From: Verrucomicrobiota bacterium JB024
GTDB taxonomy: Bacteria; Verrucomicrobiota; Verrucomicrobiia; Opitutales; Cerasicoccaceae
Assembly (NCBI GenBank): GCA_030673825.1
Contig: JAUTCS010000092.1
Span: 1-48,953, forward strand
Reading direction: 5' to 3'
DNA: 48,953 nucleotides
In this document: in pieces, positions 1-48,953 of the stretch
Layout of the letters: every line of letters begins with the position of its first letter
How positions within the stretch are numbered: the stretch's first letter is position 1
Program-made: the position numbers and the translations under genes
Notes under the pieces: generated by a model
Seen by the model: the letters and a program-made list of their open reading frames with translations, nothing else
Told to the model about the DNA's origin: nothing
The model's database searches: none

Positions 1-119
1 ACCGTTAGTCCAAGCTGTGCGTTTTGCGGCCCGGGCCGGAGAAACGTTGACCTCGCCCGCCGAATGTACGATTTCAGACTGACATCTCTCTTCATCCTAA
101 CCGTCTATTCCTATCAGCT

Positions 120-2651
120 ATGCCTTCGACTCCCAAAGCCGCCAAAAAGACCGCCAAGAAAGCCGCTCAAACCCCGGCTAAGAAAAAGGCCTTTAACTTC
201 AATATCGACGCCGATGTCGAGGGCCTGAAGACCTCGATCCAGAACCACCTGACCTACTCGCTCGCCCGCGACAAGACCACCGCCACCACCCGCGACTGGT
301 GGCTGTCGCTGTGCTATTCGGTCCAGGACCGCATCCTGCACCGCTACATCAAGACCCAGGCCGTCCATAACGAGAGCGACACCCGCCGTGCCTACTACCT
401 GTCGCTGGAGTACCTGATGGGTCGCCTACTCTCGAACAACCTGGTCAACGCCGGGCTCTTCGACGCGGCCAAGCAGGCCCTGACCGAGCTGGGCCTGGAC
501 ATGGAAGACATTTTGGAAGAAGAGCCCGACATGGGCCTAGGTAACGGCGGCCTCGGTCGGCTTGCCGCGTGCTTCCTCGACTCGCTCGCCACCCTTGACC
601 TGCCCGCCGTCGGCTACGGCATCCATTACGAGTTCGGCCTCTTTCGGCAGGAGTTCATTGATGGGCGCCAGGTCGAGCGCCCGGACAACTGGCTCCAGTT
701 CGGCAACCCCTGGCAGGTCAACCGCCCCGAGTACCAGGTCAGCGTCCCCCTCTACGGGCACGTCGAGTACCACTTCGACAGCAAGGGCGATTCCTACCCG
801 GCCTGGGTCGGGACCAAGGAGCTCATCGGCCTGCCCTGGGATATCCCGATCGTCGGCTACGGCGCGCGCACGGTGAACTTCCTGCGCCTGTGGGAATCCC
901 GCGCCTCGCAGGAGTTCGACTTCAGCGTCTTCAACGAGGGCGGTTACGTCGAGGCCGTGCGCGAGAAGGCTATCGGCGAGACCATTTCGAAGGTCCTCTA
1001 CCCGAACGACAAGACCGAGAGCGGCAAGGAGCTGCGCCTGGTCCAGCAGTACTTCTTCTGCGCCTGCTCGCTGCACGACATCATCCGCCGCTTCCGCAAG
1101 CAGAACCACGGCAACTGGAATGCCTTCCCGGACAAGGTCACCGTCCAGCTCAACGACACGCACCCCGCCGTGGCCGTCTCCGAGCTCATGCGCATCCTCG
1201 TCGATGTGGAAAAGCTCGAGTGGGAAGCCGCCTGGGAAATCTGCCGCAAGGTCTTCGCCTACACGAACCATACCCTGCTGCCCGAGGCGCTGGAAAAGTG
1301 GTCTGTCCCGCTCTTCCAGAAGGTCCTCCCGCGCCACCTCCAGATCATTTTCGAGATCAACCGCCGCTTCCTCGAGGAAGAGGTCGAGGCCCAGTGGCCC
1401 GGCGACGACATGAAGAAGGGCATCCTCTCCATCATCGAGGAGGGCAACCCGAAGCAGATCCGCATGGCCTACCTGGCCACCGTCGGCTCGCACTCGGTCA
1501 ACGGCGTGGCCGCGCTCCACACCGACCTGCTCAAAAAGCACCTCTTCCACGACTTCAACGAGCTGTGGCCGTGGAAGTTCAACAACAAGACCAACGGCAT
1601 CACGCCGCGTCGCTTTCTCAAGGTCTGCAACCCCGGCCTGGCCAAGCTCATCGACCGCGAGATCGGCGTGGAGTGGCCCTTCGACCTGGACCGCCTGCGC
1701 GGGCTGGAGAAGCTCGCCGGTGACGCCTCCTTCCAGGAGGAGTACATGGCCGTCAAGCGTGCCAACAAGGAGCGCCTGGCCGAGATCATCGAGATGGACT
1801 GCATGGTCACGGTCAACCCGGACGCGATGTTCGACGTGCAGATCAAGCGCCTGCACGAGTACAAGCGCCAGCACCTCAACCTGCTGCACATCCTCACCCT
1901 TTACCGCGACATCCTCCACCACCCGGAGAAGAAGCTCGCCCCGCGCGTGGTCATCTTCGGGGCCAAGGCCGCACCCGGCTACGAGCTGGCGAAGGACATC
2001 ATCTACACGATCAACAAGATCGCCGAGGTGATCAACAACGACAAGCGCGTGGGCGACAAGCTCAAGGTCATCTTCCTGCCCAACTACCGCGTCTCCCTGG
2101 CCGAGCGCATCATCCCCGCCGCCGACCTCTCCGAGCAGATTTCCACCGCCGGTAAGGAGGCCTCCGGCACCGGCAACATGAAGCTCGCCCTCAACGGTGC
2201 GCTCACCATCGGCACCCTCGACGGGGCCAATGTCGAGATCAAGGAGGAAGTCGGCGACGAGAACATCTTCATCTTCGGCATGACGGTCGAGGAAGTGCTC
2301 GAACTGCGAGCCGCCGGGTACAACCCGTGGGATTTCTACCGCGGCGACGACGACCTCAAGCACGTGCTCGACTGGCTCGGCTCGGACACCTTCACGCCCG
2401 GCCAGCCCTACGCGCTCGACCCGGTGCGCCGCAGTCTGCTCGACGGGGGCGACCCCTTCCTGTGCTGTGCCGACTACCGCGCCTACATCGACTGCCAGAT
2501 GCAGGTCAGCGACGCCTACCTGGACAAGTCCCGCTGGGCGAAGATGGCCATCCTCAACACCGCCCGCATGGGCAAGTTCTCCAGCGACCGCACCATCCGC
2601 GAGTACGCCGACGACATCTGGAGCCTCAAGCCGCTGCCGGTGGGCGAATAA
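120..2651 (+). CDS. glgP: Glycogen/starch phosphorylase (GT35)
   Basis: Releases glucose-1-phosphate from the non-reducing ends of glycogen or maltodextrin by phosphorolysis in the cytoplasm. The 843-aa protein has the full length of the family. It carries the glycine-rich [15 protein letters not shown] segment near residue 140 and, near the C-terminus, the pyridoxal-phosphate site [15 protein letters not shown], with the cofactor lysine at about residue 688. The first ~25 residues are a Lys/Ala-rich extension ([10 protein letters not shown]) before the conserved start of the fold; such histone H1-like tails are unusual for this enzyme. The ATG is the first in frame after a stop-rich leader. 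glgB lies 3 kb downstream on the other strand, so both ends of glycogen turnover are encoded close together but not in one operon. Assignment is firm; the preferred substrate (glycogen or maltodextrin) is not shown by the sequence. Confidence 0.97.
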
Positions 2652-2677
2652 CGCCCGCCCCGCAGCGGCCTTCTGTC

Positions 2678-3235
2678 ATGAAGCCCTTGGTCTTCATTCT
2701 TGTGAGTTTCTGTTGCCTTCGAGGTATACTTTGGGCGGAAGTTTTTCCTCTTTCGCACGAATTCTGCGTTTCTCAATTGGGTAACGGTGAGGAGGATTAT
2801 ACCTACCGTGTTGATATCAGCCAAAACGTTTACCTTCCGGCGACAATTCAAGTGACCAGCAAGGGTAACGGAGTTCTTTATCTTTCAAATTTGGCACTCC
2901 GGATTATTGACGGTCATTACGATGGGGCTGTTTTTGATAAGGATCGATTGACCGTTGAGGTCGTTGATTTAAATCAAGACGGGTTTGGCGATCTGTTCGC
3001 TTTTGGCAGTGTTCTATACTCGCTGGAGGAAGATGATTTTGGAGACGGCCCGACATTTCGAGAGAACGTCGTTTTTATATATTATTATCAGCCGAAGACG
3101 GGTGAATTTATTGAAGGCCCCTCTTTTGCATCATTTAAGCTATCCCCTGATCAAGGGCCGACCTACAGTAAGTATTATCTCAACCGTGATATTATTCTCG
3201 GGTTCGCTCAGACACACGACGGATATGGTCCATGA
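2678..3235 (+). CDS. Secreted hypothetical protein with FG-GAP/calcium-type motif
   Basis: A 185-aa protein starting 26 bp after glgP. Residues 1-20 form a plausible Sec signal peptide (MKPLVFILVSFCCLRGILWA). Around residue 95 it has VVDLNQDGFGDLFAFGS, which fits the D-x-N-x-D-G-x-x-D calcium-binding loop of FG-GAP/VCBS-type repeats; only one such loop is present. The gene is clearly richer in A+T than its neighbours, with many TTT, AAT and ATT codons, which suggests recent acquisition or weak selection on codon use. I chose the ATG that gives a clean signal peptide; the open frame continues upstream through the glgP 3' end but that part reads as out-of-frame glgP. Function is unknown. Confidence that it is a gene is moderate. 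Confidence 0.6.
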   Translation: MKPLVFILVSFCCLRGILWAEVFPLSHEFCVSQLGNGEEDYTYRVDISQNVYLPATIQVTSKGNGVLYLSNLALRIIDGHYDGAVFDKDRLTVEVVDLNQDGFGDLFAFGSVLYSLEEDDFGDGPTFRENVVFIYYYQPKTGEFIEGPSFASFKLSPDQGPTYSKYYLNRDIILGFAQTHDGYGP

Positions 3236-3362
3236 TTACTGTAATCAACAAACCGTTTCTAGCCTGTCGTTATGGAATGAGCGCTGGTTTGCTTTTCGTT
3301 TTCTGTTAAATTGCCTTCATTACCTTTACTAGAGATCATCCTATCTGTTCACATTCCCGCCC

Positions 3363-4175
3363 GTGAAAACACAAGAGCTTTGCCATTTTTACCGTACCCG
3401 CGCCAAGGGCGTGAACCTCGGCTCCGTCTACAAGCCGCTCGCGGGCAAGTACGTGGACGGCCTTCTGCCCGCCGAACCCGCCGCCGTGCAGACCCGGCTG
3501 CGCGTCAGCCCCGAGAACAAACTTGACCGCGAGCTGATCCGTGAGTCAGGCATCCGCACCTTTGAATGGGTGCTCACCGGACAGGGGCTGACCGACATGG
3601 CCTTTTTGCGCGAATGCCAACTGCTCCTGCAGGACCTGTTCCCCTCCGGCTACCAGAGCGTGGTCAACGCCGCTGGCACCTTCGCCACCCCGCAGGCGTT
3701 GCGCGGCTTCGTCGAGGCGCTCAACGATGACGACGACCTGGGCATGCTCGGGCGAAACCTGCTCTATATCCTGGATCCGTTCCCGCCGGAGCTGACCTTT
3801 CACCGCGACGTGGTGGCGCTCTTCGCGGAGTGGCCGCGCCGCCCCGCCATGGTCCTGACCGCCGACGGCACGCCCAGTACTTATCTGGTCAAGGCCCTCG
3901 ACTGGGGCTACGCGGGCATCGTCCTGCAGGCGGCCAAGGACTTCGAGCGCGCCGTGGCTGACCGCTGCTACCTGACCGCCCGCAAGGACCGTGAGCCCAT
4001 CGGAAAGTACACCTTTGACGGCGCCGCTTTGCCCGTTGGCGAGGGCCGCGACGCCATCCTCAACGAGCTCGCCGCCCAGTCTGTCCTCGGTAACAAGTCC
4101 GTCGCCTGCGACCCGGTCCCCGCCATCCTCGCCCTCATCGCCGAGGCCCACCCGGGCAAGTCAGCCAAGGCGTAG
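3363..4175 (+). CDS. Conserved hypothetical protein, possible alpha/beta-barrel
   Basis: A 270-aa soluble protein with codon use matching the genome and no signal peptide or membrane segment. The start given is a GTG that precedes KTQELCHFYRTRAKG. I do not recognise the family with certainty. The central part (LLYILDPFPPELTFHRDVV, then MVLTADGTPSTYLVKALDW followed by GYAGIVLQAAKDFERA) has alternating strand-helix spacing. An aspartate/glycine-rich turn followed by a 'G-x-A-x-I-V' strand recalls the C-terminal barrel of enolase-superfamily enzymes; this resemblance is weak and no catalytic residues can be assigned. The gene stands alone between an AT-rich gene and a mobile-type repeat. Confidence 0.75.
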   Translation: MKTQELCHFYRTRAKGVNLGSVYKPLAGKYVDGLLPAEPAAVQTRLRVSPENKLDRELIRESGIRTFEWVLTGQGLTDMAFLRECQLLLQDLFPSGYQSVVNAAGTFATPQALRGFVEALNDDDDLGMLGRNLLYILDPFPPELTFHRDVVALFAEWPRRPAMVLTADGTPSTYLVKALDWGYAGIVLQAAKDFERAVADRCYLTARKDREPIGKYTFDGAALPVGEGRDAILNELAAQSVLGNKSVACDPVPAILALIAEAHPGKSAKA

Positions 4176-4184
4176 GACTTGTTT

Positions 4185-4420
4185 GATTAATCGCAAAGGC
4201 GCAAAGGGCACAAAGCGCTGACGCTGTGTACGGGAGCCCTTTCCGTTATCTTCGTTTTCGTAAAAACTGGGCGTCTCTTGTGGTTAAGGGGGAGGACATG
4301 AGATAATCCAACTATCGACCATCCAGGGCATTCGCTCTATAAGAATGCTTACAGTCATTTTGTGGCGATCAAACAATAGCGACAGCGCTTTGTGCCCTTT
4401 GCGCCTTTGCGGTTAAATCC
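4185..4420. repeat. MITE-like palindromic repeat, copy 1
   Basis: A 236-bp non-coding element with terminal inverted repeats of about 35 bp. The left end reads CGCAAAGGCGCAAAGGGCAC and runs into AAAGCGCTG; the right end is its reverse complement (CAGCGCTTTGTGCCCTTTGC, then GCCTTTGCGGTTAAATCC). The unique centre is nearly identical, in inverted orientation, to the element at 5512-5751. No transposase is encoded. I see no clear target-site duplication. Confidence 0.85.
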
Positions 4421-4487
4421 CTTTTTCCCTCCCCTCCATTGGCCATTGACTAATTGCCACTGACTATGGACAAATGACTCCCCATCC

Positions 4488-5486
4488 ATGACGACTCTTA
4501 CGCTTCATTCCCCCCTGGATATGCACCTGCACCTGCGGCAGGACGCGATGCTGCGAGCCGTCGCGCCGTTGACGGCGGAGACCTTTGCCGGGGCCGTCAT
4601 CATGCCCAACCTCGTGCCGCCGGTGGATTCGCTGGAGCGGCTCCAGTGGTATCGCGGGGAGATTCTCGCCGCCGCCGGGCGGGACGACTTCGAGCCGTAC
4701 ATGACGTTGTTTTTCCGCAAGTACACGCGCGAGGAGTTGGAGGCCGCCAAGCCCCACATCATCGGCATCAAGCTCTACCCCGCGGGCATAACAACGAACA
4801 GCGAGGGCGGCGTCTCCCAGATCGACCAGGCCGAGCCGACCATCCGCCTGATGGAGGAGCTGGGCATCCCGCTCATGATCCATGGCGAGACCAACGGCTT
4901 TGTCATGGACCGCGAGACGGAGTTTTTGTCCATCTACCGCCGCCTGGCCGAGCACTTCCCGCGCCTCAAGCTCATCATGGAGCACATCACCACCGCGGGC
5001 GCGCTCGCCCTGCTCAACGAATTTGAAAACCTGCACGCCACCGTGACCGTGCAGCACCTGATCATCACCCTCGACGACGTGGCCGGGGGCATGCTCAACC
5101 CGCATCTGTTCTGCAAGCCCATCGCCAAGCGCCCGGAGGACCGCGAAGCCCTCGCGCACGCCGCCGTCACCGCGCATCAGAAGCTCTCCCTCGGCACCGA
5201 CTCGGCCCCGCACCCTCAGCACAAAAAGGAATGTTGCGGCTGCGCGGCGGGGGTTTTCACCGCGCCCATCGCCCTGCAACTGCTGGCCGGGCTCTTCGAG
5301 GAGCACGGCGCACTCGACCGGCTTCAGGCCTTCGTCTCGGACAACGCCCGGCGCATCTACGGCGTGAACCCGCCCGCCAAGGCCGTTACGCTTGCGAAAA
5401 AGCCCTTCACCATCCCCGCCGCCTACGGTGAAGTCGTTCCCATGTGGGCCGGTCGCGAAATCCCCTGGAGCCTCGTCGGCGCATAA
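4488..5486 (+). CDS. pyrC: Dihydroorotase
   Basis: Zinc enzyme that cyclises carbamoyl-aspartate to dihydroorotate in cytoplasmic pyrimidine synthesis. The 332-aa length and motifs fit the short PyrC type rather than the PyrC/AllB type. It has the metal-binding DMHLHLR near residue 11 and MPN near 38. [13 protein letters not shown] near 95-107 supplies the carbamylated lysine. HGE (about 131) and EHITT (about 168) follow, and LGTDSAPH near 240 holds the catalytic Asp. C-terminal [15 protein letters not shown] is typical. The ATG directly precedes the first strand. The gene stands alone, apart from any pyr operon, with inverted copies of the same palindromic repeat on both sides (4185-4420 and 5512-5751). 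This raises the possibility that the gene sits in a mobilised or rearranged segment, although its codon use is normal for the window. Confidence 0.96.
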
Positions 5487-5511
5487 GCGGAGGCCGTCGG
5501 TTGTTCAATTG

Positions 5512-5751
5512 GGATTTAACCGCAAAGACACAAAGGGCACAAAGCGCTGACGCTGCTGGTTGATAGCCACAAAATGGCGGTAAGCATTCTTATAGAGCGA
5601 TTGCCCTGGACGGTCGATAGTTGGATTATCTCATGTCCTCCCCCCCCTAACCACAAGAGACGTCCAGTTTTTACGAAAACGAAGATAACGGACAGGGCTC
5701 CCGTCAACAGCGGCAGCGCTTTGTGCCCTTTGCGCCTTTGCGGTTAAATCC
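5512..5751. repeat. MITE-like palindromic repeat, copy 2 (inverted)
   Basis: A 240-bp element. Its reverse complement aligns along its whole length with 4185-4420, differing at only a small number of positions. The ends GGATTTAACCGCAAAGACAC and CTTTGCGGTTAAATCC are inverted repeats of each other. It lies between the pyrC stop codon and the converging glgB end, so a long transcript hairpin here could also stop transcription from both sides. The short open frames inside it are not genes. Confidence 0.85.
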
Positions 5752-5768
5752 TCTTTCTTCCCTTGTCC

Positions 5769-7985
5769 CTACGCGGTGGGGCCGACGTAGCGCAGGATGA
5801 AGGTGGAGTGGCCGGGCAGGTTGACCTTGAGGGAGTGGTCGCGGCCATCCCAAGGCACTTCGTCGCTCATGAGGCCGCCGCCGAGGCCGGTGCCGGTGCC
5901 GCCGTACACATCGGCGTTGGTGTTGATGAGCTCCTTCCAGTACCCGGGGTAGGGGACGCCGATACGGTAGCCGTTGCGCGGGACGGGGGTGAAGTTGCCC
6001 ACCACGGCGAAGGTTTCCTCAGGCGTGTCGCCCAGGCGCAGGAAAGACAGGACGGAGTTTTCCGAGTCGCCGCCGTTGATCCACTGGAAGCCCTTGGGCT
6101 CGCTGTCGTAGCGGCCGAGGGCGGGGTGGTTGCGGTAGAAGTGGTTGAGGTCGCGCACGAGCCGCTGGATGCCCTCGTGGTCGATGTACTGGAGCAGGTG
6201 CCAGTCGAGGCTGCCGTCGTAGCGCCACTCGTTGCTCTGCCCGAACTCGCAGCCCATGAAGAGGATGTTCTTGCCCGGCCAGGCCCACATCCACGCGTAA
6301 AGCGAGCGCAGGTCCTGGGCCTTTTTGCTCATCTCGAAGCCCGCTCCCATCTTGGCGATCATGGAGCCTTTGCCATGGACGACTTCGTCGTGCGAGAAGA
6401 CCTGCATGAAGTGTTCGGAGTACTGGTAGAGCATCCCGAAGGTCATGTCGTTGTGATGCCAGCGGCGGTACACGGGCTCTTTTTCAAAGTACTGGAGCGT
6501 GTCGTGCATCCAGCCCATGTTCCACTTGTAGTCGAAGCCCAGGCCCCAGTCGGCGGTGGGCTTGGTCACCCCGCCGAAGGACGTGGACTCCTCGGCGATC
6601 ATGAGCGAGCCGGGGTAGTACTGGTGCACGAGGTCGTTGGCCTGGCGCAGGAACTCGATGGCCTCGATGTTCTCGCGACCCCCGTACTGGTTGGGGATCC
6701 ACTCGCCCTCCTGGCGCGAATAGTCCAGGTAGAGCATGGAGGCGACGGCGTCCACGCGCAGCCCGTCGATGTGGTAGCGGTCCATCCAGCACAGGGCGCT
6801 GGCGGTCAGGAAATTGCGTACCTCGTGACGCCCGTAGTTAAAGATCAGTGTGCCCCAGTCCATGTGCTGGCCCTGGCGCGGGTCGGCGTGCTCGTACAGG
6901 CAGGTGCCGTCAAACTCCGCCAGCGCGAAGGCGTCGCGCGGGAAGTGAGCAGGCACCCAGTCCATGATGATGCCGATCCCGGCGCGGTGGAGCGAGTCCA
7001 CCAGGAACATGAAGTCCTGCGGCGTGCCGTAGCGGTGCGAGGGGGCGAAAAAGCCGGTCACCTGATAGCCCCATGAGCCGGTGAAGGGGTGCTCGCTCAG
7101 CGGGAGAAACTCAACGTGCGTGAAGCCCATGTCCTTGACGTAGGCGGTCAGCTCGGTCGCCATCTCGCGGTAGGTCAGGGGACGTGCGCCGTCCTCAACC
7201 ACACGCTTCCACGAGCCCAGGTGGACTTCGTAAACGCTGATCGGCGTCTCCAGGTGCTTGGCCTTGGCGCGCTGCTCGATCCACTCGGCGTCACCCCATT
7301 CGTAGCCGCCGGTGTCCCAGACGATGGAGGCGTTGTGCGGCGGGGCTTCGTAGCGGGCCGCGTAGGGGTCGGTCTTGAGGTGCAGGTAGCCGTCCCCGCC
7401 GACGATCTCGTACTTGTACTTCGTGCCCGCTTCCAGGCCGGGGATGAAAATCTCCCACACGCCGGAGGAGCCCAGCATGCGCATCGGGTGGTAGCGCCCG
7501 TCCCAGCTGTTGAAATCGCCGACGACGGAAACGCGCCGGGCCGAGGGGGCCCAGACCGAGAAGCTCACGCCCTGCACGCCGTCGTAGTGCTGGAGGTGCG
7601 CGCCGAGCTTCTGGTAAATGCGGTGGTGGTTGCCCTGGCCGAAGAGGTAGAGGTCGTCCTCGGAGAGGGTGGGCAGGAAGCAGTAGGGGTCCCAGAACTG
7701 GCGGATCTCGCCGTTGTAGCGCTGGGTGCGCAGGCGGTAGTTAAAGGTCTTGGTGCGCTTGGGGATAAAGCCTTCGTAAAAGCCGCTCTTGTCCAGCTGG
7801 GTCAGGGGCCAGCGTTCGTCGGAGTCGATATCGACGATCTCGCAGGTCTGCGCGTCGGACAGATAGGCCCGCGCGACGAGTCCCTGCTTACCCTTCTGCT
7901 TGGCCGGGTGGAGCCCGAGGATGTCGTGGGGGTGGGAATGCCGGGCCTTCAGCAGCAGATCGAGATCGCTTTCAGGGATTATCAT
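5769..7985 (-). CDS. glgB: 1,4-alpha-glucan (glycogen) branching enzyme, GH13
   Basis: Cuts an alpha-1,4 chain and re-attaches it through an alpha-1,6 bond during glycogen synthesis. The 738-aa protein has the long GlgB architecture: an extra N-terminal beta domain (about 1-110), a CBM48 domain (about 125-215, with GVSFSVWAPSARRVSVVGDF), then the GH13 barrel. Barrel motifs are YEVHLGSWKR, DWVPAHFP, GLRVDAVASMLYLDYSR (nucleophile Asp about 412), AEEST (acid/base Glu about 465) and FSHDEVVHGKGSM. The C-terminal all-beta domain is present, so the enzyme looks complete and active. It is transcribed convergently to pyrC, with the repeat at 5512-5751 between them. The 220-bp gap upstream separates it from a divergent gene. 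Confidence 0.97.
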   Translation of the reverse strand: MIIPESDLDLLLKARHSHPHDILGLHPAKQKGKQGLVARAYLSDAQTCEIVDIDSDERWPLTQLDKSGFYEGFIPKRTKTFNYRLRTQRYNGEIRQFWDPYCFLPTLSEDDLYLFGQGNHHRIYQKLGAHLQHYDGVQGVSFSVWAPSARRVSVVGDFNSWDGRYHPMRMLGSSGVWEIFIPGLEAGTKYKYEIVGGDGYLHLKTDPYAARYEAPPHNASIVWDTGGYEWGDAEWIEQRAKAKHLETPISVYEVHLGSWKRVVEDGARPLTYREMATELTAYVKDMGFTHVEFLPLSEHPFTGSWGYQVTGFFAPSHRYGTPQDFMFLVDSLHRAGIGIIMDWVPAHFPRDAFALAEFDGTCLYEHADPRQGQHMDWGTLIFNYGRHEVRNFLTASALCWMDRYHIDGLRVDAVASMLYLDYSRQEGEWIPNQYGGRENIEAIEFLRQANDLVHQYYPGSLMIAEESTSFGGVTKPTADWGLGFDYKWNMGWMHDTLQYFEKEPVYRRWHHNDMTFGMLYQYSEHFMQVFSHDEVVHGKGSMIAKMGAGFEMSKKAQDLRSLYAWMWAWPGKNILFMGCEFGQSNEWRYDGSLDWHLLQYIDHEGIQRLVRDLNHFYRNHPALGRYDSEPKGFQWINGGDSENSVLSFLRLGDTPEETFAVVGNFTPVPRNGYRIGVPYPGYWKELINTNADVYGGTGTGLGGGLMSDEVPWDGRDHSLKVNLPGHSTFILRYVGPTA

Positions 7986-8206
7986 TAAAGCGAAAGTTAA
8001 GAGCCCGTGATTCTGATGACAAGTGCTAAGGCGTTCCGGCAGGCCGGAAACTTCAGCGTAGGGGGCGTCTTCACGCCGGTGTTGGGCCCCGGGCGCGGGC
8101 TTCGGCGGGGCTCCTTCCCGGGGCTCAAGAGAGGGTGGGCTTCGGAAAACGCCGGGCGGGTGGTTTTTCGCTTCACAGCGGGCCGCCGGGCCGCCATCGT
8201 GACGGA

Positions 8207-8911
8207 GTGAACGCCGACGTGGAGAAACTCCTCACCCTGCAAGAGCGGGAAGCCCGTAAACTCACGCTGGAGGCGCAACTGCTCCAGGTCCCCCGCGAGG
8301 TGGACAAGGCGAAGGCCAAGATCGCCGAGGAGCAGGCAACCATCGACGCCGACCGGCAGGCGCTCAAGGAGATCGAGGTGCGCCGCGTCGAGCTGGACAA
8401 AGAGGTGCAGTCGCTCGAAACCCAGGTCGTCAAGTACAAGACCCAGCAGATGGAGGTCAAAAAGAACGACGAGTACACCGCGCTGGGCCACCAGATCGAA
8501 ACCATTGAAGCCCAGATCGGCCAGTGTGAGGAGCAGGAGATCGAGCTGATGCTCCAGTTTGACGAGCAAACCAAGTCCACCGCCGAGACCGAGGCCGCGC
8601 ACAAGGAGCAGATCCGCCTTTTCGAAAAAGAAATCGACCGCCTGAACAAGCAGATGGAGGCCGTCCAGGCCGAGATCGGGGACGCCGTGACCGCCGCCGA
8701 GGCCGCCGCCGGGGACATCCCCGCCAAGTGGTTGGAGGCCTACCGCAACGCTCAGCATCGCCACCCCCGCGCCCCCTGGGTCGTCCCTATGCGCGACCAG
8801 CATTGCGGCGGCTGCTACCTCAAAACCTCCGGCGAGGTCGAGGGCGCTGTCCTCACGGACAAGGAACCCGCCCACTGCGACAATTGCGGCCGCCTCCTCT
8901 ACCGCGAGTAG
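8207..8911 (+). CDS. Coiled-coil protein with C4 zinc ribbon (COG1579-like)
   Basis: About 234 aa. Residues 5-165 are a long heptad-rich coiled coil full of Glu, Lys and Gln (for example VDKAKAKIAEEQATIDADRQ). The C-terminus is a four-cysteine zinc ribbon, CGGCYLK ... CDNCGRLLY. This arrangement is that of the COG1579 / zf-RING_7 family, whose precise role is unsettled; a nucleic-acid-binding or scaffolding job is usually proposed. The start is uncertain. The frame is open from 8135, but the upstream part (RRAGGFSLHSGPPGRHRDG) is unlike the family, so I take the GTG at 8207. The gene diverges from glgB. Confidence 0.85.
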   Translation: MNADVEKLLTLQEREARKLTLEAQLLQVPREVDKAKAKIAEEQATIDADRQALKEIEVRRVELDKEVQSLETQVVKYKTQQMEVKKNDEYTALGHQIETIEAQIGQCEEQEIELMLQFDEQTKSTAETEAAHKEQIRLFEKEIDRLNKQMEAVQAEIGDAVTAAEAAAGDIPAKWLEAYRNAQHRHPRAPWVVPMRDQHCGGCYLKTSGEVEGAVLTDKEPAHCDNCGRLLYRE

Positions 8912-8966
8912 TTTCATCTATGGCATTTGGCCATGACGACCTCAATCATCCCCCGCCCCTCTCGTT

Positions 8967-9536
8967 ATGACAAAAAAATATGCGGCTACGCTTTGTGCGA
9001 TTACGGTGATGGCTGCCCTGCTGGGTGGCTGTAAGCCCAAGCCGGAAGTTACCCATGAGGAGCTCGTGGAGGTCTTGGAGTATCGGGCTCTTGTGTTGGA
9101 GGTCCCCTTGGCCGCGCAAGGCAAGCCCTTGTATTTTAAAAAAGAACGTTCAGACGGGTATGTTGATTATTGGTCCGCGTTCACGCTGCCAGCGGAGGCT
9201 GCGTACGTGAAACTGATCATCAACCCGTCCGAGAGGACCTTGCACTACGTGCAGGGCTTTAATCCGGAAGCGGGAAATGTGACCTATTACCGTGATCCCG
9301 CGATCAAGAGCCAGTTTGACTACCCCGACTATCCGATGTTTTCTTGTCCGGGCGGGACGATGAACTTGAGCGACTTTTATTTCGTTTACAGTGATGATAG
9401 CTACGGGCGTGAGATAGCCGTCGGGGGCGCGGTTTTTCCTGAAGACGACGAGCGCTCCAAAGCCCGGTGGATGCGCATAACGCTCATTCCCGAGTCGGAA
9501 CTACCCAAAGGCTGGCTTGGCCACAACCTGGATTGA
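8967..9536 (+). CDS. Hypothetical lipoprotein
   Basis: A 189-aa protein with a lipoprotein signal: a lysine-rich N-terminus, a hydrophobic stretch and the lipobox LLGGC with the modified Cys at about residue 22. The mature part is Tyr/Phe/Pro-rich with no repeats or membrane segments, and I recognise no domain. It is probably anchored to a membrane facing the periplasm. It begins 55 bp after the zinc-ribbon gene and could share its transcript, though base composition is slightly more A+T-rich. Confidence 0.75.
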   Translation: MTKKYAATLCAITVMAALLGGCKPKPEVTHEELVEVLEYRALVLEVPLAAQGKPLYFKKERSDGYVDYWSAFTLPAEAAYVKLIINPSERTLHYVQGFNPEAGNVTYYRDPAIKSQFDYPDYPMFSCPGGTMNLSDFYFVYSDDSYGREIAVGGAVFPEDDERSKARWMRITLIPESELPKGWLGHNLD

Positions 9537-9652
9537 GGGGGGCCATCTTTGGGCTAGATTCTCATGCCTTCTCCTTGTGATCGGATCGTCGATTTGTTTC
9601 CGACGATCAGAGGGGCCTGGGCTCAAGCCGCCGCAACCGGAGACCCGGCACT

Positions 9653-10147
9653 ATGAGCGAACCCTCGGTTGAGCAGTTCCGGCAAGCGGCAGAGGCGTTC
9701 TGCGCACTGGTCGAATCCGACGGTCCCTTCGGGGCGGCAGAGCTTTTGTGCTTCCGCGACCTGCTGCTGCGCCTGCTCCTACATGTGCCGGCAGTGGAGG
9801 TGGCGCAGGATTTTGAGGTCGATTACGACTGCGCCCGCCCGGGTGTGGGAGCGCACGCGAAGCTGGTTAAAAAACTCGGCGGGCTGCCCATTGACCGCTA
9901 CCGGAAGGTCTTTGACCCGCACGATGCCGAGGCGGCGGACGAACCGGTTGTCAGTCTGCTCTCCGACGACTTGGTGGACATCTACGGGGACTTGCGCGGT
10001 GGGCTGGAATTGGCCCGGGCCGGTCAGCTTGGCGCGGCCTGCGCGGAATGGGCGCAAATGTACCGTGTTCACTGGCATCGGCATGCACTCGGGGCGCTCA
10101 CGGCGATCGAGACCTGGCGGGAGACCCATGACACCGGGGAGGACTGA
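9653..10147 (+). CDS. DUF5063 domain protein
   Basis: A 164-aa soluble, acidic and helical protein. It matches the pattern of DUF5063: an N-terminal helical pair (FCALVESDG, ELLCFRDLLLRLLLHVP), a central LLSDDLVDIYGDLRGGLELA segment (split here as LSDDLVDIYGD then LRGGLELA), and a C-terminal W...HWHRHALGAL block. No enzymatic role is known for the family. The ATG at 9653 is preceded by no strong ribosome site. Upstream at 9584-9608 an 8-bp perfect stem (GATCGTCG / CGACGATC) sits in the leader without a following T-run. Confidence 0.8.
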   Translation: MSEPSVEQFRQAAEAFCALVESDGPFGAAELLCFRDLLLRLLLHVPAVEVAQDFEVDYDCARPGVGAHAKLVKKLGGLPIDRYRKVFDPHDAEAADEPVVSLLSDDLVDIYGDLRGGLELARAGQLGAACAEWAQMYRVHWHRHALGALTAIETWRETHDTGED

Positions 10148-10247
10148 GGCGCGGATGTTCTGCGTGGATGCTTCGTCTGTTTTCGGGAACAAATGACCCG
10201 GAGGCTTGATCCATGACGGGAACGCGTCCTTCTGACGCTTCTCTCTC

Positions 10248-10889
10248 ATGCCCGCCTATACCGATCCTCACTTCCTCTCCTCCGCGCTGATCGTCATCGA
10301 CATGCAGAACGACTTCGTTCTGCCCGGGGCGTCGGCGTGCGTGGCGGGGACGTCCGAGGTCGTGCCTGCGGTGGCGCGGTTGGTCGAGGCGTATCGGCAG
10401 CGCGGGCTGCCGGTCATTCATGTGATCCGGCTCTATACGCCCGATGGGGTGAACGCCGACCTGTGCCGCCGCTCGCGGATCGAGGCCGGGGGTGGGATTG
10501 TCGAGCCGGGTACGGATGGGGCGGAGATCGTCGCGAACCTCAAGCCCGCGCCGGAGCTGCGGCTGGACGCGGGGGCATTGCTGGCCGGGCACGCGCAGGC
10601 TGTGGGCGAGCACGAGTTCATTTTCTACAAGCCGCGCTGGGGCGCTTTTTACGGGACGGCGCTGGAGGTCTTCCTGCGCGAGCATGGCGTGGACACGCTG
10701 GTCTTTGCCGGATGCAACTTCCCCAACTGCCCGCGCACGAGTATCTACGAGGCCAGTGAACGAGACTTCCGCGTGGTGCTGGCCCGCGACGCCGTCTCTG
10801 GTCTCTACGACAAGGGCGAGCAGGAGCTCGAAGCCATCGGCGTGCGCTTGTGCTCGACGGCGGAGCTGATGGCGGCTATACGGAGGTGA
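10248..10889 (+). CDS. Isochorismatase-like cysteine hydrolase
   Basis: A 213-aa cytoplasmic hydrolase of the isochorismatase-like (nicotinamidase/ureidoacrylate amidohydrolase) superfamily. The catalytic triad is visible: Asp18 in LIVIDMQNDF, Lys128 in FYKPRWGAF, and Cys161 in GCNFPNCPRTSIYEASERDF. The segment around the nucleophile, with PNCPRTS in place of the more usual xxCVxxT, is typical of a subgroup of uncharacterised members. The amide or ester substrate cannot be told from sequence. The gene is followed after 12 bp by a small membrane protein and the two may be co-transcribed. Confidence 0.88.
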   Translation: MPAYTDPHFLSSALIVIDMQNDFVLPGASACVAGTSEVVPAVARLVEAYRQRGLPVIHVIRLYTPDGVNADLCRRSRIEAGGGIVEPGTDGAEIVANLKPAPELRLDAGALLAGHAQAVGEHEFIFYKPRWGAFYGTALEVFLREHGVDTLVFAGCNFPNCPRTSIYEASERDFRVVLARDAVSGLYDKGEQELEAIGVRLCSTAELMAAIRR

Positions 10890-10901
10890 CTTCCCTCTGA
10901 G

Positions 10902-11273
10902 ATGCGCCATCCCTTTGAGCTTTTCGCTGATCCACTGAAAGATACGCTCACACGGATCGCGGCCTATGTGCTGGTGATGGCCCTGGGCGCAGTCCTGGCT
11001 TCCTTCATCTTTGAGTTGGTCGAAGTCGGGAAGATCGGTGGCGTGGAGCTGCGGGCTCTCTTTCTGATTCCGCTCGTGTTACTCTACCTGGCGGTCACCG
11101 GCATCCTTCAGGGCTGGGGTGTCCTCAGTTATCTGGTGCTGGCCGGTTTCGGCGGGTTCTTTGTCTTTAACCAGATGCGTTACCGTTGGCTGCTGTTGCC
11201 CTTTATTGTGCAAGGGGCCGAGGTGCTGAGGCAGCTTTATGCGGCGATCCCGGCAGATCGCGGTATTTACTGA
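10902..11273 (+). CDS. Small integral membrane protein, unknown
   Basis: A 123-aa protein with three or four predicted membrane helices: about residues 18-42 (IAAYVLVMALGAVLASFIF), 51-70 (ALFLIPLVLLYLAVTGIL) and 74-92 (GVLSYLVLAGFGGFFVF), and a weaker one at about 95-110. No family is recognised. It follows the cysteine hydrolase closely. Its last 7 bases overlap the end of the convergent gene at 11267-12076. Confidence 0.65.
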   Translation: MRHPFELFADPLKDTLTRIAAYVLVMALGAVLASFIFELVEVGKIGGVELRALFLIPLVLLYLAVTGILQGWGVLSYLVLAGFGGFFVFNQMRYRWLLLPFIVQGAEVLRQLYAAIPADRGIY

Positions 11274-12076
11274 GCCGGGGCGGCTTCGGCGGTCGAGGCG
11301 GGCTGGCTTTGGGCAGCGGCAGCGGCTTTCTCGGCCTGATACTCCTTCATGAGCTGGGTCGTTTTGGCCTGGATGGCAGGCATGACTTCCATGATGCGGG
11401 GCATGATGACCTCCATGGTGCGCTGTTGGACCTCGGGGGTCTTGTCGATCAGCGCCTGCCCTGAGGGGGTGGCGTAAAAATCGTTGATGCCCTTGAGCTG
11501 GCTCGCGCTAAAGGTCTCGGCATAAATGTTGACCATGTCGTCGCTCATGGCGTTCCAGTCGATGAGGCGGTTCATCTCGTCAAAGGAGCTGGCCTGGATT
11601 TCGAGCAGGCGCTCATCCACCGGCTGGCCCGAGCGCTCCATCATCTCGCGCTGCATCTTCAGCATGGCGTCCCGCTGTTTCGCCATCATCTCGCGCATCA
11701 TCTTCTCGAAGTTGAGCTGCTGGAAAATCTTCTCGGCCTCGGCGCGGGCGGCGGCGGTGTCGCTGCCGCCGCTCATGTCGGCGGCGGTGGCCAGGCGAAG
11801 CTGGAGCTGTTGGCCGTCCTGGTCGAGGGTGAGGGTTTTCGTATCGGGGTCGTATTCACCGACGGTCCACCCGGCATAGGCGCCACCGGGGGTGACCCAA
11901 CGGCTGTTTTCTCCGGAGGGCGCGCTGAGCGAGAACGAACGCTCGTCGCCCATGTCGAGGATGGCGCGAAAGACGATATCCGAATCGCCGGCGGCGGTGG
12001 TGTCGGCGGCACGCAGGCCGGGGAGCGCGATCAGGGTGAGCGCGAGCAGGGAGCAGGTACGAAGCAGGGTTTTCAT
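11267..12076 (-). CDS. Secreted DUF2059-type protein
   Basis: A 269-aa protein with a signal peptide (MKTLLRTCSLLALTLIALPG, cleavage near ALRAA). A helical region rich in Met and Glu (about 125-175) comes next. The C-terminal section, MVNIYAETFSASQLKGINDF followed by YATPSGQALIDKTPE, fits DUF2059, a domain found in exported proteins of unknown role. An Ala/Gln-rich tail ends the protein. I start at the ATG that begins the signal peptide; the frame opens 9 codons further upstream. It follows the gene at 12122-12994 by 45 bp on the same strand, so the two exported proteins probably form an operon. Confidence 0.82.
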   Translation of the reverse strand: MKTLLRTCSLLALTLIALPGLRAADTTAAGDSDIVFRAILDMGDERSFSLSAPSGENSRWVTPGGAYAGWTVGEYDPDTKTLTLDQDGQQLQLRLATAADMSGGSDTAAARAEAEKIFQQLNFEKMMREMMAKQRDAMLKMQREMMERSGQPVDERLLEIQASSFDEMNRLIDWNAMSDDMVNIYAETFSASQLKGINDFYATPSGQALIDKTPEVQQRTMEVIMPRIMEVMPAIQAKTTQLMKEYQAEKAAAAAQSQPASTAEAAPAQ

Positions 12077-12121
12077 GGGGCGAGGGGTGTGGGTGTTAAT
12101 CAAAAAGTGCCCGACACGGGC

Positions 12122-12994
12122 TCAGGGAAAGGTATAACGCTCGGTGTGCGTCTCGGAGAGACGCGTCTCGAACTGGAAGGTGCCGGTGTCCTTGCGGGCG
12201 GTGCTGGAAAAAATGAGGTTGGAGACGATTGTCTGCTGCAGGGGGCCATTATCAGTACCGACCGGCACACGGCTGGTTGTCGTCAGTTCGAATGTGCCGG
12301 TATCGATAGTCATCTGTGTGTGGGGCAGCTCGGTCTTTGGATAATTCAGTTGAAGCTCGGCGATAACGGTCAGGATCATTTTTCCATTCACCACGCTGGC
12401 ATCCGTCACACTGACCGTGCCACTGACTTCCTCTGTCGCCACCGGCAGGCCATCGCTGGAAAGATTTCGGGCTACCTGTTCCCGGTTGACCGGCCAGGTG
12501 TCACCGGGGCGGACCCGCTTGTCCGTGCCAAACAGCTTGTCGTCAGAGACCGTGGTGTTTTCCATCAGGGACAGTTCTTGCAGGGCCTCCTGGGGGGCGG
12601 CGGGGAGCAACTCGCCGTTTTGGTAATACTGGGCATCTCCGGCTTCCCACTTCCCGGTGACGATGTCCCCGGGTGCGAGCAGGTCCCACTTCCTGCCGAC
12701 GGTGGTGCGGCGCAGGGTGTTGACCGTGAGGCGGATTTCGTTGGGCTGCCCCTGGGCATTGACGGCGAGAATTTCGATCTGCCCGGAAAACGCCAGTCCC
12801 ATGTCGGTCTGCTCTTCGCTCAGGGGCTGGTCGCCCTGGACGAGCGTGATTGTCTGTCGTCGTTCGAGGGTGGACTCTAATCCGTAGGTCTGGCCAACGT
12901 GCCGCGGAAAGCTCAACTTCAGCGGCCAGGCTTCCTCCCCATGGACGGGGAAGGCCAGCACGGCGGCCACAGCGAGCAGGGGCAGCAACTTCAT
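12122..12994 (-). CDS. Secreted hypothetical protein (beta-rich)
   Basis: A 290-aa protein with a clear signal peptide (MKLLPLLAVAAVLAFPVHGE). The mature part is rich in Thr, Val and Gly and has the strand pattern of a beta-structured domain. It opens with LKLSFPRHVGQTYGLESTLE, recalling exported proteins that begin 'f..G..y.....'. No catalytic motif is visible and I cannot name a family. The start is the ATG that begins the signal peptide; the frame extends 12 codons further. First gene of a probable two-gene operon with the DUF2059-type protein. Confidence 0.78.
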   Translation of the reverse strand: MKLLPLLAVAAVLAFPVHGEEAWPLKLSFPRHVGQTYGLESTLERRQTITLVQGDQPLSEEQTDMGLAFSGQIEILAVNAQGQPNEIRLTVNTLRRTTVGRKWDLLAPGDIVTGKWEAGDAQYYQNGELLPAAPQEALQELSLMENTTVSDDKLFGTDKRVRPGDTWPVNREQVARNLSSDGLPVATEEVSGTVSVTDASVVNGKMILTVIAELQLNYPKTELPHTQMTIDTGTFELTTTSRVPVGTDNGPLQQTIVSNLIFSSTARKDTGTFQFETRLSETHTERYTFP

Positions 12995-13092
12995 ATGCCC
13001 GAGAGTGGGGGCGCGTTCGGACCTTGGCAACGGGATAATGGCCAGGCTGATTGGCCGTGACAGTGGGCGGGACGCGTGGTATCCAGTGCCGT

Positions 13093-13629
13093 ATGAGCCG
13101 TATCCCTGCCACTCTTATCGGTTTGACCGTGGGCTTGATCTGGACCATCGCGCAGTTCGGCCTGTCCGAGCTGTGCTACCGTACCGCCATGGCTCTGGAT
13201 GCAAGCGGTGCCGACGAGGTCAAAAGCGAAGCGCTCTACAACGTGAGCGAGTGGGTGGCCTGGCCCGCGTCCATCCTTTACGACAATCGTTATGAGACTA
13301 ATGCACGGGAGGCGCTGGAAGGCGTCGCCGCCAACGTGCACGACGAACAGGTGCGGGCCGAGGCTGTGCTGTTGCTGCGGCAGATCCGCACCGGCGAGGC
13401 CAGCGAGGACTATGATCCCTACGAGGCCGCGGACGAGTTTCTGCTCAACATGGACATCGACCCGACCCCGACGATGGTGCAGGAGTACTCGATCTACGTG
13501 GGTGTGTGCGTCGCCTGGGGCGTGCTGGTCGGTACAATTGCGGGGCTGACAGTAGGTCTTGTGCGCCGGGGCGGTTCCTCCGGACGGAGTGCGCCGCCGG
13601 TCATCTACTCCCTGCACTACCCCCGCTGA
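13093..13629 (+). CDS. Membrane protein with two helices, unknown
   Basis: A 178-aa protein. Membrane helix 1 is at about residues 5-25 (ATLIGLTVGLIWTIAQFGL) and helix 2 at about 133-158 (YVGVCVAWGVLVGTIAGL). Between them is a ~100-aa acidic, helical domain (LYNVSEWVAWPAS, EAVLLLRQIRTGEASED) that would lie on one side of the membrane. No known domain is recognised. The ATG at 13093 is preferred over a TTG at 13051 because the latter adds residues unlike a natural N-terminus. It ends 16 bp before the convergent exonuclease III gene. Confidence 0.65.
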   Translation: MSRIPATLIGLTVGLIWTIAQFGLSELCYRTAMALDASGADEVKSEALYNVSEWVAWPASILYDNRYETNAREALEGVAANVHDEQVRAEAVLLLRQIRTGEASEDYDPYEAADEFLLNMDIDPTPTMVQEYSIYVGVCVAWGVLVGTIAGLTVGLVRRGGSSGRSAPPVIYSLHYPR

Positions 13630-13645
13630 CGCTGGGCGGCAACCG

Positions 13646-14443
13646 TTACCACTTTAGCCGTATGCCCAGCGGGCAGTGGTCCGAGCCCATCACATCGGGG
13701 AGGATGAAGGCGTCGGCCAGATGCGGCTCCAGGTCTTTGGAGACGAGAAAGTAGTCGATTCTCCACCCGACGTTGCGCTCGCGGGCGCCTCCGCGGAAGC
13801 TCCACCAAGTGTACTGCTCGGCTAGGCCGGGGTTGCGGTGGCGGAAGCTGTCGATGAAGCCCCCCGCCAAGTGCTGCGTGAACTCCGCCCGCTCCTCGTC
13901 GGTGAAGCCCGCGTTGCGCCGGTTGGCCTGCGGGCGGGCCAGGTCGATCTCCTCGTGGGCGACGTTGAAGTCCCCGCAGACCACGACGGACTTTTCCCCG
14001 GCCAGCGTGGTCAGCAGCTCCCGGAATTGCGGGTCGAACACCCCCGTGCGGTAGCCCAGCCGCCGCAGCTCGTTTTGCGAGTTGGGCACATAAACGTTGA
14101 CGAGGTAAAAGCGCCCGAAGTCGGCCACCTGGACGCGCCCCTCCTGCGGGTGTACGAGGCGGTCCGCCGGCCATTCCAGGCTGACGGTGGCGGCGGGATT
14201 TTGGGAAAAAATCGCCGTGCCCGAGTAGCCCTTTTTCTCCGCCGAGTGGTAGTACTGGCAGGGGTAGGGGATCTCGAGCTTGGGGATGTCCGCCTCGGCG
14301 GCCTTGATCTCCTGCAGACAGAGGATGTCCGGCTGATGCGCGGCGATAAAGTCACCAAAGCCTTTCTTCAGCACGGCGCGCAGGCCGTTGACATTCCAGG
14401 AGACGAGGGTCAGCTCGTTGGGCAGGGACGGGTTTTCACTCAC
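13646..14443 (-). CDS. xth: Exodeoxyribonuclease III (AP endonuclease)
   Basis: Mg-dependent AP endonuclease and 3'-5' exonuclease of base-excision repair, cytoplasmic. All signature blocks of the family are present: SWNVNGLRAVLKKGF, LQEIKA (metal-binding Glu), YSGTAIFS, VNVYVPNS, CGDFNVAHEEIDLARP, GWRIDYFLVS and the terminal GSDHCPLGI (catalytic Asp-His). Total length about 265 aa is normal. I place the start at the GTG that leaves about 10 residues before the first strand; an in-frame GTG at 14509 would add 22 residues (CRKKERKSLVRGG...) that the family lacks. Neither has a strong ribosome site. Confidence 0.93.
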   Translation of the reverse strand: MSENPSLPNELTLVSWNVNGLRAVLKKGFGDFIAAHQPDILCLQEIKAAEADIPKLEIPYPCQYYHSAEKKGYSGTAIFSQNPAATVSLEWPADRLVHPQEGRVQVADFGRFYLVNVYVPNSQNELRRLGYRTGVFDPQFRELLTTLAGEKSVVVCGDFNVAHEEIDLARPQANRRNAGFTDEERAEFTQHLAGGFIDSFRHRNPGLAEQYTWWSFRGGARERNVGWRIDYFLVSKDLEPHLADAFILPDVMGSDHCPLGIRLKW

Positions 14444-14640
14444 GCGCCCAGCCAAGGCGCTTCCGCCGCCGCGGACAAGGCTTTTGCGCTCCTTTTTGCG
14501 GCAAATCACGTCCGGAAATTGTCGGGATGGGCGTTCATGCCCGTAAAATCTTGACTAAACAAGGCAACCGGGCTCATTTTTACCCTTTACACATCGAATA
14601 GAAAACCAGCCCATTCCAGAGAAAGTCATTCCAAGCCTGC

Positions 14641-14919
14641 ATGTCCAACGAAGTAATTGAAGTCGAGGGTAAGATCGTCGCCGTTCTGCCCGGTACCATG
14701 TTCCGGGTCGAGCTGCCCAACAAGCACGTCGTCCTGGCGACCATTTCGGGTAAGCTCCGCAAGAATTTCATCAAGATCACGACCGGGGACATGGTGAAGA
14801 TGGAAATGACCCCGATGGACCTGAACCGCGCCCGCATCACCTACCGCCTGCGCAACGTCAACCAGAACCGCAACGCGCCCATCCGCAGCTTCGGCCCGCG
14901 TAACCGCGGCCGCCGCTAG
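14641..14919 (+). CDS. infA: Translation initiation factor IF-1
   Basis: OB-fold factor that binds the ribosomal A site during initiation. The canonical segments [40 protein letters not shown] and [13 protein letters not shown] are present. IF-1 is usually about 72 aa; this one has 92 because of a basic, Asn/Arg-rich C-terminal tail ([19 protein letters not shown]), which may add RNA binding. The gene stands alone. A TTGACT hexamer at 14551-14556 could be its -35 element; the matching -10 (TCATTT) is poor. Confidence 0.94.
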
Positions 14920-15025
14920 AGCGCCCGGGCACAGCAGTGCGGCAGGGGGGACCTCCTCCCGGCGAGCGCCCCGCGCGCACGGATTTTTCTCTCACCACGA
15001 CTAACCTTAACTCCCTCAAGCAGCC

Positions 15026-15985
15026 ATGTCAGGAGCCTACACCAGCATTACCGGCACCATCGGCAACACGCCGCTGGTCAAACTTAACAAGCTCACCGAA
15101 GGCCTTGAAGCCGAAGTCTGGCTCAAGTGCGAGTTTTTCAACCCGCTCTCCAGCGTCAAGGACCGTATCGGTCTGGCCATGATCGAAGCCGCCGAAAAGG
15201 CCGGCAAGCTCAAGCCCGGCAGCCTCGTGATCGAGCCTACCTCCGGTAACACCGGTATCGCGCTGGCCTTCGTCTGCGCCGCCCGCGGCTACCGCTGCCT
15301 GCTGACCATGCCCGAGACCATGTCGCTTGAGCGTCGCGTGCTCCTGCGCATGCTTGGAGCCGAGATCGTCCTGACCCCCGGCCCGAAGGGCATGGGCGGG
15401 GCCATCGCCCGCGCCGCCGAGCTCGTTGAGGAGCACAAGGGCGCGGCCTACATGCCCCAGCAGTTTGAGAACCCGGCCAACCCCGAAGCCCACCGCAAGA
15501 CCACCGCGGAGGAAATCTGGAGCGCCACCGAGGGCAAGATCGACGCGTTCGTCTCCGGTGTGGGCACCGGCGGCACCATCACCGGTGTCTCCGAAGTGAT
15601 CAAGTCCCGCAAGGACCTCTACGCCGTCGCCGTCGAACCCGAGGCCAGCCCCGTCATCAGCGGCGGCAAGCCCGGCCCCCACAAAATTCAGGGTATCGGC
15701 GCCGGCTTCATCCCGAAGAATCTCAACACAGACATCATCGACGAGATCATCCAGATCAGCAATGAGGACGCTTTCGCCACCGCGCAGCAGATTACCGCGC
15801 TCGAAGGCATCCCGGTCGGTATCTCCTCCGGGGCCAACGTCCGCGCCGCGCTGAACCTGGCCGCCCGCCCCGAGATGGCTGGCAAGAAGATCGTCACTGT
15901 GGCTTGCAGCTCCGTCGAGCGCTACCTGAGCACGCCGCTGGCTGAAAAGGCCCGGCAGGAAGTCGCCGCTGGCTTCAATATCTAA
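15026..15985 (+). CDS. cysK: Cysteine synthase A (O-acetylserine sulfhydrylase)
   Basis: PLP enzyme making cysteine from O-acetylserine and sulfide. At 319 aa it is full length. It has the PLP lysine (Lys45) in SSVKDRIG, the substrate loop [13 protein letters not shown], the phosphate-binding [10 protein letters not shown], and [10 protein letters not shown] near the C-terminus. No extra domain is present, so it is the CysK/CysM type rather than cystathionine beta-synthase. The spacing of [11 protein letters not shown] fits CysK. A strong intrinsic terminator follows at 16011-16043, and the gene is probably monocistronic. Confidence 0.96.
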
Positions 15986-16010
15986 GCCGGATTTTCCACC
16001 CATTTAAGCC

Positions 16011-16043
16011 AAAAGGCTCCCGAAACTACGGGAGCCTTTTTTT
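16011..16043 (+). terminator. Intrinsic terminator of cysK
   Basis: Perfect stem GGCTCCCG / CGGGAGCC with an A-tract before and seven T after it, 26 bp past the cysK stop codon. Confidence 0.93.
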
Positions 16044-16124
16044 GTGCCTCGGGAATATTACCTGCCCGACTCGGTAACCTTGCCGATGCATTTTTAACAA
16101 AAATAGGGGTAAAATATTCTTGTC

Positions 16125-16193
16125 ATGGGCAATGGAGCCCAGGATGCTGTAGGTCTCCTACAGGTAGATGTAGTAGCAGTAGTGGTAGCTTAA
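16125..16193 (+). CDS. Valine-rich leader peptide (candidate attenuator)
   Basis: A 22-codon open frame ATG GGC AAT ... GCT TAA. Seven of its codons are Val and two are Leu, and the last nine residues are VDVVAVVVA apart from the flanking Gln/Ala. The stop codon lies 2 bases before the 5' arm of the terminator at 16196-16229. That arrangement is the one known from ilv-type leader peptides, where ribosome stalling at scarce Val/Leu codons decides termination. Within the frame, CTGTAGG (16147-16153) and CCTACAG (16157-16163) can form a hairpin, as can GGGC/GCCC (16127-16130/16137-16140). There is no ilv or leu gene downstream; the next gene is photolyase. The alternative reading is a ~110-nt small RNA with three hairpins ending at a terminator. 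No clear Shine-Dalgarno sequence is seen. Confidence 0.4.
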   Translation: MGNGAQDAVGLLQVDVVAVVVA

Positions 16194-16195
16194 GG

Positions 16196-16229
16196 ACCGC
16201 CGTCTCGAAAGGGACGGCGGTTTCTTTTT
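16196..16229 (+). terminator. Intrinsic terminator after the valine-rich leader
   Basis: Stem ACCGCCGTC / GACGGCGGT with loop TCGAAAGG, followed by TTCTTTTT. It starts 2 bp after the stop of the leader ORF and 107 bp upstream of the photolyase start, so it could act as an attenuator for that gene or simply end a small RNA. Confidence 0.85.
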
Positions 16230-16336
16230 ACGGGTTGGGAGATTCTCTGGGAAACGGCATCTGCGTTGCGTGCGTAATACCGTGGCACTTCAGGGGTAGA
16301 GTTGCGATCCGGCGCGTTTTGTGTTGTGTGAAGGAC

Positions 16337-17788
16337 ATGCCCGCCCCGAAAGCCGCTCCCTGCCTGTTCTGGTTTCGCCTCGACTTGCGTTTGGAGGATA
16401 ACCCCGCGCTGGCGGCGGCGCTCGACTCGGGGGCTCCGGTGGTGCCGGTGTTTGTGCTCGATCCGGCGGGCGAGGGCGAATGGGCACCGGGCGGGGCCTC
16501 CCGCTGGTGGCTGTATCATGCGCTGGCCGACCTCAACCGGCAACTGCGCGAGCGCGAACTGCGGCTCATCCTGCGTCAGGGCGATACGCTCGCCTGCCTG
16601 CGCGAGCTGTGTACCGAGAGCGGCGCCCGCTCCGTGTATGCGAACCGCCGCCACGAACCCGCCGCCCGTGGGCAGCAGGAGCGGATCGCGGAGGCGCTGG
16701 GAAAGGACGGCGTCGAGGCGGATTTTTCCCACAACGCCGCGCTGCTCTTCGAGCCGTGGGAGATCGAGAACAAGTCCGGCAAGCCCTTCCAGGTCTTCAC
16801 GCCGTACTGGAAAACCTGCCGCGCCCGTCCCTGGCCCGAGCCCGTGAAGACCGACCTCTCCCGCCTGAGCGGCCCGACAAAGTGGCCGGACTCGCTCGCG
16901 TTGGATCAGCTCGGTCTGTTGCCGAAGATCGGCTGGGACGCCGGGTTTTACGAGGCCTGGGAACCCACCCGCGATGGCGCGCGCGCGCGATTCAAGCAGT
17001 TTATGGCCGAATCCGCCGAGGACTATGGAAACCGGCGCGACCGTCCCGACCTGGAAGGGACCTCTCGTTTGTCGCCGTACCTGCACTTTGGCCAGGTGAG
17101 CCCGCGCGAGCTTGTAGCCGCGCTCATGCGCAAGGGGCTCGACCGCACGCCGGGCGGGGAAAAGTTTCTCGCCGAGATCGGCTGGCGTGAGTTCTCGCAC
17201 CACCTGCTGTACCACTTTTCCAATACACCACTTGAGCCGTTGCGTCCGGAGTTTGCGGACTTCCCCTGGCGCGAAAGCGACGGCCTGCTGCGTGCCTGGC
17301 AGCGCGGGCGCACGGGCTATCCGATCGTCGATGCCGGGATGCGCCAGCTCTGGGCCACCGGCTGGATGCACAACCGCGTGCGCATGGTCGCGGCTTCGCT
17401 TCTGGTCAAGCACCTGCTCCAGCCCTGGCAGGCCGGGGCGCGGTGGTTCTGGGATACGCTGGTGGACGCCGATCTCGCCAGCAACACGCAGGGCTGGCAG
17501 TGGACGGCGGGCTGCGGCGCAGACGCCGCCCCGTACTTCCGCGTCTTCAACCCCGTCACGCAGGGAGAGCGCTTCGATCCTGAGGGAGAGTACGTGAGCC
17601 GCTGGGTTCCCGAGTTGGCCAAGCTCCCGGCCAAGCATATTCACCGCCCCTGGGAGGCTCCGGACGATGTGCTGGTCGCCGCAGACGTCACCCTCGGCGA
17701 AGATTACCCCGAACCGGTCATCAGCCACATCGAGGGCCGTGGCCGCGCCCTGGCCGCCTTCGAAAAGTTCAAGTCCGCTCGTGCCTGA
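16337..17788 (+). CDS. phrB: Deoxyribodipyrimidine photolyase
   Basis: Light-dependent repair of cyclobutane pyrimidine dimers with FAD. The 483-aa protein has the N-terminal antenna domain (LFWFRLDLRLEDNPALAAAL) and the helical FAD-binding domain with TSRLSPYLHFGQVSPRE, WREFSHHLLYHF, GYPIVDAGMRQLWATGWMHN, RVRMVAASLLVKHLL, and DADLASNTQGWQWTAGCG. These blocks are those of class I CPD photolyases. The ATG is preceded by AAGGA at very short spacing; the frame runs upstream to 16235 without family similarity. It is the first of a line of same-strand genes running to 19828, several of them for repair or quality control. A terminator lies in the leader region at 16196-16229. Confidence 0.95.
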   Translation: MPAPKAAPCLFWFRLDLRLEDNPALAAALDSGAPVVPVFVLDPAGEGEWAPGGASRWWLYHALADLNRQLRERELRLILRQGDTLACLRELCTESGARSVYANRRHEPAARGQQERIAEALGKDGVEADFSHNAALLFEPWEIENKSGKPFQVFTPYWKTCRARPWPEPVKTDLSRLSGPTKWPDSLALDQLGLLPKIGWDAGFYEAWEPTRDGARARFKQFMAESAEDYGNRRDRPDLEGTSRLSPYLHFGQVSPRELVAALMRKGLDRTPGGEKFLAEIGWREFSHHLLYHFSNTPLEPLRPEFADFPWRESDGLLRAWQRGRTGYPIVDAGMRQLWATGWMHNRVRMVAASLLVKHLLQPWQAGARWFWDTLVDADLASNTQGWQWTAGCGADAAPYFRVFNPVTQGERFDPEGEYVSRWVPELAKLPAKHIHRPWEAPDDVLVAADVTLGEDYPEPVISHIEGRGRALAAFEKFKSARA

Positions 17789-17840
17789 TTTTCGTATCCA
17801 ATTTTAACTACACTAATACTTTGACCGAAAGACCCGCCCT

Positions 17841-18725
17841 ATGAACATCGCCATCGCCGGTGGCACCGGCCTGATCGGAACCGCCCTTCGCGCCTCGCTG
17901 GAAGCCGACGGCCACACCTGCCTGATCCTTTCCCGCTCCGAGGGGGAGAACACCGTGTTATGGGACCCTGCCAAGGGCGAGATCGATGCGGCCTCGCTGG
18001 CTGGGATCGACGCGGCGGTCAACCTCGCCGGTCGCAACGTCGGCAGCCGCTGGACCGAATCGGTCAAGCAGGAGATCCGCTCCAGCCGCGTCGAGGGTAC
18101 CTCGCTGCTGGCCACGACGCTGGCCGGGCTCGACCCCAAGCCCCGCGTGCTCATCAACGGTTCCGCCATCGGTTACTACGGCGTGAAACGTGAGGGCGAG
18201 TTGACTGAGGACGCGCCTTCCGGCGACGGTTTTCTGGCCGAAGTCTGCCGCGAGTGGGAGGCCGCGAGCTCTCCCGCCCAGGAGGGGGACATCCGCACGG
18301 TCTGCCTGCGCACGGGCGTCGTGCTCACGCCCGAGGGCGGCGCACTGGAAAAGATTCTCACTCCGTTCCGGACCGGGCTGGGCGGCCCCGTCGGTGACGG
18401 CAAGCAGTGGATGAGCTGGATCGCCCTCGACGACGTGGTCGGCCTCATCCGCTTCGCACTGGAGCAGACCACTCTCAGCGGCCCGCTCAACGTCACGGCC
18501 CCCGAGCCCGTGACCAACGCTGACTTCGCGCACACGCTGGGCGAGGTCCTCAGCAAGCCCAGCTCCATCCCCGCGCCCGCCTTCGCATTGAAGCTCGCTT
18601 TCGGTCAGATGGCGGAGGAGACGCTCCTGTCCAGCGTGAAGGCGCTCCCGGCCAAGGCGCTCGCCGCCGGGTACGTTTTTCGTTTTCCAGCCTTGAAACC
18701 CGCGCTCGAACATCTGTTGTCTTAG
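17841..18725 (+). CDS. TIGR01777 family NAD(P)-binding epimerase/oxidoreductase
   Basis: A 294-aa extended SDR-like protein. The Rossmann motif IAGGTGLIGTALRASL is at residues 4-20, and NLAGRNV plus GSAIGYYGVK (catalytic Tyr region) follow. The C-terminal part (PSSIPAPAFALKLAFGQMAE, then ETLLSSVKALP) is the DUF1731 domain that defines the YfcH/SulA-like TIGR01777 group. The natural substrate of this group is not established. It begins 52 bp after phrB and is followed after 3 bp by dtd, so all three are probably co-transcribed. Confidence 0.92.
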   Translation: MNIAIAGGTGLIGTALRASLEADGHTCLILSRSEGENTVLWDPAKGEIDAASLAGIDAAVNLAGRNVGSRWTESVKQEIRSSRVEGTSLLATTLAGLDPKPRVLINGSAIGYYGVKREGELTEDAPSGDGFLAEVCREWEAASSPAQEGDIRTVCLRTGVVLTPEGGALEKILTPFRTGLGGPVGDGKQWMSWIALDDVVGLIRFALEQTTLSGPLNVTAPEPVTNADFAHTLGEVLSKPSSIPAPAFALKLAFGQMAEETLLSSVKALPAKALAAGYVFRFPALKPALEHLLS

Positions 18726-18728
18726 CGC

Positions 18729-19184
18729 ATGCGTGCCGTCATACAGCGGGTGGACGCGGCTTCGGTCAGCGTCGCGGGGGAGGTCGTAGGCGAGATCGGG
18801 CCGGGGTTGCTCGTCTTCCTCGGAGTGGGCGAGGGCGACACGGTGGACGATGTCGCCTGGCTTGCGGGCAAGGTCTGCAAGCTGCGTGTCTTCGAGGACG
18901 GTGAGGGCAAGATGAACCGCGCCGTGACAGAGACCGGCGGCGGCGTCCTCGTCATCAGCCAGTTCACGCTCTTTGGCAACCTGAAGAAAGGCACGCGCCC
19001 GTCCTTTAACCGTTCGGCCCCGCCCGAGGTGGCGATCCCGCTCTACGAGGCGTTCATCGCGGAGGTCTCGCAGCAGCTCGGCAAGCCCGTCCCCTCGGGC
19101 CGCTTCGCCGCCGACATGACCATCCACGCCGTCAACGACGGCCCCGTCACCCTCATCCTCGACACCCGCCAAAAAGATTTTTAA
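18729..19184 (+). CDS. dtd: D-aminoacyl-tRNA deacylase
   Basis: Hydrolyses D-amino acids from mischarged tRNA, protecting translation. The 151-aa length is standard. Key blocks are MRAVIQRVDAASVSV, the catalytic SQFTLFGNLKKGTRPSF (Ser-Gln-Phe-Thr) and the cross-subunit NDGPVTLILDT (present as VNDGPVT). The start codon follows the upstream stop by 3 bp, which suggests translational coupling with the TIGR01777 gene. Confidence 0.96.
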   Translation: MRAVIQRVDAASVSVAGEVVGEIGPGLLVFLGVGEGDTVDDVAWLAGKVCKLRVFEDGEGKMNRAVTETGGGVLVISQFTLFGNLKKGTRPSFNRSAPPEVAIPLYEAFIAEVSQQLGKPVPSGRFAADMTIHAVNDGPVTLILDTRQKDF

Positions 19185-19288
19185 TCGGTGGAGCCGGGGC
19201 AGCGGTTGTCACCGTCCCGTCCCGGTCGCTTCTCTGCCCTGTCTTTCCTTCACCTTTTTCTCCTTCCAGTCCCATCGCCCGTCTCGCC

Positions 19289-19828
19289 ATGTCCGTCCCC
19301 AAAGGAAAAGTCCTGCCTACCGCGTTCTTCCGGCGCGACACCGTGACGGTCACCCGCGAGCTGCTGGGTAAGGCACTCTGTCGTCAACTGCCCGACGGCA
19401 CCGTGCGCCGCTGCCTGCTCACCGAGGTCGAGGCCTACGTCGGCCCGCACGACAAGGCCTGTCACGCCAGTCGGGGCAAGACCGCCCGCACCTCTGTCAT
19501 GTTCGAGCCCGGCGGCGTCTTTTACGTGTACCTGTGCTACGGGATGCACTGGATGCTCAACCTCGTGACGGAGGGTGGCGACTACCCGGCGGCGGTACTC
19601 GTGCGCGGGGTGGAGGGCATCAGCGGCCCCGGCCGCGTGACGAAACAGCTCGCCATCGGCCGCGACCTTAACACCTTGCCGATCCGCCGCACCAGCGGCC
19701 TGTGGGTCGAGGATGCCGGTATTGATATTTTGGATACACAGGTGGAGCGCACACCCCGCATTGGCATCGGTTACGCGGGCGAGTTTTGGATGAACGAGCC
19801 GCTACGCTTCCTCTGGAACACTCAGTGA
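19289..19828 (+). CDS. DNA-3-methyladenine glycosylase (AAG/MPG family)
   Basis: Removes 3-methyladenine and other alkylated or deaminated purines from DNA. The 179-aa protein is compact for the family (~190-200 aa) but has every core block: ARELLGKAL-like VTRELLGKAL, the catalytic Glu in TEVEAYVGPHDKACHAS (Glu about 48), GVFYVYLCYGMHWMLNLV, and GPGRVTKQLAI. It ends the run of same-strand repair and tRNA-quality genes starting at phrB, 104 bp after dtd. Confidence 0.93.
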   Translation: MSVPKGKVLPTAFFRRDTVTVTRELLGKALCRQLPDGTVRRCLLTEVEAYVGPHDKACHASRGKTARTSVMFEPGGVFYVYLCYGMHWMLNLVTEGGDYPAAVLVRGVEGISGPGRVTKQLAIGRDLNTLPIRRTSGLWVEDAGIDILDTQVERTPRIGIGYAGEFWMNEPLRFLWNTQ

Positions 19829-19875
19829 TTTGACCGGAACGGCTCCCCCAGGCTCGTGCTGTTGTCTATGCAGTG

Positions 19876-19902
19876 AAAAACCCCGGAGTTCGCACTCCGG
19901 GG
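19876..19902 (-). terminator. Intrinsic terminator of superoxide dismutase gene
   Basis: Stem CCCCGGAGT / ACTCCGGGG with a 4-base loop. Read on the minus strand, it is followed by TTTTTC. It lies 31 bp beyond the SOD stop codon and close to the converging glycosylase gene. Confidence 0.88.
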
Positions 19903-19932
19903 CTGTGAAAAGAAACGAATAGCTCGACGCGC

Positions 19933-20709
19933 TCAGCCCTTGAGGGCGGCTTCGGTGCGCTGGGCGACGTTGTCCCAGTTGACGACCTTCCACCAGTTGT
20001 CGATGTAGTCGCCGCGACGGTTCTGATACTTCAGGTAGTAGGCGTGCTCCCACACGTCGAGGGCGAGGATCGGCACCACGCCCCACTGGGTGAGGTTTTG
20101 GTGCTTTTCGGCCTGGAGGACGACGAGCTTTCCGCCGAAGGGCTGGTAGCCGAGGATGGCCCAGCCGCTACCCTGCACGGTCTTGGCTGCGGCGGAGAAT
20201 TGCCCCTTGAAGGCGTCCATCCCGCCGAAGTGCTCGTCGAGAGTTTTCTTAAGGCTGGAGGCGGGCGAGGTCGTGCCCGCTGGCGCCATGTTCTCGAAAA
20301 AGACCACGTGCAGGTTGTAGCCCGCGCCGTTGAAGGCGAGCTGGTTTTCCCAGTAGGCGATCTCCGGGTAGTCGCCGCCGGAGCGGAAGTCCTTCAGCTT
20401 GGCGAGGGCCTTGTTCAGCCCGTTTTTGTAGCCGTTAAAGTGGATGTCGTGGTGCAGGCGCATCGTCTCCTCGTCGATCGAGGGCTCCAGCGCGTCATAG
20501 GCGTAGGGAAGGGGAGGCAGCTCGTACTCGCCGTCACTGTTCATCGGAACGGTAAAGAGCGTGCTGGCGGCGGTTGAGGAGGATGAGGGGGCGGGGGCGG
20601 CCTGGGCCCGGGAGGCACCCATGAGCCCAAGGCCCGCCAAGCCGGCGGCGCCGACAAAGGCTCGGCGGTTGAGAGTCGCGGGGGGTGTACTGTCAGGTGT
20701 GGTGTCCAT
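19933..20709 (-). CDS. sodA: Tat-exported Fe/Mn superoxide dismutase
   Basis: Converts superoxide to peroxide and oxygen. The 258-aa protein carries a twin-arginine signal (NRRAFVGAAGLAGLGLMGAS near residues 14-33), so it should be exported folded and metal-loaded, which is less common than a cytoplasmic SOD. The catalytic domain starts near residue 62 (ELPPLPYAYDALEP). Metal ligands can be placed in MRLHHDIHF, in the GAGYNLHVVFFEN segment, and in LALDVWEHAYYLKYQNRRGD. The usual HHxxHH block is HHDIHF here, so one second-sphere His is replaced by Phe. The metal cannot be decided from sequence. The gene is monocistronic, with its own terminator. Confidence 0.93.
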   Translation of the reverse strand: MDTTPDSTPPATLNRRAFVGAAGLAGLGLMGASRAQAAPAPSSSSTAASTLFTVPMNSDGEYELPPLPYAYDALEPSIDEETMRLHHDIHFNGYKNGLNKALAKLKDFRSGGDYPEIAYWENQLAFNGAGYNLHVVFFENMAPAGTTSPASSLKKTLDEHFGGMDAFKGQFSAAAKTVQGSGWAILGYQPFGGKLVVLQAEKHQNLTQWGVVPILALDVWEHAYYLKYQNRRGDYIDNWWKVVNWDNVAQRTEAALKG

Positions 20710-20812
20710 CCGGCACCATAGGGACGGTCTCGGTCCCAGTCAACCGGCTGACGGTTTTTTGATGGTGGTTTTGCCTGCCTGCCAGGCGGTGAAGGGGCCG
20801 GCCCGGTTTAAT

Positions 20813-20845
20813 AAAAAGCCAGCCCCACCGGATAGTGGGGCTGGC
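20813..20845 (-). terminator. Intrinsic terminator of the truncated PEP-CTERM-like gene
   Basis: Perfect 11-bp stem GCCAGCCCCAC / GTGGGGCTGGC. On the minus strand it is followed by TTTTTA. It lies 38 bp past the stop codon at 20884. Confidence 0.9.
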
Positions 20846-20883
20846 GTAGTGAGCCTGTCTTGTCTCCTGAGAAAAGGGCCGCG

Positions 20884-21218
20884 TTAGCTCCGGCGGAACC
20901 GGCGCAGACCCAGTAAAATAATCAGCGCTCCGGCGGCACCTGCGCCCCAGGCGGTGTTGGCTTTGGGGACCTGGACGACTTCCAGCGAGGTCAGCACACC
21001 CACGTAGCCACTGCAGGTGACGAGGATGGAGAGATTGTCGGTGGTCCCGTCCACCGTGAAGGAACCGGTGATGTAGTTGACGTCTTCGAGCCAGCCGTTC
21101 GCGATACTGATGCTGGGGTTGTTGATCGTCTGGGACGAGGCCGTACTGAAGTCCGTGATCGGATCGGAGGAGGTGACGGTGTACACGTTAAAGGTGCGGG
21201 TGTCGTTGCCGTTATCGC
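20884..21218 (-). pseudogene. 3' remnant of a PEP-CTERM-like secreted protein
   Basis: The minus-strand frame reads NDTRTFNVYTVTSSDPITDF and continues as a Ser/Thr/Asn-rich secreted-type domain. It ends with a tripartite sorting signal: VPKAN, a membrane helix (GAGAAGALIILLG) and a basic tail (LRRFRRS). The short motif is VPKAN rather than the usual PEP. The frame stays open to 21339, but the upstream residues are antisense to an HTH gene and show no signal peptide or start, so the N-terminal part is missing. An intact terminator still follows. This is best read as a gene cut off by a rearrangement at about 21215. Confidence 0.6.
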
Positions 21219-21219
21219 C

Positions 21220-21882
21220 ATGTTCACGAAGCAACCCAATCGCTCTGTGCAAAACGGACTCGCCTGCCTGGAAGCCGTCTCCCGGGCAGATGCTCCGGTC
21301 GGTTCGCGGGAGCTGGCCCGTCAGCTCGACCTCGGCCATGCCACGGTCTCACGCCTGCTCAACACCCTGGCCGAGCTGAACTACCTCAGTAGGACCGAGA
21401 ACCGGAAGTTCACGCCCGGGCCCGGACTTCACGTGCTGACCGCCCAGAGTATGAACAACTCCCACCTCCTGCGCTGTTCGTTGCCGATGCTGCGTGAGCT
21501 GGGCGAACTGCACAGGTATCGCGTCGCGCTGGGGACGCTTAGGCGGGGGTTGGTCTCGTACATGTATTTCCAGTTCGAGGACCGGAACTTCCAGACCGGG
21601 CTCATGGGGCACCGGACCTTTCCCGCGCACGACTCAAGCATCGGTCGAGTCCTGATGGCGCATCGGCCTCCGCTTCCCGACGGGGAAACATATCCGGACA
21701 GCATGTCCATCCCCGCCGCCGAAGCCGAAAAAATCCGCGCCCAGGGCTATGCCTTTGTCGATAATGTGAACAGCTATCAGTCGCATCCGGGGTGGGGGGT
21801 AGGTCTATCGCCGATGTCTCCGGTTTCTCAGTCGGGGTGGCCTTATAGAACCACGGTGAGGACAAAAATTCTCATGCCATGA
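21220..21882 (+). pseudogene. IclR-type regulator, truncated/frameshifted
   Basis: The N-terminus (about residues 8-75) is a good IclR winged helix-turn-helix: SVQNGLACLEAVSRADAPVG, SRELARQLDLGHATVSRLLN, TLAELNYLSRT. A shortened effector domain follows. Near the end the frame is lost: after the G-run at about 21788-21798 the +1 frame reads GGRSIADVSGFSVGVAL and stops. This looks like the family's SIAxPV...VGVAL strand, while the given frame ends in unrelated residues. At 220 aa it lacks the last ~35 residues of typical members. It is probably decayed. It abuts the PEP-CTERM-like remnant at its start and precedes the sugar locus. Confidence 0.6.
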
Positions 21883-21968
21883 GGTTATGGGCGACGGCGA
21901 GACCTTGGAGGCCGTGGAGTCAAATCTGTTTCTTTTTGGCTAAGATCGCGCCGGGCGGCTGCTCACTT

Positions 21969-21983
21969 GTTTAACTGATTAGC
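21969..21983 (+). promoter_or_regulatory. Candidate LacI-type operator upstream of the ABC importer
   Basis: GTTTAACTGATTAGC, a variant of the TTNAACTGTNNA core found throughout the locus. It lies 75 bp before the binding-protein start. A good -10 (TATAGT, 22011-22016) follows, with TGACGA at 21986-21991 as a weak -35. Confidence 0.4.
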
Positions 21984-22057
21984 AATGACGAAGTCGTCCT
22001 TTGGCGTGAGTATAGTTTGCTCAATGGCATTGTGTTGTTATTCTCGTATCAAGTGTT

Positions 22058-23410
22058 ATGCCTGCCCCACGTGTATTGATTTTTGGTGTCTTGTTTGTCG
22101 GCATTGTCGTGTTCGGGTTTTGGCTGGGAGAGACCGCCGACGATCAGGTGGGCGGTGACCGTATCGTCATCGAATACTGGGAGAAGTGGACCGGCCCCGA
22201 ACGCCAGGCGATGGCGGATTTGGTGGACGAGTTTAATGCCTCGCAGGACCGTGTATACGTAAAGTTCCTCTCGGTCAGCAGCATCACCCGAAAGCTTATG
22301 CTGGCGACGGCGGGCGGGAATCCCCCCGATGTTGCCGGCATCTGGGCGGCGGACCTGCCGGTCTTTTCCACCAACGGGGCGCTGACCCCGCTCAACCCGT
22401 ACGCGGAGCGCGCCGGGATCGAGGCCGGGGATTATCTACCCTCGGTCTGGGCGCAACTGGTGGTCTACGACCGGTTGTGGGCTCTGCCCACGACACCGAG
22501 CGCGAATGCCCTGCACTGGAACAAGCGTCTGTTTCGCGAGGCGGGGCTGGACCCGGACAAGCCGCCGCGCACCATCGCCGAGCTGGAGGCGTACAACGAT
22601 CGCATCACCCGCTTTAACGACAAGGGCGATATCGTGGTGCTGGGACATTTGCCGACGGAGCCGGGGTGGTGGAACGCCAACTGGAGCTTCTGGTTCGGGG
22701 GTGATGTCTGGAACGGAGAGGACGCGGTGACCGCCACCGGCGAGGCCAACATGGCCGCCCTGGACTGGATCGCGAGTTATCCGGAGCGTTACGGGGTGGG
22801 GCCCCTGCTGGGGTTCAGGCAGCTCAGCGGCGTTTTTGCCTCGCCGGAGAATCCGTTTTTCCGCGGACGGGTGGCGATGGCCTTGCAGGGACCGTGGATG
22901 TACAACTTTATCCAGAACTTCGCCCCGGAGGACTTCGAGTGGGGGGTGGCTCCTTTCCCCTCGCTCAAAGCGGAGAACTACGGCACGAGCCTGGTCGAGT
23001 GCGACTGCCTGGTCATCCCCCGCGGGGCCAAGCACCCCGAGGAAGCCTTTGCGTTTATCGCCTGGCTGCAGGAGCCCGCGCAGATGGAGCGCCTGTGCCT
23101 GGCGCAGTTGAAATTCAGTCCGCTGGCGCAGGTCAGCGAAAACTTTTACGCGCGTCACCCGAACCCGCACATCCGTGTCTATCGCGAGTTGGCGGAAAGC
23201 CCGCTGGCCCGTTTTCGCCCGCAGATGCTGACCTTTAACGAGTTCAGCGCGGACATGGGCAGCGCCATCGACGACATCATGCGCGGGGCGGAAAGCCCGG
23301 AGCAGGCCGCCGAGATTTTACAGGAGCGTCAGCAGGGACTCTTTAGACGCAAGTACGACAACTGGCAAAAAGTGCGCGAGGAACGCATGAAGGAGTGGGA
23401 CCAGCAATGA
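22058..23410 (+). CDS. Sugar ABC transporter substrate-binding protein (CUT1)
   Basis: Captures oligosaccharides for the importer. The 450-aa protein starts with a hydrophobic segment (VLIFGVLFVGIVVFGFWLG) that serves as a signal or anchor; no lipobox Cys is present. The mature part has the family 1 solute-binding pattern: IVIEYWEKWTGPERQAMADL, VDEFNASQDRVYVKF, PPDVAGIWAADLPVF, ALHWNKRLFREAGLDPDKPP, and GRVAMALQGPWMYNF. The neighbouring amylolytic enzymes point to malto- or isomalto-oligosaccharides as ligand; this is inference. It overlaps the next permease gene by 4 bp (ATGA), so the three transport genes form an operon. Confidence 0.92.
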   Translation: MPAPRVLIFGVLFVGIVVFGFWLGETADDQVGGDRIVIEYWEKWTGPERQAMADLVDEFNASQDRVYVKFLSVSSITRKLMLATAGGNPPDVAGIWAADLPVFSTNGALTPLNPYAERAGIEAGDYLPSVWAQLVVYDRLWALPTTPSANALHWNKRLFREAGLDPDKPPRTIAELEAYNDRITRFNDKGDIVVLGHLPTEPGWWNANWSFWFGGDVWNGEDAVTATGEANMAALDWIASYPERYGVGPLLGFRQLSGVFASPENPFFRGRVAMALQGPWMYNFIQNFAPEDFEWGVAPFPSLKAENYGTSLVECDCLVIPRGAKHPEEAFAFIAWLQEPAQMERLCLAQLKFSPLAQVSENFYARHPNPHIRVYRELAESPLARFRPQMLTFNEFSADMGSAIDDIMRGAESPEQAAEILQERQQGLFRRKYDNWQKVREERMKEWDQQ

Positions 23411-24324
23411 CCCGGCATGAGAAACGCAACCTGCGCGTCGGGCTGATCTTTATCAGTCCCTGGCTGGCGGGCTTTATCCTGATGAGCCTCTACCCGCTCA
23501 TCAGCTCCGCCTATTACTCGCTCACGGACTACTCTGTGCTGTCGAAACCCGTTTACACCGGACTGGACAACTACCGCGCGTTGATGAGCGACGAGCTCTT
23601 CTGGCAATCGCTGTGGAACACCTTCTATTTCGCCGCGCTGTCGATCCCGATCAACCTTGTCGCGGCCATCCTGCTGGCCGTGCTTTTGAACGTTGATCTG
23701 CCGGGCAAGAAGATTTTCCGCACGGTGTATTTCCTGCCCTCGCTGGTGCCCATGGTCTGCCTGGGGGTGCTGTGGCAGTGGATGCTCAACGGGCAGATGG
23801 GCCTGATCAACCAGATGCTGAGCCCGCTGTGTGACGTGATCAACGCCGTGCTCGGTACGAGCGTGAACCCGCCCAACTGGCTGGCGGACCCCGCCTACGC
23901 GAAGCTCGGCCTCGTTCTGGCCAGCATGTGGGGTGTGGGCAACGCCGTGGTGATCTTCCTGGCCGGGTTGCAGGATGTGCCGCGCTCGCTCTACGAGGCG
24001 GCGGAGATCGACGGGTGCGGCTTCTGGCGAAAAACTATCCACGTGACCCTGCCGATTATTTCGCCGGTCATTTACTTTAACGGCATCATGGGGCTGATCG
24101 GGTCGTTTCAGGTCTTCGCCGTGCCCTACGTCATGACGAACGGCGGGGAGGGCCCCGGTCGCTCGTTGCTCTTCGCCGCCACTTATGTGTTCAACAAGGG
24201 GTTCCAGGCCTGGAGCATGGGCTACGCCTGCGCCGTCGCGCTGATCCTGTTCGTCATCATCCTGGTGCTGACGTTGCTGGCGACTTATGTCGCCGAGCGC
24301 CACATCTACTACGCTGGAAAATGA
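23407..24324 (+). CDS. Sugar ABC transporter permease (MalF/UgpA type)
   Basis: Inner-membrane permease of a CUT1 importer, 305 aa with six predicted helices. The first begins near residue 12 (VGLIFISPWLAGFILMSLYP), and TVYFLPSLVPMVCLGVLWQW and VVIFLAGLQDVP are later membrane segments. The coupling helix motif EAAEIDGCGFWRKTIHVTLP matches the EAA-x3-G-x9-I-x-LP signature that docks on the ATPase. The start is the ATG overlapping the upstream stop codon (ATGA). It pairs with the permease that follows, also by an ATGA overlap. Confidence 0.94.
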   Translation: MTRHEKRNLRVGLIFISPWLAGFILMSLYPLISSAYYSLTDYSVLSKPVYTGLDNYRALMSDELFWQSLWNTFYFAALSIPINLVAAILLAVLLNVDLPGKKIFRTVYFLPSLVPMVCLGVLWQWMLNGQMGLINQMLSPLCDVINAVLGTSVNPPNWLADPAYAKLGLVLASMWGVGNAVVIFLAGLQDVPRSLYEAAEIDGCGFWRKTIHVTLPIISPVIYFNGIMGLIGSFQVFAVPYVMTNGGEGPGRSLLFAATYVFNKGFQAWSMGYACAVALILFVIILVLTLLATYVAERHIYYAGK

Positions 24325-25163
24325 GCTCGAAGACCGCGCAACTCCTTCAACGCTTCTGCCTGTACGTGCTCCTGCTGGTGGGCGCGGTGGTGTTTATCCT
24401 GCCCTTTGCCTGGATGCTCTCCACCTCGCTCAAGCCGCTGAACGAGACCATGACCGTGCCGCCGCGCTGGCTGCCCTCGCATATCCAGTGGGACAACTAC
24501 CCCCGCGCCATCGAGGAGATGAAGATGTTCTGGCGCTACACGGGCAACACGGTTTACCTGTGCGCGATGACGGTCATCGGCACCGTGCTCAGCAGCGCGC
24601 TGGCGGCCTACGGGTTTTCCCGCATCGAGTGGCGCGGGCGCGACAAGGTCTTTGTCCTGGTACTGGCGACGATGATGATTCCCTTTCCCGTGGTAATGGT
24701 GCCACTCTACACGCTCTTCCGCGAGCTGGGCTGGATCGGGAGCTTCAAGCCGCTGTGGGTGCCGAGCTTCATGGCCGGGGCCTTCAATGTCTTTTTGCTG
24801 CGGCAGTTCTTCCTTACGCTGCCCAAGGAGTTGTCCGAGGCGGCGAAGATCGACGGTGCCAGCGAGTGGCAAATCTTCTGCCAGGTGGTCCTGCCGCTGG
24901 CTAAGCCCGCGCTGATTGTGGTCGCGCTCTTTCAGTTCATGGCCACGTGGAACGACTTCCTCGGGCCCTTGATCTACCTGACGGACCAGTCGGACTTCAC
25001 GCTCGCGCTCGGCCTGCAGGCCTACCAGAGCCGCGAGGGCGGGACGGACTGGCATTACCTCATGGCGGCCTCGACACTCGTCGTGATCCCGGTCGTCGTG
25101 CTCTTCTTCTTCACCCAGCGCTACTTCGTCGAGGGAATCGCAACCACGGGGGGGAAGGGATGA
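24321..25163 (+). CDS. Sugar ABC transporter permease (MalG/UgpE type)
   Basis: Second inner-membrane permease, 280 aa, six predicted helices beginning with LYVLLLVGAVVFILPFAWML. It has the typical MalG-like SLKPLNETMTVPPRWLP loop and the EAA motif EAAKIDGASEWQIFCQVVLP. The region ATWNDFLGPLIYLTD is characteristic of the family. Last gene of the transporter operon; no ATPase gene follows here. A compatible ATP-binding subunit is encoded at 40955-42091, about 16 kb away. Confidence 0.94.
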   Translation: MSSKTAQLLQRFCLYVLLLVGAVVFILPFAWMLSTSLKPLNETMTVPPRWLPSHIQWDNYPRAIEEMKMFWRYTGNTVYLCAMTVIGTVLSSALAAYGFSRIEWRGRDKVFVLVLATMMIPFPVVMVPLYTLFRELGWIGSFKPLWVPSFMAGAFNVFLLRQFFLTLPKELSEAAKIDGASEWQIFCQVVLPLAKPALIVVALFQFMATWNDFLGPLIYLTDQSDFTLALGLQAYQSREGGTDWHYLMAASTLVVIPVVVLFFFTQRYFVEGIATTGGKG

Positions 25164-25194
25164 GCAAGATTTGCCATGAGACGAAATCGTTTGA

Positions 25195-25207
25195 GTTAAC
25201 TGTTTAC
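25195..25207 (+). promoter_or_regulatory. Candidate LacI-type operator before the pseudopilin gene
   Basis: GTTAACTGTTTAC, differing from the site at 27044-27057 only at its last bases. It lies 50 bp upstream of the pseudopilin start in a 93-bp gap after the permease genes. Confidence 0.45.
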
Positions 25208-25256
25208 ATGTGCTTGCGTTGCTGCACGGCCCAACCCTGACTGAAATAGGAAAACC

Positions 25257-25970
25257 ATGAAATGCTGGTCCGGAAATAGCCCCCGTCTTGGATTTACCCT
25301 GATCGAGCTTCTGGCGGTGATCGCGGTGATCGCGATTCTGGCGTCCCTGATCATCACGGTGGGCGGCAACACGCTGAAGCACTCCCGCGCGAGTGAGGCG
25401 GCGGTCCAGGTGCGCCAGATCCTGCTGGCCGGGCAGCTCTACGCCAACGAGCACGGCGGGCACCTGCCGAAGGTCGCCTCGGATAATGTCGGGCTGGACG
25501 AACCGCGCGACTACTTTTATGTGACCCGCAACGGTGTGGCCGAGACCGAGGGTACTGCCCTGGCCGCCTACATGGGCGGGGCGGCGGCCGCCGCCGACGG
25601 GCTGCGCGCTCCCAATGACGAGGGCTTGGCCGAGGTCGGTCAGCCGGGCCGGAATTTCAGCTATACGTTCAACTTCCTTATCAACCAGGGCGAGCTGCAA
25701 GAGGGGGCGAGCGAGCCCAGCGGCTTTGAAAAGGCCCTCTCGACGATCAACCTGTACTACGTGGACGACCCTGCCGAAAAGGTGATCGTGTACGAAGAGG
25801 AAAACCCCAACGACGCCTTCTGCGTCTGGTTCATCGACCGTCCGTCCTCCCGCTTCGACGGCAAGGGACACGTCGGCTTCGTCGATGGGCACGTCGAGCT
25901 GCTCCCCGCCGAGGATATCTACGGCAGCGCCGCGCTGGGCGAAATTGTCCCGCCGGACAAGCAGTACTGA
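25257..25970 (+). CDS. Prepilin-type protein with H-X9-DG signature
   Basis: A 237-aa type II pseudopilin-like protein. The N-terminus has the prepilin peptidase site and methylated helix (RLGFTLIELLAVIAVIAIL, cleavage after Gly). The C-terminus carries FDGKGHVGFVDGHVELLPAE, the 'processing-associated H-X9-DG' signature. Such proteins are numerous in Verrucomicrobiota, Planctomycetota and Lentisphaerota and often sit alone beside sugar genes; their function is not established. It has a candidate operator in its own upstream gap and lies between the importer and the LacI gene, converging on the latter with only 7 bp between stop codons. No other secretion or pilus gene is in the window. Confidence 0.9.
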   Translation: MKCWSGNSPRLGFTLIELLAVIAVIAILASLIITVGGNTLKHSRASEAAVQVRQILLAGQLYANEHGGHLPKVASDNVGLDEPRDYFYVTRNGVAETEGTALAAYMGGAAAAADGLRAPNDEGLAEVGQPGRNFSYTFNFLINQGELQEGASEPSGFEKALSTINLYYVDDPAEKVIVYEEENPNDAFCVWFIDRPSSRFDGKGHVGFVDGHVELLPAEDIYGSAALGEIVPPDKQY

Positions 25971-25977
25971 GTGCGGC

Positions 25978-27000
25978 TCACAGCTGCTTCACGCTCGGTC
26001 CCGGGTGCCATTCGCTCTTGATCGTGATGCACTTGGGGAAGCTGGAGAACGCGGTCTCGTTGCGGTGAATCTTGCCGATGAGCATATCGACGGCGGCCTT
26101 GCCGGCGTGGTGGTGATTCTGGCTCATCCCGGCCCACGCGGCCAGTGCCGGTTCGTGGTCCAGGTGGATGAGGCCGACATCGCGTGGCGCGAGGATATCG
26201 ATCTCCTCCAGCCACTCGCGAATCTCGGTGTGCAGCGTGAGGATGATGTCAGGACGGCGCTGCCGGAACCATTTCTGGAAATGATCCTTCCCCTCGCTCA
26301 TGTACTCGAAGGGCATGAGTTTGCTTTTCCAGGGATGGGTCCGCAGTTCGACGAGGTAGCCGCCCGAGAGGCGGTATTCGAGGATCTCATCGACGTAGGG
26401 GTGAACGCAGAGCGCTGGTTTGCGGTAGCCCAGTTTGTACGCTTCGATCATGGCCTGGCGGACCGTGTTGTACTGGTCGTTGATGACGGAGGAGAGCGAG
26501 GTCTCTTCCGGGCGCTCGCCCAGGATGATGGCGGCGAAACGCTCCCACAGCGGTGCGTACTTCGCGGCGATATCGTCGTCGTGGAAAGGACCGGTGACGA
26601 TGAGGCCCTTGATCCCGCGGGTTTCGAGCACCTTGGCGAGCCGCTGCGGGCGCATGGGCTCCTTGGCCAGGACAAAGTGATCAACCGTGTAGCCCAGCTC
26701 TGCCGCCCGCTCCATGCTGGCGTGGTTCCAGCTCAGGACCGTGTGCTCTTCGGCGTCCTTGCGGTGCCGGGCGGTGTTGATGACCGCCAGCGTGCATTTG
26801 TAGTTGGCGCTCTGGCCGGTGCGGACCTGGGCGATCAGTTGCGAGACGATCGGGTTGGGTTTGTAGCCTTCTTTCTGTGCCAGTTCCTGCACACGCTTGC
26901 GCACTTCGGCGCTGATGCGGATGTCGTTTCGCAGGGCGAGAGAGATGGTGGCAGGCGACACGCCCGCCAGCTTGGCCAGGCTTCGGATCGTCGGGGGCAT
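25978..27000 (-). CDS. LacI-family transcriptional regulator
   Basis: A 340-aa sugar-responsive regulator, probably a repressor. The N-terminal HTH (TIRSLAKLAGVSPATISLAL, then RNDIRISAEVRKRVQELAQK) and hinge (GYKPNPIVSQLIAQVR) are followed by a periplasmic-binding-protein-like effector domain. The recognition helix AGVSPATISLAL is a little different from the common VSxxTVSRVL form, with Ile-Ser-Leu replacing Val-Ser-Arg. It is divergent from the glycosidase gene at 27094; the shared 93-bp gap holds the site GTTAACTGTTTAAG. Copies of that site near other genes of the locus make this protein the likely regulator of the whole cluster and of itself. The inducer is probably a gluco-oligosaccharide (inference). 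Confidence 0.93.
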   Translation of the reverse strand: MPPTIRSLAKLAGVSPATISLALRNDIRISAEVRKRVQELAQKEGYKPNPIVSQLIAQVRTGQSANYKCTLAVINTARHRKDAEEHTVLSWNHASMERAAELGYTVDHFVLAKEPMRPQRLAKVLETRGIKGLIVTGPFHDDDIAAKYAPLWERFAAIILGERPEETSLSSVINDQYNTVRQAMIEAYKLGYRKPALCVHPYVDEILEYRLSGGYLVELRTHPWKSKLMPFEYMSEGKDHFQKWFRQRRPDIILTLHTEIREWLEEIDILAPRDVGLIHLDHEPALAAWAGMSQNHHHAGKAAVDMLIGKIHRNETAFSSFPKCITIKSEWHPGPSVKQL

Positions 27001-27043
27001 AGCGGTTAGTCTGTCCTTGTTCCTATGAAAATGTCAATTGGAA

Positions 27044-27057
27044 GTTAACTGTTTAAG
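27044..27057 (+). promoter_or_regulatory. Candidate LacI-type operator between lacI-type gene and glycosidase
   Basis: GTTAACTGTTTAAG, with TTAA at both ends of the central CTGT. It sits 44 bp from the regulator start and 37 bp from the glycosidase start. It overlaps a possible -35 (TTAACT) for the glycosidase, so binding could block that promoter and repress the regulator as well. Confidence 0.5.
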
Positions 27058-27093
27058 GTCTCGTCCTTTGATTAATGCCCGGCGGTCCGTCTT

Positions 27094-29643
27094 ATGGTCA
27101 TGCAACTTCCCGCTCCTTTCAGACGAACCATAATTTTCCTGCCTGTGGCGACACCCTCCATCACCCCCAAAGACCTGCTGCTCCAGCCCCACGCCGGTAT
27201 GAACGGTCTGCCATCGGTCGAAATACTCGATGAAGACGCCAATGGCGCGCGCGCGTACGAGCTCAGGTCCGAGCAGCCCTTGCGCGACGATTTTCCGCCC
27301 GAGGGGCGACTCCGTATCGAGGAGCCGCCAGTGGGGCCAAGGTGCCGCAGCGGCAGCGTGCGCTTCGACGCGCTCTACGCGATGGCGGTTCAAGAAGCGC
27401 GGCAGAACGCCGTTTCTCGGGTTAGCGACGCCGACTACGCGCACGGGAAAGACTTCGAGGCCGACGTGTATCAGACCGGGGAGCAGTGGCATTTCGTGTG
27501 GACGCGGGACCTGGCCTACGCGCTTCATCTGGGGCTGGCCCTTTACGACCCCGAGCGGGCCATGCGCTCGCTGCGCTTTAAGGCCTCGGAGGTTAAAGCC
27601 TGCGTGAAGGGCGGGTTCCGGCACCAGATCGTGCAGGATACCGGCTCGGGCGGGAGCTACCCGGTCTCGACGGACCGCGTCGTCTGGGCGCTCGGCGCAC
27701 ACCAGACAATGTGTTGCCTGGATCCCGCGCGGCGAACCGCGTGGCGGGCGGAGATATTTCCCTTTCTGCGTGACACCATCGAGCAGGATCGGCGGCTGAT
27801 TTTCGACGAGGTGGACGGGCTCTATCGCGGGGAGCAGTCGTTCCTGGACTGGCGTGAGCAGACCTATCCGCAATGGACGGCGGACAACGTGCTCGCCATC
27901 GCCATGTCCAAGGCCCTTTCCACCAACGTCGCCCACGTTTTCATGTTGGAGACGGCCTCGGCCTGTGCCCGCGAGCTGGGGCACCCGGCTGAACATGAGC
28001 GTTATGCGAGCTGGGCACGTGAGTTGCGGGAGGCGGTCAACCGCGTCTTTTACGACGAGGGCGAGGGTCTGTACCGGGCCTACCAACTGACGGAATCCGG
28101 CGCATGCGCCCTGCCGGTCAAACGCTATGACCTGCTCGGCCAATGCCTGGCGATTCTCTTTGATATCGCGGACGAGGAACGCGCCCGGCGGATACTGGCC
28201 CGCTATCCGGTCGGCAGACACGGCCCGCCCGTGGTTTGGCCGCAGGAGGCGGGAGTTCCCATTTACCACAATCAGGGGATTTGGCCGTTCGTGACGGCAT
28301 ATTGGCTCAAGGCGGCCCGCAAGGTGAACCACGTTGCGGCGGCGGATGCCGGGGTCCGTTCCCTGGTCGAACTGGCCGCGTCCAATCTCTCCAACATGGA
28401 AAACTTCGACTTCGTATCCGGGCTCGCCCATGTGACCGCGGGCGAGCGGGTGGGGCCCGTCATCAACTCCCGGCGCCAACTGTGGTCGGTCGCCGGGTAC
28501 TTGTCCCTCGTCCACGAGGTGGTGTTCGGCTTCCGGGCGACGGAGGAGGGGCTCCGCCTGGAGCCCTATGTTACGGCCTGGATGCGGCGTTCGCTTTTTG
28601 CCCGGAGCGCGCAGATGGAGATCAAGGACTTGCCCTATCTGGGGACGGCCAACGACATTTTGGTTCACCTCCCGCCTGCGGCGGAGTTTAACTCCGCCGT
28701 CGCCCGTTGCGTCCGTGTGCTGCTGAATGGCACGGATGTGACCGGGCGGACTCTTTCCGCCTCCGACCTAAGCCCCCACAACGCTTGGGAGGTCTTTCTG
28801 GAGGCTTCCGGTGGAGACATCGCCGTCGATAACCTCCGTACAGTCAATGCCCGGGATGGCATCTACTGTCCGGCGGTCCCGGAATGGGACGATGTCTCCG
28901 GGGCAATCCAACCCGAGGATGGCCGACTGCGCCTGAGTTTTATCCAATCCTCGGATCCCCGGATCGTCGTCGATATTTTCCGTGACGGGCAGGTGTGCGC
29001 TCGGGGGATCACGCAGGGAGAGTGGGTGGACCCCGACTCGGGCGCGTATGGAGAACAAGTTTACACCTACCACCTCGTGAGCCGCCATCTGCACTCGGGC
29101 TTTACGTCCCATCCGACACCGGGGCGCAGCACCCGTAGCGCCGGGCAGTCGGTGCGCATCCCAGCGGCGCAGATGCCGTCTGCGCGGGAACATGGAGACG
29201 AACGCGGCCCGCTGGAGCGTTGGGGCAGGCCGGAAGATGTCATCGACCTGCGGGAGGTGAGGGTGCCCCGCACCGGACGCTACGCGGTGAGAGTCGAGTT
29301 CTCCAACGGCTCCGGCCCGATCAATACCGGCATCACCTGCGCGGTGAAGCGTCTGGATGTGCTGGCCCAGGCCAGCGGCGAGGTGATCCGCTCGGCCTAT
29401 GTGGTCATGCCGCACTCGGGCAGTTGGGACAAGTACGCGCTGTCCAACTCGCTGCTTGTTGATCTGGATGAGAAGGCGTATTATCACCTGCGCTTGCTCG
29501 AAGACCCCCTCTCACGGAATATGAGCTACCTGGCCTGCAACGAAAAGTACACCGCGCGGGCCGGTGGCGGCGACGCTTGCTATAACTTTATCAACCTGGC
29601 GGGAGTCCACCTCTCGCTCATCAACGCCAGTCAGAACCAGTGA
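27094..29643 (+). CDS. Six-hairpin (alpha/alpha)6-barrel glycosidase
   Basis: An 849-aa protein. Residues about 85-530 have the pattern of (alpha/alpha)6-barrel glycosidases related to glycogen-debranching and GH15/GH63-like enzymes. Motifs include WHFVWTRDLAYALHLGLALY with a likely catalytic Asp, GGSYPVSTDRVVWALGAHQT, YPQWTADNVLAIAMSKAL, and PPVVWPQEAGVPIYHNQGIW with a second candidate acid residue in WPQE. The C-terminal ~280 residues are beta-rich and resemble a carbohydrate-binding jelly roll (YAVRVEFSNGSGPINTGITC). No convincing signal peptide is seen, so it may act on imported oligosaccharides. The exact linkage is not decided by sequence. It is divergent from the LacI gene, and its stop codon overlaps the next start (TGATG), showing tight coupling with the GH66 gene. 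Confidence 0.75.
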   Translation: MVMQLPAPFRRTIIFLPVATPSITPKDLLLQPHAGMNGLPSVEILDEDANGARAYELRSEQPLRDDFPPEGRLRIEEPPVGPRCRSGSVRFDALYAMAVQEARQNAVSRVSDADYAHGKDFEADVYQTGEQWHFVWTRDLAYALHLGLALYDPERAMRSLRFKASEVKACVKGGFRHQIVQDTGSGGSYPVSTDRVVWALGAHQTMCCLDPARRTAWRAEIFPFLRDTIEQDRRLIFDEVDGLYRGEQSFLDWREQTYPQWTADNVLAIAMSKALSTNVAHVFMLETASACARELGHPAEHERYASWARELREAVNRVFYDEGEGLYRAYQLTESGACALPVKRYDLLGQCLAILFDIADEERARRILARYPVGRHGPPVVWPQEAGVPIYHNQGIWPFVTAYWLKAARKVNHVAAADAGVRSLVELAASNLSNMENFDFVSGLAHVTAGERVGPVINSRRQLWSVAGYLSLVHEVVFGFRATEEGLRLEPYVTAWMRRSLFARSAQMEIKDLPYLGTANDILVHLPPAAEFNSAVARCVRVLLNGTDVTGRTLSASDLSPHNAWEVFLEASGGDIAVDNLRTVNARDGIYCPAVPEWDDVSGAIQPEDGRLRLSFIQSSDPRIVVDIFRDGQVCARGITQGEWVDPDSGAYGEQVYTYHLVSRHLHSGFTSHPTPGRSTRSAGQSVRIPAAQMPSAREHGDERGPLERWGRPEDVIDLREVRVPRTGRYAVRVEFSNGSGPINTGITCAVKRLDVLAQASGEVIRSAYVVMPHSGSWDKYALSNSLLVDLDEKAYYHLRLLEDPLSRNMSYLACNEKYTARAGGGDACYNFINLAGVHLSLINASQNQ

Positions 29644-31838
29644 TGACGCTGCCCCTTCCCCTGTTTCCCTCCCGCCTGCTGCCTGCGCTCGCCTTTGCCC
29701 TGATGCTTCTGGGTGGCCGCGCTGCGTCCGAGGCGGCAAAGACCGCCGCACCGGAGGAGCCGATGGACGTAACGTTTCAGCAATCCCTGAAGGCCGCCGG
29801 GCCCCCGCTGGTGGGGACCGCCGGGGTCCTGTTCCGTTTTACGCCCCCGCAGGAACTGGACGTAAAGCAGGTCCACCTGGCCGGTTCGTTTAACAGCTGG
29901 GCCAGCAACGACGATGGCGTGATCCGCGGCTCGCGCTTCGCCATGCGCCGGGCGGATTCCGGCGTCTGGTACAAGCTGATCGATCTGCCGGAAGCGCAAT
30001 TCGAGTACCAGTACGTGGTGGAAACCACGGACGGAGCCATGATCTGGATCGCGGACCCGAATGTGGACGAGCGGGACGGGAGCAATTCGGTCGGGCATCT
30101 GGGCCGGATGGCTACGCTGCCGGGAGAAGCGGCAACCGCGTTGCCGGAGGCATCGCCGCTCCTGCAACTGTCGGCGGGCAAGGTCTGGGCCTCCCCCGGC
30201 CAGCCGAACACCATCAGCGCCCGCGTGCAAGCGCCGGAGCCCGGGATGACCCTGCACCTGCGCGTCACGACACCGTGGGGGCGGGAGCTTTATTCGGACT
30301 CCGAGCCGGTCAGCGGGGCGGAGAATGTCCTGCCCGTGCCGGGCTTTCCCGCGATTGGCGGCTACGTGGCACAGGTCGCGCTGACTTCTCCGGGTGGGAA
30401 GACGCTGGCCATTGATCGGGTCATCCTCTCCGTGACGGACGAGCCCGAAGACGACTTGCGCTACGGGTTTTTCGCCAGCTATCCCGACGAGCCCGCAGAC
30501 TACACGGCCAAGGCGGACATGCTGGCGGACCTGTACATCAACGCGGTCGAGTTCTACGACTACTTCCCGGCTCACGGCAACTACGCCCCGCGGCGCGAAA
30601 CGTATCAGTTCGAGCCTTTCGGCATCGCCATCAACGGCCTCGACGTGAAGGCGAAAATCGAAGCCTGCCAACGCAAGGGGATTCTGGCTCTGGCCTATAT
30701 CGCCGCCTACGCCGCCTCCGAAAGCGTGTACCGCGACATCCCCGATCCGATGACGGACGCCCAGGGTGAGCCGAAGATCTTTAACGGCGAAATCATGACC
30801 GAACGCCGGGCCGACGCCGAAGGTAAACAGAAATGGTTCTGGCTCATGAATATCTCCGAGGGCTCGCGCTGGCGCTCCTATATCATGCCGGAGCTGGAGC
30901 GGGCGCTTCGCCCCGGCGACGGGGACATCGTGGCCTTTGACGGTTTTGAAATCGATACCTACGGAGACAACGCCGACGCGCGCTTCTACGCGGATGGCAG
31001 CCGCTATGACGGCGAACCACTCGCGGAGGTGCTCCAGGGCTTCGTCGCCGATGTCACCGAGATGACCCGCCGGACCAAAGCACACGGCCTGGTGTCTTTC
31101 AACAGCGTCAACGAGTTCGGGGTGGAGAACATGTACGGGGTGACGGACTTTCTCTTTCTGGAGATCTGGCGCTGGCACGCCCCGATGCTGAGCGACCTGG
31201 TGGACATCTGTTTTCATCACCGGGGAGCTCGCAACCAGCGCGTTATCCTCAAACTCTATCCCGCCGACATGGACCCGCCCCGCTCGACTTGGCCGCCGCT
31301 GGCCCTGGCGCGACTCCTCGGAGCGGCCATGACGGGCGGCGGAAGTCTCATGGTGGTCGGCGAGCCCGATGAAGTGACGGGCCGGATGCACGGCCTGAAC
31401 TCCCTCTTCTACCCGGACCACCAGCCCCTCAGCGCTGAGAGCGAGGCGCTGCTTAAGGCCTACTACGCGCACGATGCCATGCTCTACGGCTACACCCACG
31501 GGCGCGAGGTGAACAACCGGGACGCCTACGTCTCTGTCGAGGGTTGCGTAACGCGCTCCTTCGTCGCCCCGGACCGCCGGGCGCTGTGCCTGCAAATGCT
31601 GAACCTTGGCAATGAGCCCAAATGGTCGGAAGTCCCCGGCTCTGTTTCGGTGAAAAAGAATTTCCCCGTGTCGATGACGCTTCCCGACGGGGTGCGTCCG
31701 ACCGCGGTTTTCTATGCCAGCCCGGACAGCCCGCAGTACCAGCTCCCGGTCGAACTTCCTTTTGAGCTTCACGATGGCCAGGTGCAGTTCTCCGTCCCCG
31801 AACTGGCTGTGGTCGGCACCGTCATCGTCCAGTACTGA
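29643..31838 (+). CDS. GH66 dextranase-like enzyme with N-terminal CBM48
   Basis: A 731-aa exported protein (hydrophobic signal LLPALAFALMLLGGRAASEA). Residues about 55-150 are a CBM48/isoamylase-N-type domain (VLFRFTPPQELDVKQVHLAG, SFNSWASNDD, FEYQYVV). The catalytic part starts near 265. It has the GH66 blocks INAVEFYDYFPAHGNYAP, KGILALAYIAAYAASESVY and AFDGFEIDTYGD; Asp438 lies at the nucleophile position of the family. GH66 enzymes are endo-dextranases or cycloisomaltooligosaccharide synthases acting on alpha-1,6-glucan. The CITase-type inserted CBM35 is not apparent, which favours dextranase. A CBM48 in front of GH66 is unusual, because that module normally accompanies GH13 enzymes. Start codon overlaps the upstream stop. 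Confidence 0.8.
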   Translation: MTLPLPLFPSRLLPALAFALMLLGGRAASEAAKTAAPEEPMDVTFQQSLKAAGPPLVGTAGVLFRFTPPQELDVKQVHLAGSFNSWASNDDGVIRGSRFAMRRADSGVWYKLIDLPEAQFEYQYVVETTDGAMIWIADPNVDERDGSNSVGHLGRMATLPGEAATALPEASPLLQLSAGKVWASPGQPNTISARVQAPEPGMTLHLRVTTPWGRELYSDSEPVSGAENVLPVPGFPAIGGYVAQVALTSPGGKTLAIDRVILSVTDEPEDDLRYGFFASYPDEPADYTAKADMLADLYINAVEFYDYFPAHGNYAPRRETYQFEPFGIAINGLDVKAKIEACQRKGILALAYIAAYAASESVYRDIPDPMTDAQGEPKIFNGEIMTERRADAEGKQKWFWLMNISEGSRWRSYIMPELERALRPGDGDIVAFDGFEIDTYGDNADARFYADGSRYDGEPLAEVLQGFVADVTEMTRRTKAHGLVSFNSVNEFGVENMYGVTDFLFLEIWRWHAPMLSDLVDICFHHRGARNQRVILKLYPADMDPPRSTWPPLALARLLGAAMTGGGSLMVVGEPDEVTGRMHGLNSLFYPDHQPLSAESEALLKAYYAHDAMLYGYTHGREVNNRDAYVSVEGCVTRSFVAPDRRALCLQMLNLGNEPKWSEVPGSVSVKKNFPVSMTLPDGVRPTAVFYASPDSPQYQLPVELPFELHDGQVQFSVPELAVVGTVIVQY

Positions 31839-31842
31839 AGGC

Positions 31843-31857
31843 GTTTAACTGTCAAAT
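31843..31857 (+). promoter_or_regulatory. Candidate LacI-type operator upstream of the PEP-CTERM gene
   Basis: GTTTAACTGTCAAAT, 5 bp after the GH66 stop codon and about 85 bp before the structured RNA. A TATCTG hexamer at 31873-31878 could be a -10. A weaker look-alike, CAACTGTCGAAAT, lies just before the start codon at 32096. Confidence 0.4.
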
Positions 31858-31926
31858 CCTGCCAAACTGGAGTATCTGCCCACGCTAAACAAAACTAACC
31901 CCTGTCATCGTTAATTAGGATGTGTA

Positions 31927-32054
31927 CCTTTCGCATGGACCAGGCACCGAGGGGCTGTCCGCCGGCAATCCCGGATTGCGCGGTGGTCGGTTTATGGGTT
32001 TCTGCACCTCGGTGTGCCTCAGGGGGATTCAGCCCTTGGGGGTCATGCGAAAGG
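31927..32054 (+). ncRNA. Structured, pseudoknotted leader RNA of unknown class
   Basis: Outer stem: CCTTTCGCATG (31927-31937) pairs perfectly with CATGCGAAAGG (32044-32054), extended by ACC/GGT. Second stem: AGGCACCGAGG (31942-31952) pairs with CCTCGGTGTGCCT (32007-32019), with a 2-base bulge. Apical hairpin: CCGC-CG-GCAATC pairs with GATTGCGCGG around a CCG loop at about 31959-31983. A pseudoknot is possible: GGGCTG (31952-31957), inside stem 2, is complementary to CAGCCC (32030-32035), outside it. The element ends 41 nt before the PEP-CTERM gene start, so it lies in that gene's 5' leader. I do not see the conserved cores of TPP, cobalamin, FMN, glycine, c-di-GMP, SAM, T-box or glmS elements. 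It could be a riboswitch, a protein-binding leader or a separate RNA. Confidence 0.6.
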
Positions 32055-32095
32055 GCACCTGCTTTCTATCTCACGCCTAACCCAACTGTCGAAAT

Positions 32096-32878
32096 ATGAA
32101 TAAACTAACTACTCTTGTCCTCGCCTTGGCGAGCGGTCTTGCGCTGCCTTCACTGGCCTTCTCTGCGACTGTCGGCACGGATAATGCGAGCGCTTCCGCC
32201 TATGATAGCGGATGGGTGGATGGGACCGACGGTTCCATCACCGGTCCCGGTGCCTATGGCATGTGGTTCCTCAACCCGGATACCTCGGATATCACCCACG
32301 AGACGGCCAGCGTCTCCAGCCTCAGCAGTAACGCGCCCCTGCTGGATACCAACGGGGTGTCGTTTCGCATGGCCGGGACCAATGGGGCCGAGGCTACCGC
32401 GTTCCGCTTCATCGATCCGGGTGGTCTGAGCGCGGGGCAGAGCTTCTCCATCGACATCGCGGTGAACTTCCGCAACGGCTACAAGGGGATCGACCTGCGT
32501 GGAACCTCGGAGGAGACCATCTTCAACTTCAATGTCGGCGACGACGATTATGTCGTGAACAGTGCGGCCACCGGTAACGGGAGCATCGGCAACACCTACA
32601 GCGACGACACGCTCTTCCACATCGTCTTCACGCAGGACTCCGCCTCCGGGGGTACCTGGTCGATCACCCGCAGCGGCGGCGTGGACGACTACGCCAGCGG
32701 CACCTACGACGGCGTTGCCCGGAGCATCAAGCTGTACGTGGGGTCCACCGCCGGTACCGACGCCGACGCGCTGTTTTTCAATAATCTCTCCACGATCCCC
32801 GAGCCTGGCCAAATGGCCGTCCTTTTCGGGGTGGTCGCCTATGGGCTTGTCGCCCTGCGCCGCAGGAAAAAGGCCTGA
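32096..32878 (+). CDS. PEP-CTERM sorting domain protein
   Basis: A 260-aa exported protein with an N-terminal signal (MNKLTTLVLALASGLALPSL, cleavage after AFSA). The mature part is Ser/Thr/Gly/Asp-rich, with the strand pattern of a lectin-like jelly roll (FRFIDPGGLSAGQSFSIDIA, then IDLRGTSEETIFNFNVGDDD). The C-terminal sorting signal has three parts: IPEPGQ, a membrane helix (MAVLFGVVAYGLVAL) and RRRKKA. Exosortase is expected to cleave at the PEP motif and hand the protein to the cell surface or matrix; no exosortase gene is in this window. Its place among glucan-degrading genes suggests a surface glucan-binding role (inference). A structured RNA and a candidate operator lie upstream; a strong terminator follows. 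Confidence 0.88.
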   Translation: MNKLTTLVLALASGLALPSLAFSATVGTDNASASAYDSGWVDGTDGSITGPGAYGMWFLNPDTSDITHETASVSSLSSNAPLLDTNGVSFRMAGTNGAEATAFRFIDPGGLSAGQSFSIDIAVNFRNGYKGIDLRGTSEETIFNFNVGDDDYVVNSAATGNGSIGNTYSDDTLFHIVFTQDSASGGTWSITRSGGVDDYASGTYDGVARSIKLYVGSTAGTDADALFFNNLSTIPEPGQMAVLFGVVAYGLVALRRRKKA

Positions 32879-32903
32879 GTCAGGCGGTTTTGTTGTGCCA
32901 ATC

Positions 32904-32944
32904 AAAGAGCGGTCCGGCAGTGCATGCCGGGCCGCTCTTTTGTG
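32904..32944 (+). terminator. Intrinsic terminator of the PEP-CTERM gene
   Basis: Long stem AAAGAGCGGTCCGGCA / TGCCGGGCCGCTCTTT with loop GTGCA, one internal mismatch, followed by TTGT. It starts 26 bp past the stop codon. Confidence 0.88.
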
Positions 32945-32979
32945 TTGGAATAAAGACGGATGGGGCAGGATGGCCCGGC

Positions 32980-33188
32980 CTGATCGCGGCGGACGCCGGG
33001 ATCAGACAGTTCCTCGTCAGGATGGATAAATGAGATCCGCTGCGGATGACCGCTGAGGGAACTCGAATGTTGTTTATACGACCACCGTTATCCGCGTTTT
33101 GCCCGTGGCTAAGTCATGATCTCGAACCGAATGTGAAGGGGATGAAAGGACGACCCGAAAGGGCCTAACTCTTTGCCTGTAACGGTGG
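32980..33188. other. Intergenic region with several inverted repeats (possible RNA)
   Basis: This stretch lies between two converging terminators and has no credible ORF. It contains CTGATC (32980-32985) / GATCAG (33000-33005), and AGTTCC...CAG (33008-33020) / CTG..GGAACT (33053-33063). CCACCGTTA (33082-33090) / TAACGGTGG (33180-33188) encloses ~90 nt that includes a CCCGAAAGGG tetraloop hairpin near 33153. This density of pairing suggests one or two stand-alone RNAs, but the strand cannot be decided and chance pairing in GC-rich DNA is possible. Confidence 0.3.
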
Positions 33189-33212
33189 CTTCCGATCTGC
33201 CCGACCTTCCTG

Positions 33213-33266
33213 CTAATAAAGAAGGCCTGTGGCCCGGGTGGTGATTTGCACCCAGGGCCACAGGCC
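33213..33266 (-). terminator. Intrinsic terminator of the pullulanase gene
   Basis: Stem GGCCTGTGGCCC (33224-33235) / GGGCCACAGGCC (33255-33266), 12 bp and perfect, extended inward by GGGTG/CACCC. On the minus strand it is followed by TTCTTTATTA. It lies 29 bp past the pullulanase stop codon. Confidence 0.9.
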
Positions 33267-33295
33267 ATGTGGTCTGATGTCTGCGAAAACGGGAG

Positions 33296-36175
33296 CTACT
33301 CCTGATAGAGTACCGTGACGGCGGTGCCCTCGGCTACGATACTGCCGGATACCGTGCGTCCGTTGCCCTCGGCTGGGTCGGCTTTTTCGATGGCCACATG
33401 CCAGGTACCCGAGGGGAGGGTGACGGTTGTGTTCGGGCCGGAGTTGTAGATGACGAATATCTCGCTCCAGCCGTCGGCGTTGTTGGCGGCACCGTGGATG
33501 TGGTTGACGAGGACGGTGGAGGTCGGGCTGTAGGTGGTGATGTTGTCGGTGATCTCCTGCCAGGTGTTCATCCGAAAGCCGGGATGCGCCCGGCGGGTGC
33601 TGATGAGGTCCTGGTAGTAGGCGAAGATGTCGAGGTTGTCGGCCTTGCGCTGCCAGTCGAACTGGTTGATCGCATCGGGCGACTTGTAGCTGTTGCTGTC
33701 GCCCTGTTTGGTGCGCAGGAACTCTTCGCCACCGTGGAGGAAGGGAATGCCCTGCGAGGTCAGGACGATCCCGTTGGCGAAGGTTGAGATGCGCTTCTTG
33801 TAGGTTGAGTCGCTGACGCCGTTCAAGCTCGCCCACGCTTCGATCTTGTCCCACAGGCAGAGGTTGTCGTGGGCGGAGACGTAGTTGATGCACTGCTCTG
33901 GATCGTTGGCAAACATCGAGTCCCAGGTGTTGACCGTGGTGCTGGGCGTATAGGCGTAGCGGATCGCCCCCCGGTTGCCGACCTGGATCTCCCACATGTT
34001 AGCGAGCTGGTTAAAGGCGAAGCCGCCGCCATTGCCGTTGTCGTTGTTGCCCTTGATCGCTTCGCGCAGCTTGGGATTGAAGCAGCCGACATGGGAGTCG
34101 GCGATGAGTCCGACTGTGCCCAGCCGAACGCGGTCGGCCTCGTTGGGATCGGTGGCGTAGCCGTTCCAGGGCTCGCCGTAAATCAGCAACTGGCGATCGG
34201 GGAAGCGGGCCTGCAGATAGTCGGCCCAGGCAGCCACCTCCGCGTAGTCGAAGATACCGATCAGGTCGAAGCGGAATCCATCGACCCCGATCTCGCCGGC
34301 CCAGTACTCGAGCGAATCTCGGATCATGCGGCTGACCATGGGGACGCGCGGGTTGATCGAGTTGCCGGTCCCGGCCAGCCCGTAGGTTCCGGGCGCGTTG
34401 GTGTTGAAGTAATCCATCGTGATGTCGGAGAACATGTTCTCACCCTCGGGGTGGGAAAACTGAATGTTCCCGTTGCCATCCTCGGTCTCGATGACCCACG
34501 TGTGGTTGTAAACCACGTCCATGATGACGCGGATGCCGTTGGCGTGCAGGATGTCGATCATCTCCTTGAGCTCGCGGATGCGCCCGTGGTAGTCATAGGG
34601 ATCGACCGCGTAGCGCTCCTCGGGGACATTGTAGTTTTCCGGATCGTAGCCCCAGTTGTAACTGTCCGGTTGGGCGTCGGGGTCCTTGGCGGAACACGTC
34701 CCGTAGTCAAAGATGGGCAGGAGCTGGACATGGGTAACTCCCAGGTCGATCAAGTGCTGGAGACCGGTGCTGACGCCGCTGTAGCTGGTGCCGGGCTGGA
34801 CCATGCCGAGGAATTTTCCGCGTTTGTCCGTGTCGACGCCGCTGGAACTGTGGATGGTGAAGTCGCGCACGTGCACTTCATAGACGACGGCGTCCTCGCG
34901 CTCGGCCAGAGCGGGCGCGGCAACGCGTCCGCCGCTGGGGGTGGTTTGGAACGGATCGATCACGATGTTGGTGTCTGTGCCCGGGATGACCATGCGCCCG
35001 TAGGGGTCGCGCACCTGCACATCGTCGATGAGAAAGGCGTACTCTTTCAATACAAGGTCGCCGTAAACCTGGATGGCGTACACATCGGTGTAGCCGTCGG
35101 CATCGGGCTGCTTGAGCATCGAGTACACATCCCCGTCGATGAACAGCTTGACGTTGGCGGTGTCGGGGGACCAGATGGCGAAAGTGGTCAGCTCAGGGGA
35201 ATAGGCATGCCCGAGTTTGACCGTCTCGGCGGCGTCGGTCAGCGTGGCGGTGTAGGCGAGCGTGTCGTCGTTAAAGGTGATGACGTAGCGGCCGGGGGAG
35301 ACGTAGATGTCGGCGCCGCCGTTTTCGGCGGTCCCGTCGGGCTGGTTGTCGCCGTAGTATTCGGACCAGTCGCCATAGCGGTCGAACTTGAACCGGTCGG
35401 AAGGCTGACCGACGAAGTTGGCCTCGATCACCCATGTGTGGTCACCGACGAAGGTCATGGGCGCGTTGCCCCAGCCGTTGAGCGTGCCGCGGAAGTAAAC
35501 CTGGTCAAAGTTTCGTGCGCTCATATTGGCGAAGCTGTACGCGTGCGTCTGGTCGTTGAGCGTGATCAGGTAGTTGCCCGCCGCCGGGATGGGGATGTCC
35601 GCGCCGTTGGGCTCGACCGTGCCGTCGAGTGCCGTGTCGCCGAGCTTGCCCGCCCAGCTTTGCGAGGTGTCGAAAACGAAGCGGTCGCCCGGATCACCGG
35701 CAAAACTCAGCTCGGCCTGCCAGGTGTCGTGATCGACGAGGACCATGGGGCAGCTCAGGTCGAAGCCGTTGGCCGTGCCCCGGACATAGACTTCGGTGTA
35801 GTTGCGCCGCATGACAGCGTAGGCGAGGGTCTCGTCGTCGAAAAGGATCCGGTAGGAGCCCGGCCCCAGAGGCGGGAAAATGTCCCCGCCGTCCGGTTCG
35901 GCGATCCCGTTGGCGTCGGTGTCGCCGTAGTTGCCGGAGAAATCGTAGGAGGTGTCGAACTTGAACCGGTCATCGCCGTTGGCGTCGCCGAGCCCGTTGA
36001 AGGTGGTATCGGTCAGCCACAGGTGGTCGTCGATGAGCACCATCGCTTGCGTGTTCCAGTTGTTGGGAGTCCCGCGAAAATTCAGCTGACTGAAATTACT
36101 GACCTGGCCGGATGCGGGACCACCTGCCAGCAGGGGGAGGATCGTGAGGAGCAGATAACAAGATCGGGTTTTCAT
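33296..36175 (-). CDS. pulA: Type I pullulanase (GH13) with three N-terminal modules
   Basis: Secreted alpha-1,6-debranching enzyme, 959 aa, with a signal peptide (MKTRSCYLLLTILPLLAG). Residues about 28-310 are three ~95-aa repeats. Each opens like FRGTPNNWNTQAM or VRGTANGFDLSCPM, has a DRF-F-FD block in the middle and ends like YRILFDDETLAYAV. They resemble small starch-binding modules and the N-terminal modules of the amylase at 42320. A CBM48 follows (about 318-415), then the catalytic barrel. It has YNWGYDPENYNVPE (pullulanase signature), DVVYNHTW, GFRFDLIGIFDY (nucleophile Asp about 637), YGEPWNG (acid/base Glu about 668) and SAHDNLCLWDKI (Asp about 770). I start at the ATG of the signal peptide; the frame runs 12 codons further up. 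Candidate operators lie in the 472-bp gap shared with the divergent GH31 gene. Confidence 0.93.
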   Translation of the reverse strand: MKTRSCYLLLTILPLLAGGPASGQVSNFSQLNFRGTPNNWNTQAMVLIDDHLWLTDTTFNGLGDANGDDRFKFDTSYDFSGNYGDTDANGIAEPDGGDIFPPLGPGSYRILFDDETLAYAVMRRNYTEVYVRGTANGFDLSCPMVLVDHDTWQAELSFAGDPGDRFVFDTSQSWAGKLGDTALDGTVEPNGADIPIPAAGNYLITLNDQTHAYSFANMSARNFDQVYFRGTLNGWGNAPMTFVGDHTWVIEANFVGQPSDRFKFDRYGDWSEYYGDNQPDGTAENGGADIYVSPGRYVITFNDDTLAYTATLTDAAETVKLGHAYSPELTTFAIWSPDTANVKLFIDGDVYSMLKQPDADGYTDVYAIQVYGDLVLKEYAFLIDDVQVRDPYGRMVIPGTDTNIVIDPFQTTPSGGRVAAPALAEREDAVVYEVHVRDFTIHSSSGVDTDKRGKFLGMVQPGTSYSGVSTGLQHLIDLGVTHVQLLPIFDYGTCSAKDPDAQPDSYNWGYDPENYNVPEERYAVDPYDYHGRIRELKEMIDILHANGIRVIMDVVYNHTWVIETEDGNGNIQFSHPEGENMFSDITMDYFNTNAPGTYGLAGTGNSINPRVPMVSRMIRDSLEYWAGEIGVDGFRFDLIGIFDYAEVAAWADYLQARFPDRQLLIYGEPWNGYATDPNEADRVRLGTVGLIADSHVGCFNPKLREAIKGNNDNGNGGGFAFNQLANMWEIQVGNRGAIRYAYTPSTTVNTWDSMFANDPEQCINYVSAHDNLCLWDKIEAWASLNGVSDSTYKKRISTFANGIVLTSQGIPFLHGGEEFLRTKQGDSNSYKSPDAINQFDWQRKADNLDIFAYYQDLISTRRAHPGFRMNTWQEITDNITTYSPTSTVLVNHIHGAANNADGWSEIFVIYNSGPNTTVTLPSGTWHVAIEKADPAEGNGRTVSGSIVAEGTAVTVLYQE

Positions 36176-36316
36176 ACGAGTACTTTGCTTGGGGGGTGGT
36201 GTGACTGACATCTGGCGGTGCGGATTGGAGCCGCCCTGCCTGTCAGGTGATCGGTGAGGTGAGAATCACGGGGGGAACGATACCTGCGCACGGCGAGCCT
36301 TTTAATCTCTTTGAGG

Positions 36317-36331
36317 GTAGACAGTTGAACG
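36317..36331 (-). promoter_or_regulatory. Candidate LacI-type operator, pullulanase side
   Basis: On the minus strand this reads CGTTCAACTGTCTAC, matching the TTNAACTGTNNA core. It lies about 140 bp upstream of the pullulanase start in the divergent gap 36176-36647, which otherwise holds no gene. Confidence 0.4.
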
Positions 36332-36388
36332 GAGGCTGGCGGCGTTGGGCCGGTCCGGACGCGGGGATGATAGTCGGTGGGGGAGCCT

Positions 36389-36403
36389 GTGAACTGTTTA
36401 ATG
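36389..36403 (+). promoter_or_regulatory. Candidate LacI-type operator, middle of the pulA/GH31 gap
   Basis: GTGAACTGTTTAATG. With the site at 36317-36331 it forms a pair spaced 72 bp centre to centre, a distance at which a tetrameric LacI protein could loop DNA. It lies between pullulanase and GH31 and could serve both. Confidence 0.4.
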
Positions 36404-36647
36404 GGATTGGTCTTTAAGGTTCGGGGGGCGGTGGTAGCGTTGCGCCTATGCGAGGAGGCTGCCTCCTCTTCCCCTGTTGCTGTAAACCCCTGACCCGTCT
36501 CGCCGGGTGTTATGCCTCTGCCGGTGTTCCCGGTCAGGATTGATTCCCTAACATGGCTGCCACTATCCGTTGTTGTTTTGCTGGACAACCCGGCTTTGTG
36601 GACGGCCTCAACGATCCCTCACAGCGTTCGTTTAACCCTGTCTTATC

Positions 36648-39600
36648 ATGATGAAAAAATATAAAAATGCCGCGGGCTTGATGAGCTTCGGCGCAGAGAG
36701 AATAGCGTTGTTCGTCGCGCTCCTGTTTTTCGGGTGGAGCACGGCTTTGTTTGGCCAGACGGTCACCGTCGGTTCCGTGACTGCCGCGACCACGGCGACG
36801 GAATCGGGAAAACAAAAGGCGGTCTTTACCCTGAGCACGGGTGGGGTCTGCGAAGTTATCCCTTACGCCCCGGACGTGATCCGTGTGAAATTTGACTGGG
36901 GCGGCATCGAGTCCCACGAGGACATCGCGATCGCCAAGCCATTGGACCAGTGGCCTGCGTTCAGCGCCACCTTTACGGACGGTACCGTCTATACGATTGA
37001 GACCGACGAGCTCATTGTGCACGTGACGAAGAGCCCGACCCTCAAGATCGACTTCATCGATAAGACCCAGAGCGGGCAATACCTGCTGCGCGACAAGCGC
37101 ATGGAGTACGACACCGGTTACAATCCGTACAACGACACGTCCTTCCAGTTGCTCAAGAACAGCAACGACATCGCCGCCTGGTACCGTGTGCGTGTGGTGA
37201 AAGAAAGCCCCGCCAACGAGTCCTATTTCGGCCTGGGCGAAGTGCCCTTCCAACTCAACCGCCGTGGACAGGTCGTGCAGGGGTGGAACTCGGACGCCTT
37301 TTACTGGAACCAGGATAAGAACCCGATGTACATGACGATGCCGTTCATGTACGGCGTGCAGGCGGCCACCTCCACGCAGCCCGGTTTCACCTATGGGGTG
37401 TTCTGGAATAACCCGGCGCGTCCGAACTTCATGTTCCAGAAAGAGCGCCCCTATGGCGGTGCCCAGCGCAATCAACTGACCACGGTCAGCGATCAGTTTT
37501 CCTTCGAGGCTACCGAGGGGTATATCGACTACTTCTTCTTCGGCGGTGGTAGCGACCATACGCCCTCGCAGGTCCTCTCCCGCTACTCGGAGCTGACAGG
37601 CCTGCCGACGCTCCCGCCCCGCTGGGCGATGGGGCACCACCTCTCCCGCTGGACCTACACGGAGGACCAGATGCGCAACGTCGTGGCGACCGCCCGCTCT
37701 CAGGGTTATCCGCTCGATGCCATCTACTTCGATATCGACTACATGGATAGCGACCCGCACATCGTCCCGCCCGGCGGCACTTTTGATGATAATGAATACC
37801 GGGGCAACAACGACATGCGCCAGTTGACCTTTCAGGACGATCCCAATAACACGAATTTCTGGTTCAAGGATGGCGTGGGCCTGATCAGCTACCTGCACAC
37901 CAGCCACGTCAACGCCGTGCCCTTGATCGAAGCCTGGCTGACGACGCCGGATTCGCTCTGGTCGGAGGCCAACAGCGCGTCCCACCTGGTCAAGAACAAC
38001 AACGGCAGTTCCGCCGTGGCCTGGCTGTTCTTCGGCGACGTGTCCTTCATCGACTTCACCAGCTCCAGTGCGCAGAGCTGGTGGAAGACCAAGCAGAAAA
38101 ACTACCTGAACACCTATGCCTTTGACGGCATCTGGAATGACCTTAACGAGCAGGCGGACGAGCGCGACACCGTCGCCCAGTCCCAGCCCATCCCGCTCAA
38201 TGGCCTCTACTCGGCGGACGGGCGCTACGGGTCGAGCACCACCGACTATCGCCGCCAGCAGATCTACCTGAAGAACACCTACAACGTGTATCAGGCGAGC
38301 AATACCTACGCGACCTTGGCCGAGCAGTACCCGAACCGCCGGCCCTTCGTGCTTTCGCGCGCGGGTTGGCCGGGCATCCAGCGCTACGCCTTCAACTGGA
38401 GCGGCGACAATGTCAACGAAAGCGCGGGATCGGGCTACGGGCAAGTGCCCAGCCTGCGCGTGGGCCTGAGCACGATGATCTCGGGGCAGGTGTACTTTGG
38501 CCATGACCTGGGGGGCTTCCTCGGGGATGTCTCCAGCGCATCGATGGCCCGCTGGGCCCAGTGGTGCAGCCTGATGCCGTTCTTCCGTAACCACTCCGGC
38601 AAGTGGGACCAGATGCGCGAACCCTGGCTCTATGCCAATGCGGCCCAGATCAAGAGCGCGATCGAGATGCGCTACGCCCTGATGCCGTACCTGTATTCGC
38701 TCGCTTACCGCGCCTCGCAGACGGGGCTTCCGCTGAACAACCCGATGTTCTTCTCCTTCCCGGATGACCCGCAGACGCACCAGGCCAGCAGCGACACCGA
38801 CTTCATGGTCGGTCCCTTCCTCATGGCCTCGCCCGTCTATCAGACCGGGGCCACGCAGCGCAGTTCCTACCTGCCCAGCGGGACGGACTGGTACTACTGG
38901 TACGGGGACGCCTTCCACAGCGGCGGCTCGACTGTGACGAAATCGACGCCGATCGATGTCATGCCGATGTACGTGACCGAGGGCGCGATCATCCCGATGG
39001 GGCCGGTCATGGAATACGCCAACGAGTACCAGGCCGAGCAGTTGCTCTTCCACGTCTGGCCGGGGGACGAGACGACGACGTTTACCCTCTATGAAGACGA
39101 TGGGGAAAGTTTCGACTACGAGTCTGGAGAGTACGCCCTCACGCCGCTGACCAATACCACGAACGGCGGTGTCTGGACCTTTACCATCGGGGCCAAGCAG
39201 GGTACGTACGACCACGGCCATAGCTCCTACATGGTCGCCCGGCACGCCATCGATGCGCCGACCACGGTGCAGCTCGGTGGCACACCCGCCGATCCGTACC
39301 CCAGCCTGACCGCGCTCGAAGCCGAGGACACGGGCTACTACTACGACAGCTCGGCCCGGACGCTCTATGTCAAAACTGACGAGACCGACCAGGCCGTGAC
39401 GATCACCGCGACGGACAGCTCGGCTAACCAGATTACGATCTACTACATCACGGACTTTGCCGAGCGCATCCACTATGACGCGGGCATCGACGGGAGCTGG
39501 ACGACGTTCCCCGGTGAGTTGCTCTACAGCACGATTTACCCCGGAGTGAAGGCCGTGACCATCCCCGCCACGAGCGTGGAGTTCGCCTTCACGGATGACG

Positions 39601-40817
39601 GCACGAACTGGGAAAACAACGGGGGAAGCAACTACACCATCAACTCCTCCGGCACCTATACGGTCGATCCGGTCTCCGGGACGATAATGAGCGGCGAGCC
39701 CAAGAGCTTCACGGTTTACTACTTGCCGCCCGCGGGGTGGTCGTCCGTGAAGATGCACTATCAGGCCAACGGAGGAGACTGGACGGCGTTCCCCGGCGTG
39801 ACGATGACGACCAGCTCGCTGGATCCGGATTACGTCGAGTTGAGCGTGTATGCCAACGAGTTGACCCAGGTGGCGTTCACCGATAACGGCACGAACTGGG
39901 AGAACAACTCCGGCTCGAACTATGCGCTCACGTTGCCGGGAACGTACACCATCGACTCCACGGACAACTCTGTCGTCAGCGGAACACCGGGCGGCATCCG
40001 CCTCTACTATGAGACGAGCTGGAGCACCCCGTACATCCACTACAATGCCGATGGAGCTGGCTGGACGACCTCCCCCGGCGTGCAGATGCAGTCCACCGCG
40101 TTGCCGAACTTCAAGTACATCGAGATCAATGCCCAGAGCCTCGAATGCGCGTTCAATGACGGCAACGGCACCTGGGACAGTAACAACGGGAGCAACTACA
40201 CCATCACCCAGCCCGGCCTCTACACGGTGGGCTTTGGGGGCAACCTGCTTCCCGATTACAATCCGATCCGAATCGAGATCTACTACGACTCGGCCTTCAC
40301 GCCCCAGACGCATATCCACTACAACGTGGACAACAAGGGCTGGACCACGATCCCCGGCGAGCTGATGGTTGAGGACGCGAACTTCCCCGGCTACGCGTAC
40401 CTCGCGATTGAAGGCACCTCGGTCGAGTTCGCCTTCACCGACGACGGCACGAACTGGGAGAACAACTCGGGCAGCAACTACACCATCAGTGCTCCGGGCA
40501 AGTACTCCATCGACGCGGCCACCCACAGCGTCAGCTCCGGCTATCCGGCAGTGACGATCTACTACGCGACGACCTGGAGCCAGGCGAACATCCACTACAA
40601 CGCCGACAGCTCCGGGTGGACGGCCCTGCCGGGTGTCACCATGGCGAACAGCTCCGTGCCGGGCTACAAGGTCATCACCATTGATGCGACCGCGGTGGAG
40701 TTCGTCTTCAACAATGGCAGCGGCACCTGGGACAACGGCGGTGGCTCGAACTACACCGTCAGCGCCAAGGGCATCTACACCGTGGATAACGGCGTTCTGA
40801 GCGTCGGCGCACCCTGA
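36648..40817 (+). CDS. GH31 alpha-glucosidase/transglucosidase with five CBM25-like modules
   Basis: A 1389-aa secreted enzyme (signal about 20-38, IALFVALLFFGWSTALFG). The GH31 part spans residues about 60-850: an N-terminal beta domain, RWAMGHHLSRWTYTEDQMRN, DAIYFDIDYMDS, the nucleophile Asp498 in FDGIWNDLNEQ (family usually WxDMNEP), and acid/base Asp587 in NWSGDNVNES. A DUF5110-like domain follows. From about residue 935 to the end there are five ~93-aa repeats opening with IHY/MHY and GWTTxPG and closing with FAFTDDGTNWENNSGSNYT or similar, the pattern of CBM25 starch-binding modules. GH31 enzymes with many binding modules include 6-alpha-glucosyltransferases and alpha-1,3-isomaltosyltransferases as well as hydrolases, so a transglycosylating role is possible. 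It ends at a strong terminator. Double ATG at the start; either could be used. Confidence 0.92.
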   Translation: MMKKYKNAAGLMSFGAERIALFVALLFFGWSTALFGQTVTVGSVTAATTATESGKQKAVFTLSTGGVCEVIPYAPDVIRVKFDWGGIESHEDIAIAKPLDQWPAFSATFTDGTVYTIETDELIVHVTKSPTLKIDFIDKTQSGQYLLRDKRMEYDTGYNPYNDTSFQLLKNSNDIAAWYRVRVVKESPANESYFGLGEVPFQLNRRGQVVQGWNSDAFYWNQDKNPMYMTMPFMYGVQAATSTQPGFTYGVFWNNPARPNFMFQKERPYGGAQRNQLTTVSDQFSFEATEGYIDYFFFGGGSDHTPSQVLSRYSELTGLPTLPPRWAMGHHLSRWTYTEDQMRNVVATARSQGYPLDAIYFDIDYMDSDPHIVPPGGTFDDNEYRGNNDMRQLTFQDDPNNTNFWFKDGVGLISYLHTSHVNAVPLIEAWLTTPDSLWSEANSASHLVKNNNGSSAVAWLFFGDVSFIDFTSSSAQSWWKTKQKNYLNTYAFDGIWNDLNEQADERDTVAQSQPIPLNGLYSADGRYGSSTTDYRRQQIYLKNTYNVYQASNTYATLAEQYPNRRPFVLSRAGWPGIQRYAFNWSGDNVNESAGSGYGQVPSLRVGLSTMISGQVYFGHDLGGFLGDVSSASMARWAQWCSLMPFFRNHSGKWDQMREPWLYANAAQIKSAIEMRYALMPYLYSLAYRASQTGLPLNNPMFFSFPDDPQTHQASSDTDFMVGPFLMASPVYQTGATQRSSYLPSGTDWYYWYGDAFHSGGSTVTKSTPIDVMPMYVTEGAIIPMGPVMEYANEYQAEQLLFHVWPGDETTTFTLYEDDGESFDYESGEYALTPLTNTTNGGVWTFTIGAKQGTYDHGHSSYMVARHAIDAPTTVQLGGTPADPYPSLTALEAEDTGYYYDSSARTLYVKTDETDQAVTITATDSSANQITIYYITDFAERIHYDAGIDGSWTTFPGELLYSTIYPGVKAVTIPATSVEFAFTDDGTNWENNGGSNYTINSSGTYTVDPVSGTIMSGEPKSFTVYYLPPAGWSSVKMHYQANGGDWTAFPGVTMTTSSLDPDYVELSVYANELTQVAFTDNGTNWENNSGSNYALTLPGTYTIDSTDNSVVSGTPGGIRLYYETSWSTPYIHYNADGAGWTTSPGVQMQSTALPNFKYIEINAQSLECAFNDGNGTWDSNNGSNYTITQPGLYTVGFGGNLLPDYNPIRIEIYYDSAFTPQTHIHYNVDNKGWTTIPGELMVEDANFPGYAYLAIEGTSVEFAFTDDGTNWENNSGSNYTISAPGKYSIDAATHSVSSGYPAVTIYYATTWSQANIHYNADSSGWTALPGVTMANSSVPGYKVITIDATAVEFVFNNGSGTWDNGGGSNYTVSAKGIYTVDNGVLSVGAP

Positions 40818-40848
40818 TTCTGATCGCCCTGTATCCCGCTTAAACACG

Positions 40849-40883
40849 ACGCGTAACGGTTAAACCCGTTGCGCGTTTTTTTT
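40849..40883 (+). terminator. Intrinsic terminator of the GH31 gene
   Basis: Stem ACGCGTAACGG / CCGTTGCGCGT with one mismatch, followed by a run of eight T. It lies 32 bp past the stop codon, separating the GH31 gene from the ATPase gene. Confidence 0.9.
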
Positions 40884-40954
40884 ATGCCTGGATTGTGCAT
40901 GATAGGCAGCAGGTGGCCGCTGTCGCGTGGCCCGAACCCCGTGAATGACGATAT

Positions 40955-42091
40955 ATGGCTAAGGTAAACCTAACGAATCTGGTCAAGGAGTACCGCGATG
41001 GCAAACGCACGGTCTTCCGGGCGGTCAAGGGCATCGACCTGGAAATCCGGGACCGCGAGTTCATGGTCCTGGTGGGCCCCTCCGGCTGCGGGAAGTCCAC
41101 CTCGCTGCGGATGATCGCGGGGCTGGAGGATATTACGGACGGCAGCATCAGCATCGCCGACCGGGTGGTCAACGACGTGCTGCCGAAGAACCGCGACATC
41201 GCCATGGTTTTTCAGAACTACGCGCTCTATCCCCACATGAGCGTGTACGACAACATGGCCTTCGGCCTGAAGCTGATGAAGTACTCGAAGGCCGAGATTG
41301 GCGAACGGGTCCTCTACGCCGCGGGGATTCTGGGGCTGGAGAGCCTGCTGGAGCGCAAGCCCAAGCAGCTCTCCGGCGGGCAGCGCCAACGTGTCGCCGT
41401 GGGGCGGGCCATCGTCCGCAAGCCCAAGGTCTTTCTCTTCGACGAGCCGCTCTCGAACCTCGATGCGAAGATGCGCGTGCAGATGCGCACGGAAATCGCG
41501 AAGCTCCATACCCGGCTGAACACGACCATGATCTATGTGACGCACGATCAGGTCGAAGCCATGACCATGGGTGACCGCATCTGCGTCATGAAGGACGGGC
41601 ACATCATGCAGGTGGCCGAGCCACTGGAATTGTACAACCGTCCGGCCAACATGTTTGTCGGTGGTTTTATCGGAAGCCCGCCCATGAATTTCTTCCGGGG
41701 CACGGTCCATCAGCACGACGACGCTTTGCTTTTTACCGAGCGCAACGCTGGCGATAACGCCTTCGCTGTCGGCCTGGACGCTCGCTTCCGTGAGCAGGTG
41801 GGGCAGGGGATCGGGGGCGAGTTTGTGCTCGGCATCCGCCCCGAGGACTTGCGCCTGGTCGGGGCGGGTGAGGAGTCCGCCATACGGGCCAGGGTGGAGG
41901 TGTCCGAGCCGATGGGCGCGGAGACGTATTTACATTTGGATACAGGCGGGCACACGTTTGTCGCGCGGGTGGGCTGCGAGCAGCGCTTCCAGAGCGGCGA
42001 AATCGTCGCCCTGATACCCGATATGGCCAAGGCGCACCTCTTCGACCCGATGACTGAGGCCAATCTGGCCACGCCTATCGCGCGAAACTAG
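40955..42091 (+). CDS. ABC transporter ATP-binding protein (MalK/MsmX/UgpC type)
   Basis: Energises CUT1 sugar importers from the cytoplasmic side. The 378-aa protein has Walker [10 protein letters not shown] (Lys47), Q-loop [11 protein letters not shown], signature [14 protein letters not shown], Walker [14 protein letters not shown] and the switch His in [12 protein letters not shown]-terminal TOBE/OB regulatory domain covers residues about 240-370. It is probably the missing subunit of the importer encoded at 22058-25163, although MsmX-type ATPases often serve several importers. It has no partner permease beside it, and I see no TTNAACTGTNNA site in its short upstream gap, which fits a constitutive, shared ATPase. 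Confidence 0.95.
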
Positions 42092-42201
42092 GGCCTGTGA
42101 GTATAGCCTCAAGGCGCACGTGCGGTCTTTAACCAATGCTGTGGGGGCTTTGAGGCAGATCGGTGTGCCGCATCTTTCGGATGCTGGCGGGGGAGTTGGC
42201 G

Positions 42202-42225
42202 CGAGTGATTCAACTGTAAAACTCG
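42202..42225 (+). promoter_or_regulatory. Candidate LacI-type operator of the alpha-amylase gene
   Basis: Core ATTCAACTGTAAAA framed by a dyad, CGAGT at 42202-42206 and ACTCG at 42221-42225. TTCAAC (42209-42214) and TTATCT (42233-42238) are 18 bp apart and could be the -35 and -10, so the site would cover the promoter. It lies about 95 bp before the amylase start. Confidence 0.5.
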
Positions 42226-42319
42226 AACGGACTTATCTGTCGGTTTAGTTTTGCTAACGTCAGCGGTGTCCGAGAACACGGTTCTCTCCTGCCCTTACCC
42301 CTACCGAAAGGATATCCCC

Positions 42320-45217
42320 ATGAATCGCCCTGTCTTCTCCGCTTGTCCGCTTCTGCTGGTTGTTCTCGTCATGCTGACGTTGGGCAGCCTTGTCTCGCAC
42401 GCCGAATGGTATTTCCGGGGAACCCCAAACGGCTGGGACGCCGCGCCGATGACCCAGGTGGATGCGACTACCTACGAGATCGTTCAGAGCTTTAACGGCG
42501 AGGACACCAACGCGCGTTTCAAGATCGACCGTAGCGGCGACTGGACCGAGAGCTACCCGTCGGCGGACCTGGTGGTCGATGATTACAAGACGTACCGCAT
42601 CACGTTCGACACGGTGTCCAAGGCCATCACGACCGAGGAGATTCTGCCGCAGCAGACCTGGTACTTTCGCGGGACTCCCAATGCCTGGAACACGGCGGCC
42701 ATGACTTACCTCGGCGCGAACTTGTACGAGTATGTCGCTACCTTCGGCGGCGAGGAAAGCCCGGCGCGTTTCCTGATCGACCGTTATGGAGACTTTTCCG
42801 AGCGCTATCCCGCGCAGGACTATCCGGTCGACGATTATAAAACGTACCGCATCGTCTTCAACCAGGCAACCAAGGCAATCACGACGGAAGAGATCTGGCT
42901 GCCCGACACGTGGTATTTCCGCGGGACGCCCAACGCCTGGAACACGGCCGAGATGACGCGCCTGTCCGCCAATACCTACGAATACATCGCCACGTTCGAC
43001 GGCGAGGAGAGCCCGGCGCGGTTCCTCATCGACCACACGGGCGATTTCTCCGAGCGCTATCCCGCCCAGACGGATGTCAACGTGACCGATCAACGCATAT
43101 ATCGCATCACTTTCAACAGCGACACGAAGGCGATCACGACCGAGGAACTGGGGGTGATCGAGCCCTGGTATTTCCGGGGCACGCCCAATGGCTGGAACAC
43201 GGCGCAGATGACGCACCTGGGCAACGGGTATTACGAGTACATCGCCACGTTTGACGGCGAGGAGAGTCCGGCGCGATTCCTCATCGACCGTTACGGTGAC
43301 TTCTCCGAGCGCTACCCGGTGCAGGACTACCAGGTCCAGGACCACAAAACCTACCGCATCCTCTTCGATATCCTGACCAAGACCATTACCGTGAGCGAAC
43401 TCGGCGCGAGCGGCGGGGATTTCCGGGAGGAGACGATCTATTTTGTGATGACGACGCGCTTTTACGACGGCGACCCGTCCAACAACATGAAGTGCTGGGA
43501 CGGCGGCCTCAATCCCAGTACGGATCCGGCCTGGAGGGGAGATTTCAAGGGTCTGATCGAAAAGCTCGACTACATCAAGGCGCTCGGTTTCTCGGCCATC
43601 TGGGTCACCCCGGTGGTGAAAAACGCCAGCGGCTATGATTACCACGGCTATCATGCCATCGACCATAGCAAGGTGGATTTTCGCTACGAATCCGCAGGCG
43701 TGAGCTACCAGACCCTGATCGATGAAGTGCATGCACGGGGGATGAAGCTCATTCAGGACATCGTGCTCAACCACAGTTGCAACTACGGCGAGGAAAACCT
43801 CTACCCGCTCTTCCAGCGCTCGGAGACGATCAGCTTCAATGAAACTGCCGACAGCGCCGTGACCATCGATGACCCGATGGGAGTGCTGCCGTTGAACTAC
43901 GCGAGCCTGGCTCCGAATAACCAGTACGGTGCCCGCATCGACGCGATGAAGGAGGACGCCAACGACGTGAACTTTATCTACCACCACGAGAAATCGCTTC
44001 AGTGGGAAGGCTACACGGTGCAGACCGGACAGATCGCCGGTGACACGGTCGATTTGAATACGGAAAATCCCGTGACGGCCCAGTATCTGATCGACGCGTA
44101 TAACCAGTACATCGACATGGGCGTGGACGCGTTCCGTATCGACACGGTGAAGCATATCTCGCGGCTGACGTTCAACAACACGTTTATCCCGGCCTTCAAG
44201 CAGCGCGGGGGCGAGGACTTTTTCATGTTCGGCGAGATCGCGAGTCGCTACCGCCAGGTCTGGAACAGCAACATTCCCGCCATCTCCACGCCGTTCTACA
44301 CCTGGGCCGAGACCGTGTCCTACCCGTGGGGCACGCGCACGCTCAACGAAGCCTCCGTCTACCAGCACTGGCAGGACAACTCGACAGTGGACAATGAGCC
44401 GATGAGCAACAATCACCGGCTCATCGGCAACGACTACCACACCCCGGACTATTCGCTGAACTCGGGGATGGCGGTGATCGACTTCCCCATGCACTGGAAT
44501 TTCCAGTACGCCGCCGATGCCTTCGGCGTGGCGGTGGGCGGAGACCTGTGGTACAACGACGCCACGTTCAATGTGACCTACGTGGACTCGCACGACTACG
44601 CCCCGGACGGTGCGCCGGAGAACCAGCGCTTCGCGCAGCCTCAGGACAGTTGGGCGGAGAACCTGAGCCTGATGTTCACGTTCCGCGGCATCCCGTGCAT
44701 TTACTACGGCAGCGAGATCGAGTTCCAGAAAGGCATGCCGATCGATGTCGGGCCGAACCAGCCGCTCTCGCAGACCGGACGGGCTTACTACGGAGATCAC
44801 TTGCAGGGCAGCGTGTCCGTGAGCGATTTCGGCCAGTACAGTAACGCCAGCGGCGCGATGGCGACCACGCTCAGCCATCCGTTGGCTCAGCATATCCGCC
44901 GCCTGAACCTGATCCGCCGTGCCGTGCCGGCCTTGCAAAAGGGGCAGTACTCGACCGACGGCATCAGCGGGGGGATCGCCTTCAAGCGTCGGTATACGGA
45001 TGCTGGGACGGACAGCTTTGTTCTGGTGGCGATCAGCGGCGGAGCGACCTTTAGCGGTATCCCCAACGGAACTTATGTGGACGCCATTACCGGGGACGTG
45101 CAGAACGTCTCAGCGGGCAGTTTGTCTGCCTCTGTTAGCGGCAAGGGCAATATGAAAGTGTATGTGCTCAACGGGCCCGGAAAGATCGGCGAAGACGGGA
45201 CTTATCTCAAACCGTAG
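42320..45217 (+). CDS. Secreted alpha-amylase (GH13) with four N-terminal modules
   Basis: A 965-aa exported enzyme with signal peptide (LLLVVLVMLTLGSLVSHA). Residues about 30-362 are four ~84-aa repeats, each beginning WYFRGTPNGWDAAPM or WYFRGTPNAWNTAAM and containing ARFLIDRYGDFSERYP. They resemble the modules of the pullulanase and are probably starch-binding. The GH13 barrel starts near residue 375 (IYFVMTTRFYDGDPSNN). It shows GFSAIWVTPVVKNASGYDYH, QDIVLNHSCN, DAFRIDTVKH (nucleophile Asp608), FMFGEIAS (Glu639) and YVDSHDYAP (Asp759, with Ser-His-Asp in place of the common Asn-His-Asp). The start at 42320 is supported by AAAGGA 8 bases upstream; an upstream ATG at 42251 would put extra residues before the signal. 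Confidence 0.93.
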   Translation: MNRPVFSACPLLLVVLVMLTLGSLVSHAEWYFRGTPNGWDAAPMTQVDATTYEIVQSFNGEDTNARFKIDRSGDWTESYPSADLVVDDYKTYRITFDTVSKAITTEEILPQQTWYFRGTPNAWNTAAMTYLGANLYEYVATFGGEESPARFLIDRYGDFSERYPAQDYPVDDYKTYRIVFNQATKAITTEEIWLPDTWYFRGTPNAWNTAEMTRLSANTYEYIATFDGEESPARFLIDHTGDFSERYPAQTDVNVTDQRIYRITFNSDTKAITTEELGVIEPWYFRGTPNGWNTAQMTHLGNGYYEYIATFDGEESPARFLIDRYGDFSERYPVQDYQVQDHKTYRILFDILTKTITVSELGASGGDFREETIYFVMTTRFYDGDPSNNMKCWDGGLNPSTDPAWRGDFKGLIEKLDYIKALGFSAIWVTPVVKNASGYDYHGYHAIDHSKVDFRYESAGVSYQTLIDEVHARGMKLIQDIVLNHSCNYGEENLYPLFQRSETISFNETADSAVTIDDPMGVLPLNYASLAPNNQYGARIDAMKEDANDVNFIYHHEKSLQWEGYTVQTGQIAGDTVDLNTENPVTAQYLIDAYNQYIDMGVDAFRIDTVKHISRLTFNNTFIPAFKQRGGEDFFMFGEIASRYRQVWNSNIPAISTPFYTWAETVSYPWGTRTLNEASVYQHWQDNSTVDNEPMSNNHRLIGNDYHTPDYSLNSGMAVIDFPMHWNFQYAADAFGVAVGGDLWYNDATFNVTYVDSHDYAPDGAPENQRFAQPQDSWAENLSLMFTFRGIPCIYYGSEIEFQKGMPIDVGPNQPLSQTGRAYYGDHLQGSVSVSDFGQYSNASGAMATTLSHPLAQHIRRLNLIRRAVPALQKGQYSTDGISGGIAFKRRYTDAGTDSFVLVAISGGATFSGIPNGTYVDAITGDVQNVSAGSLSASVSGKGNMKVYVLNGPGKIGEDGTYLKP

Positions 45218-45660
45218 GCTGTTGCTGATCACGTGCGCCACTTTTGGTAGAGCATGATAATTATAGATAACATGCATATCATGAGGTATCTCGATTTCGG
45301 GTGCTAGTCCGATGATCGAAAGCCCTGCAATAGGTCATATGGCCGAAGTCAAGCATGACCGTAGGCATCGTATCCGGCATCATGCGACCTCTAGCTTGAT
45401 CGTAAGAAGTGGACGGCGAGTCGGGCTCCTGAATACTGTCACGTGTGGCACCAGTGGACAGGCGTTGCATTAGCCCATTTGTGTTGTATGTGTGGCGGCT
45501 ACGACGACTATGACAGGTACGACACCAGGCGGTGTGCTTATCTGAGAGTCGTTTGCTTTTGGCGAGGGCTGCCGATGACATGCCCGGGTTGGTAAACCTC
45601 GTGATCTTGAATCGGCTTTTCCCTGGCGGTTTTGTTGGTTCAGGTTAGCTGATGTGCTCA
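45218..45660. other. Gene-less region of atypical composition
   Basis: About 440 bp between the amylase gene and tRNA-Asp. It is visibly poorer in G+C than its surroundings and codon patterns in all frames look random. A 100-codon minus-strand frame at 45279-45581 has no start context, no recognisable domain and odd composition, so I do not call it. No transposase or inverted repeat ends are seen. Confidence 0.5.
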
Positions 45661-45679
45661 ATGCCTGATCGCCAAGACG

Positions 45680-45708
45680 AAAAAACCGCAGATATGCTGC
45701 GGTTTTTT
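45680..45708 (-). terminator. Intrinsic terminator after tRNA-Asp
   Basis: Stem AAAAAACCGCAG / CTGCGGTTTTTT with a 5-base loop, 8 bp past the tRNA 3' end. It is symmetrical, so it would also stop transcription arriving from the amylase side. Confidence 0.92.
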
Positions 45709-45715
45709 AAAAAAA

Positions 45716-45792
<77 letters not shown>

Positions 45793-45996
45793 TCGAAAGA
45801 GGAAAGAGGCCGAAGTTACCGGATGAGCCCGCCATGTCAAGCGGGCATTTTGCACTTTTTCAGGGAAAAATGAGATTTTTGGACCGGCGCGGATCAAGGC
45901 GTTTGTTTATGCGGGTTGAGAGATAGGGTGGTGGGCGAGTAAATTGGCCAAAGTTCGCAGTTTACGTGCGTTGGGGGTCGCCCTAACGTGGAGGCG

Positions 45997-47064
45997 ATGT
46001 CGGAAAACCAGAGTCCGGGCCGCCGTCTGGCCGACCTGCTCCTCGCCCGCCGCAGGCGTGGCAAGTCCGGCGCGCTGATGGCGGCTCTGGGCGTGCAGGC
46101 GTTGTTGTTGGTGTTGGCGGTGGGGATCATTATCGCGGTTCCCGACAGGCGGGAGGATCCGGCCTTTACCGCGGGCCAGCGGGTGAGCCTGCCTCAGCGC
46201 GAACTCGACCACCGTGTGGCGCTGAATGAGTTTCAGCAGGCGGCGGGAGCGCCGCTGCCGGTGGAAAAAATAGCGACCGAGTCGCTGCTGCCGGATGAGG
46301 CGTTGCCGGAGCTGCCCTCGTTACCCAGTGACAGCTTCAGCCCCTTCGTGATGGAGAGCCCCGTGCCGGACGCGGATGCGTTGCTGGGCGACTCCGGGCT
46401 AAGCGCCGCGCTGGCGGGGATGCCCGGTGGCGTGTCCGAGCTGGACTTGTTCGGTATCCGCGAGGGGGCGGGGCGTTTCGTCATCCTTGTGGATACGTCC
46501 AACTCGATGTTCGAGCGCCAGCGCGATGGCGTGAAGTACCGTTTCGACTTTACCGTGATCAAGGACGAGATCGCGGCGCTTATCGCCGGATTGCAGCCCG
46601 GCACACAGTTCAACCTGGCGGTGTACGAAGGGGGCTCGCTGGCCTGGCAGCCGCAACTCATGCCCGCCACGCTGGAGAACAAGCAAGCCGCCGAGGCCTG
46701 GCTGCGGGGGCTCAGCGAGAGTCCCGGCGCGTCGATCTCCAGCCGTGCCAGCCCGGGGCCGAAACTGATCGAGGGGGGCGGGACGCGGCTGGACACGGCG
46801 CTCAGGCAAGCTTTTGGTTTCGAACCGGAGGTGATTTTCATCGTGACCGATGGAGAGATTAACCGCAGTGGCCGGACCATCCCGCAGGACGAACTACTGG
46901 AGATCATCAGTGGGCTTCAGCGAACGCTGGCCGAGTCGGCGCGTATCCACGTCGTGCACTACCAGACGACCGTCAGCAAGTCCGAGGAGGTCGCCACCCT
47001 GCGGGCCATCGCGGGGCGCAATCATGGACGCTTCCGCCAGGTCGAGGCTGTGACGGTTGAGTGA
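45997..47064 (+). CDS. Membrane-anchored VWA-domain protein
   Basis: A 355-aa protein. A basic N-terminus (RRLADLLLARRRRGKSG) precedes one membrane helix (about 28-50, LMAALGVQALLLVLAVGIII). A Pro/Leu/Ser-rich linker comes next, and from about residue 157 there is a von Willebrand factor A domain. The metal-ion site is RFVILVDTSNSM (D-x-S-x-S, Asp166), with Thr in GGGTRLDTALRQAF and Asp in IFIVTDGEINRSG completing it. The domain would face the periplasm and bind a protein partner; the partner is unknown. The start is either this ATG or a GTG three codons upstream, with GGAGG lying between them. Confidence 0.85.
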   Translation: MSENQSPGRRLADLLLARRRRGKSGALMAALGVQALLLVLAVGIIIAVPDRREDPAFTAGQRVSLPQRELDHRVALNEFQQAAGAPLPVEKIATESLLPDEALPELPSLPSDSFSPFVMESPVPDADALLGDSGLSAALAGMPGGVSELDLFGIREGAGRFVILVDTSNSMFERQRDGVKYRFDFTVIKDEIAALIAGLQPGTQFNLAVYEGGSLAWQPQLMPATLENKQAAEAWLRGLSESPGASISSRASPGPKLIEGGGTRLDTALRQAFGFEPEVIFIVTDGEINRSGRTIPQDELLEIISGLQRTLAESARIHVVHYQTTVSKSEEVATLRAIAGRNHGRFRQVEAVTVE

Positions 47065-47124
47065 GGCCTTTTCCCGGAAAAGAGCGGTGATTGACCGCCC
47101 GTGTTTCTGTGCGATTCAGGTTTG

Positions 47125-47670
47125 TCAGTTGATGCCGGAGGGGCGCTCATCGTCGAGCACAGAGCGCCAGTAGGTGGCCTCACCGGGATGGCCATAAGCT
47201 TGTAAGTGGCGGAAGATGGCGGCCTCGTCAGGTTCGGTCACAGTATGTCGGGGGTCGCCGGGGAGGTGGGGCTGGATTTCGCGGATAAGCCGCCAGCAGG
47301 CCCAGGCGCGCCAGCATTTCTGCTCCTGGCGCTCGCCGCGCACGCGGTCGGCCAAGTGCTGGAAGTGCACACGCGGGTTACCGATGAAGAGCCCGGGCGG
47401 GTTGTGTCGGACAATCCAGATCATCGCGCGGTAGGGCAGGGGCCACTGCCGCAGAACCGGCTCGGAGCCGTCGAGATCGGCGTAGAATGCCCGGTCCAGC
47501 GCGAGCAGACTGCGGGCGGAGAGGCCGCGCAGCCACAGGGTCTGCGCGTAGGCCAGGGCCAACGGGTAAAGCGATGCCCCCCGTTCACTACGGTGCGGGG
47601 CAAGTGTGCGCCAGGACATCTCCAGATCGGCCGGAGGGAGGTGAGGGCAGGCTTTGACGGCAGTTGGCAT
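47125..47670 (-). CDS. Conserved hypothetical protein
   Basis: A 181-aa soluble protein rich in Trp, Arg and Leu (for example ALAYAQTLWLRGLSARSLLA, YRAMIWIVRHNPPGLFIGNP, CWRAWACWRLIREIQPHLPG). No domain is recognised, and there is no signal peptide. I place the start at the ATG giving MPTAVKACPHLPP; the frame is open 32 codons further up, into the region antisense to the next gene's leader. It converges with the VWA gene, with 60 bp between the stop codons. Confidence 0.65.
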   Translation of the reverse strand: MPTAVKACPHLPPADLEMSWRTLAPHRSERGASLYPLALAYAQTLWLRGLSARSLLALDRAFYADLDGSEPVLRQWPLPYRAMIWIVRHNPPGLFIGNPRVHFQHLADRVRGERQEQKCWRAWACWRLIREIQPHLPGDPRHTVTEPDEAAIFRHLQAYGHPGEATYWRSVLDDERPSGIN

Positions 47671-47804
47671 GGGTGGGTGCGGTAACGTTTGTCTAACACG
47701 CATTAAAGCGCATTTACCCGGCACTGCAAGGAGTGGAACGAATACGCGGGGCCGGGGAGTGGACACGGTGCGGTGATGGGCTTGCCAGATGCGGGCGGAT
47801 CACC

Positions 47805-48515
47805 TTGAATGCGCCTGTTTTGGAAAAAGAGTCAAAGCAAGCACGGGAGGAAGCTCATGAAATCAGCGGCGCTGCAAAGGTCACGCTGTGGCTGGGCTGC
47901 CTCTTGATTAATACCTGGGCGCGAACCTTTCGCATGCGGGCCGACGCGGCCACGCGCGAGGCGTTGGGCAGGCGCAGCCCGGGGATTCACCTGCTCTGGC
48001 ACAATCGGCTTTTTACCACGCCCGAGATGGCGCGCCGTTTTATGAACTATCCGGGGCGCCGCATCCACGCCCTGATCAGCGGCAGCAAGGACGGAGCCTG
48101 GCTGTCGGGGGTTTTTCAAAACGACTATATCTATCCTATTCGCGGCTCCAGCAGTTGGCGGGGCACAGAGGCGCTACGGGAGATCGTGCGCGTCCTGCGT
48201 CAGGGTTACGATGTGGGGATCACCCCGGACGGGCCGCGTGGCCCTTGCTACAGCGTGCAGCGTGGCGCGCTGGTGGCGGCCCGAACCACGGGGAAACCGA
48301 TCACGCTGATCGCGATGAATCCCACCCGCTTCTGGCGGCTGAAAAGCTGGGACCGTTTTTACCTGCCCGTCCCGTTCTCGCGGGTGCAAGTCCGGGCAGT
48401 CGGCTTCGAGAATTACGAAGCCCTCGAACAGGCGGCCGGGGAAGAAGATCCGGCGGTGTATATTCGCCGTCGTTTGCTGGAGCTTTCCGGATTACCGGAA
48501 GATGCCAGCGAATAA
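47805..48515 (+). CDS. DUF374 lysophospholipid acyltransferase-like protein
   Basis: About 236 aa. After a short polar N-terminus comes a hydrophobic helix (about 25-45, VTLWLGCLLINTWARTFRM). The DUF374 blocks follow: IHLLWHNRLFTTPEMARRF (active-site-type His), ALISGSKDGAWLSGVF, GSSSWRGTEALREIVRVL, and GITPDGPRGPCYSVQRGALV. The family belongs to the PlsC/LPLAT-like superfamily and is thought to act on lipid A or phospholipid acylation in the inner membrane; the exact reaction is unproven. The start is uncertain: no ATG fits, a TTG at 47805 gives normal length, and a GTG at 47733 with an overlapping AAGGAG is the alternative. Confidence 0.83.
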   Translation: MNAPVLEKESKQAREEAHEISGAAKVTLWLGCLLINTWARTFRMRADAATREALGRRSPGIHLLWHNRLFTTPEMARRFMNYPGRRIHALISGSKDGAWLSGVFQNDYIYPIRGSSSWRGTEALREIVRVLRQGYDVGITPDGPRGPCYSVQRGALVAARTTGKPITLIAMNPTRFWRLKSWDRFYLPVPFSRVQVRAVGFENYEALEQAAGEEDPAVYIRRRLLELSGLPEDASE

Positions 48516-48953
48516 ACCGGATGGCGGGCAGCAGGGCAGCTGTGATCCTGCGGACCACTGATGACCCCGGACGACGCGTGACCATGGCCCACTGCGGTTG
48601 ATCCGGCTCAAATGAAGTTCGGATACCGTAGCGGTAAAATCTAAATCCTGTAGGCAATCTACTGTTGATTGCGAAAGACGTTTCTAGAGCCGGGGCAGGT
48701 CCGGCGACATCCTTTTATGCGCAGCGGCGCATGGACAGAGCACCCACACAACAATCCCGCTTGATCCAGGCAGGCGAGAGAGGAGAGAGCTTAAATCCCG
48801 GCTGAATCGCCTATGTCGGTGCCGCGCTCGGGCGGGAATATCGCCGCCCGGAGCGGGACCAGACAAACAGGCTCAATGCCAACCGTTAAGCGTGGGCGTG
48901 GCGTGCTCGAAAGCAACGCCAGTGCGCAGCAGGCGCGGGGGCTTTAGAAGGTC
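48516..48953 (+). other. No recognisable feature
   Basis: The last 438 bases contain no ORF with plausible codon use, no tRNA and no clear terminator. A gene may begin beyond the window. Confidence 0.5.

Follow-up and report, generated by a model that had tools for sequence, protein, structure and literature searches.

An apparently genuine structured mRNA-sense element, absent from Rfam, upstream of a PEP-CTERM-like gene in two sister species of Verrucomicrobiota

The closest described counterparts of the element reported here are structures that determine which part of a bacterial transcript is preserved. In papBA of E. coli, a hairpin (the 5' stem-loop) has an RNase E cleavage site on its upstream side, and the downstream mRNA for a surface protein survives (PMC5927463). 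In malE-malF, according to PMC5927463, a pair of genes in a sugar locus is likewise separated by a structure, but there it is the upstream gene that is protected, whereas no more than 37 nt separate the element described below from the start of the downstream gene. It differs from malE-malF also in having no similarity to other sites in its genome.

The window (the whole stretch of 48,953 nucleotides analysed here, from Verrucomicrobiota bacterium JB024) contains a structured element between a glycosidase gene and the gene of a putative surface protein (Table 1). The arrangement agrees with papBA in several respects: a structure stands between an upstream gene and one that encodes an abundant surface protein, a hairpin of the terminator type is found at the 3' end, and the genome encodes RNase E/G (RNase_E_G, E 8.9e-99). 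In contrast to papBA, where the upstream gene is a regulator, it is a glycosidase here; the two structures have no homology, and the fold here is much larger and consists of several stems. As an mRNA leader or intercistronic structure, the element is of an ordinary kind.

Table 1. Features of the GH66 to PEP-CTERM-like gene region, in positions of the window
Feature	Position	Strand	Remarks
GH66 gene, dextranase-like, upstream	29640..31838	+	PF13199, E 2e-32
Whole structured element, 135 nt	31924..32058	+	GTAC to GCAC (GTAC in sister); fold and alignment with sister G007
P1, 5' strand	31924..31938	+	partner strand 32043-32058; purine 32054 bulged
P2, inner stem	31942..32019	+	31942-31952 with 32007-32019
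Proposed pseudoknot	31952..32035	+	GGGCTG 31952-31957 with CAGCCC 32030-32035; not supported
P3, bulged central hairpin of 12 pairs	31959..31986	+	31959-31970 with 31974-31986
P4, small hairpin	32019..32040	+	32019-32025 with 32033-32040
P1, 3' strand	32043..32058	+	pairs with 31924-31938
Spacer, element to ATG	32059..32095	+	37/37 identical to sister
Downstream gene; 260-aa product with PEP-CTERM-like tail and signal peptide	32096..32878	+	tail and signal peptide by eye
Terminator-like hairpin, 16 pairs, after PEP-CTERM-like gene	32904..32941	+	fold z -4.87; within top conserved-fold windows

The surrounding genes, pullulanase-like, GH31 with CBM25 and MalK-like, indicate a locus of sugar use. 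The downstream gene had been assigned to the PEP-CTERM type, and a PEP-CTERM-like tail is indeed present; however, its product reaches 13.7 bits against the Pfam PEP-CTERM model, below the cut-off of 20.7, and has no Pfam or NCBIfam match at E<=0.001. The genome as a whole yields 63 PEP-CTERM-like matches at E<=1. A pattern scanner (GC-rich hairpin plus U run) found no terminator-like site in 31839-32095, and no sigma-70 promoter is listed in 31780-33300. The same scanner missed the hairpin behind the PEP-CTERM-like gene, and it lists part of another long hairpin (33224-33266, between convergent genes and probably a terminator) on the minus strand. Directly behind the GH66 stop, at 31844-31856, stands the near-palindrome TTTAACTGTCAAA; in all seven GH66-carrying genomes of the family, inspection by eye shows TTAACTGT in the same place, with CAAA or TTAA after it, and we regard 31844-31856 as a candidate for a site where a regulator of the downstream gene binds.

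The fold of the element exceeds chance. Positions 31927-32054 reach a minimum of -71.3 kcal/mol (z -5.61), which none of 200 dinucleotide shuffles equalled, and in a scan of the whole sequence (6512 windows of 135 nt, both strands) 31924-32058 and the overlapping window at 31921 have the most extreme GC-corrected energies. Good folding is limited to the mRNA-sense strand: the 135-nt stretch reaches -73.2 kcal/mol on the plus strand vs -57.2 kcal/mol on the minus strand. The better bounds of the element are 31924-32058 rather than the 31927-32054 given earlier, because P1 of the sister species runs on to GTAC at either end.

A single DNA homolog, 85% identical and in the same place, is present in the sister species of the same genus, the locus of which is colinear with at least 21955-45229 of the window at 89% identity. 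Both the perfect 11-bp outer stem (CCTTTCGCATG/CATGCGAAAGG) and the bulged apical hairpin that the earlier note had described are present in the window. Among the 15 pairs of P1, 11 are invariant, three show one-sided, wobble-compatible changes, and one is A-C in the window vs A-U in the sister; the window keeps 14 of these pairs and the sister all 15. P3 retains its 12 pairs in both species, two of them changed on both sides (compensatory) and three on one side, with pairing probabilities of 0.90-1.0 in the window and in the sister. On the plus strand, each of the six one-sided changes found in P1 and P3 is compatible with G-U pairing, as would be expected of an RNA and not of a DNA palindrome. 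The pairs of P4 are invariant between the two species (pairing probability 0.70 and 0.68). Folded together with its flanks, the best fold of the sister lacks P1.

Two further pairings fare less well. The inner stem P2 exists, but the 11 pairs ascribed to it (AGGCA/TGCCT plus CCGAGG/CCTCGG) require a bulge of 2 nt; its pairing probability is 0.99 in the window and 0.19 (P2b) in the sister, in which it is unstable, and on present data it is not a conserved feature. The two 6-mers of the pseudoknot, which was to cross this stem, are likewise where they had been placed, yet the pseudoknot itself is not supported: of its six pairs, five are invariant and the sixth does not form in the sister; chance would be expected to produce such 6-mers, the 128 nt having two GC-rich complementary 6-mer pairs vs a mean of 1.18 in mononucleotide shuffles; and the probability of the crossing pairs is 0.00 for the window and 0.03 for the sister, values from an algorithm without pseudoknots, which show only that nested folds win. 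GGGCTG/CAGCCC might still pair transiently, though this has no support.

When the 23-kb alignment of the two species is scanned in windows of 135 columns, the element ranks 8th of all 4596 in consensus folding by residual energy, with a z of -4.43 on the plus and -1.82 on the minus strand. Seven windows rank above it; their first positions fall in 32809-32869, and every one includes the terminator-like hairpin behind the same gene. The covariation observed is reached by 105 of 500 shuffles, statistics of low power given two homologs only. An extreme fold confined to the mRNA sense, pairing that is kept in the sister, and the failure to match a known family agree with the structured leader RNA that had been proposed: none but a tRNA elsewhere in the window reaches its gathering score among the 4227 models of Rfam 15, and at E<=10 the element itself meets only the lncRNA model Six3os1_1, at a meaningless 10 bits vs 50. 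On present data we regard the element as a real-looking, structured, mRNA-sense element of two sister species. Judged by title and start of abstract, none of the publications listed in a literature search deals with an element of this kind, although this does not prove that there are none.

The distribution of the element is narrow. A DNA homolog search recovers it from two of ten family genomes, and so does a covariance model (R1) built from the window and sister sequences, at E<=10 and with one site per genome. In larger samples, which overlap and above 40 genomes are subject to stricter filters, R1 gave nothing convincing: the best other matches have E 0.235 in 372 genomes of the order, E 0.00133 (29.7 bits) in 384 of the class and E 0.067 in 288 of the phylum. 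Of the eight weak R1 loci, all but L052 fall within long frames without stops, and these seven were put down to chance. DNA searches of the 372 order genomes added nine matches, 24-36 bases long and with E 0.0002-0.01, where some four would be expected; the eight of these with loci show no R1 score above 10.8 bits. The element was matched neither in phage and plasmid collections nor, with one exact gapped pattern, in viral contigs (0 matches). In its own genome it finds only itself by BLAST (the other 21 matches have E 0.7 or worse) and is the single match of R1; a leader shared by PEP-CTERM genes is not seen. A search of genome contigs with the PEP-CTERM-like protein gave two loci.

The GH66 gene is present in seven of the ten family genomes. 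In homologous intergenic regions the stems had been expected to be conserved and to covary, and this expectation is borne out in part: five of the seven GH66-carrying genomes lack the element, GH66 being followed in them by a PEP-CTERM-type gene from the same family, but the sole homolog keeps P1 and P3 by compatible changes. Either the common ancestor of both sister species gained the element or several losses took place; of the two, gain is simpler. For two family genomes (L027, L029), the frame matched as the PEP-CTERM ortholog is reported to contain one TAG.

Our best explanation, which we hold tentatively, is that the element may act in cis, as a lineage-specific intercistronic or 5'-UTR structure that stabilises the PEP-CTERM-like mRNA in the manner of papBA. 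A stabilised cistron of this type fits because the intergenic region has no terminator-like site, a strong and stable fold lies 37 nt before the gene, near the 5' end of the downstream cistron, a hairpin closes its 3' end, RNase E/G is encoded in the genome, and the start region is invariant and mostly unpaired (mean 0.73 and 0.59 in the two species). The transcript of GH66 and the PEP-CTERM-like gene would be cut, or transcription would begin, just upstream of 31924, and the closed P1 stem would then form a protected 5' end. With this structure at one end and the terminator hairpin at the other, the surface-protein mRNA would outlive the enzyme mRNA; as an outcome, more surface protein than enzyme would be made, and no ligand would be needed. 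Co-transcription, cleavage and half-life are what we infer here. Against stabilisation counts that five related genomes manage without the element, as do the low power of the covariation statistics, the loss of P1 when the sister is folded with its flanks, and, as detailed below, the mixed mutation tests, the unremarkable energy of the sister and an identity close to that of fourfold sites.

The same five genomes, in which the equivalent intergene is without the element, speak for an alternative that we consider unlikely: a small mobile hairpin, MITE-like, that became fixed and is perhaps functionless, with P1 as its terminal inverted repeats and GTAC as a possible target duplication. Like such hairpins, the element has about 135 nt and inverted ends, which are perfect and bordered on both sides by GTAC in the sister; in the window the borders are GTAC and GCAC, and the empty site is too diverged to place the join. 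However, MITEs occur in several copies in a genome or its relatives, whereas neither BLAST nor R1 at E<=10 found a second copy in the same genome. The end sequence is not over-represented in the ten family genomes either (36 matches with <=3 mismatches, against 56 for a reversed control), and fewer than 2 mismatches to it are found only in the two elements themselves. Moreover, a DNA element would not need the preference of the fold for one strand. A mobile hairpin is a possible origin of the element, one without other copies in the genomes searched.

We also consider it unlikely that the element is a leader responding to a ligand or a protein, riboswitch-like or bound by a regulator, which would control the surface-protein gene. 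Several stems in a long leader before a start codon are what the riboswitches and cis-regulatory leaders in Rfam have in common with it, and the unpaired conserved stretches (e.g. 31993-32002, 10/10 identical in the sister), the location in a sugar locus and the complete identity of the 37 bases up to the ATG would suit such a role. Most described riboswitch classes, however, are not known to be limited to one site per genome in two sister species, and the element differs from the Rfam leaders further in its lack of a family match and of a visible expression platform: no terminator-like site stands between it and the ATG, no alternative terminator or fold sequestering a ribosome site was seen, and the start region is largely open. 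The aptamer core of a riboswitch would be expected to be conserved and to covary in numerous homologs; the two homologs here provide two compensatory pairs, not beyond shuffles. For the sensing of a metabolite, which the earlier note had envisaged, there is no positive evidence, and the missing terminator or start-site switch and the restriction to one site in two sister species tell against it. On present evidence there is no sign yet of a new riboswitch class. The spacer is the most conserved of all stretches compared in the locus and has no obvious purine-rich ribosome site.

That a neutral insertion folds by chance of its GC-rich composition, without any RNA function, seems rather improbable to us, although tests with unbiased mutation are mixed. 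With the best fold of the window alone as a start, the sister retains 46 of 52 pairs, and random mutation does as well in 26% of trials (P 0.26), while the sister's own best fold as a start gives P 0.018; the result for the consensus structure (4000/4000) is circular, the structure having been fitted to both sequences. The energy of the sister is unremarkable among mutated window sequences (P 0.10-0.12), and that of the window is extreme among mutated sister sequences (P about 0.001). Identity is near neutral: it amounts to 112/135 in the element, is no lower elsewhere in the locus, and is slightly lower at fourfold sites (275/371 and 108/137). Folding upstream of 30 of the 63 PEP-CTERM loci, with guessed starts, gave z below -4 in 3/30. 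These three stretches lie upstream of other PEP-CTERM genes of the same genome (L065, L080 and L086), and some may be terminators of the preceding genes. Chance folding is nevertheless opposed by the z of the element, by its extreme position in the entire window, and by a conserved-fold rank behind only the windows of the terminator-like region.

An ORF at 31935-32099 has 54 codons, with an ATG inside P1 and a stop that overlaps the PEP-CTERM-like start as ATGA; the frame-shifted open version in the sister ends 7 bases further on. That this frame is translated and couples translation to the PEP-CTERM-like start, the folds merely modulating, is very improbable: both species are open from the ATG in P1 to the start-codon overlap, but all three plus-strand frames are open through the element in both, which makes openness uninformative, a one-base deletion shifts the sister's frame after the sixth codon so that the peptide is not conserved, and by eye no ribosome-binding site is seen. 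By eye, too, the loop GGTTTAT is complementary to ATAAACT in the first PEP-CTERM codons. It would be a long shot to read the element as a new, lineage-restricted regulatory leader in which the invariant stretch at about 31987-32002, bounded by P3 and by the 3' strand of P2, swaps partners and so sets translation of the surface protein by glucan supply; the partners that might be swapped are P3a, GGGCT/AGCCC, or the first PEP-CTERM codons (GGTTTAT to ATAAACT).

If the element is transcribed and functional, it would represent a recently gained RNA structure by which one surface protein is tuned separately from the sugar enzyme next to it, in a bacterium with dozens of PEP-CTERM-like genes. Because close relatives have the same gene pair without the element, the locus would then provide a compact case for the origin of new mRNA structures.
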